From the IMG/VR virus record IMGVR_UViG_3300030012_001020, positions 1-32,222 of that record: a DNA stretch of 32,222 bases; one strand, written 5' to 3'. Origin of the DNA: a virus. The notes under the pieces were generated by a model. It searched no databases. It was not told the origin of the DNA and saw only the letters and a list, made by a program, of their open reading frames with translations. Positions 1 to 32,222 of the stretch are shown here, piece after piece; the first letter of the stretch is position 1; each line of letters begins with the position of its first letter. Position numbers and translations under genes: made by a program.

Positions 1-54
1 TTCAGTTGTGGCTGTGGCTTCAGCCGCTACTTCTACATTATCTGCTTCGCTCAT
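1..54 (-). CDS. Start of probable scaffolding protein, cut by window edge
   Basis: Only the first 18 residues are visible (MSEADNVEVAAEATATTE), starting at an ATG at 54 that overlaps the stop of the gene at 51-302 by four bases (ATGA), which suggests coupled translation. The fragment is acidic and alanine/threonine rich. Its place, after portal and a Bbp19-like gene, is where T7-like phages encode the scaffolding (capsid assembly) protein, and the major capsid gene, which normally follows, is cut by the other edge of the window. The function rests on position and composition only; no diagnostic motif is visible. Confidence 0.55.
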   Translation of the reverse strand, partial: MSEADNVEVAAEATATTE

Positions 55-302
55 TTTTTTACCTTTTCTGCTTGTTTGAATCGCCTCTCTATAAGGCCCA
101 CTAAATAACGCTGCCCTTCTAAATGACGTAGTTCAGCGTCAGATATGTTTGCACCACTAACAGATTCAATAGTAATAGAACGCAAATATTGCATTACTGC
201 CTTACCATTAGGTGTGCGAAACAAACTGTTTATATTTTTAGATATTCTGTCGTCTTCTTCTTTTGGACGAGGAAACCCATCAAGGCCTAAGTTGAGTGAC
301 AT
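51..302 (-). CDS. Bbp19-like small phage protein
   Basis: A protein of about 83 residues. The segment LFRTPNGKAVMQYL followed by the EGQRYLVGLIERR region resembles the Bbp19 family of small podovirus proteins found beside portal and scaffold genes; its role is unknown. I chose the ATG at 302, with the purine stretch AAGGTGAAG about seven bases upstream. A TTG at 356 would lengthen the overlap with the portal gene from 23 to 77 bases. The stop overlaps the next start (54) by ATGA, so it sits in a tightly coupled run with the portal and the putative scaffold. The family call is from memory of the motif pattern. Confidence 0.72.
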   Translation of the reverse strand: MSLNLGLDGFPRPKEEDDRISKNINSLFRTPNGKAVMQYLRSITIESVSGANISDAELRHLEGQRYLVGLIERRFKQAEKVKK

Positions 303-1821
303 CTGGTACTTCACCTTGTTGCTGTGCTTGTTGATATCGTTGCGCAGCTTCTGCAAGCTGCTGTCGTTCTACGCTATCTCGCACAAGACTATCAGGTACA
401 CCAAATTTTTCAGCCAAATGTACTGCAACATCTTCAGATTTAATTAACAAATTCAAAATCTCAGGCCCAAACGTACCGCCAACTAACTGCAAATAGCGTG
501 ATATAGATGTAATATCTTGATTGGCTTGTGCTTGTGCAAGGGGTGAAACAGAACGAACCTTAACTTCTCTACCATTAATAATAGGTATTTCAATACGACC
601 TTGCTTTTTTAAAAGATATACAACACGCTGCAATATTGGCTGCACCATTTCAGCTTGCAATCTACCAAAAGCAGACCCAATCCGTCTGGATAAATCAGCC
701 ATGCGTTCTGCAACTTCTGTTGCTGACGCTGGTGTTCTATTTGGATCACCAAGCATGTCATTATACAAAGCTCTTTTAATATTGTTGCGCATATCATTTA
801 GAATAAGATTAGCTACATTAAAATCACCAGCAGCACGTATTGGTTGCAATCCCATTGATCCCATCGCCTTTGGGATGATCGTTCCTGGCACAAGATTTAT
901 TGTATCTGTATTCATAACGCCATCATCATCCATTTGATAAATGCCTGAAATAGCCATCTGTGCATTTTCAAGAACAAGCTCGATTGTTAAGTTAGTTGTC
1001 TTAATTGCACTAAGGGCGTTGACAAGAGGGCCGCGTCCATAAATTTCACCACTGGCTTTAGACCAACGAAAACATATAAACGGATTAGAACCTGCACCAT
1101 CAAATTGTTCGTAATAAATTACTTCTTCAGCCGCAATATCGATAACATAGTAGTCATAACGCTCTTCATTGCGTTTCTCATAGTTTCTACAAACCAGTTC
1201 CAGAATCTTACACTCTGCTTCTGGCTGTGTTGCAATAGCTTTAGCAAGTCGTTCTGAAACGACAGCACGCTCATAGGCAACAGGAATCGAACGGTTCTTA
1301 AGAACCCTCTCTCTAAACACATGGTCAATCGAGCCATCTGCACCTGTATCAAGCACGACAGACGGAAGCGGTATCGCGTTAAAGCGTATTGGATTGATTG
1401 AGTCACCTTCTTCAACAAGCAAAACACCTGTTCCAATAGCCAAGTCCATAAACGATTCATGTATCTCTTGACCAAAGTTAGAAGATTGCAAAACTTCAAA
1501 AACATAATCAGTCACCACATCAAGTTGATTGTTTACTTGGTCGACTTGTTCATCTGGTATTTCAGAACCAGCAACAAAATCTGCCCAACGTGCAAAGTTT
1601 GGCACAAGTCCAGACTGAAGACGAGAAGCAAACTCCTGTGTTCCAACCACAGCAGTTTCGTCAAAGATTTTATCATCACGACGTTGACCAGCAACTTCAT
1701 AATAAAATCCTTGACGCATAGGCAATGCATACTCATAGCACTCGTCAAACAAAGGTTCAAAGTTTAAGCGTTTCTCTTTTGCACGCTCATACTTTTCTAA
1801 CATTGGTTTTGTTTGGTGCAT
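280..1821 (-). CDS. Portal protein (head-to-tail connector, T7 gp8 type)
   Basis: This 513-residue protein has the length and sequence character of the podovirus head-tail connector family, which forms the dodecameric ring through which DNA enters and leaves the capsid. The N-terminal part has the expected tyrosine-rich opening (LFDECYEYALPMRQGF) and the stretch QEFASRLQSGLVPNFARWADF, where related connectors have a similar hydrophobic LxxGLTP-like motif. The last 35 residues are glutamine and alanine rich. Its start codon overlaps the stop of the preceding gene by one base (TAATG), and downstream genes overlap too, consistent with a single head operon: TerL, small coiled protein, portal, Bbp19-like, scaffold, capsid. 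Confidence 0.93.
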   Translation of the reverse strand: MHQTKPMLEKYERAKEKRLNFEPLFDECYEYALPMRQGFYYEVAGQRRDDKIFDETAVVGTQEFASRLQSGLVPNFARWADFVAGSEIPDEQVDQVNNQLDVVTDYVFEVLQSSNFGQEIHESFMDLAIGTGVLLVEEGDSINPIRFNAIPLPSVVLDTGADGSIDHVFRERVLKNRSIPVAYERAVVSERLAKAIATQPEAECKILELVCRNYEKRNEERYDYYVIDIAAEEVIYYEQFDGAGSNPFICFRWSKASGEIYGRGPLVNALSAIKTTNLTIELVLENAQMAISGIYQMDDDGVMNTDTINLVPGTIIPKAMGSMGLQPIRAAGDFNVANLILNDMRNNIKRALYNDMLGDPNRTPASATEVAERMADLSRRIGSAFGRLQAEMVQPILQRVVYLLKKQGRIEIPIINGREVKVRSVSPLAQAQANQDITSISRYLQLVGGTFGPEILNLLIKSEDVAVHLAEKFGVPDSLVRDSVERQQLAEAAQRYQQAQQQGEVPDVTQLRP

Positions 1822-2072
1822 TACAAAGTCTCGTCAAAATAACCCATGCCACCTCTGCTACCTGTTAACAAAGATGTAGCACCAGAGCCACGACGTTGTT
1901 GCTTGGCAGCAGTTTCTACACCTTTTTCTCTTGCCTCGTCACGCCTTCTGCGCTCTTCCGCTTCTCTTTGCTCACGAGCATCTTTTTCTGCTTTTTTGGC
2001 AGCTTCTTGTTCAGCTTTTTCTGCTGCTGTAAGCGGTGGTGGGCCTTTTGGTCTACTTGTTGCTACACACAT
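1821..2072 (-). CDS. Small coiled-coil protein of the head module
   Basis: An 83-residue protein. Residues 15-58 are a highly charged Ala/Glu/Lys/Arg helix, likely coiled coil, followed by SGATSLLTGSRGGMGYF. I recognise similar LLTGS-GG-GY tails in small proteins next to portal genes in many podoviruses, but no function is established to my knowledge. A good ribosome binding site (AAAGGAGA) lies upstream of the ATG. The stop overlaps the portal start by one base, so it is probably translated with the portal. Expected to be a virion assembly accessory; this is inference from position. Confidence 0.82.
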   Translation of the reverse strand: MCVATSRPKGPPPLTAAEKAEQEAAKKAEKDAREQREAEERRRRDEAREKGVETAAKQQRRGSGATSLLTGSRGGMGYFDETL

Positions 2073-2128
2073 AATAGTCTCCTTTAGTTTTTCATACAGT
2101 TGCTTTTATACACAAAGCAACGCACATT

Positions 2129-3649
2129 TTACATTCTAGCCCAAAGACCTTTACGTTTTTGTCGTGGTTTTCTTGTAAAGACATCATAGTTACGTTCAGC
2201 TTGGAAAGGTTTAGGCGCATGCTGCATATTCGTTAAGATTGCACGTCCTTCGCCAGACCCAAGCATTAAATACTGCAAAGCGTCATGTATATGTGAAAAA
2301 TGGTTTTTATCTGGCTTATCCATGTACCGCTCACCAGATACTTGGAGCCGCCTGTATTGATAGCCACCCTCAAAGCCCTTGATTATATTACGACACCTAA
2401 AATCAACCAATAATCCTGAACTGCCATCAACCATGCGATTAAGTGCTGAATTAACTGATTCAATCCTAAGAGATACATCATTAGACGGAGCTGGACGTGC
2501 GTTTAGACCTGCACCACGCAAAATTTGAAATGGGGTTGACTCGTCAGTTTGGGCGCGAAAATCTCCTGCTGGATCGCCAAAGATAATAGCTTCATTAGTT
2601 GCATATCTTGTAGACAACTCTTGTCGTAGCACTTCAGTAAACTTAACAATGCCCATATCAAACGCAACTATTTCCTGTAATATAAGCCAACGTCCACGTA
2701 CCTTTTGTGCAACTACCCCAGCAGGAGTAAGGCCAAAATCAAGACCAATATAAACAGGTAGTCCTGCGGCAACAGGTATTTCTTCTTTGGCGACATGGAC
2801 ATCTGCTGAAAAATTGGCATAAACTGGTTTACCATCTTTTATACTCCCAAGGCGATTCATCACATATACATCTATCCAACTCTTCGTCTTGCCTTGTACA
2901 ATGTTTGGATAGTAGTCGGTTCTCATATTCTTTGCGTTTTCTGCGTTCTTGTTTAGAACGTAACCTGTAATGATCCCTTCTTCGTCCTTTGTTTCCAGCA
3001 TACCTGCTGGTTGTGTGTAGAAATTCCAGTTGTCTGGCTTGACCAACATCTTCGCTTCTTCTTTCGGAATGTGGTCTGGAATTGGAACTTCGCCTGACAT
3101 TATAGGCCACCAGTGATCTTCTTCTGGCGCATTTGTGTCGGCTATTACTCCTGTCCATGTGCATCCACCATCTTTCATTGAAGGAAAACGACCTACACGC
3201 ATTGAGCATGCATCAATTATAGATTTGGGTATCTCCCTCGCCTCGTTGATCCAGATACCTGTCAATTCTAGGGAGAGGAGTTTCTTGACATCTTCTGGTC
3301 TGTCGAGAGCGAGGAAGATAACTTCAAGGTCTAGGTCTGCTTTTTTGATGTGATGTGTATATGGCACAGACCAATGGAATTTGCCCCAGTCTTCTTCTGG
3401 AAACCAATCCAACCAAGTTTTAATAGTGGTAGTTTTTAACTGTGGGTTTGTGTTTCTGATAACTGCCCAACGTGATTTGCGTACACCATCTAAGCCTTTT
3501 TCTTGTTGTACAGCACGCCGAAACAACTCAACACAACAACACACCGACTTGCCTGACCCAACAGGGCCACGCAATGCACGAAAGAACGAATCGTCTTTCA
3601 TAAAAGATTTAAGGACTTCACCATCAGGTTTGTAATTAAATTTGGTCAA
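2129..3649 (-). CDS. Terminase large subunit (DNA packaging ATPase and nuclease)
   Basis: The packaging motor that cuts and pumps phage DNA into the prohead. With the start at 3649 the protein is about 506 residues. Walker A is GPVGSGKS (28-35); Walker B with catalytic glutamate is around WINEAREI (133-140). The RNase H-like nuclease half shows its acidic residues in YIGLDFGLTP (D about 304), IIFGDPAGDF (D about 359) and a C-terminal HIHDALQY. There is no ATG before residue 17, and homologues need the YKPDGEVLKSF segment, so the start must be TTG. TTG 3649 has AAGGA eight bases upstream; TTG 3667 is in frame but lacks a good site. The 5' end overlaps the preceding small gene. Confidence 0.95.
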   Translation of the reverse strand: MTKFNYKPDGEVLKSFMKDDSFFRALRGPVGSGKSVCCCVELFRRAVQQEKGLDGVRKSRWAVIRNTNPQLKTTTIKTWLDWFPEEDWGKFHWSVPYTHHIKKADLDLEVIFLALDRPEDVKKLLSLELTGIWINEAREIPKSIIDACSMRVGRFPSMKDGGCTWTGVIADTNAPEEDHWWPIMSGEVPIPDHIPKEEAKMLVKPDNWNFYTQPAGMLETKDEEGIITGYVLNKNAENAKNMRTDYYPNIVQGKTKSWIDVYVMNRLGSIKDGKPVYANFSADVHVAKEEIPVAAGLPVYIGLDFGLTPAGVVAQKVRGRWLILQEIVAFDMGIVKFTEVLRQELSTRYATNEAIIFGDPAGDFRAQTDESTPFQILRGAGLNARPAPSNDVSLRIESVNSALNRMVDGSSGLLVDFRCRNIIKGFEGGYQYRRLQVSGERYMDKPDKNHFSHIHDALQYLMLGSGEGRAILTNMQHAPKPFQAERNYDVFTRKPRQKRKGLWARM

Positions 3650-3830
3650 TCTTGTGATCCTTACCAAATTTAATCATGCGCTCCACAACTTCTGGCCCAA
3701 TAACAGCAATAACTTTATCTGCCTCTCTGTCAGTCTGGAACTGTTTAGGGTGGTAAGCAAGATGCACCTTTTTAACAATCTGGCGCAACATATCACGTTC
3801 TTCACGCTTTAGTGTGTGTAGAAAACTCAT
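3636..3830 (-). CDS. Small protein upstream of large terminase
   Basis: A 64-residue charged protein with the pattern KKVHLAYHPKQFQTDREADK followed by IGPEVVERMIKFGKD. I recognise this as a small conserved protein that often precedes the large terminase in marine podoviruses; I know no established function. Its ATG overlaps the stop of the upstream gene by four bases (ATGA), and its end overlaps the TerL start, so translation is probably coupled along the series. Position suggests a packaging or head-assembly accessory, but that is inference. Confidence 0.82.
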   Translation of the reverse strand: MSFLHTLKREERDMLRQIVKKVHLAYHPKQFQTDREADKVIAVIGPEVVERMIKFGKDHKIDQI

Positions 3831-4078
3831 CTGTATCTTTTGGTTTTATCTGATATCTTTTTAGGCTGTTTGGAGAACTGCTTACCAGCACGAGTTGCTC
3901 TTCTTTTAGCAGCAGTGGACGCTGCATATTCTTGCGACGATAACGCCTTGATTGCGGCTGATGGTAGATAACGCTCGCCTGTGGCTTTTGGCCCTTGTGT
4001 AGATGGCTTGCCACTTTTGGTTCTCCATTTTTGTTTTGTCCACTTCCGTAAAGAAGCCTGTGACGGTCTTAAAGCCAT
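3827..4078 (-). CDS. Small basic protein, DUF5872-like
   Basis: An 83-residue strongly basic protein. The pattern SLRKWTKQKWRTKSGKPS, then GERYLPSAAIKALSSQEYAA and a Lys/Arg-rich end matches my recollection of DUF5872, a family of small basic phage proteins of unknown role. The composition suggests nucleic-acid contact. It overlaps its upstream neighbour by 10 bases and its downstream neighbour by four, within the chain of coupled small genes between 3636 and 5797. The family assignment is from remembered sequence pattern and is not certain. Confidence 0.82.
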   Translation of the reverse strand: MALRPSQASLRKWTKQKWRTKSGKPSTQGPKATGERYLPSAAIKALSSQEYAASTAAKRRATRAGKQFSKQPKKISDKTKRYR

Positions 4079-4509
4079 AGTTTCTTTCTCGCTACAATAT
4101 AAAAAAAGCCAGCAAACATAAACAAAATAACAAAAGATAAAGAAACAATGCCGATAACTTCAATCATTTTCTCTCTTTTTAGCCGCGCCTCTTTTATCTG
4201 TCTTTGTCTTTTAGCCCTTGCTTCTGCTTGAAACTTAACCCAATCTTCCCATAGACCATAACGTCCATAAAGATACATTATACTTTTAAGTTCAGCCTCT
4301 TTTCTTTTGACCTCTTCAAGAGCCATAAACTCTTCAAGGTCATTGCCAAATGTACTATTACGTTTTTTGCTTGCTTTGGATTGTAGGTCTTCCTTCGCAA
4401 AGGCAAAATCCGCAATCGCTTTCCCTGCCGAGGCAAGTTCTTTGCCGTTTGCAATCGTCTTCTTTATGACGGCAAACGCACTGTTTATTGCCACAAGCTC
4501 TGCTAACAT
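4069..4509 (-). CDS. Membrane-anchored coiled-coil protein
   Basis: 146 residues. The N-terminal third is helical and alanine rich (MLAELVAINSAFAVIKKTIANG), the middle is a charged helical region including GRYGLWEDWVKFQAEARAKR, and residues about 114-139 form one strong membrane segment followed by a basic end (ARKKLWL). That gives a C-terminal anchor with the long helical part on one side of the membrane. I recognise the pattern from marine phage metagenomes but know no function. The start overlaps the stop of the preceding gene by one base (TAATG). A role in lysis or in assembly at the membrane is possible, without direct support. Confidence 0.82.
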   Translation of the reverse strand: MLAELVAINSAFAVIKKTIANGKELASAGKAIADFAFAKEDLQSKASKKRNSTFGNDLEEFMALEEVKRKEAELKSIMYLYGRYGLWEDWVKFQAEARAKRQRQIKEARLKREKMIEVIGIVSLSFVILFMFAGFFYIVARKKLWL

Positions 4510-4676
4510 TAGTTTCTATATCCGCCTCCCTTTGCTTTGTAGGCTTTTGCTAACATTTGAGCTTTCCGCGCCGACCATTGGCCCGGTCTGCCGCCTTTGC
4601 CACCAGCCTTTATGCGATTAAACAATGCTTTTCGCATTGCAGGTTTGGTGTAATTACCAGCAGCGTTGACAGCCAT
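4509..4676 (-). CDS. Small basic glycine-rich protein (55 aa)
   Basis: A 55-residue ORF starting MAVNAAGNYTKPAMRKALFN and ending GQWSARKAQMLAKAYKAKGGGYRN. The run NAAGNYTKP...RKALFNRIKAG-KGG...GQWSARKAQ is a pattern I know from small proteins repeated across marine podoviruses next to terminase and portal genes. It is very basic, so nucleic-acid or virion contact is plausible, but its function is unknown. The start overlaps the previous stop (TAATG), and its own stop overlaps the next start in the same way. Confidence 0.85.
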   Translation of the reverse strand: MAVNAAGNYTKPAMRKALFNRIKAGGKGGRPGQWSARKAQMLAKAYKAKGGGYRN

Positions 4677-4831
4677 TACTTACCTACTTTCTTTTGTGCT
4701 TCTTTATGAGCAGCGGTAAATGATTTTCCATCTTTCATTAACCTACGCATTAGCTTCATATGTTTTGCAGTGTGATGAACAGAGTGTTTTTTTAATGTGC
4801 TTTCTTGTCTTTTGGTCAACATAGAAGCCAT
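4676..4831 (-). CDS. Small basic protein (51 aa)
   Basis: A 51-residue ORF starting MASMLTKRQESTLKKHSVHH and ending with a KSFTAAHKEAQKKVGK tail. Related tiny proteins with LTKxQ-xTLKxHSVHHTxKHM and FTxAHKxAxKKVG occur widely in phage and prophage genomes; I know no function. It is histidine and lysine rich. Its start overlaps the stop of the gene at 4831-5034 by one base and its stop overlaps the next start by one base, so it belongs to the coupled small-gene chain. Confidence 0.85.
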   Translation of the reverse strand: MASMLTKRQESTLKKHSVHHTAKHMKLMRRLMKDGKSFTAAHKEAQKKVGK

Positions 4832-5034
4832 TATACCTTACCTTCCTTTTGTTGCACACATTGTTTATCTACAACTCTTGAAAATGGTAAATCCGAATGA
4901 ATTGTAAATACCATTTCCTTCAGTCTTTCTAAACACTGCTCTTCTTCAACGTATGGGCCATTCGTATCTTGTGCAATAAGACATTGTTGCCCATCTAAAG
5001 CTACCCAACAAAAAAGAAGGGAAGCATAAAACAT
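4831..5034 (-). CDS. Small secreted or membrane protein
   Basis: 67 residues with a short hydrophobic N-terminus (MFYASLLFCWVAL) that could be a signal peptide or membrane anchor. The rest is soluble and contains several cysteines (in QQCLIA, EEQCLE and KQCVQQ), which would fit a periplasmic, disulfide-bonded protein. I do not recognise the family. It is one of the few acidic members in this chain of mainly basic small genes, and its start and stop overlap its neighbours by one base each. Confidence 0.7.
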   Translation of the reverse strand: MFYASLLFCWVALDGQQCLIAQDTNGPYVEEEQCLERLKEMVFTIHSDLPFSRVVDKQCVQQKEGKV

Positions 5035-5141
5035 TAGTAGCCGCGAGAGTAATTACCAGTAGCTGGCTTTCGCTTTGCTGGCATTTTCTTTTTAGGAGGT
5101 GCTTTTTTGACCATTGGCTTTTTGTTTTTTCCCATTGGCAT
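5034..5141 (-). CDS. Tiny lysine-rich protein (35 aa)
   Basis: A 35-residue ORF (MPMGKNKKPMVKKAPPKKKM, then PAKRKPATGNYSRGY). It has AAAGG about nine bases upstream of the ATG, and its stop overlaps the next ATG (TAATG). Nearly all residues are Lys, Pro, Met or Arg, except an SRGY end. No family function is known to me. Support comes from the start signal, the exact fit between neighbours and the protein-like composition shared with the small genes around it. Confidence 0.7.
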   Translation of the reverse strand: MPMGKNKKPMVKKAPPKKKMPAKRKPATGNYSRGY

Positions 5142-5142
5142 G

Positions 5143-5250
5143 TTACTTACCTTTCATTTTTGCTTTCATAATTTTTTGCTGCAATGCTTTTGGCAATGTC
5201 TTTTGTTTTGCTGTGAGCATTGATTTTTTAGCCGCTTTCTTTTTCATCAT
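5143..5250 (-). CDS. Tiny basic protein (35 aa)
   Basis: A 35-residue ORF beginning MMKKKAAKKSMLTAKQKTLP and ending QQKIMKAKMKGK. The LTAKQKTLPKALQQKIMKAK part looks like one short basic helix; phage proteins with L-xKQ-x-LPx-LQ-xI-x-A-K patterns are common next to head genes. Function unknown. It fits between the genes at 5034-5141 and 5253-5453 with gaps of one and two bases, which supports it as a real member of the operon. Confidence 0.72.
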   Translation of the reverse strand: MMKKKAAKKSMLTAKQKTLPKALQQKIMKAKMKGK

Positions 5251-5252
5251 TA

Positions 5253-5453
5253 TTACTGACCTTTCGATTTGAGAAAATCCATATAAAGTTTTTCAAGCCT
5301 ATCAAGGGGCATTGCATCAATTTCTTTAGATGTTGCAATCTTGTTAGCCATTGCCCAAGCCTTAACATCAGGCGCGGCCATTTTCATTATGTCAGCACCA
5401 GACATTCTTTTCAAAAGCGATTTAGGCTTTGGCTTTTTAGGAGCTTGTTTCAT
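5253..5453 (-). CDS. Small helical protein (66 aa)
   Basis: 66 residues. The first 16 are Lys/Pro rich; the remainder (SGADIMKMAAPDVKAWAMAN onward) looks like two amphipathic helices. I do not recognise the family. Its start overlaps the end of the gene at 5450-5797 by four bases (ATGA), indicating coupled translation within the small-protein cluster. Confidence 0.75.
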   Translation of the reverse strand: MKQAPKKPKPKSLLKRMSGADIMKMAAPDVKAWAMANKIATSKEIDAMPLDRLEKLYMDFLKSKGQ

Positions 5454-5797
5454 TTCTTTTTCTTCCTCTTCTTTGCAGCTTGATACCTAGCCAATAAACG
5501 GCGGCCTTTGGCTACCGCAGATGCTTTGTCACCAGAGTGACCCCATGCGACCAGTGATAGCTTCAAACGTGTCGGTCTGCCCTTCTCGTCTTTCAATGGC
5601 CCTTTTGCTGAACCCATGCGTACAAGAAATGAACCCTTCCTTCTTAGCTTCTCTGGTGTATTCGCTGCGCCCTTTACTGGTGCTTTCAGATTGCCCTTCT
5701 TGCCAGACTTCGTTCTGTACGATGCTCTGCCCTTTGCATTCAATCCGCCTTTTGGATTCTGACCTGCCTTGCGTGTCCATGCTGGTGACTTTGCCAT
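5450..5797 (-). CDS. Basic protein, DUF6321-like
   Basis: 115 residues, very basic. It starts MAKSPAWTRKAGQNPKGGLN and continues with AKGRASYRTKSGKKGNLKAP, then a SFLVRMGSAKGPLKDEKGRPTRL block and an AWGHSGDKA block. This matches my recollection of DUF6321, a small family common in marine phages and their hosts' viral contigs. Its function is not known; the Lys/Arg density suggests nucleic-acid contact. The start overlaps the stop of the 395-residue gene by one base (TAATG). Confidence 0.83.
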   Translation of the reverse strand: MAKSPAWTRKAGQNPKGGLNAKGRASYRTKSGKKGNLKAPVKGAANTPEKLRRKGSFLVRMGSAKGPLKDEKGRPTRLKLSLVAWGHSGDKASAVAKGRRLLARYQAAKKRKKKK

Positions 5798-6984
5798 TAT
5801 GCTGCTGGCCCTTCAAATGCAAAATCTCCTTGCGCCTCTTGACGCTGTTCCATAGTTGGACGAGATGCAGGTAGTGATACATTTGGTACACTGCCTAAAT
5901 CACTAGCTTCAGCCCTTCCAATAAACATATCAAACAAACTTGCACGTTTATTTGTCATTGGGCCATGAAAAAAATAATCGCTTGCATTTGGCGGAATGTC
6001 GTCATCGTAATCAGTGTTAAGTGTTTTTGTTTTATACAACTTTATATTTGTAGGACGAGGCAGTGGGCCTGTTATGTTTTCATCTGAATGAACAACAAGA
6101 CCATTGCCATCATGGGATACAGCTAAATCCTTATACCCATCTATATAAGCTGCCTTTGCAAAATCTAAATCTGGATTGCCAATGTTTATTTTTACTTTTC
6201 TGCCAACATCTTTTTTGTTGTCTTTGTAATCACGGCTACCCATCAAAAAAGCAAGGTTATGTATCTTTTGAAAATTGGTAGCATCAGAAGAAATTGTTTC
6301 CCAGACAGCTCTCGTAAACCCACTCATCCCTGCATATTCTTTTTCAAATCTTTCTGTCTCATAAACAGCTTTACTTTTTTTAATGCTTGGGTCTTGAAGC
6401 ATCTTATAATTTACATAAAGATTTTGATCATACTGGTCATCAAGAATAACATCACCGTTCTCATCTCTAATAAACATACTTGTGCCAGTTGTTGATTGCA
6501 TGCGGCTAGCAGCAGACATGCCAAACATTTTTTCATCTGCCATAGGGTCAGCTACAATATTAAACCCAACGCCGCCATAGTCTTCAACAGATATTTTGCC
6601 TAACCCATGTTGCAAATACATCTGCCTTAAAAAAGTTAATTCATCTGACTCTATGCTGTCTTCTGTAATAGGAAACCGTTTCTTCAGTTCCGGCCCCATC
6701 AAAACATCTAACATTGCATGTTTTGCTGGTGTGCTTGTAAGCAAAGCAAAAAAATCACCAGCACCTGCAAACAGTGGGCGTGGCCTATCACCTGCTTTCA
6801 AATCAGGATGCAGACGGTTTGCTGTCTTTTCTAACAGTGCAACCGTTTCACCAGCTATGTTTTCTTCTGTCGTTTGTGGTTCTGTTGGGTCTAAAAAGGT
6901 AGACAACAATGGGTTTGTAATAGCACGCATATAAAAATTAGCGTGCTGATCAAAATTATTTATTATTTGGTCAAGGCTAGGCAT
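5797..6984 (-). CDS. Unknown 395-residue phage protein
   Basis: A soluble 395-residue protein I do not recognise. No signal peptide, membrane segment or catalytic motif is evident. It is acidic overall, has a LLEKTANRLHPDLKAGDRPR segment and two similar short stretches with RDENGDVILDDQYDQN and YDDDIPPN, and ends in a Gln/Ala-rich tail (EQRQEAQGDFAFEGPAA) of the kind seen on virion proteins. It sits between the small terminase/membrane genes and the small basic proteins in the late (minus) arm, so a structural or ejected protein is likely. No clear ribosome binding site precedes its ATG. Confidence 0.75.
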   Translation of the reverse strand: MPSLDQIINNFDQHANFYMRAITNPLLSTFLDPTEPQTTEENIAGETVALLEKTANRLHPDLKAGDRPRPLFAGAGDFFALLTSTPAKHAMLDVLMGPELKKRFPITEDSIESDELTFLRQMYLQHGLGKISVEDYGGVGFNIVADPMADEKMFGMSAASRMQSTTGTSMFIRDENGDVILDDQYDQNLYVNYKMLQDPSIKKSKAVYETERFEKEYAGMSGFTRAVWETISSDATNFQKIHNLAFLMGSRDYKDNKKDVGRKVKINIGNPDLDFAKAAYIDGYKDLAVSHDGNGLVVHSDENITGPLPRPTNIKLYKTKTLNTDYDDDIPPNASDYFFHGPMTNKRASLFDMFIGRAEASDLGSVPNVSLPASRPTMEQRQEAQGDFAFEGPAA

Positions 6985-7016
6985 GGTGTCACTATGTACA
7001 AACTCATTTAATTAAT

Positions 7017-7541
7017 TCAACGCACAAACTTGTATTCAACCCAATAAGGATGCAACCAGCCTAAGTCCTGCAACCCAGCAAAGATTGCTTCATTAATAAA
7101 TAAAACATCTGCTGCATGTTTAGAATATTTGATGTGTACCTTAATTGTGCAATGCTCTTTATCGCACCGCAATCCACCACCACCAAGAGCGAGCGTGGCT
7201 CGTAAATCATCCCTGCGCACTGGCCCTATTGGAACCCTGCCGCCAGAATAATTTTTGACCATGTTCTGTATGCGCTCAGACTTTAGCGGAAAGTCGCTGT
7301 CAATCTTGTAAACAGTGTTGGGCTTCTTTGGCACAGCCAACCAAAGCGTTTCTGCTGCTGCTTCTGGTGCGCCTATAACCAGCCCACCCAAAGCCATGGG
7401 GATATTGAATAGCCAGATGCCGACTCTATCAACTATATGCAAACTATCCGCGCCGTGGGTGCGGATGCGCTCACCAAGATAGTCTATGCGGAAACAGAAC
7501 AGTACAAACACTGCGCACAGTGCGATTAATGCTTTCTTCAT
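7017..7541 (-). CDS. Membrane protein with two hydrophobic segments
   Basis: About 174 residues. I chose the ATG at 7541 because GGAGGT sits four to five bases upstream and the protein then starts MKKALIALCAVFVLFCFRID, a basic N-terminus followed by a hydrophobic segment. A second hydrophobic stretch (GIWLFNIPMALGGLVIGAP) lies at about residues 41-60. The rest is soluble, with two cysteines in RCDKEHC. This looks like an inner-membrane protein or a secreted protein with an uncleaved anchor. No family recognised. It lies just downstream of the small terminase gene, separated by about 100 bases. Confidence 0.78.
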   Translation of the reverse strand: MKKALIALCAVFVLFCFRIDYLGERIRTHGADSLHIVDRVGIWLFNIPMALGGLVIGAPEAAAETLWLAVPKKPNTVYKIDSDFPLKSERIQNMVKNYSGGRVPIGPVRRDDLRATLALGGGGLRCDKEHCTIKVHIKYSKHAADVLFINEAIFAGLQDLGWLHPYWVEYKFVR

Positions 7542-7642
7542 TGCAACCTCCATTGCATTTATGCTACCGAACCTTTGTGGCAATAATGTGTTGATAGGAC
7601 AGGTCGAGGGTAGCACGACCAACTTTTTGACCCACCCCACGT

Positions 7643-8029
7643 CTACGTCAAATCTATACTAACCGATATGTCGCCAGCGTGCAGGTGCATGTGACGCTCT
7701 GGGGCCTTGAACCCAGCTCTGTCTAAGATATCCTTGCTCGCTTCTAACTGCACGTACTCACTCTTGGCCCCACGAGCTAACTGCACCAGTCTAGCGGCGG
7801 CTATCGTAGCACTCACGCCCATAGTCTCACCAATCCTCTGCATCATATACGCTTGCACATGTGGCAGCCGCAAAGCCTTGCTGGCTGTCACTCTCCCGCT
7901 CTCACCAGAAGCATAACCTGCCAAGCCAGCCGCTTCCGTAATGCTACATCCATTTGCTACGAGCGCATCAACCAGCGCGGTCTGCTTGGTGGTTAGCTTC
8001 TTCTCACCAGCCGTTACTACAGCACTCAT
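7643..8029 (-). CDS. Terminase small subunit (TerS)
   Basis: 128 residues. The pattern KLTTKQTALVDALVANGCSI, then TEAAGLAGYAS followed by a helix and ALRLPHVQAYMMQRI is the helix-turn-helix signature of phage small terminases, which recognise the packaging site and hand the DNA to TerL. The C-terminal part (about 70-128) would be the oligomerisation region. AAGGA lies about eight bases upstream of the ATG. It is the first gene of the leftward late arm, immediately next to the structured divergent region, so that region may also contain the packaging site. TerL is about 4.4 kb downstream, which is unusual compared with phages where the two genes are adjacent. Confidence 0.85.
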   Translation of the reverse strand: MSAVVTAGEKKLTTKQTALVDALVANGCSITEAAGLAGYASGESGRVTASKALRLPHVQAYMMQRIGETMGVSATIAAARLVQLARGAKSEYVQLEASKDILDRAGFKAPERHMHLHAGDISVSIDLT

Positions 8030-8038
8030 TACCCATCC

Positions 8039-8066
8039 TTGCGATTCTCATAACCCCCCCTGTAAT
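8039..8066 (+). promoter_or_regulatory. Putative sigma70 promoter for the structured RNA
   Basis: TTGCGA (8039-8044), 16 bases, TGTAAT (8061-8066). The match to TTGACA/TATAAT is 4/6 and 5/6. It would start transcription near 8073-8075, which is exactly where the ACATACAC segment begins that can pair with the 3' end of the structured RNA. The promoter overlaps the 5' untranslated region of the divergent TerS gene. Identified by eye; no experimental support. Confidence 0.45.
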
Positions 8067-8073
8067 CCCCCCC
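8054..8073 (-). other. Potential G-quadruplex upstream of TerS
   Basis: The minus strand carries two runs of seven guanines separated by six bases (ATTACA). Each run can give two G3 tracts with a one-base loop, so the segment meets the usual G3-loop-G3-loop-G3-loop-G3 pattern. It lies about 25-45 bases upstream of the TerS start, in its likely leader or promoter, and also inside the putative rightward promoter. Effect unknown. Confidence 0.5.
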
Positions 8074-8875
8074 TACATACACGCTCCCCAGACGCCTTGT
8101 CAACGCACAACATACGCCTGTCACACGCACACTGCCGCGAGCAAGGCGCAGTCCGCACCAGCGACCGTGACCGGCCTTGCTCTCGGTGGCTTGCGCCAGC
8201 GAAGCCAGTGTGGTGTGACCGCCCTGTACTTATCAGCAAGAGAACTGCAACACGACAATACATGAATGCACGCAGTGCATCAGTGTTGTCACACTGCTCG
8301 CTAGAACCACTACTGGAACCATAGGTTCTATCATTATTAGTGGTTCTAGTGATGCAGACCAACTGGCCGTTGCGTCACTGGCTCTGGTCACAGACCAGTT
8401 GCGGATAGTCGGGCTGGTGCTATCGCCATGGGCGATTAGCGCACTAGTAGCCCTGACTATCCGTAGCGTGGCGTAACGGACGTTGCAGTTGGATGTGCGG
8501 CGCAAGACGAGCTTGCGAGTCTTCACGCTGATAGGAGAACACACGCCGCACAAGTTACAGCCCAGCATAGCTGGGAATGGCACGCAGTGCCATGCATCTC
8601 CCAGATGCAGTAACTGGTGCTAGGCGGCATCGAGCCGCCTGCGAGTGTGTACTCTACACACACACACGATGAGCGAATGTTATCACACAGTTCATGCACC
8701 GCATGAACGGTGTGCCAGCACGCCCACTCGGTCAAGAGGTGCGATTCTTGCGCAGACATGCAAATGTCTGCGGTGCGCAAGAATAGCGACACCGCAAGTG
8801 CGGTGCTTCGCCTCTTGACTTTCGTGTCGGTCGTGATGGCCTCGATAACATATTCGCACATAGTGTGTATGTGTG
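8074..8875 (+). ncRNA. Giant structured noncoding RNA (GOLLD/ROOL-like in size, possibly new class)
   Basis: This 880-base gap between divergent genes has no credible protein gene but is filled with complementary arms. Main helices: 8120-8134/8206-8219 (14 pairs, G8127 bulged) enclosing 8139-8147/8174-8182; 8243-8251/8482-8490 (9 perfect) enclosing 8266-8271/8275-8280, 8281-8286/8291-8296, 8301-8312/8338-8349 (12 perfect) and 8367-8378/8468-8479 (12, two G-U), which encloses 8402-8410/8455-8463; 8494-8502/8544-8552; four-way junction 8553-8615; 8622-8640; 8645-8661; 8673-8684/8844-8857 (12 with a two-base bulge) enclosing 8690-8708 and 8731-8739/8811-8819. A pseudoknot (8229-8237/8527-8535) and a closing helix (8075-8082/8865-8872) are possible. 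G-U pairs and a GCAA tetraloop (8760-8763) indicate the plus strand. Size and ornateness recall the GOLLD and ROOL RNAs of phages; I cannot match their consensus by eye. Alternatives: DNA packaging site or very long 5' leader of the gene at 8909. Confidence 0.85.
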
Positions 8876-8908
8876 ACGTAACTGTAGTGCTTTTTATAGG
8901 AGATAATT

Positions 8909-9532
8909 ATGGCACAGAAAAAGAAGATGACTGTAACTAAGATCGAAACCCCTGTACGTGATGCTGGACATGCAGAGCATGTCGCAGCAGCGCATGACGC
9001 AGTGTTGAACTTGGTGGATATGATGATGACCGATGACTTTGATTCGCGCTTCGCGAATCAGGTATCGGGCGAAGAGAATCCCAAGTTCAACTCGTCAGCG
9101 CACTTCACCTTTGGCTCACGTGCCAAGGCATCAGGCGTTGCGCTACGCAAGAAGCGTGACCGCTTCTTCGAACTACAGCATCAGTATGATGCTGAGGTCG
9201 AGCGCAACGGCAAAGAGTCTACCAAACTCATCAACCTTGGCGCAAACAAGAACAAGGCAGAAGCAGAGTGGAACACTCTGGATGCCTTGCACCAGATGGA
9301 TGTTGACTTGTACAACACGATGCACAACGTTGGGACCATAATTGGTCGCAACGGTGCAGAGGCAAGTCAACCTCGCATCTGGAATGATGGGAAGCACACC
9401 GAAGACCACGGCGAAGCGTGGTTTGAGAAGGTGTGCGAGCGCATTCTTGAGCGCAAGGTGTTGTCACCGCAGGTAGACACACCGAAGGTTGACCCAGCTG
9501 AACTGCTGGCGAAGCTCAAGCGTTCAGCGTAA
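8909..9532 (+). CDS. Unknown first gene of the plus-strand arm
   Basis: 207 residues, soluble, mostly helical, with a basic start (MAQKKKMTVTKIE) and a charged middle region that could form a coiled coil (KKRDRFFELQHQYDAEVERN). A strong AGGAG lies about seven bases before the ATG. No family recognised. It is the first gene after the structured RNA and would be the first rightward product, so it may be an early takeover protein; this is inference from position. Its G+C content looks higher than that of the genes further right, more like the RNA region, which could mean that the RNA and this gene travel together. Confidence 0.85.
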   Translation: MAQKKKMTVTKIETPVRDAGHAEHVAAAHDAVLNLVDMMMTDDFDSRFANQVSGEENPKFNSSAHFTFGSRAKASGVALRKKRDRFFELQHQYDAEVERNGKESTKLINLGANKNKAEAEWNTLDALHQMDVDLYNTMHNVGTIIGRNGAEASQPRIWNDGKHTEDHGEAWFEKVCERILERKVLSPQVDTPKVDPAELLAKLKRSA

Positions 9533-9542
9533 GGAGCCTAGT

Positions 9543-9728
9543 ATGGAAACCTTTGACGAAGAATACACGCTACGGAGCATGATACTGTACTGGTCACAAC
9601 AACTTGTACAGGCTGTGCAAGATAAAGATATGTCAACCGCGCTTGACATATCATCCAACACTCTTCCGAAGTGTTGGAAACAATACAAAGAACACCTTGG
9701 CGACCTTATGGTAAATGCCAACGATTAG
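9543..9728 (+). CDS. Small unknown early protein (61 aa)
   Basis: A 61-residue acidic helical protein (METFDEEYTLRSMILYWSQQ onward). AAGGAG lies about six bases upstream of the ATG at 9543, which is why I prefer this to an upstream in-frame ATG at 9489. It begins 10 bases after the previous stop and is followed by a terminator-like hairpin, so the two genes 8909-9532 and 9543-9728 form a short transcription unit. Part of it (VQDKDMSTALDISSN...WKQYKEHL) resembles in style the small protein at 9866-10027, possibly distant relatives. Function unknown. Confidence 0.78.
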   Translation: METFDEEYTLRSMILYWSQQLVQAVQDKDMSTALDISSNTLPKCWKQYKEHLGDLMVNAND

Positions 9729-9745
9729 TTTCCTCCCCAACTGGT

Positions 9746-9777
9746 GGTGGCCTCCTCGGAGGCTGCCACCTTTTTTT
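9746..9777 (+). terminator. Rho-independent terminator
   Basis: GGTGGC (9746-9751) pairs with GCCACC (9765-9770) and CTC/GAG pairs inside, with a three-base bulge, followed directly by seven T residues (9771-9777). It lies 18 bases after the stop of the gene at 9543-9728 and would end the first rightward transcription unit. Confidence 0.8.
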
Positions 9778-9865
9778 GTGCTGCTATAAACCCAGACAAA
9801 CTTGCGCACACTCCCATCAACTAGATGATAGTTGCGCTAGCGATGGTCAAAATATGGAGACAAAA

Positions 9866-10027
9866 ATGACTATTATTCAAATCAAAGAACACATCCGTGT
9901 GAATGTCGAACTGTTGGCAAAAGCGGCCATGTCTGGTGATAATATCACTGCTGGTAAGTATTATGATATTATCACAGAGTTTACACAAGAGCTTAAAGAA
10001 AGGCTGTCCAAAATTAAACGCCCTTAA
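9866..10027 (+). CDS. Small unknown protein (53 aa)
   Basis: A 53-residue helical protein (MTIIQIKEHIRVNVELLAKA onward, ending ERLSKIKRP). GGAG lies six bases before the ATG at 9866; an in-frame ATG at 9854 would leave that site inside the gene. The sequence upstream (9802-9846) contains nested short inverted repeats, CAACTA/TAGTTG within CCATC/GATGG, which could be an operator or a leader hairpin. No family recognised. Confidence 0.7.
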   Translation: MTIIQIKEHIRVNVELLAKAAMSGDNITAGKYYDIITEFTQELKERLSKIKRP

Positions 10028-10040
10028 AAAGTTTGATTAC

Positions 10041-10058
10041 TGCACTTGCATAAGTGCA
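10041..10058 (+). repeat. Perfect hairpin in the leader of the ArdC-like gene
   Basis: TGCACTT (10041-10047), loop GCAT, AAGTGCA (10052-10058): seven perfect pairs. It starts 13 bases after the stop of the small gene at 9866-10027 and ends 44 bases before the ArdC-like start. No T-run follows, so it is not a standard terminator; it may stabilise or regulate the message, or be an operator. Confidence 0.5.
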
Positions 10059-10102
10059 ACAAATATGATATTAGTACAGAGTATCTGATGATGGAGGTCA
10101 AC

Positions 10103-10933
10103 ATGTACGCAGATATTACACAACAGATAATCAAAAAGATAGAGGATGGATGCCCACCGTGGTTGCGTCCATACAACAAATTTGGTGGTGGATTACCACT
10201 ACGGCACAATGGTGTACCATACAGAGGTATGAACATTATTATGTTGTGGATGTGTGACTACGACAATCCATACTGGATGACTTACAACCAAGCACAACAA
10301 CTTGGTGGCAACTTAAAAGGCCAAAAGTCACCAACCAAAGTCTTTCACTTTGGCACAGCCAAAGATAAAAACAAAGAAGATAAGTTCTATTCGTATGCCA
10401 AAGCATACTCTGTCTTCAATGCATCACAGATAACTGGCTTGCCAGATCATTACTATCCGAAGCAAGAGTTATACAAAAATGTTGATGAGCCAGACCTTTG
10501 GATTGACTTACAATTATCAAAAATTCCTGCAACTGTTGTAGAAGAAGAGGGGTGTACTCCTTGCTATCGTCCAGCAACAGATGAAGTACACATGCCGTGG
10601 TGGAAAGACTTTTCTGATGGGCTTGCGTACTACAGCACAATGATACATGAGCTTGTTCACTGGACAGGCCACGAATCCAGACTTGACCGCCTTGGTCTGA
10701 AGAACAAGAAAGGCTATGCCTTTGAAGAACTTGTTGCAGAGATGGGCGCGTCATTCATGATGGCACAACTCGGGCTGGAACCAACAGCACGAGATGACCA
10801 TGCACAGTACATCTCATCATGGTTGCAAGCATTGAACAATGATGTGAAGTACGTGTTCGAGGCGGCAAAAGTCGCACAACAAGCTGTGGAACTACTCAAC
10901 AGTCACACAGCAGAAGATGTAGCTATAGCATAG
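10103..10933 (+). CDS. ArdC-like antirestriction protein (ssDNA-binding domain plus zincin)
   Basis: 276 residues. The N-terminal part (about 1-130) has the ArdC N-terminal/DUF1738 pattern: ITQQIIKKIEDGCPPWLRPY, then GVPYRGMNIIMLW and WMTYNQAQQLGG, a single-stranded DNA binding domain. The C-terminal part has the zinc metallopeptidase motif HELVHWTGH (182-190, HExxH) and a likely third ligand in FEELVAEMGASF (E213). ArdC proteins of conjugative plasmids protect incoming DNA from host restriction, and phages carry the same architecture. GGAGGT lies upstream of the ATG at 10103. It is the largest protein of the early arm so far and sits before a series of small unknown genes, a position typical of anti-defence genes. 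The actual target is not shown by the sequence. Confidence 0.88.
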   Translation: MYADITQQIIKKIEDGCPPWLRPYNKFGGGLPLRHNGVPYRGMNIIMLWMCDYDNPYWMTYNQAQQLGGNLKGQKSPTKVFHFGTAKDKNKEDKFYSYAKAYSVFNASQITGLPDHYYPKQELYKNVDEPDLWIDLQLSKIPATVVEEEGCTPCYRPATDEVHMPWWKDFSDGLAYYSTMIHELVHWTGHESRLDRLGLKNKKGYAFEELVAEMGASFMMAQLGLEPTARDDHAQYISSWLQALNNDVKYVFEAAKVAQQAVELLNSHTAEDVAIA

Positions 10934-10945
10934 GAGGTATATGTC

Positions 10946-11404
10946 ATGAGCATCTTTCAAACTAAAGACCCAGTTGTTGAAGAAAATGTTTTACGTCAAA
11001 AAGTTGAGCTTGTTCTTAACAGGCAGACTGAAACATTACATCAGCTAACAGCAATAACTAAAGAGTTAGAAACCCTTACCAAAATTGTTGCTCGTTTATC
11101 AGCAGACAGGCCAAAGCCACAGATATCTGAACAGCTTGTTTTTGCTGATGGCAAAGAGTCAACGCCAGTTATCAATGCTGTATACATGGCAAGTAAGCGT
11201 GACATTGTTCGCATGGAAAAACTGCACACTTTTATGTCTGGCCCACATCCTGTGACCATACATACAATGATGGCAGTATGGTCTTGCTCACAAAAAGCAG
11301 CAGAGGCAACACTGTATCGGTTTGAAAAAGATGAGCGTTATCTGGTCTTCAAAACAAAGACCAAAGGACATCCAACACTTTACACAATCAAGGAGGCATC
11401 ATGA
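10946..11404 (+). CDS. Unknown protein with N-terminal coiled coil and possible winged helix
   Basis: 152 residues. Residues about 10-55 look like a coiled coil (VEENVLRQKVELVLNRQTET and the following leucine-rich region). Residues about 75-150 (MASKRDIVRMEKLHTFMSGP...IHTMMAVWSCSQKAAEATLYRFEKDERYL) look like a winged-helix DNA-binding domain: a helix, a helix-turn-helix with SCSQKAAEATLYRF, and a beta hairpin. A strong GGAGGT precedes the ATG, 12 bases after the ArdC-like stop. A dimeric regulator is plausible but no specific family is recognised. Confidence 0.78.
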   Translation: MSIFQTKDPVVEENVLRQKVELVLNRQTETLHQLTAITKELETLTKIVARLSADRPKPQISEQLVFADGKESTPVINAVYMASKRDIVRMEKLHTFMSGPHPVTIHTMMAVWSCSQKAAEATLYRFEKDERYLVFKTKTKGHPTLYTIKEAS

Positions 11405-11682
11405 CTTTACCAGCACACTTGATTGCACAGCAGGGAATGTTTGATTCCCTGCAAGTGCAGAAGCATCACCAGACAACCATTGATTTGGTGAAGGTTGGCA
11501 CAGCACTTGGCAACAAGTTATGGCCCAACGAAATCGTGACTGTTGCCGAATGCATCGTCGGCAAAGACACACCAGCATTCAACCATCTCATCAAGCATGC
11601 AATGGAAGAATACGAAAGACTAGCAGATGCAGAAATGGAGGTACTCGGAGATGGATACTGCACAAATCAACACGTCGGATGA
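11401..11682 (+). CDS. Small unknown protein (93 aa)
   Basis: 93 residues, helical, acidic C-terminal half. Its ATG overlaps the preceding stop by four bases (ATGA), with AAGGAGG ten bases upstream, so it is translationally coupled to the probable DNA-binding protein at 10946. No recognised family. Its 3' end overlaps the next gene by 32 bases. Confidence 0.75.
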   Translation: MTLPAHLIAQQGMFDSLQVQKHHQTTIDLVKVGTALGNKLWPNEIVTVAECIVGKDTPAFNHLIKHAMEEYERLADAEMEVLGDGYCTNQHVG

Positions 11683-11878
11683 CATGTCATGGGCGAAGGC
11701 TCATGGGCTAATACAAACTCTTGTAATCAAAGAGATTGTTGCCCTTGAAAACAAAGCCAAATGGCATGACGAAGAGCATGAAGAGGAAGACTACTCGCAT
11801 ACAGAAGCGGCAAAAATATTCCGCCGTGAAGCAGCAGTCTTACGTGATGCACTATTTGTTTTGGCAAGAGGAGTCTAA
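11651..11878 (+). CDS. Small acidic protein (75 aa)
   Basis: 75 residues starting MDTAQINTSDDMSWAKAHGL, with a strongly acidic and histidine-rich middle (KWHDEEHEEEDYSHTE). GGAGGT at 11637-11642 lies eight bases before the ATG at 11651, inside the previous gene. The cluster of His, Asp and Glu could bind a metal. No family recognised. Confidence 0.72.
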   Translation: MDTAQINTSDDMSWAKAHGLIQTLVIKEIVALENKAKWHDEEHEEEDYSHTEAAKIFRREAAVLRDALFVLARGV

Positions 11879-11879
11879 A

Positions 11880-12113
11880 ATGATAATTGATGATACAACC
11901 ACATTGACTACTGTTATCCGTAGAATGATACAGGACGAGATAACAAAAGTGATGGCTGATATGCCAGCCGCTGTAGAAGATAGTATAGCAGCTATATCTC
12001 GTGAAGTATCTGAAGCAGTTATGGATGATGATCTTGATGACAAGATTACAGCTTGGATGGACGACAATCTTCATGACAAACTTGAAGACAAGATACGCAT
12101 TGTCATAGACTAA
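11880..12113 (+). CDS. Small acidic helical protein (77 aa)
   Basis: 77 residues starting MIIDDTTTLTTVIRRMIQDE. Very acidic, with heptad-like hydrophobic spacing (AAVEDSIAAISREVSEAVMDD and DDKITAWMDDNLHDKLEDKI), so probably coiled coil. AGAGGAG lies about seven bases before the ATG at 11880, within the end of the previous gene. The acidity would suit a DNA mimic or an inhibitor binding a basic surface, but that is only inference. It ends seven bases before the inverted repeat at 12120. Confidence 0.72.
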   Translation: MIIDDTTTLTTVIRRMIQDEITKVMADMPAAVEDSIAAISREVSEAVMDDDLDDKITAWMDDNLHDKLEDKIRIVID

Positions 12114-12119
12114 CATACA

Positions 12120-12148
12120 GCGTCAAGGTGTCTCGAATGCCTTGACGC
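12120..12148 (+). repeat. Nine-pair inverted repeat, operator or terminator
   Basis: GCGTCAAGG (12120-12128) and CCTTGACGC (12140-12148) are perfect complements with an 11-base spacer. The right arm contains the TTGACG -35 box of the promoter at 12142-12170. No T-run follows, so an operator is more likely than an intrinsic terminator, although it also lies directly after a gene end. Confidence 0.65.
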
Positions 12149-12170
12149 ATTTATGCTACACAGTTATATG
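12142..12170 (+). promoter_or_regulatory. Sigma70 promoter giving a leaderless transcript
   Basis: TTGACG (12142-12147), 17 bases, TATATG (12165-12170). The expected start lies about seven bases after the -10 box, at the A of the ATG at 12177. There is no ribosome binding site before that ATG, which fits a leaderless message such as lambda cI from PRM. Confidence 0.7.
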
Positions 12171-12176
12171 TACTAG

Positions 12177-12380
12177 ATGATTACATATTTAGAACAATTA
12201 AATAATGCAGCAGCACCAACTGGCATCAAGTTAGTTGAGTTCTTCAAGCAAGCAAAGATACCTACATCAACATACTATCGTGCAATCGGGGGTCAGGATT
12301 TACGTCTGTCAACAGCAACAAAGGTTGAAGATGCGATCAACACTTACTCATTACACAAATCCCAGATTGAATACGAATAG
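12177..12380 (+). CDS. Helix-turn-helix regulator (67 aa), likely leaderless
   Basis: 67 residues. The segment LVEFFKQAKIPTSTYYRAIGGQDLRLSTATKVEDAI has the layout of a Cro/CI-type helix-turn-helix: a helix, turn at KIP, recognition helix TSTYYRAI, and a closing helix of the LSTATKVEDAI type. The protein is only a DNA-binding domain, like Cro. The ATG lacks a Shine-Dalgarno sequence and coincides with the predicted transcription start. The perfect inverted repeat over its -35 box is a natural candidate for autoregulation. It overlaps the next regulator gene by about 50 bases. Confidence 0.78.
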   Translation: MITYLEQLNNAAAPTGIKLVEFFKQAKIPTSTYYRAIGGQDLRLSTATKVEDAINTYSLHKSQIEYE

Positions 12381-12582
12381 CTGGCAGGATTTAGTTGCAA
12401 CTCTTGTGGCTATTAGAAACAAACGTGGATATAGTCAAGAAGAGTTAGCGCACCGTATTGGATGTGCTGCATCTTTGATACACAAATGGGAACAATACAA
12501 AAGAGTTCCGTCAGGATTTATGTTTGTCTGCTGGCTGGATGCGCTCGAAGCGCAAATCGAAATCAAAGAAACTAGAGGATAG
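12331..12582 (+). CDS. XRE-family helix-turn-helix protein
   Basis: The conserved part LVAIRNKRGYSQEELAHRIGCAASLIHKWEQYKRVPS is a clear XRE-type helix-turn-helix (SQEELAHRIG and the recognition helix around CAASLIHKWEQ). From the ATG at 12331 (AAGG seven bases upstream) the protein is 83 residues; a TTG at 12367 would give 71 residues starting just before the domain. Both starts lie inside the preceding regulator gene, in another frame. With the neighbouring 12177 gene it forms a pair of small DNA-binding proteins, perhaps an early/late switch. Start uncertain. Confidence 0.75.
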   Translation: MRSTLTHYTNPRLNTNSWQDLVATLVAIRNKRGYSQEELAHRIGCAASLIHKWEQYKRVPSGFMFVCWLDALEAQIEIKETRG

Positions 12583-12850
12583 TAGGGGAAAACCTGCTGC
12601 ATGTGAACATTGTGGAAGCACATCACATTGGTTTTCAGTGATGGCAAGTGGTTCAATTTGGTGTGATGATTGCTTGGAGTATTATGGATGGGAACATCTA
12701 GCCGCAACAAAGGCAGCTACCACGAACGATGGTGGTGTAACTGGTTCAATGAAAAAGGCTGCCAAGCGAAACGCCAACCGCTATCTGGCGCGTTGGGAGG
12801 TGAGTGGAAGTCCGATATCTCTATCACCACCAAAGAAGGACGATTGGTAG
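12524..12850 (+). CDS. Small zinc-ribbon protein
   Basis: About 108 residues from a TTG start at 12524, which has AGGA seven bases upstream; an ATG at 12539 is the alternative. The N-terminus is basic (RSKRKSKSKK). Four cysteines in two CxxC pairs (C27-EH-C30 and C47-DD-C50), 16 residues apart, form a typical zinc ribbon. The C-terminal part is basic again (KKAAKRNANRYLARWEV). This is probably a small nucleic-acid binding or protein-contact module. It overlaps the XRE gene by 59 bases and the resolvase gene by more than 160 bases, both in different frames, so part of its C-terminal half may be overprinted or not real. Confidence 0.62.
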   Translation: MSAGWMRSKRKSKSKKLEDSRGKPAACEHCGSTSHWFSVMASGSIWCDDCLEYYGWEHLAATKAATTNDGGVTGSMKKAAKRNANRYLARWEVSGSPISLSPPKKDDW

Positions 12851-13026
12851 CTGAATCGAAGTATCAGGCTACAGGACGTGGCTTCTCATTTCTTACAAAG
12901 ACACACAAAACACAACCAGCAGACATCTATCTTCTTAAACAGAAGACAGGGCCAAACTTTATATGCATTGAAGTAAACAACCCTTTGGCTGAAAAGATAG
13001 CGCGATGGCTAGCTGGAGGTGACTAA
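12688..13026 (+). CDS. Hjc-like PD-(D/E)XK Holliday junction resolvase
   Basis: 112 residues. The layout matches the Hjc-type endonuclease fold: KGSYHERWWCNWFNEKGCQA (E13), RQPLSGALGGEWKSDI (D43), LVAESKYQA (E56-x-K58, the E-x-K motif). These residues would form the metal centre that cuts branched DNA. GGAG lies eight bases before the ATG at 12688, within the zinc-ribbon gene. The following genes are exonuclease and ERF, so it likely resolves recombination or packaging branches, as endonuclease I does in T7. The fold call is from motif layout; a Vsr-like or other small PD-(D/E)XK nuclease remains possible. Confidence 0.82.
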   Translation: MGTSSRNKGSYHERWWCNWFNEKGCQAKRQPLSGALGGEWKSDISITTKEGRLVAESKYQATGRGFSFLTKTHKTQPADIYLLKQKTGPNFICIEVNNPLAEKIARWLAGGD

Positions 13027-13061
13027 CCATCGCGCCGCGCATTTTGGAGGTCTGACTGCGC

Positions 13062-13109
13062 ATGACACAGAATACTTTTATTGTTGATACTGTCAAGGCA
13101 CACTGCTAG
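13062..13109 (+). CDS. Possible 15-residue leader peptide
   Basis: A tiny ORF (MTQNTFIVDTVKAHC) with GGAGG about ten bases upstream, between the resolvase gene and the gene at 13132. It overlaps the putative promoter at 13084-13112. It may be a leader peptide or a chance ORF; its only support is the good ribosome binding site. Confidence 0.3.
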   Translation: MTQNTFIVDTVKAHC

Positions 13110-13112
13110 ACT
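13084..13112 (+). promoter_or_regulatory. Putative sigma70 promoter for the recombination genes
   Basis: TTGATA (13084-13089), 17 bases, TAGACT (13107-13112), ending 19 bases before the ATG at 13132. The -35 matches 5 of 6 consensus bases and the -10 matches 4 of 6. It lies in a 105-base gap, the largest in this part of the plus arm, and would drive the replication/recombination series to 16136. Confidence 0.45.
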
Positions 13113-13131
13113 AATCAATACGGAGGTCAAT

Positions 13132-13359
13132 ATGAAACAGCGTGATCCAAACTACAGGTTGCCGCGCAATCAGGTTATACCTGACAAGCGACAGTCTATC
13201 ATTGAAAGCATGCATGAACAGGAGGTTTTAGATGCAAGCATTGACAACAGAAATCAAGGCCAAAGCACTGGCTCGTCTAACAGACGCAGCTACCAAGCCA
13301 ATGCTAGTGACGAGCATGATAGAAGATGGCGTGAGTTCATTAGTTCCATTGGAAACTAA
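13132..13359 (+). CDS. Small hydrophilic protein overlapping the next gene
   Basis: 75 residues from an ATG at 13132 with GGAGGT five bases upstream. Very hydrophilic, probably disordered, with an Asn/Gln/Ser-rich middle (SIDNRNQGQSTGSSNRRSYQ) and an end DEHDRRWREFISSIGN. The last 128 bases overlap the gene at 13232 in another frame; each gene has its own strong ribosome binding site. No family recognised. The portion after 13232 may be overprinted. Confidence 0.6.
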   Translation: MKQRDPNYRLPRNQVIPDKRQSIIESMHEQEVLDASIDNRNQGQSTGSSNRRSYQANASDEHDRRWREFISSIGN

Positions 13360-13756
13360 ACTGAACAAACATTACGAGCTTGTCTTCTATCGAATTGATC
13401 GTGACGCCCCACTACATAGATTGCATGAAGCATATGAGATGGTGCAGAAAGCCTTAGTTCCTTTGCCTGTCAAAGATATTGAAGAGCGTATCACTATGCT
13501 TTGTGCGTTGATTACTTTGGCAAAAGACTTCAGCCCAAAGGTGCTTGACATGAAGCGCAAGGCTCTTGCATCGAAGCTGGCAGAGTATCCTGCTGACATT
13601 GTGATTGATGCATTTGGTTACATCGAGCGCAATGTCAGGTTTTTTCCAACATTAGCAGAGTTTATCAACGAAGCTGGCATTGGCTGGAAGTCCAAGCCAC
13701 GGTTCATGTTGCGTGATGAGTTGCAGAAATGCATTGATTACCAAGAAGCTGTATGA
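13232..13756 (+). CDS. Probable replication or helicase-loader-like protein
   Basis: 174 residues. AGGAGG lies upstream of the ATG at 13232. The C-terminal half contains SKLAEYPADIVIDAFGYIER followed by RFFPTLAEFI; an L-xx-YP-xDxVxxA...FFPTxxE pattern is common in small phage proteins encoded with replication and recombination genes, some of which act as helicase loaders. I cannot assign a specific family. The helical N-terminal half shows no motif. It precedes the exonuclease gene by 27 bases. Confidence 0.68.
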   Translation: MQALTTEIKAKALARLTDAATKPMLVTSMIEDGVSSLVPLETKLNKHYELVFYRIDRDAPLHRLHEAYEMVQKALVPLPVKDIEERITMLCALITLAKDFSPKVLDMKRKALASKLAEYPADIVIDAFGYIERNVRFFPTLAEFINEAGIGWKSKPRFMLRDELQKCIDYQEAV

Positions 13757-13782
13757 TATAAAGAAATAGATGGAGGTCTATC

Positions 13783-14565
13783 ATGGAAAGAAAAGGTTTT
13801 ATCGGCGGGTCCGATATGTATTCAATCGTGCGTGGCGATTGGAATACGCTATGGCATGTCAAAACTGGACGCGCTCAACCAGACAATCTGAGCGATGAGT
13901 TCAATGTACAGCTTGGTATTCGTACAGAATCATTCAATATGGAATGGCTTGCCAAGCGTACTGGCTGGGATGTAATGCCAAGCCCAGACATCATACGCAA
14001 AAAAATATCTGGCGTTCCCTATCAAGCAAGAGCAGATGGCATAGCTTACGACAAAAATGGCGTAGCTATGATTGTCGAGTGTAAACACACAGCAAGCTAT
14101 CGCAACATGTCTGATATGTTGGAAGCATATCTACCACAGGTACACCTATACATGCGTGTGCATGAGCTGCAGAAAGCTGTGTTTTCTGTCATCTTTGGTA
14201 ATGTATGGGAATATTGCATAGTAGACTTTGAAGAAGACTATTGGAAAAATGTCAGCACACAAGCCTATCAATTCTGGCAAATGGTGGAGTCTGACGTTGA
14301 GCCAGTACAAAATGTTGCTAACAAAATTGATTGGTCAAACGTCAAGATTGATGGCCTTGTCAGTCGTGATGCAAGCAAAGACAATCAATTCATGGATGCT
14401 GTTCACAGATTTGTGGACAGTTCACAAACAGCTAAAGAACATGAGGCTGTCAAAAAAGAATTACGGTCAATGGTAAAAGACACAGAACGTGAGGTCTACT
14501 GTGATCTATTGACCATCAAGCGTGACAAGCGTGGTGCTTGTCGTATTACAATCAACTCTGACTAG
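13783..14565 (+). CDS. YqaJ-type (lambda exonuclease-like) recombination nuclease
   Basis: 260 residues. It has the viral recombinase YqaJ layout: IGGSDM near the start (8-12), a helix with E49 (GIRTESFN), D85 in QARADGI, and E99-C-K101 in MIVECKHTA, giving the PD-(D/E)XK centre; a Q-x-HLYM segment follows (VHLYMRVHELQKAVF). Such enzymes chew 5' strands from DNA ends to produce the single strands used by the annealing protein. A good GGAGGT lies seven bases before the ATG. It is followed by the ERF gene after nine bases, the normal pair of a phage single-strand annealing system. Confidence 0.92.
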   Translation: MERKGFIGGSDMYSIVRGDWNTLWHVKTGRAQPDNLSDEFNVQLGIRTESFNMEWLAKRTGWDVMPSPDIIRKKISGVPYQARADGIAYDKNGVAMIVECKHTASYRNMSDMLEAYLPQVHLYMRVHELQKAVFSVIFGNVWEYCIVDFEEDYWKNVSTQAYQFWQMVESDVEPVQNVANKIDWSNVKIDGLVSRDASKDNQFMDAVHRFVDSSQTAKEHEAVKKELRSMVKDTEREVYCDLLTIKRDKRGACRITINSD

Positions 14566-14574
14566 GAGGTAACA

Positions 14575-15021
14575 ATGGCAGAGAAAAAACAAACCATCGC
14601 TGATGCATTTATTGCATGGCATGCAGAAGAAGTAAAAGCCAGCAAAGATGGCAAGAACCCACACTTTCGCTCAACATATTCTACGTTGGAAGAAGTGATT
14701 GCTGCTTGCCGCAAAGCAGGTCAGCATGGCCTGACATTTACACAGCTAATCGACATGGATGATACTGGTCGCATGTTTGTCAAGACTATTGTCATGCACG
14801 TCAATGGCGAAGTCTTGACAAGCCGCACGCCCATCGTGTCATCAGATCTATCCAATCCACAGAAGATGGGGTCAGGCATTACCTATGCCAAACGCTATGG
14901 TTTGCAAGCTGCATTTGGTTTGCCGTCAGAAGATGATGACGGAAATAAAGCAGCAGAACCAAAGACTTACAAAGAACCAATGCCACACAACACACCAAAA
15001 GAAGAACCATCAGAATACTAG
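14575..15021 (+). CDS. ERF-family single-strand annealing protein
   Basis: 148 residues. The motifs NPHFRSTYSTLEEVI (28-42) and QKMGSGITYAKRYGLQAAFG (96-115) followed by the acidic SEDDDGN are the signature of the ERF superfamily, ring-forming proteins that anneal complementary single strands. AGGAGG lies upstream of the ATG. The acidic, proline-rich tail is poorly conserved, as usual. It works with the exonuclease just upstream and the probable SSB just downstream; in phages lacking integrase this system typically circularises or concatenates the genome. Confidence 0.93.
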   Translation: MAEKKQTIADAFIAWHAEEVKASKDGKNPHFRSTYSTLEEVIAACRKAGQHGLTFTQLIDMDDTGRMFVKTIVMHVNGEVLTSRTPIVSSDLSNPQKMGSGITYAKRYGLQAAFGLPSEDDDGNKAAEPKTYKEPMPHNTPKEEPSEY

Positions 15022-15030
15022 GAGCGATAC

Positions 15031-15465
15031 ATGGATAACAAACTTAGCCCAAATAAAGGCAGGGTTTTTCCCATTACAGAAAAAGATGAGCAATACATTG
15101 GCAAGCCTATCTTGTCAGGCAAACTCAACATTGAATACTGGGCAAAGCACATTGATGATGCATACGAGCCACGCTGTGTGCTGTTCAAAAAAGAGATAAA
15201 CGGACAGCGCAAACTAGCTGTCTTTATCGAAGTTGGCTTGATGCATGATAACGGTGCTGATGTACCAGAAGGCAAGCCAAACTATGGCGGCAAGATTGGA
15301 CAGCAAAACATATCTGCCTACAAAAACAAATCACAGAATGGCTCAGACTACATGGGGCTTAGTGTCTACACACCAAACACAGACACACAGCCAACAGAAA
15401 ACAAACAAGTCATCCAGCCAGCAACAGTTGATGGAGGAACAATAGATGACGACATCCCATTCTAA
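15031..15465 (+). CDS. Probable single-stranded DNA-binding protein
   Basis: 144 residues. The middle looks like a small beta-rich domain (KPILSGKLNIEYWAKHIDDA and RKLAVFIEVGLMH), followed by a low-complexity linker (TPNTDTQPTENKQVIQPA) and the acidic tip GTIDDDIPF. Such an acidic tip ending in DIPF is the hallmark of bacterial and phage SSBs, where it recruits partner proteins. I cannot confirm the OB fold by eye. Location after exonuclease and ERF fits. GGAGCG-like site before the ATG; last 20 bases overlap the next gene. Confidence 0.75.
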   Translation: MDNKLSPNKGRVFPITEKDEQYIGKPILSGKLNIEYWAKHIDDAYEPRCVLFKKEINGQRKLAVFIEVGLMHDNGADVPEGKPNYGGKIGQQNISAYKNKSQNGSDYMGLSVYTPNTDTQPTENKQVIQPATVDGGTIDDDIPF

Positions 15466-15673
15466 TCGCACAACGACAGCCAACCCATACAACGCAACGC
15501 CCTACAAAGTGGGCGTTGTTGTTGAACATTTTGTTGAGTTTTGCTTTGCTGCCCAAAATACAGCAGAAGCAAAACTCATAGCAGAAAACAAACTACGAAA
15601 GTTTAAAAATCCAGCACAATTACAAAGAGCAGTAATAGGTGATATACATTTTATTCAAGTAGAAGAGATTTAA
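15446..15673 (+). CDS. Small unknown protein (75 aa)
   Basis: 75 residues. GGAGGA lies seven bases upstream of the ATG, inside the SSB-like gene. The first 20 residues are Thr/Asn/Ser rich; the rest (VGVVVEHFVEFCFAAQNTAE and onward to IGDIHFIQVEEI) looks like a compact alpha-beta domain. No family recognised. Its stop overlaps the next ATG by one base. Confidence 0.75.
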   Translation: MTTSHSNRTTTANPYNATPYKVGVVVEHFVEFCFAAQNTAEAKLIAENKLRKFKNPAQLQRAVIGDIHFIQVEEI

Positions 15674-15825
15674 TGACGCAAAAAATCTACACTGTTGAAC
15701 TTACACAAAAACAAGCAAAGCTATTACTGCAACTTACTAAACATCCTGCATTAGCAAAAACAATAGAAGCTAAATACGTTGTAAACCTACAATCTATTTG
15801 CAGAAAGATACGAGAAAAAAAATGA
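15673..15825 (+). CDS. Tiny unknown protein (50 aa)
   Basis: A 50-residue ORF starting MTQKIYTVELTQKQAKLLLQ and ending CRKIREKK. It fits exactly between its neighbours: its ATG overlaps the previous stop (TAATG) and its stop overlaps the next ATG (ATGA). The composition is protein-like, a basic helical peptide with a short strand. Function unknown. Confidence 0.7.
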   Translation: MTQKIYTVELTQKQAKLLLQLTKHPALAKTIEAKYVVNLQSICRKIREKK

Positions 15826-16136
15826 ATCGTGCAGATATATTATCTAAAGCACATGATGCTGTACAATCAAGAGGCACAGACTACGGCTCACCAGCAGAAA
15901 ACTTTGAACGCATTGCAGCAATCTGGTCAGCGTATGCAGACACAGAATTTAGTGTAGAGGATGTTGGCATTATGATGATGATAGTAAAGATATCACGTCT
16001 AATGGAAACACCAGCACACGAAGATAGCTGGGTTGACTTAGCTGGCTATGCGGCTATCACCGCCGAAGCGATAGCAGATAGTCAAGATAATCCGCCCCTG
16101 CTTGCGGATCAACAAAGCAATGAACCCAGTTTGTAG
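15822..16136 (+). CDS. DUF6378-like phage protein
   Basis: 104 residues. RGTDYGSPAENFERIAAIWS, then VEDVGIMMMIVKISRLME and DSWVDLAGYAAITAEA match what I recall of DUF6378, a small helical family common in phages; the DYGS, E and D residues and the final DSWVDLAGY helix recall the MazG-like all-alpha NTP pyrophosphohydrolases. A nucleotide-pool role is therefore possible but not shown. It starts with an ATGA overlap. The last 80 bases lie on top of the 3' end of the opposite-strand phosphoesterase gene; this is where the two arms of the genome meet. Confidence 0.85.
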   Translation: MNRADILSKAHDAVQSRGTDYGSPAENFERIAAIWSAYADTEFSVEDVGIMMMIVKISRLMETPAHEDSWVDLAGYAAITAEAIADSQDNPPLLADQQSNEPSL

Positions 16137-17046
16137 GTGAATCAGATTGAGGGTCTATCAACTGAAAGATAGCTTGTCCAAAGTTTTGTTGATCAAAACC
16201 TTTGACCATAGCGTAAGTGTCATGGAATTTATAACCACGACATCTGGCAAGCCACGCTGTACTTTTATTTTCCACGTCTTCAATCTGAGCCAAGCCCCAG
16301 TTGTGCCTGTGTCCACTTATGTACAACTCAGCATGGTTTTTAAACCTAGCCATTTTGTTTTGGGCGTGAAGAGAATTCCATTGGCTATGGCCCGACATGT
16401 CGTGAGCCGCGTGTATGCGGCACTGCCGTCCATTTGGAAATCGAAGGTTGACTCTAGCCTCCCAGTCTTCACGAATGGTGTGACCACTAGCTATCCATTT
16501 CAACGGATCGCCAGCACCAGACCACATGTCATGGTTGCCGCCAATGAGAATAAGCGGATTCATCTCGCCTATCAACCATTCAACTAACTTCCAAGCTGTT
16601 TTGTGAGATGTGTCCTGTTCGCCGTACAATCGCCCCAGACGTCCAACCCAGTTATTCTGGTAGTCGCCTACCGAACAGCCATAGATATGCGTGTGTGAGG
16701 CTATTATGGACAAATGATGGCGTAATGAATCCCAATCGCAATAATTATCGTCAATGTGTGGGTCGCCTAGCCATAACAATCCAATAGGATCATCTGACTG
16801 CATGTCTACATTATACCATTTTGTTGCGTCTTTATGCGCCTTGCGCTTTTGAAAACGCAAATGAAGATGATTAACTATATCTTCAACAGGTAAATCATCT
16901 TCTGGTATTTCTGGTAAAATATATGATTTTTGTTTTGACTTTTGCAGCTCTCGATAGAACTTGCTTTTTGACATTCCTAAAGCATCTGCTGCTTTTTCTA
17001 TTGTGCCAAATTCTTTGTACGCTTCTTCAATGTTATGTTTGCCCAT
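16057..17046 (-). CDS. Metallophosphoesterase with N-terminal helix-turn-helix
   Basis: 329 residues. All calcineurin-type metal motifs are present: GDPHID (94-99), GD (127-128), GGNHD (169-173), histidines in HAAHDMSGH (212-220) and GHRH (245-248). Residues 5-35 (IEEAYKEFGTIEKAADALGM then SKSKFYREL) form a helix-turn-helix. Enzymes of this kind cut phosphodiesters; phage examples include SbcD/Mre11-like nucleases, and the DNA-binding head suggests a DNA substrate here. It is the last gene of the late arm, overlapping the lysozyme gene by 14 bases at its start and the plus-strand DUF6378-like gene by 80 bases at its end. Confidence 0.88.
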   Translation of the reverse strand: MGKHNIEEAYKEFGTIEKAADALGMSKSKFYRELQKSKQKSYILPEIPEDDLPVEDIVNHLHLRFQKRKAHKDATKWYNVDMQSDDPIGLLWLGDPHIDDNYCDWDSLRHHLSIIASHTHIYGCSVGDYQNNWVGRLGRLYGEQDTSHKTAWKLVEWLIGEMNPLILIGGNHDMWSGAGDPLKWIASGHTIREDWEARVNLRFPNGRQCRIHAAHDMSGHSQWNSLHAQNKMARFKNHAELYISGHRHNWGLAQIEDVENKSTAWLARCRGYKFHDTYAMVKGFDQQNFGQAIFQLIDPQSDSPTNWVHCFVDPQAGADYLDYLLSLRR

Positions 17047-17452
17047 TACATTCTAACATCATGTCACGTAAATGTTTACCACGATGTCCTACCTGATTAA
17101 ACCAAAGAGAGTCTTCCATTTCATGTGCAGCTTTATCCCACATGCGGTCTTCTAATGCAGATATAAATTTTTTGAATTGAGAAAACCGAGGCCAGCCCAT
17201 ATTAAATACCATTGATGCAATAACCATTTGCGCTGGCTCTGGCAAATCACGCCACCAATCCATACGCTCATCAAGTTCTGTAAACACAATCTTTATATCA
17301 TCATCCAGTATAATCTTCGCAGCTTCTGCTGATATTGGCATCATCATGTTGTGACCATAACCAATAGTCGGTACGCCAACTGTGTCATGATACATTTCTA
17401 AGCGCAGCCCCTCATGCTGGGCGACAAGTTCTGTAAATTTTGCTATGTTCAT
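17033..17452 (-). CDS. Endolysin, T4-type lysozyme (GH24 muramidase)
   Basis: 139 residues. The catalytic triad E14 (HEG), D23 (YHDTVG) and T29 (PTIGYGHN) has the 9- and 6-residue spacing of T4 lysozyme (E11, D20, T26). It cleaves the bond between N-acetylmuramic acid and N-acetylglucosamine in peptidoglycan at the end of infection. There is no signal peptide, so it needs the holin; the holin gene lies directly upstream with a four-base overlap (ATGA). The C-terminal part (GHRGKHLRDMML) is shorter than in some relatives but the domain is complete. Confidence 0.95.
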   Translation of the reverse strand: MNIAKFTELVAQHEGLRLEMYHDTVGVPTIGYGHNMMMPISAEAAKIILDDDIKIVFTELDERMDWWRDLPEPAQMVIASMVFNMGWPRFSQFKKFISALEDRMWDKAAHEMEDSLWFNQVGHRGKHLRDMMLECNGQT

Positions 17453-17793
17453 TTTTTAAACATCTTTGTTAACTGCTGTACACCAAAAGACGCAGCAAAT
17501 ACTACGCCGACGGCAGTCTTATAAAAATCTGGCATTGTGTCAAGCGCAGCAAAACCACGCTCAACAATGTCTTCATTACCAGTAAAAGCTAATATCAATG
17601 GAATGCTTACAAGAATTGTTAGCCACTCGTCTTTCCACGAAGATGATGAGTTCTTTGCTTGTTCAAGATTCCATTCTTGTTCACCAGCAGCAACACGCTT
17701 AGCGACAGCAGCTTTGGCTTTTTGCGTTTCTACTTTAGACTCAACCCATGAACCAGCGATGTTAGCTATCGGTGCTATTAATGCTTGCAACAT
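17449..17793 (-). CDS. Holin, GTA-type three-transmembrane-like
   Basis: About 114 residues from the ATG at 17793. The pattern MLQALIAPIANIAGSWVESK, a charged coiled region (ETQKAKAAVAKRVAAGEQEW), then SWKDEWLTILVSIPLILAF, a short loop with FAALDTMPDFYKTAVGVVFAASFGV matches the holin family first described with gene transfer agents (GTA holin 3TM). It would permeabilise the inner membrane to release the lysozyme encoded next. The in-frame start at 17835 would overlap the small gene upstream by 41 bases, so 17793, two bases after that stop, is preferred. Confidence 0.82.
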   Translation of the reverse strand: MLQALIAPIANIAGSWVESKVETQKAKAAVAKRVAAGEQEWNLEQAKNSSSSWKDEWLTILVSIPLILAFTGNEDIVERGFAALDTMPDFYKTAVGVVFAASFGVQQLTKMFKK

Positions 17794-17794
17794 A

Positions 17795-17944
17795 TTACTT
17801 ATCCCAATACAAACGCCAAAGTTTCCAACCAACATAAATAATTGACATTACACCAAGCACAAGCGTTACCCACATATTCAAAGTAGGCAACCACAATGGC
17901 GCAGATATACCACCTGTTGCTATGATAAAATCATCTGGTTTCAT
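17795..17944 (-). CDS. Small single-span membrane protein of the lysis cassette
   Basis: A 49-residue ORF starting MKPDDFIIATGGISAPLWLP with one membrane segment (MWVTLVLGVMSIIYVGWKLW) and a basic end. Its ATG overlaps the stop of the gene at 17944-18258 (TAATG) and it ends one base before the holin ATG. Small one-span proteins in this position are often antiholins or accessory holins. The similarity to other marine phage proteins of this size is from memory. Confidence 0.75.
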   Translation of the reverse strand: MKPDDFIIATGGISAPLWLPTLNMWVTLVLGVMSIIYVGWKLWRLYWDK

Positions 17945-18258
17945 TACTCAGTCTCTGTTGATTCTGCTTCTTCTATTGGTAACGATGGCATAGCATCAAC
18001 GGTTTTTTTATAATTAGTCTTAACGGTATCAGTCCAAACAGCAGCAGCAATGGCTTGAACCTCTGTGCTTTCAGATGAAGTATCATAGTCTAACCAAGTG
18101 TCACCTTCTTTGCGGCAACACTGTATAACCCTGCGATGAAACTTACGGCTTAGTTCTACACCATCTTCAGATATGACCGTGGCTTCTCTTATTTGAATAG
18201 CTTTATAATCGCCAATCACTTCAATTTTATCTTCAACGATTTTTTTAGTTAGTGCCAT
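17944..18258 (-). CDS. Conserved small protein downstream of tail fibre genes
   Basis: 104 residues. The pattern MALTKKIVEDKIEVIGDYKA, then QIREATVISEDGVELSRKFH and RRVI is familiar from small proteins in the tail fibre region of marine podoviruses, often called hypothetical. It is acidic at the end (EEAESTETE) and looks like a beta-rich domain with an alpha C-terminal half. A role as tail-fibre accessory or chaperone is plausible from position only. A purine-rich GGAG lies before the ATG. Confidence 0.78.
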   Translation of the reverse strand: MALTKKIVEDKIEVIGDYKAIQIREATVISEDGVELSRKFHRRVIQCCRKEGDTWLDYDTSSESTEVQAIAAAVWTDTVKTNYKKTVDAMPSLPIEEAESTETE

Positions 18259-18274
18259 AAGTTAAGCTCCTTAA

Positions 18275-19066
18275 TTAATCTGTTGTATATGTAAATGTAA
18301 ATATAATTTGTGCATTTCCTTGAATACCAACATTAGCCCACGATTTACTAGGACCAGTTGCATAAAAGAAAAGATAATTATTACTAGAATAAGCAGGGTA
18401 ATACAAACAAACATCTGTATATCCTGAGCCTAAACTAAAATTACTATGCATTGTGCTTACAGCAGCTAAACCTTCGTAATTTGTACCAGTTTCAGAAGTA
18501 ATAAAAGGTATATTGTATATTACTAAATTGCCTGTACCATTAAGATTAGACCAATTCACATAACCAATTACTGTTACTAAATTTCCTACTTTAGTGTATC
18601 TAGCTGCTTGAGTAGAATAAGAAGCAGTACCAGTGGTTGTTGAACCTCCAATAACAGGCGTCCAAGTGCCTGTCTCATAATCATCAAACAATTCACCTAC
18701 CATTGATGCGCCTGTTACGCCAGTATTAGACGTTGCGCTAAAGTTAATCCCTTGCCCACTAGGAAGAGTAAGACCGGCATCTGCTGTAATTGCACCTGTA
18801 GAATCTAGTGTTCCAGCAATGTCAATGTTAGTATCTAACTTTGCAGATGTTACAGCATCATTAGCAATAGATGCACTAACAACAGCATTATCTGCAATGG
18901 CTGCTGCAACAACAGCATCATCAGCAATTTTAGCTGAAGTAATAGCGTCATCTGCAAGTTTAGCTGTGGTAATACTGCCATCAGCAGGAACAGCATTACC
19001 TAACGAGCCAGAGGGTATGGCAAAGTTACCACTAATTACATCTGCAAAGTCTCTTGCTCTAGTCAT
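18275..19066 (-). CDS. Tail fibre-like protein with decapeptide repeats
   Basis: 263 residues. Residues about 30-75 contain four 10-residue repeats of the type AKLADDAITS, expected to form a trimeric fibre shaft. The C-terminal part (about 130-263: ELFDDYETGTWTPVIGGSTT, then ARYTKVGNLVTVIGYV) is a beta-rich domain found at the ends of many phage fibres and probably binds the host receptor. It starts MTRARDFADVISG, a common N-terminus of short fibre genes. It overlaps the preceding gene's stop by one base and belongs to the four-gene adhesin group 18275-22507. Confidence 0.85.
   Translation of the reverse strand: MTRARDFADVISGNFAIPSGSLGNAVPADGSITTAKLADDAITSAKIADDAVVAAAIADNAVVSASIANDAVTSAKLDTNIDIAGTLDSTGAITADAGLTLPSGQGINFSATSNTGVTGASMVGELFDDYETGTWTPVIGGSTTTGTASYSTQAARYTKVGNLVTVIGYVNWSNLNGTGNLVIYNIPFITSETGTNYEGLAAVSTMHSNFSLGSGYTDVCLYYPAYSSNNYLFFYATGPSKSWANVGIQGNAQIIFTFTYTTD
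18855..18974 (-). repeat. Four 30-base tandem repeats in a tail fibre gene
   Basis: Four consecutive 30-base units start at 18855, 18885, 18915 and 18945, encoding A-x-(I/L)-A-(D/N)-(D/N)-A-(I/V)-x-(S/A). Units differ at several positions, so they are old and under protein-level selection. Confidence 0.85.
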
Positions 19067-19308
19067 TATTCGCCACCCTTTTCTGGTTCTTCAGCAGGAG
19101 GTCTTACTGCTGCTGTTCTTGTTTGCCCAGCACTTAAAAATGACGGTGTTCCAGTGCCTGTCTTTAAATGAGGTGGAGTTATAGCAAACACCGCGTCATC
19201 CAAATCGACCTCTGTCATATCCGCATTCAATTCCAAAAATGTCCATGTGCCATCACTAAATTGAATCTTAGCTACATTGTTATTAATTTCTGCTACTGTG
19301 TACTGCAT
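19066..19308 (-). CDS. Small protein between tail fibre genes
   Basis: 80 residues starting MQYTVAEINNNVAKIQFSDG, then TWTFLELNADMTEVDLDDAV; a small beta-rich N-terminal part and a proline-rich acidic end (RPPAEEPEKGGE). I recall similar proteins with SDGTWxxLEL/VxxDMTExDLDDxVF in marine phage fibre clusters; no function known. Start and stop overlap neighbouring genes by one base, so it is co-translated with them. Possibly a fibre-tip chaperone or adaptor. Confidence 0.75.
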   Translation of the reverse strand: MQYTVAEINNNVAKIQFSDGTWTFLELNADMTEVDLDDAVFAITPPHLKTGTGTPSFLSAGQTRTAAVRPPAEEPEKGGE

Positions 19309-20315
19309 TATGCTGTACCCCCTTGTACCGTTCCTGATTGCGTAAGCGTTACAAAACTAACGCCACGAATATAATTACCAGCCGCACCACCAGCTACACC
19401 ATTAGTGCGATTTCCATTTACACCTGTAGAACCAGCAGAACCAAAGCTTGCACCAGAACCACCTGTGCCAGCGTTAGTTCCACCCCCAACACCTGACCCT
19501 GCTGACTGATTATACCCTTGACCTACGCCACCAGAACCACCGTTTGTATTTGTGGTGCTATATATTGTTCTTGAAATCTGGTGCGTATAAGATTCATAAG
19601 TGTCGTCATAACTTTGCTGCGATCCATAGCTGTACACAGTAGTTCCTAAGTTTGCGGTTTGACCTACATAACTATTAGCCCAGAACATTCCTCGATTTTG
19701 CCCATATTTTCTTAAAAACACATACCTTGTTCCATAAGGCCACGAATAGTATGGCCCTGAGGTAGATGAAGTTTGATATGAACCACCTCCACCAGTGCCG
19801 CCACCGCCACCACCAGCCCTAATAGTACCGTTGTTTACTAATGTACAAGCTACAGCAGCTTCAAAAGCATCACCGCCAGCCGCACCAGCAGCACCACCTG
19901 CACCAGATAGTGTGCCATTGTTTGTAACAACAATAGTTCCAGAACCGCCTGACGGTATTTCTAATGCTTCTTCAGAAGTGCTTGTTGCGCCAAGCTCCAC
20001 ACCAGAATCAATAACAATTTCTTTGCGATAATCAACGGCGTAATCATCACCAAATAAAGTTGCTGCACTTTGATTGGTTGCGCCTGATGTAAAAGTAAAT
20101 CTAAATCCTTTAGCCTGACTTCTGAAGTTTGCAATGTTAATTGTACCGCTAGTAGGCACAGATGCAGCAAGATTTACGCCAGTGTTGTTAGCTGCCTTTG
20201 CTCTAATGTTTGAACCACCACGATACAAATCTGAATAAGAAATAGCAGCAGAGCCACCTACAAACTCAGTTCGTAAGTCAGAAAAACTAACTGCTCCTGA
20301 TGCTGCAATAGCCAT
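19308..20315 (-). CDS. Glycine-rich tail tip/adhesin protein
   Basis: 335 residues. The N-terminus MAIAASGAVSFSDLRTEFVG followed by YSDLYRGGSNIRA is typical of a phage tail-tip family. The region from about 125 to 335 is very rich in glycine, with runs such as GGGGGGTGGGG, GGSGGVGQGYNQSAGSGVGG and GTGGSGASFGSAGSTG; long glycine-rich loops of this sort form polyglycine helical sandwiches in adhesins of the T4-like gp38 type, which determine host range. A central tyrosine/serine segment (YSWPYGTRYVFLRKYGQNRG onward) interrupts the runs. Likely receptor-binding, by family analogy. Confidence 0.8.
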   Translation of the reverse strand: MAIAASGAVSFSDLRTEFVGGSAAISYSDLYRGGSNIRAKAANNTGVNLAASVPTSGTINIANFRSQAKGFRFTFTSGATNQSAATLFGDDYAVDYRKEIVIDSGVELGATSTSEEALEIPSGGSGTIVVTNNGTLSGAGGAAGAAGGDAFEAAVACTLVNNGTIRAGGGGGGTGGGGSYQTSSTSGPYYSWPYGTRYVFLRKYGQNRGMFWANSYVGQTANLGTTVYSYGSQQSYDDTYESYTHQISRTIYSTTNTNGGSGGVGQGYNQSAGSGVGGGTNAGTGGSGASFGSAGSTGVNGNRTNGVAGGAAGNYIRGVSFVTLTQSGTVQGGTA

Positions 20316-22507
20316 TATATAGTTCCAAAACCAGTAACATCATCAACAGATACAATCTCACCATCTGATGCAAATTTAATTTTTGCAGTACCGTTGTATT
20401 TAAATAAGAGATTGTCGCCACTTAATTCTATTGTCCATTTGCTTGAACCAAACTGGATAGCCTGTCCATTGGTGTCCAGCGTACCTCCAAGCTGGGGACT
20501 CGTATCGCTTACTAAATCACTAGATATTGTGGTTGGCTCAAAATCTGATGTTGAGCTATTAAATGCCAACACCTGACCGTTTGATACGCCCCCTGTATTA
20601 ACATCATTTGCGTCATTGATGCTAAAGTTGGAAACATTAAATGTGCCAAATGCAACAAGAGATACCGTATCGTTTGTTTGTGCAGCAGAACCAAGCGTTA
20701 CGCTTGTGCCGTTTGTTGCTGTAAAATCTGCTGGTTGCAGCTTAACACCATTAAGATATACATCTACAAACCCAGCATCATAAGTAATTGGGAATATAGT
20801 AGTTGAACCATTATAAGCACCAGATGCAGTGCCTACTACAAAATCTGCACGATTAGATGTGCCATTTACAGATGAACCAGCGTTAGCAAAGCCAGAACTG
20901 CCATAAACCTTCATTATATTATTTGTTGTATCAAACCACAAATCACCAGCATCAAGACTTGTTGTTGGCGCATTAGCTGATACACGATAACGCTCACCAA
21001 AATTATTTACGCTAGTAATATTAGAAGCTACATTATTTACATTTGCTATAGAACCGCCAACAAGATTGACGTTAGATATAGAGCCACCAACATTATTTAC
21101 ATTAGTTTGATTGTTTGCGACTGCTGCTACTTCAGTATCTATGCCAGCCACTGTAGTCACATTGGCTTGTATCCCAGCTACAGTAGTTATATTACCTTGA
21201 ATACCAGCAACTGTGTTAATATTAGTAATACTACCAGCAACAAGAGATATGTTGCTATCCTTGACTGTAATGGTATTGCCCATGCCATTGCCATGAACAG
21301 TACAATAATATCTCATAGACGCTGGAGCATTAGATGGAACTTCAAATGTAACTTTTGCACCAGCTTGACCAGCCGTACCTGTTGTTGTTACACCTGTCGT
21401 CCATGAGTTACCAGAACCATCTTTAAATGCAAGAGGATGACCAGCTACACTAGAGTCTGACACATCAAATATATATGTGTTGCCTCTAAACATTTCGATT
21501 GCTGGATTGTTTACACCATCAAGAACAAATACATTTCCAGTGCCAGGATTTGCAACAGTTACTGTATATGTTTTTTCAAGAGAGTCAGCTAAAGATGTAA
21601 TATCTGTAGATATAGCTGCAAGTGTATTTAAATCTGCAACGGCAGCAGTTGTGCCAAGTATAGCTACATTACTTGCAACACCAGAAACATTAGCTAAATG
21701 AGTAGTATTGATTCCAGCTACTGTAGTGACATTAGCCTGTATCCCAGCGACTGTTGTTACATCTGCTTGTATGCCAGCAACAGTTGTAACGTTGGCTTGT
21801 ATTCCAGCTACAGTAGTTATATTAGAAGCAATGCCAGCTACTGTTGGCAAACTCGAAACTACACCAGCCACTGTTGGCACACTTGAAGCTACACCAGCAA
21901 CAGACGTAACATTTGCAGCAATGCCAGCAACAGTATCAATATCTGTAGATATAGATGCGACAGTATTTACATTGCCTGTTTGTGGGCCAGCTTCAACAGC
22001 ACCTGTTGTTGAGTTAAAAGCAAGCACCGTACCTTTGCGTGTATCTACAGCAGGTAATGTAAGGGTAGCATCAGCATCAAAATCTGTAAGACGAAGTGAC
22101 CTGTCAATATCATCTTTAAGGTCAGCTTGGATAGCTATAATTTTATCAAGTCCAGTATTGAGTGAGGCAATGTCAAAAGGGCCAGCAGAAGGGAAATCAG
22201 TTGTTCGTTCAATAGGGAGAGAGCGACTGATAATAATTTTGATATCAGCACCAGAAGCTGTTGGCACATTTCCAGTAGTAAAGTGAATGAAGCCTGTTTG
22301 TCCTGATACATGCGCTATCCTATTGTTAGCATCATTATTGCTTGCGGTACGATAATGAACATTTAATGTTTTTTTAACGCCATCTTGATAAACATTTAAA
22401 TCAGTATCAGAAAAAAACTCAAACGGAACTGTAAACACAGTTTGATTATTACCATCAGTAACCGTGTATTCTACTCTTGGATCATTATCTGCTAGATTAA
22501 TAGTCAT
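20315..22507 (-). CDS. Tail fibre (T7 gp17-like N-terminus, repeats, cupredoxin-like domain)
   Basis: 730 residues. The N-terminal part (about 1-150) resembles the T7 tail fibre attachment domain (VEYTVTDGNNQTVFTVPFEF then DLNVYQDGV). Residues about 185-270 are ten-residue repeats (TTVAGIQANV type) and a second repeat block lies at about 420-500. Between them, about 311-416, is a cupredoxin-like domain: TYTVTVANPG, RGNTYIFDVS, then H357 in AGHPLAF and C402, H405 and M409 in YYCTVHGNGMGN. The C-terminal part contains fibre motifs (GDLWFDTTNN, VYLNGVKLQPADF). It would attach to the tail through its N-terminus and carry the adhesins encoded downstream. An inserted cupredoxin domain is unusual but known to occur in marine phage fibres. 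Confidence 0.9.
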   Translation of the reverse strand: MTINLADNDPRVEYTVTDGNNQTVFTVPFEFFSDTDLNVYQDGVKKTLNVHYRTASNNDANNRIAHVSGQTGFIHFTTGNVPTASGADIKIIISRSLPIERTTDFPSAGPFDIASLNTGLDKIIAIQADLKDDIDRSLRLTDFDADATLTLPAVDTRKGTVLAFNSTTGAVEAGPQTGNVNTVASISTDIDTVAGIAANVTSVAGVASSVPTVAGVVSSLPTVAGIASNITTVAGIQANVTTVAGIQADVTTVAGIQANVTTVAGINTTHLANVSGVASNVAILGTTAAVADLNTLAAISTDITSLADSLEKTYTVTVANPGTGNVFVLDGVNNPAIEMFRGNTYIFDVSDSSVAGHPLAFKDGSGNSWTTGVTTTGTAGQAGAKVTFEVPSNAPASMRYYCTVHGNGMGNTITVKDSNISLVAGSITNINTVAGIQGNITTVAGIQANVTTVAGIDTEVAAVANNQTNVNNVGGSISNVNLVGGSIANVNNVASNITSVNNFGERYRVSANAPTTSLDAGDLWFDTTNNIMKVYGSSGFANAGSSVNGTSNRADFVVGTASGAYNGSTTIFPITYDAGFVDVYLNGVKLQPADFTATNGTSVTLGSAAQTNDTVSLVAFGTFNVSNFSINDANDVNTGGVSNGQVLAFNSSTSDFEPTTISSDLVSDTSPQLGGTLDTNGQAIQFGSSKWTIELSGDNLLFKYNGTAKIKFASDGEIVSVDDVTGFGTI
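21144..21233 (-). repeat. Three 30-base repeats in the tail fibre gene
   Basis: Three 30-base units (starts 21144, 21174, 21204) encoding the TTVAGI decapeptide, on the C-terminal side of the cupredoxin-like domain. They are of the same type as the block at 21714-21953. Confidence 0.85.
21714..21953 (-). repeat. Eight 30-base tandem repeats in the tail fibre gene
   Basis: Eight diverged units of exactly 30 bases begin at 21714 and every 30 bases after, each opening with CCAGC on the plus strand. They encode decapeptides of the (T/S)VAG(I/V)-x-x-x-(V/I/L) type, expected to form a fibrous shaft. Unit number may vary between related phages through slippage or recombination. Confidence 0.9.
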
Positions 22508-22549
22508 TCTAGTCCCCTATCATACAAACTATAATAGCTCTACGCACAT

Positions 22550-25500
22550 TTAATAACGTCCTGTACCAATCATTAACTCACGCATATCGTTTTTTATCGG
22601 AAGAACACCAAGAAACGGTGCAGAATAAAACGCACCTTGCGCAGCATCATTGTAATTACCATTCAAAAAGTCATTTGCTATTCGATAATAATCTAAAGCA
22701 AGCCCAACAGGTGCGCCAAATGGCTCTGTCAAACTATCAGCTAAACGCTCATCAGGATCAGGAGATACAAACTTTGGCGGTATTACAAAATCTTCTGGAT
22801 TGTCGGATATACCAGCAGCAACGCTCAATCCCATATAACCAAGCTCTCCATAAAAACCAACAAGGCCAGAATGGTCTATAAGTCGAGCCATCATTTCTGG
22901 TGAATCTGCCCAGTTTTCTTTTGCTCTTCTCCACCAAAATTTGTCTTTAATGTTAAGAGAAAGATAGCTTAAACCAATTAAAGCAATAGCACCCTGTAAC
23001 CTAAACCTACGGTCAGGATCTACAACAGCAGACATTATTTTGTTGTTTGCGCCAAAAATAAAATTCATAAATGTAAACGGTAACGACATTGTGCCAGATT
23101 CCATGCGAACCATCTTAACACCATCAGACGACGCACGCTCATCAATCTCGTACAGTTTAGGAAACTTCTTTCGCATGGCTTGTGTGTATGCATTGTCCTT
23201 TATATAAGCAACGCCATCCATAATAAGCGGTCTATCAAATGCTTGCCCCATAACAACAGCATTATCTGCATGTGCGGCTGTTGCAGCTTGATAGCGGCGC
23301 AGCATGTCACGCTCTCTAGCTGTAGATGAAGGCCAAGCATCTGTATTGGCTAACAAAAAGTCATCACCTTCAGCGTTCTGTGTTGGCATGTCATTAACAT
23401 AGTTAGCTAGGTCTTCATCAAAACCATATCTAAATAAATATTCTTTATCTCTTGCGTTTATTGTGCCATCAGCAAGTTGCTTAGATAGACGAATAAATTT
23501 ATCATTTACAAGTATTTGGTCTAAAACCTTAAGAGCAGTTGTAATCGGGCCAAGAAAGTTGGCTGTATAAAAGAAACGATTGCCAATCTCTTGCGTTCTT
23601 TCTATGCGTGTTGCCTGTACACGTTTTACACTGTCGCCTAGCAACTTACGCATAACAACATTACGAGCCATATCTAAAGCAACACCAGCATTTCTTGCTT
23701 CTTTAAATACTTGCCCTCGTGTAGTTGAGTCAAGAGCAGCCCATGATGCACGCAACACATCTTTCATGCCGTGAGACAATACAATAGTACCTAAGTCAGC
23801 TATTGCATTAATACCTGCTTCACCAAGATATGTTACACCAGCCCAGAACTGAGCAAACTTTGATGATGCATTATCAAACCTATCAGGATTGCGAACAAGA
23901 GAACCCATAACTCTATCATATTCACCAGTAAATGCTGCACGTACATCAGCTATTTGCTCTTCAGTATTGCCATTACGCCGCATTTCTTTTGCTATATCGC
24001 TAAGAACTTCATCTACATCACGTCCTTCATAAGCACGATGAAACTCTATCTTACGACCAGCACGTTCTGCATAAGTGTAAAAGACATCCATGTTTTTAAT
24101 CATGAAATCATTAATCATCCACTCATCTATATCTGTCTTACGCTTACGCAAATGCTTAGAATTACCAGCAACACCAGTAGGACGAGCATCTTCCATATCG
24201 TCAGCAGACTCTTCCATAATTCTTTTTAATGTTTTTTCTGCGCTAGCTCGTGGTAAAGGTACGCCCTTTTTTTCATAATGATCTGCAAAGATTTTTGTTA
24301 AGGCTTCTCTATCTTCTTTACCTTTTAGTTTTAACTTGTCGTAATAAATAGAAAACACATAATTTTTGCGTGTAGGGCTATCAAGCAAGTCTTCTAGTTT
24401 GCTAATACGGACATCAATATCGTCCATTTCATCGCCAAGAGTTGCTAGTTTACTCGCTTGATTCTTAGATTGACTACCGCGTGCTTTCACATTGTCTTCA
24501 ATGTCTGCAACAAGTTGAGCTTTTTTAGCCTTAGCTGCTTGTAGTCTAGTGACCTCTGTATTAATTCTTGCATCATCCATAAGCAAACCAACATCACGAA
24601 AGTCTGCATCAAACTTTTGATAAAAATCTCTAATAAGAGTTGCTGCTTGCTTCTGTTGATTGTCCATAGCATCAGCACCAAAACGTGGCGTAGGTGCAGT
24701 AGAATCAATATGCTTGGTTATTGTATCTTCAATCCAGTTATCAAAGTCTTTATTAAACGGATTAAAGTCTGCTGCGTATGCACCAAAAACTTGTCTTGCT
24801 TTCTTGCGTCTACCATTAGTAATAGATTGTATATGCAAGTCACGAAGACGCTCTTCTAACTGACGAGCAATACCAGTATATACAAATGAGCGTTGATACA
24901 CAGATTGTGTGCCACCTTCAGTTCCCTGCCCACGTAAGCCAATAGAAGAGTTATAAGCAAGTTTAGTTAGTTTTTCTTTAATGCCAGCACCTAACCACTT
25001 CTTGCTAAGAAGACGCTGTATAGGTGAGCCAAAAGGATTAACTGACTTTGGATTGTATTTATCTTCTGGATTAATTTTGAGTTCACCAGTTTCAGAATCA
25101 ACAAATTGTGCTGGTCTTTCGCCTTTTGCATGTTGCCCTGACTTGCGTACAGTAGAACGCAAAAATGGCATAATGTGTGGCGCACCTTTGATAACTGGCC
25201 CTAATGCTGCTGACAATGCTGTTGTTGCACCAATATTCCATGCAGCTTCCCATTCTTCATCAGCTACAGCAAATGGCGCACGTCTTGCTTCTGATGCAAC
25301 GCCATAAGCAAAACCAGCAGCACCTAACCTACCAGCAGCAGACAAAGCTGTTGCACCAAGACGAGTTACATTTAGCATAGGAACAAAAGCAGTGAAGAAA
25401 AGTGGGTCAGCAAAACCAGAAGCAAGACTAGCTGTAAATGCACCACGTTCTAGATTGCTACGTCTATCCAAAACATTCTGCACTCTTTGTTCTAAGAACC

Positions 25501-25762
25501 GCAGATGCTCTAAATCTTTTGCTCTTGCTAAATCATCAAAGTATGGCAGGTATTTATCTTGCACATGATCTTCAATATTAAATGATGGGTCAAAACCTCT
25601 TTGCCCAAAACGATATTCTTCTTGCACAGTTTCAATAAGCGGCATGTTATTATAAGCAACGCCAGAAGAGAATGTCTGCCACCAAGTAGGCGTTGTCTCA
25701 TAACGCATTTCGTTTGGAACAGGTATAAGAAAGTCTTTGCGTGTAGGTTCAAGTTCAATCAT
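22550..25762 (-). CDS. Large internal virion (ejected) protein, T7 gp16-like by position
   Basis: 1070 residues. The gene order, tail tube B, small internal protein, 701-residue protein, 1070-residue protein, tail fibre, parallels T7 genes 12 to 17, so this corresponds to the large core protein ejected into the host envelope. Residues about 108-170 contain hydrophobic, alanine/glycine-rich helices (SLASGFADPLFFTAFVPML); about 420-480 is charged coiled coil; the C-terminal 200 residues contain further hydrophobic helices (LQGAIALIGLSYLSL). I see no lytic transglycosylase motif, unlike T7 gp16. Start overlaps the previous stop by four bases (ATGA). Confidence 0.82.
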   Translation of the reverse strand: MIELEPTRKDFLIPVPNEMRYETTPTWWQTFSSGVAYNNMPLIETVQEEYRFGQRGFDPSFNIEDHVQDKYLPYFDDLARAKDLEHLRFLEQRVQNVLDRRSNLERGAFTASLASGFADPLFFTAFVPMLNVTRLGATALSAAGRLGAAGFAYGVASEARRAPFAVADEEWEAAWNIGATTALSAALGPVIKGAPHIMPFLRSTVRKSGQHAKGERPAQFVDSETGELKINPEDKYNPKSVNPFGSPIQRLLSKKWLGAGIKEKLTKLAYNSSIGLRGQGTEGGTQSVYQRSFVYTGIARQLEERLRDLHIQSITNGRRKKARQVFGAYAADFNPFNKDFDNWIEDTITKHIDSTAPTPRFGADAMDNQQKQAATLIRDFYQKFDADFRDVGLLMDDARINTEVTRLQAAKAKKAQLVADIEDNVKARGSQSKNQASKLATLGDEMDDIDVRISKLEDLLDSPTRKNYVFSIYYDKLKLKGKEDREALTKIFADHYEKKGVPLPRASAEKTLKRIMEESADDMEDARPTGVAGNSKHLRKRKTDIDEWMINDFMIKNMDVFYTYAERAGRKIEFHRAYEGRDVDEVLSDIAKEMRRNGNTEEQIADVRAAFTGEYDRVMGSLVRNPDRFDNASSKFAQFWAGVTYLGEAGINAIADLGTIVLSHGMKDVLRASWAALDSTTRGQVFKEARNAGVALDMARNVVMRKLLGDSVKRVQATRIERTQEIGNRFFYTANFLGPITTALKVLDQILVNDKFIRLSKQLADGTINARDKEYLFRYGFDEDLANYVNDMPTQNAEGDDFLLANTDAWPSSTARERDMLRRYQAATAAHADNAVVMGQAFDRPLIMDGVAYIKDNAYTQAMRKKFPKLYEIDERASSDGVKMVRMESGTMSLPFTFMNFIFGANNKIMSAVVDPDRRFRLQGAIALIGLSYLSLNIKDKFWWRRAKENWADSPEMMARLIDHSGLVGFYGELGYMGLSVAAGISDNPEDFVIPPKFVSPDPDERLADSLTEPFGAPVGLALDYYRIANDFLNGNYNDAAQGAFYSAPFLGVLPIKNDMRELMIGTGRY

Positions 25763-27864
25763 GGAACCATCACATTCGGTGTTACTCCACCAGTGCCTTG
25801 CTGTGATTGCTGATACCTGTCAGCAGCAGCACGCAAATCTGTAATGTGGTCATTTTGTGACTTTTGATAAGCAAGCTCTATAGCCCTAGAAACAGACATA
25901 CCACCAACAACAAGTGGTCTATTGTTACGCATAACAGGAGTACCATCTGTCTTAACAACATAATAATATGGCATCTGTGTACCGCCTCGTGGGTCTGGAA
26001 TTAACTTTACGCGACCACTGGCTAGTGTCAGCGATGGATCAATAGCATTTAGTGCCATGTCAACATGCATCTCAAAAGTAGGATAGTATGAGCCATATCT
26101 TGCTTCTGGCGAATAACGTGATGTTGCATCAGCATCGCCAGTTGGTGAATAGATATGTTTTGATTTAGCAAATATCTTATTCTTTGATTGATTTAAAATA
26201 TCTTTTGTCTTCGCTGAACCGTGTGTGTAAAGCAAAACAGGAATCAAATCTTGGAAGAAAGCTATCTCTTCTCCTGATTTTGCTCCTGTTTTATTCATAA
26301 ACGTGTCCATAGTATCACTACCCATAATGCGCTTTACCGCATCACCACGTTCATTAGAAGACATGCGCATAAACTCTGCACGTTTAGTAGCAAAAGTATT
26401 TAAATCCATTGATTGCAATGAACCTGAATAGGTACGCAATGCCTCCATCTTAACAATGGTTTGATCGTCAAGACCGCGTGATGTAAACACACCATTTTGG
26501 AATGTCATGTTTTCGTACAAGCTAAGAAGCTGACCCGCTTTACCTGATGCAATAGCCATATCATATAAAGCATCATCTTCAAATATATCACGCAACGGCT
26601 TTGGCAAAGGCGAATTGCTCATTGCAAGCTGTTCTAAAAGTGTAGTCTTGTTATCAAAAAAGTTAAGCTCAGTGCCAAGTTTATTGACAATATCCGCACC
26701 ACTCTTGATGCCTTGCTCTTGTAACAACTGTTCTGAACGAGCAGTAGATAAAACACCACCTTCTTGAAAATGGTTGAGCGACACAGCATTTTGGAAACGT
26801 GTCTTGTTAGTGTTGAATATTTTTTCTCTGTCATTTGCGTATGTACGCAACTCAGTTTTTAACTTGCTTCGTACAGCAGCCATATCGGGATTAGAAGCAA
26901 GGCTTTGCGTAAATCCAATTTGTTCTAGTTTTTGTCTAGTGTCAGCAGGTAAATCTTGCATTGTTTCTGGTGATTCAAGAACAGATAACATACTGCGCAA
27001 AAGGTCTTGCTCTTGATTATAGTCAGAGTATGGATTCAAACTAACCATATAATCAGCAGCAACTTTGCTAGCAATGTTTTTTATTCTGCCACCATGATAT
27101 GCAAGTTTAACTGCATTACGCAGTTCTGTTTGCTTGCCTAGCTCAAGTCTATTGCCATGCAAATCAATAAATTCATTTATGCTTGCTTCAATTCTTTCAC
27201 GAACAACGTCAAGGTTTGTTGTTGTTGCTGGGCCTCCTATTTCAGAACCCCCTACAACTACTTCTTGTGACCCAGCATCTGATGCTGCGAGCGCAGACAT
27301 ATATGCTATAGCCTCATCAAGCTCTGATGCTTTGTTTTTAAAATCTTTCTTCATAGCTGTATCGTATGCTTTGACACGAATATCAGTTAAGTGTTCAGCT
27401 ATAGTTGGAGCAGATATTTCTTCTATATATGCTTTATATCTTGGATTAAGCTCAGTTGTTTTCTTAACCCAACCTTCCATATCAACATCAAATTGATCTG
27501 CTGTAGCAGGGCTACCATCTTCACGTACTCTTGCTTGTTTTGCCTTACTTAATAAATCAAGTTTAATTGCTGTTTGATATTTAGAATCTACAAGACTTTT
27601 TGCTGTGCGCTTTGCAACAGGAGACATTGCATCTGGAATAGGTTTGTATTCAACAATGCCATCTTCATTACGTGTTTGTAACTGTACTGCATACTCACGA
27701 CCAACCTCTTGCTGTTCAGCCACAGCAAGTTTATATCCCTGTTCTGCAAGATTATACCCAGTTTGTTGTAAGGATTGCGCTGCTCTAGCACCAGCCATAC
27801 TTGGTTGCACAATACCAATGGGCGATACAAGAGGTGTTTGTACTTGGAACTTTTTAATAGCCAT
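25759..27864 (-). CDS. Internal virion protein, T7 gp15-like by position
   Basis: 701 residues, mostly helical. The N-terminus (MAIKKFQVQTPLVSPIGIVQ, then an alanine-rich helix) and repeated charged helices resemble the second core protein of T7-like phages, which with its neighbours builds the channel for DNA ejection. No catalytic motif is visible. The last 40 residues are Gln/Gly-rich. It overlaps the upstream gene's stop by one base and the downstream start by four. Function is inferred mainly from gene order and length. Confidence 0.8.
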   Translation of the reverse strand: MAIKKFQVQTPLVSPIGIVQPSMAGARAAQSLQQTGYNLAEQGYKLAVAEQQEVGREYAVQLQTRNEDGIVEYKPIPDAMSPVAKRTAKSLVDSKYQTAIKLDLLSKAKQARVREDGSPATADQFDVDMEGWVKKTTELNPRYKAYIEEISAPTIAEHLTDIRVKAYDTAMKKDFKNKASELDEAIAYMSALAASDAGSQEVVVGGSEIGGPATTTNLDVVRERIEASINEFIDLHGNRLELGKQTELRNAVKLAYHGGRIKNIASKVAADYMVSLNPYSDYNQEQDLLRSMLSVLESPETMQDLPADTRQKLEQIGFTQSLASNPDMAAVRSKLKTELRTYANDREKIFNTNKTRFQNAVSLNHFQEGGVLSTARSEQLLQEQGIKSGADIVNKLGTELNFFDNKTTLLEQLAMSNSPLPKPLRDIFEDDALYDMAIASGKAGQLLSLYENMTFQNGVFTSRGLDDQTIVKMEALRTYSGSLQSMDLNTFATKRAEFMRMSSNERGDAVKRIMGSDTMDTFMNKTGAKSGEEIAFFQDLIPVLLYTHGSAKTKDILNQSKNKIFAKSKHIYSPTGDADATSRYSPEARYGSYYPTFEMHVDMALNAIDPSLTLASGRVKLIPDPRGGTQMPYYYVVKTDGTPVMRNNRPLVVGGMSVSRAIELAYQKSQNDHITDLRAAADRYQQSQQGTGGVTPNVMVP

Positions 27865-28307
27865 TAGTCAATAGTCCCTGTAGGTGTAATCTGATACATT
27901 TTTGTGCCAGCATTAAGAAAGTTTTGCATTGTTTTGTTTCTAGCAGCACGCCTTGCTGCATCTCTATCCATACGTGCTTGATCTGCCGCCATAGCAAATC
28001 TTGCTTGTTGACCAAGCGACCTAATTCTGGAAGCGTCTATACCCATTCTTGCTTTGTCTTCTGCGCTTTTCTTTATTGCTTTTATAGAACGATCTTGTCT
28101 TGCTGTTGTAAGGGTTACAGATTGTTCATATTCGTTAAAAGCTGCAACCCTTGCATTATGATCTTGTAACGCACCAAGTTGTGAGCGTTTCATTTCTTCA
28201 TAGTTTTGGCGTTCACGAGAATTAGCTGAACCTATAAGAGCAGCTTTTTCATCTTGTATTCCTTGCTGGGTAAGCAAGAAACCTATTCCAAGTAAAACAG
28301 GATCCAT
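27864..28307 (-). CDS. Small internal virion protein, T7 gp14-like by position
   Basis: 147 residues. It starts MDPVLLGIGFLLTQQGIQDE and is then a long alanine-, arginine- and glutamine-rich helix (AARRAARNKTMQNFLNAGTK near the end). Podovirus proteins at this place are small helical ejection proteins that insert in the outer membrane. No enzyme motif. One-base overlaps with both neighbours (28307 and 27864). Confidence 0.8.
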   Translation of the reverse strand: MDPVLLGIGFLLTQQGIQDEKAALIGSANSRERQNYEEMKRSQLGALQDHNARVAAFNEYEQSVTLTTARQDRSIKAIKKSAEDKARMGIDASRIRSLGQQARFAMAADQARMDRDAARRAARNKTMQNFLNAGTKMYQITPTGTID

Positions 28308-30532
28308 TAGAATGCCACCTCAATAACCATACCATTGATTTGCAAATCCAACGGTGCTGACTGTGATATAGTTACTCGTGGGTCTTTACTAAAACCCAAC
28401 GGTCTAAACTCTTCTTTGCCTGTTTGTTTAACACGCGGCTGTGAAGGGTCAAAGTTTACATTACGAATAATCATATCAGTTCCATTAACAGAAACAGATA
28501 ACGTGTCGTTAAGGTCAAGGTCAACTAAAGAAAGTCTACGTGGCCTTGCAGTCAAAGGCCCACCCTGCACACCAGCGTCAATAGGAAGTGTCTTTAATTC
28601 TGGTGTAAATTTATACCCTGCTTCTACACTTGATGCGGTAGAGTCTACAGAAGACACGTCTATTTTTTGAAAAGGTGGGCTACCAGATGCAGTAAAGTTA
28701 CCTAAATACTCTGTCCCATCAACAACATCTAATTGTGCGCCATGCACCCAAACAGCAGAAACATTAAACTCACCATTAGAACCAGTATAAATTTTACTGC
28801 AATCTAATTGAAAATCTGTATCAAACTGTTCTAAAAACAATTTTGTTGACCCACTCCCATCATTTCTTGCAACAACAGCAAATAAATTATTATCTGTAGA
28901 ACCAACAGAAATATAAGAACCATTAGTTGTCCAATTCATCCAACCTAATTTTTTTTCATTACGAATATGATAGAACACGGATATGTTGCCATCACCGTTC
29001 AAAAAGAACCCATAAGCACCAGACCTGTTTAACGAGCCTTTAACCACAGCTAGTTGCTTAGGATTGTTTATGAGGTGGGAAGATAGCAAAGACACCTGTG
29101 CGCCAACGTAGGCCCCTTCAGAGTCGGTAAACACAAACTCTCTTACAGCAGTGCCAGTTGACTGCACAAACAATGTTGCACCATCAATAGATTGCGGTCT
29201 AACAAAACCAGTACCGAATGGAGTCTGCGCAGATATTTTTGCATTAGCTGGCGTTAATGGCTGTGTTGTAGAACTTGGCAAAAAGAACTCGCCCTGTGAT
29301 GCAAATACTTGCAAGTCTCTATTTGATACAAGATGGCGAATGCGATTCGTAACACCAGCAGCAACATCCAAATCTATAGCATCTGTATCCTCGCCCTTGC
29401 CAACATCAAAGTTAAAATACTCTGCTGTTTTAGAACTCCATATACCATCAGGTTGACTATCAGTACCACCAAACCAAAGACGATTTTCATGAAAAGTTAT
29501 AGCAGATGGAAAACCCCGAAATGTAGAGTATGATTGTTCAAACCATTCTGTTGTGGCTGCTGTTGATTCTATTGTAACAGAACCGCCACCAATATCTTCT
29601 AAAGTGGCATTAGCACCAGCAGCAACCTCATATTTATTTTCATCAATAATGCGAGATATTGTTCTTGTACCATTTATATTTGATGCTGATATGCCACCTA
29701 CACCACCAGCATTTGCAATAGTAACAGAAGCACCAGACGCAAGACCATGATTTACATGTGCAATTTCTATTGCAGAAACATCTTTCTTAGTTTTAATTGC
29801 ATCAATATCTAATTGTTTTTTTATTGTACCCTTAATGTTACCGGTTACATTCTGAGCATCTGTAAAAGCAGTAATAACAACTTCTGTTTCACCAATTAAT
29901 AATCTTGTGCCAACCATTGCACTATCAAAGTAATCAGCACTTGTTGTAAATGTTCGACTGTTGCCAGATGTATGAGATGGTGTAATGGTTACACCAGCAC
30001 TTTGAAAGTTATAATATGGCTGAAAAGTTTTGTTACCATCTAATGATGTTTCAAAAGCATACTGTTGACGTACAAACGTATTCAAACCTGTGCGTTTTAA
30101 AATGACAGGAAAGAAATCAGAATGGCAAAGAAACATAAAATCGCCAGACTGAGCAAATGTAATTTGCGGTATACGTGCGCTTGTAACTTCAGCAAATGCA
30201 ACAGTTGTGCTTAATGAAACAGCCCCTGTTGTAGGATTTATAAAAAAACAATCTATGTTACCATTGCGAAACGCAATAATATATTTCTCATCATCAGAAA
30301 AAACGAATGGCTCTATCCTAATCTGTTGTGTTAAGACAGAGCTGTAACTATCTGTAAACTTATGAATAAACTTCGATCCGGGCCTTTTTATAACACCGCC
30401 TTCAGCACGTATAAAGAAGTTAGTCACCTTTTCGGCAGCATTTTGATAGACTTGCGAGTCAGTCCTTGAAGTTAAAGAAGGACTAATTTCACCAAAAGAA
30501 AAGTTGTTTAAAGGTACACGAATGCGTGCCAT
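28307..30532 (-). CDS. Tail tubular protein B (nozzle, T7 gp12 type)
   Basis: 741 residues. The start ARIRVPLNNFSFGEISPSLT, then SRTDSQVYQNAAEKVTNFF and RAEGGVIKRPGSKFIHKF, is the typical N-terminus of the podovirus nozzle family: an NFS-GE-SP motif followed by N-x-x-x-x-x-GG-xx-RRPG. The rest is beta rich, as expected for the hexameric propeller-like nozzle, with a WFGGTDSQPDGIWSSKTAEYF motif near the middle (residues about 350-372) that is a second hallmark. The gene follows tail tube A with a one-base overlap. Confidence 0.94.
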   Translation of the reverse strand: MARIRVPLNNFSFGEISPSLTSRTDSQVYQNAAEKVTNFFIRAEGGVIKRPGSKFIHKFTDSYSSVLTQQIRIEPFVFSDDEKYIIAFRNGNIDCFFINPTTGAVSLSTTVAFAEVTSARIPQITFAQSGDFMFLCHSDFFPVILKRTGLNTFVRQQYAFETSLDGNKTFQPYYNFQSAGVTITPSHTSGNSRTFTTSADYFDSAMVGTRLLIGETEVVITAFTDAQNVTGNIKGTIKKQLDIDAIKTKKDVSAIEIAHVNHGLASGASVTIANAGGVGGISASNINGTRTISRIIDENKYEVAAGANATLEDIGGGSVTIESTAATTEWFEQSYSTFRGFPSAITFHENRLWFGGTDSQPDGIWSSKTAEYFNFDVGKGEDTDAIDLDVAAGVTNRIRHLVSNRDLQVFASQGEFFLPSSTTQPLTPANAKISAQTPFGTGFVRPQSIDGATLFVQSTGTAVREFVFTDSEGAYVGAQVSLLSSHLINNPKQLAVVKGSLNRSGAYGFFLNGDGNISVFYHIRNEKKLGWMNWTTNGSYISVGSTDNNLFAVVARNDGSGSTKLFLEQFDTDFQLDCSKIYTGSNGEFNVSAVWVHGAQLDVVDGTEYLGNFTASGSPPFQKIDVSSVDSTASSVEAGYKFTPELKTLPIDAGVQGGPLTARPRRLSLVDLDLNDTLSVSVNGTDMIIRNVNFDPSQPRVKQTGKEEFRPLGFSKDPRVTISQSAPLDLQINGMVIEVAF

Positions 30533-31116
30533 TAACTTCTCCTTTCAGTAATGAACCTCGATGTAGTCAGCTTACGTGTTGTTTGTTGTTGTGCATCAAG
30601 TGTCTTTGCTTGTTGCATTAACAGTTGCGCTTTACGTTCCATCATTTGGGCCATTTGCTCATCTCTGGCAATAGCCAATGCAAAACTTGAAGCCAATGTA
30701 TATTGTACAGCTAATGTAAAATAACTTGGAAAATCTGTTTCCAAAGCACGAAAAGTATAATCAATAACTAAAGTTGAAGTGCTGGATTCATTGCAAAATA
30801 TTAAATCACCATAAATTGTATAAGCAATTAATTGATCATCAATAGTTACGGCATGCACCATAAGATTATCTGCCGGTATTTGATATGCTGCATCAAAACG
30901 TCCAGTAGGAGTGTTAGTTAATCTATTTAGTTCAGCTTGATTAGTTGCAAAACGCCAGCGTGTTGTACACAACGCTGTGCGTATCGTATCCTCATAAATA
31001 TTGTCCGCAACCAATGCTTCTGTACTGTCTGCAGAAAACGAAGTAATAGGATTCGCGCCAATAAGAATTAAGCCACGAGATGCAATATCAATATCTGAAT
31101 TAGCTACACTACTCAT
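30532..31116 (-). CDS. Tail tubular protein A (adaptor, T7 gp11 type)
   Basis: 194 residues from the ATG at 31116. SSVANSDIDIASRGLILIGA, then EALVADNIYEDTIRTALCTTRWRFA are the hallmark motifs of the podovirus adaptor that binds below the portal ring. The C-terminal end is a charged glutamine-rich helix. Homologues start with the M-(x)3-NSDI segment, which is why I take 31116, although its upstream region is the strong hairpin 31125-31142 without a Shine-Dalgarno sequence. A TTG at 31134, inside that hairpin's loop side, would add six residues. Confidence 0.9.
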   Translation of the reverse strand: MSSVANSDIDIASRGLILIGANPITSFSADSTEALVADNIYEDTIRTALCTTRWRFATNQAELNRLTNTPTGRFDAAYQIPADNLMVHAVTIDDQLIAYTIYGDLIFCNESSTSTLVIDYTFRALETDFPSYFTLAVQYTLASSFALAIARDEQMAQMMERKAQLLMQQAKTLDAQQQTTRKLTTSRFITERRS

Positions 31117-31124
31117 GTGGTTAT

Positions 31125-31142
31125 GGGGGGCCAAAGCCCCCC
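31125..31142 (-). repeat. Strong GC hairpin between head and tail genes
   Basis: GGGGGGC pairs with GCCCCCC over seven perfect pairs with a four-base loop. It lies between the stop of the gene at 31149 and the start of tail tube A at 31116, eight bases before that ATG. No T-run follows on the minus strand, so it is not a classical terminator; it may act as an mRNA end-stabiliser or reduce translation of the tail gene. In T7 a terminator lies at the equivalent point after the capsid gene. Confidence 0.7.
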
Positions 31143-31148
31143 ACTTCC

Positions 31149-31412
31149 TTAGTCGGTGTCTGTCATTGTCAGAGCAGTACCGTCAGCAATATCAACAACG
31201 CCGCCTGTATTAGACAGCACTACAGATATGCCCATGGTAGGAGCATCTGAATCATAGACAAAAACAACATCGCCAACATTCATCATGTCGGATGCGTCAT
31301 TGAAGTAGCCAGATACACGGACTGCTGTCAGCGCATCTGTTGAGGTGTAGAACCACAGATTGTGACCGCCACCAGTAGCCATATTAGTTAGGCCAGAAGC
31401 TGAATAAGCCAT
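31149..31412 (-). CDS. Small head protein after capsid
   Basis: 87 residues starting MAYSASGLTNMATGGGHNLW, then FYTSTDALTAVRVSGYFNDA and MMNVGDVVFVYDSD. I recognise the GGGHxxWxYxSxDAxxxVxxxGYFxDA-VGDxxxV pattern from small beta-rich proteins placed between capsid and tail genes in podoviruses and prophages; they are thought to be head decoration or completion proteins. AAGGAG lies about six bases before the ATG, ten bases from the capsid stop. Confidence 0.83.
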   Translation of the reverse strand: MAYSASGLTNMATGGGHNLWFYTSTDALTAVRVSGYFNDASDMMNVGDVVFVYDSDAPTMGISVVLSNTGGVVDIADGTALTMTDTD

Positions 31413-31422
31413 GCTCTACTCC

Positions 31423-32222
31423 TTATGTGTTGTTATCAAGGACTTCATAGATACCATTGTCATCAATAACAGTAGCACCCATTGACATCATTGAAGTTGC
31501 AAGGTGTGCAGCTTTTTGCGGCACATAATTAATTTCAGTTTGAACATCTGAGTTGATGCCCAAGCCGACAGCAGATGTATGGTAAGCCATGTTTTTACCA
31601 GCAGTGATTGCTGATGTAGAAAAAATCTTGAAGCCAAGAAACTCTTTCATAGTCATACCACCTGCGTATGGCAGATTCTGCTCACCAACAAAATCGCTTG
31701 ATGCAAATTCTGTAATCAAGAACAGATCGGAATATCCTTTCGGATGCATAGCCAAGAAGCGACCACCATCTTCGGGAATATTTGCAGAGCCAAATGTTTC
31801 AAACAAAGTCAACAAATCAGCTTTTTCAATAGCACCATTCGTATCATGTATTTGAGTTGAGTTAGCACCTGCATCCATTGCAGTATAAAGAATCTCGTCA
31901 GTCTTACGACCAAGAGCGGCAGCAGCAGATTGCGCAACAGCCTGACGTTCATCAATATTAGTCTTCAATTCATCGAGCTTGTCGATGTATTCAGCCGCGT
32001 AATGGTCAGCCATAGTTGCCTCAACCTGTGTGTGGGTGAGTTCCATAGCGGTAATGTCACCATTTCGTGACTTTGTAGAAGCAGAACCAGTACCGATTTT
32101 TTGGAAGCGAACAGTGCTACCAGCGACATTGCCAACCGTGCGTACAGTGTTACGCAACTTTGAACCCATGCGCTGATAAGCCATGTGAACTTCTGACTCG
32201 AACTGCTTGATAAATGCGACAT
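31423..32222 (-). CDS. Major capsid protein, 5' end cut by window edge
   Basis: 265 residues are visible. The frame is open to the window edge and continues upstream of the first ATG (32184) as VAFIKQFESEVH before MAYQRMGSKLRNTVR; that is the conserved N-terminus of the podovirus/roseophage-type capsid family, which needs only a few more residues before it. So the true start lies outside the window, and the ATG at 32184 is internal. Further conserved stretches are YIDKLDELKTNIDERQAVAQ and LGRKTDEILYTAMDAG. The fold is expected to be HK97-like. The neighbouring scaffold gene is cut at the other edge. Confidence 0.93.
   Translation of the reverse strand, partial: VAFIKQFESEVHMAYQRMGSKLRNTVRTVGNVAGSTVRFQKIGTGSASTKSRNGDITAMELTHTQVEATMADHYAAEYIDKLDELKTNIDERQAVAQSAAAALGRKTDEILYTAMDAGANSTQIHDTNGAIEKADLLTLFETFGSANIPEDGGRFLAMHPKGYSDLFLITEFASSDFVGEQNLPYAGGMTMKEFLGFKIFSTSAITAGKNMAYHTSAVGLGINSDVQTEINYVPQKAAHLATSMMSMGATVIDDNGIYEVLDNNT

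Follow-up and report, generated by a model that had tools for sequence, protein, structure and literature searches.

The question raised by this locus is what fills the gap at 8030-8908, between the terminase small subunit gene (7643-8029, minus strand) and a gene for a 207-aa protein (8909-9532, plus strand). The window studied spans an entire IMG/VR virus record (32,222 bases). Among the genes read leftward are those for the terminase subunits and a portal-like head-tail adaptor; those read rightward encode, among others, an antirestriction protein, a RecE-like exonuclease, and an Erf-like annealing protein. The nearest cultured phage is Pelagibacter phage EXVC031P Hodr, with a terminase small subunit and a portal that are each 61% identical. 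A nucleotide search against phage records gave no real match.

Upstream of the terminase small subunit gene, positions 8054-8073 contain the C-run element CCCCCCC-N6-CCCCCCC. It is seen in nearly all relatives with a spacer of N5-N8, its runs are shorter in a few of them, and it is missing in Hodr. The region 8074-8109 (minus strand) holds the conserved TGTCAACGCACA at 8098-8109, which is kept in relatives. Read leftward, this region comprises TTGACA-18-TATGTA, a putative sigma-70-like promoter for the terminase operon, and Hodr has TTGACA-17-TATACT at the matching position. The TTGACA-18-TATGTA arrangement was not among the matches of a consensus promoter scan of the window. In the window (8054-8109) and in nearly all relatives (L011-L090), TGTCAACGCACA stands some 20-35 nt after CCCCCCC-(5-8 nt)-CCCCCCC, upstream of the terminase small subunit. 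Viewed on the minus strand, the element reads as a putative TTGACA promoter and then two runs of G7.

The feature of the first-pass annotation (8074-8875) corresponds to a hairpin-packed noncoding leader at 8098-8908 on the plus strand. The minimum free energy (MFE) of this leader is about -402 kcal/mol, compared with about -296 in shuffles, and z was -11.3 and -16.0 in separate runs. The longer interval 8040-8908 reaches an MFE of -410.5 kcal/mol, whereas its dinucleotide shuffles give -301.9 ± 6.5 (z -16.7); the mean z of the whole genome is near -0.8 per 200 nt. Perfect hairpins, defined by a stem of at least 6 and a loop of 3-8, number 15 in 8074-8904 against 1.1 expected, or about 14 times as many. 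In the predicted fold of 8100-8908, 35 helices are 4 pairs long or longer. The annotated picture of about 800 gene-free bases full of helices is thus confirmed, with z of -11 to -17. The absence of a gene was upheld as well, since the open reading frames called mechanically on the opposite strand change position or disappear from one near-identical relative to the next.

The leader is made up of several domains. The 5′ arm (8120-8219) has a 13-bp stem and two branch helices, and is retained in relatives. The central domain (8230-8534) is closed by the helix 8230-8237/8527-8534, annotated earlier as 8229-8237/8527-8535; the annotated helices 8367-8378/8468-8479, with two G-U pairs, and 8315-8320/8324-8329, inside 8314-8330, are also present in the fold. 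The domain at 8539-8650 contains the perfect hairpins 8561-8575, 8577-8593, and 8594-8608, and a further hairpin at 8621-8641. The 3′ arm (8655-8875) has the closing pair ACACACACAC/GTGTGTATGTGTG, and its ends resemble those of the class B leaders described below. GC content rises from about 40% to 55% within the leader. Triloops are the dominant loop type in the hairpins. C(GNA)G and C(ANA)G account for 15 of 36 triloops in leaders and for none of 10 elsewhere in the window, and purine-N-A triloops are found 15 times in the plus-strand orientation against 3 of the mirror type.

A terminase-based comparison set of 80 loci shows that the 8054-8109 element is common, and that the leaders to the right of it form many groups with no sequence relationship to one another. 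In each group a small gene of about 128-227 aa comes next. Strong folding recurs at this position, with z of -4 or lower in 32 of 36 leaders on each strand. The Hodr leader gap (L109:3637-3973, OQ414635.1) has 337 nt and contains a long hairpin; its z is -5.9.

Two sets of relatives allow a closer comparison. The window group comprises nine viral contigs with the 207-aa gene, at 91-98% identity. Hairpin 8299-8350 is missing from L002, L007, and L008, the apical arm 8417-8442 is swapped for another in L002, and the inner 3′ arm (within 8655-8875) is replaced in L007 and L008. The fold calculated from the window only is retained in 95.6% of cells across this group. Class B (L024 and L091-L098) has a homologous gene at 25-30% identity and a leader of 580-680 nt at the same site. 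The leaders of the window and of class B have the similar end sequences GCTAGGC, ACACACACACGA, and TGTGTGTATGTGT. The profile match between the two classes is weak, with E values of 0.001-0.04 (0.011 for the window and 0.001 for L005), and the window's plus strand was not picked up by a covariance model built from the 3′ arm of class B. That the two leader classes are related is suggested by their position, their homologous genes, and their similar ends, with no strong score behind this kinship. Class B leaders, for example L091:1885-2503, contain two symmetric internal loops, GAACCA opposite GAACCA and TTCCTTCC opposite TTCCTTCC, which are near-invariant in otherwise fast-changing helices. 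These loops are possible protein-binding motifs.

The hairpins continue into the coding sequence. Through its codon choice, the 207-aa gene (8909-9532, plus strand) matches the leader in hairpin richness on both strands: compared with synonymous-codon shuffles that preserve the protein and the codon usage, it has z of -12.3 in the sense and -12.8 in the antisense direction. In the same test, thirteen other genes of the window gave z of +0.5 to -5.2. The genes tested from the window group and from class B are also structured on both strands (z -6 to -10), and the excess in genes of other leader classes is mostly much smaller. At one protein position the arms of a coding hairpin are altered and still complementary: the window has GATTCGCG-CTT-CGCGAATC, L081 has GATCCTCG-AAG-CGAGGATC, and L032 has GATCCGC-GAGAA-GCGGATC. 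The folding excess drops beyond a strong intrinsic terminator at 9743-9777 (plus strand), which has a 12-bp stem and then TTTTTTT. The earlier extent of 8074-8875 therefore stands as a folded tract and not as its limit, since the tract runs through the gene to about 9780. The equal density of strand-symmetric hairpins within the gene speaks against the tract being a discrete RNA.

The protein encoded by this gene had no match in Pfam and PHROG searches. Its AlphaFold model has a mean pLDDT of 51, and the credible part is a helical hairpin at roughly residues 58-147 (confident at about 71-130). The first rightward genes of the window and its relatives encode small proteins of very fast evolution and adjoin the antirestriction gene. 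They are candidate host-takeover or anti-defence genes.

The strand of the element was examined by folding energy, pair composition, and substitutions. The G-U pairs of the leader had been taken to identify the plus strand as the RNA, and this argument fails, as the reverse complement folds nearly as well. For 8098-8908 the MFE is -401.6 on the plus strand and -384.9 on the minus strand (z -11.3 and -11.6), and for 8040-8908 the reverse complement reaches -404.8 against -410.5. The mean z of the 36 leaders is -7.45 on the plus strand and -7.77 on the minus strand, and the plus strand is lower in 16 of them. Real structured RNAs, namely rRNA and RNase P, gave z mostly of -1 to -3 by the same method, which is weaker than the leader values. 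RNase P showed no difference between strands (-1.8 and -1.6), whereas 23S did. Symmetry of z alone thus cannot exclude an RNA, and more weight was placed on pair composition and the substitution test.

Pairing in the tract is nearly pure Watson-Crick. The share of G-U is 4-6%, compared with 12% in RNase P and 13-19% in pieces of E. coli rRNA. Among interior pairs its share is 4.1% on the plus strand and 1.7% on the minus strand of the leader, and 2% on either strand of the gene at 8909-9532. One-sided changes, scored from the majority Watson-Crick pair, were counted in plus-strand consensus helices; these small counts gave G-U:A-C ratios of 5:6 in class B and 8:6 in the window group. The sum of 13:12 lacks the preference for G-U over A-C that would be expected on the plus strand if it were the strand of a functional RNA. 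An RNase P control alignment of divergence like that of class B gave 15:3. The minus-strand consensus gave 15:9 and 20:8, and the sum of 35:17 leans to the minus strand and is confounded by base-composition skew. For MFE helices the ratios were 0.85 and 1.31, compared with 2.0 in RNase P. Hairpins that are nearly pure in Watson-Crick pairs, equal on both strands, and indifferent to the boundary between coding and noncoding sequence favour writing or selection at the DNA level.

The preferred explanation, held tentatively, is that 8098-9777 is one hypervariable transcription unit in which template switching or selection, acting on the DNA, writes the hairpins and keeps them perfect. The unit would comprise the folded leader, the 207-aa gene, and the terminator, and would be flanked by the leftward terminase promoter on one side and the antirestriction gene on the other. 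Single strands that are nascent or exposed may snap back, so that one arm of an imperfect inverted repeat is copied onto the other (quasi-palindrome template switching), and arms may be swapped among relatives through recombination. The presumed transcript would be densely folded over its whole length, the ribosome-binding site excepted. On this view generic pairing, rather than one specific ornate RNA, would be the property that is tolerated or favoured, and the folded mRNA may bring some benefit.

Template switching creates and keeps hairpins via multi-base compensatory changes, and perfects arms in single events (PMC8794818). Quasi-palindrome mutations are more frequent in highly transcribed yeast DNA (PMC3820800). 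Hairpins made by template switching (PMC8794818, PMC7202029, PMC8604942) resemble those of the tract in that they have perfect arms, small loops, and compensatory changes with no wobble bias, and also occur in coding sequence. In contrast, the known examples are scattered and single, while about 1.7 kb is saturated here. As template switching would leave them, the arms in the tract are perfect irrespective of strand and coding status. Multi-base arm changes were seen (A1 and A4) without an inverted loop, and no single switch event was caught in the relatives compared; module recombination could also yield two-sided changes. The GC rise from about 40% to 55% goes beyond template switching alone and would be accounted for by selection for stability.

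Genome-scale ordered RNA structure occurs in viral mRNAs. The tract resembles it in its pervasive coding-region pairing beyond codon constraints, and differs in being limited to one transcription unit of a DNA phage, with both strands equal. It is the unusual scale that sets this locus apart from template-switch hairpin tracts and from structured phage leaders. If writing at the DNA level is true, the locus is a natural case of strong covariation without strand preference, with the same pattern inside a protein gene. This would be a caution for covariation-based RNA discovery, in which covariation is the usual proof of a functional RNA, and it suggests a simple extra test of G-U against A-C on both strands and in the neighbouring gene.

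A serious, though doubtful, alternative is that the leader is a structured RNA of a new class, that is, a plus-strand 5′ leader with a large conserved fold that controls mRNA stability or translation or works as an RNA in its own right; the 207-aa protein may bind it. As in a functional RNA, helices are kept by compensatory change, which agrees with the covariation anticipated among homologues. In the window group, 9 pairs of the window-only fold show two-sided changes, whereas shuffles give 2.9 and slid controls 1-4; in class B the L091-only fold has 54 such pairs, and slid controls give 6-22. None of 500 shuffles was as high in either case. The RNAalifold consensus of class B has 140 pairs, and 46 of them show two-sided changes. 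The constant position upstream of the first rightward gene, Hodr included, also speaks for a leader RNA, and so does the consistent association of leader class with gene family in the window group and in class B. Against it stand the strand-symmetric folding, the missing plus-strand wobble signature, and the equal structure of both strands in the coding gene.

The state of the ribosome site bears on this alternative in both directions. The Shine-Dalgarno sequence (AGGAG) and start codon of the 207-aa gene (8894-8911, plus strand) are left unstructured, and the start-codon region 8800-8980 is open, with z of -0.1 (8800-8919) and +0.9 (8860-8979). An open start site is in line with a functional leader. 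On the other side, the sequestration seen in some relatives is absent in the window, where no perfect complement to the Shine-Dalgarno core was found. In Hodr the AGGAGG site of the next gene is hidden in the base of the long hairpin, where it takes part in an 11-nt perfect match; L034 and L041 have a similar helix. These three are thus similar to known structured 5′ leaders that sequester the Shine-Dalgarno, unlike the window and class B, which share the leader position and have a mostly free site. Sequestration was rejected as a general mechanism, as shuffled leaders mostly pair the site too, and the perfect-complement test was significant in just 8 of 43 relatives at p≤0.05 (3 at p≤0.01) and not in the window. 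In the leaders of L016, L017, L058, L020, and L027, a 3′ segment GCGGGGGA or GCAGGGG has two alternative partners, CCCC(C)GC on its upstream side and, on its downstream side, CCCC(U)GC, which lies just ahead of the Shine-Dalgarno, in a switch-like arrangement.

The higher GC, the plus-strand purine-N-A triloops, the fit to a single transcription unit, and the open ribosome site are hints of RNA-level selection, and for this reason the leader RNA keeps a substantial minority share of the probability. If such an RNA is functional, marine phages would have a class of very large leaders that has not been described so far. It is conceivable, though unlikely, that in a marine phage family including the cultured Pelagibacter phage a large leader RNA stands before the first rightward gene, is replaced wholesale from relative to relative, and is almost always strongly folded. 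In the window's branch, the leader and coding sequence would then be one continuous RNA-protein module maintained as a structure, which would make it a giant mRNA fold of a new kind.

It is rather improbable that the tract is an element of the DNA itself, with hairpins or cruciforms next to the terminase gene that would act in packaging or in the initiation of replication. The equal folding of both strands is consistent with such a role. C(GNA)G triloops, which are stable DNA mini-hairpins, are present, and the tract occupies the divergence point, with the C7-N6-C7 element and the terminase small subunit gene as neighbours. However, about 1.7 kb that includes a whole gene up to its terminator is large for an origin or a pac site, and beyond 8054-8109 the relatives share no sequence.

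Membership in the cage-forming GOLLD or ROOL classes, raised by the first-pass annotation, or a near relationship to them is very improbable, as the length of over 800 nt and the phage setting are offset by negative Rfam and direct GOLLD searches, no tRNA nearby, and no wobble signature. Rfam models gave no match at the gathering score in the window or in the loci of eight relatives, where ROOL (RF03087) was likewise absent by cmscan, and none at E≤10 over the region. A direct search of the record with the GOLLD (RF02032) model was negative, and no control matched in that search. GOLLD and ROOL usually lie near a tRNA island (PMC12286853). A tRNA search of the 32 kb found none, so this usual setting is lacking. 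The tract is similar to both classes in being phage-borne, in its range of 0.5-0.9 kb, and in its many nested helices and compensatory changes; in GOLLD, too, a variable 5′ part is joined to a 3′ part that is more constant (PMC12286853). It differs from them as the leader of a protein gene, with hairpins that extend into the gene, a low G-U share, and strand symmetry. The tract matches no described RNA family and is neither GOLLD nor ROOL by model or setting. No locus of this kind is described in the literature searched, which covered little of the subscription literature.

Both the preferred DNA-level writing and the leader RNA can be tested in the cultured relative Hodr. Elsewhere in the window, isolated folding peaks occur at 15401-15600 (z -8.6, plus strand) and 16801-17000 (z -6.7, minus strand), for which terminators are one possibility.
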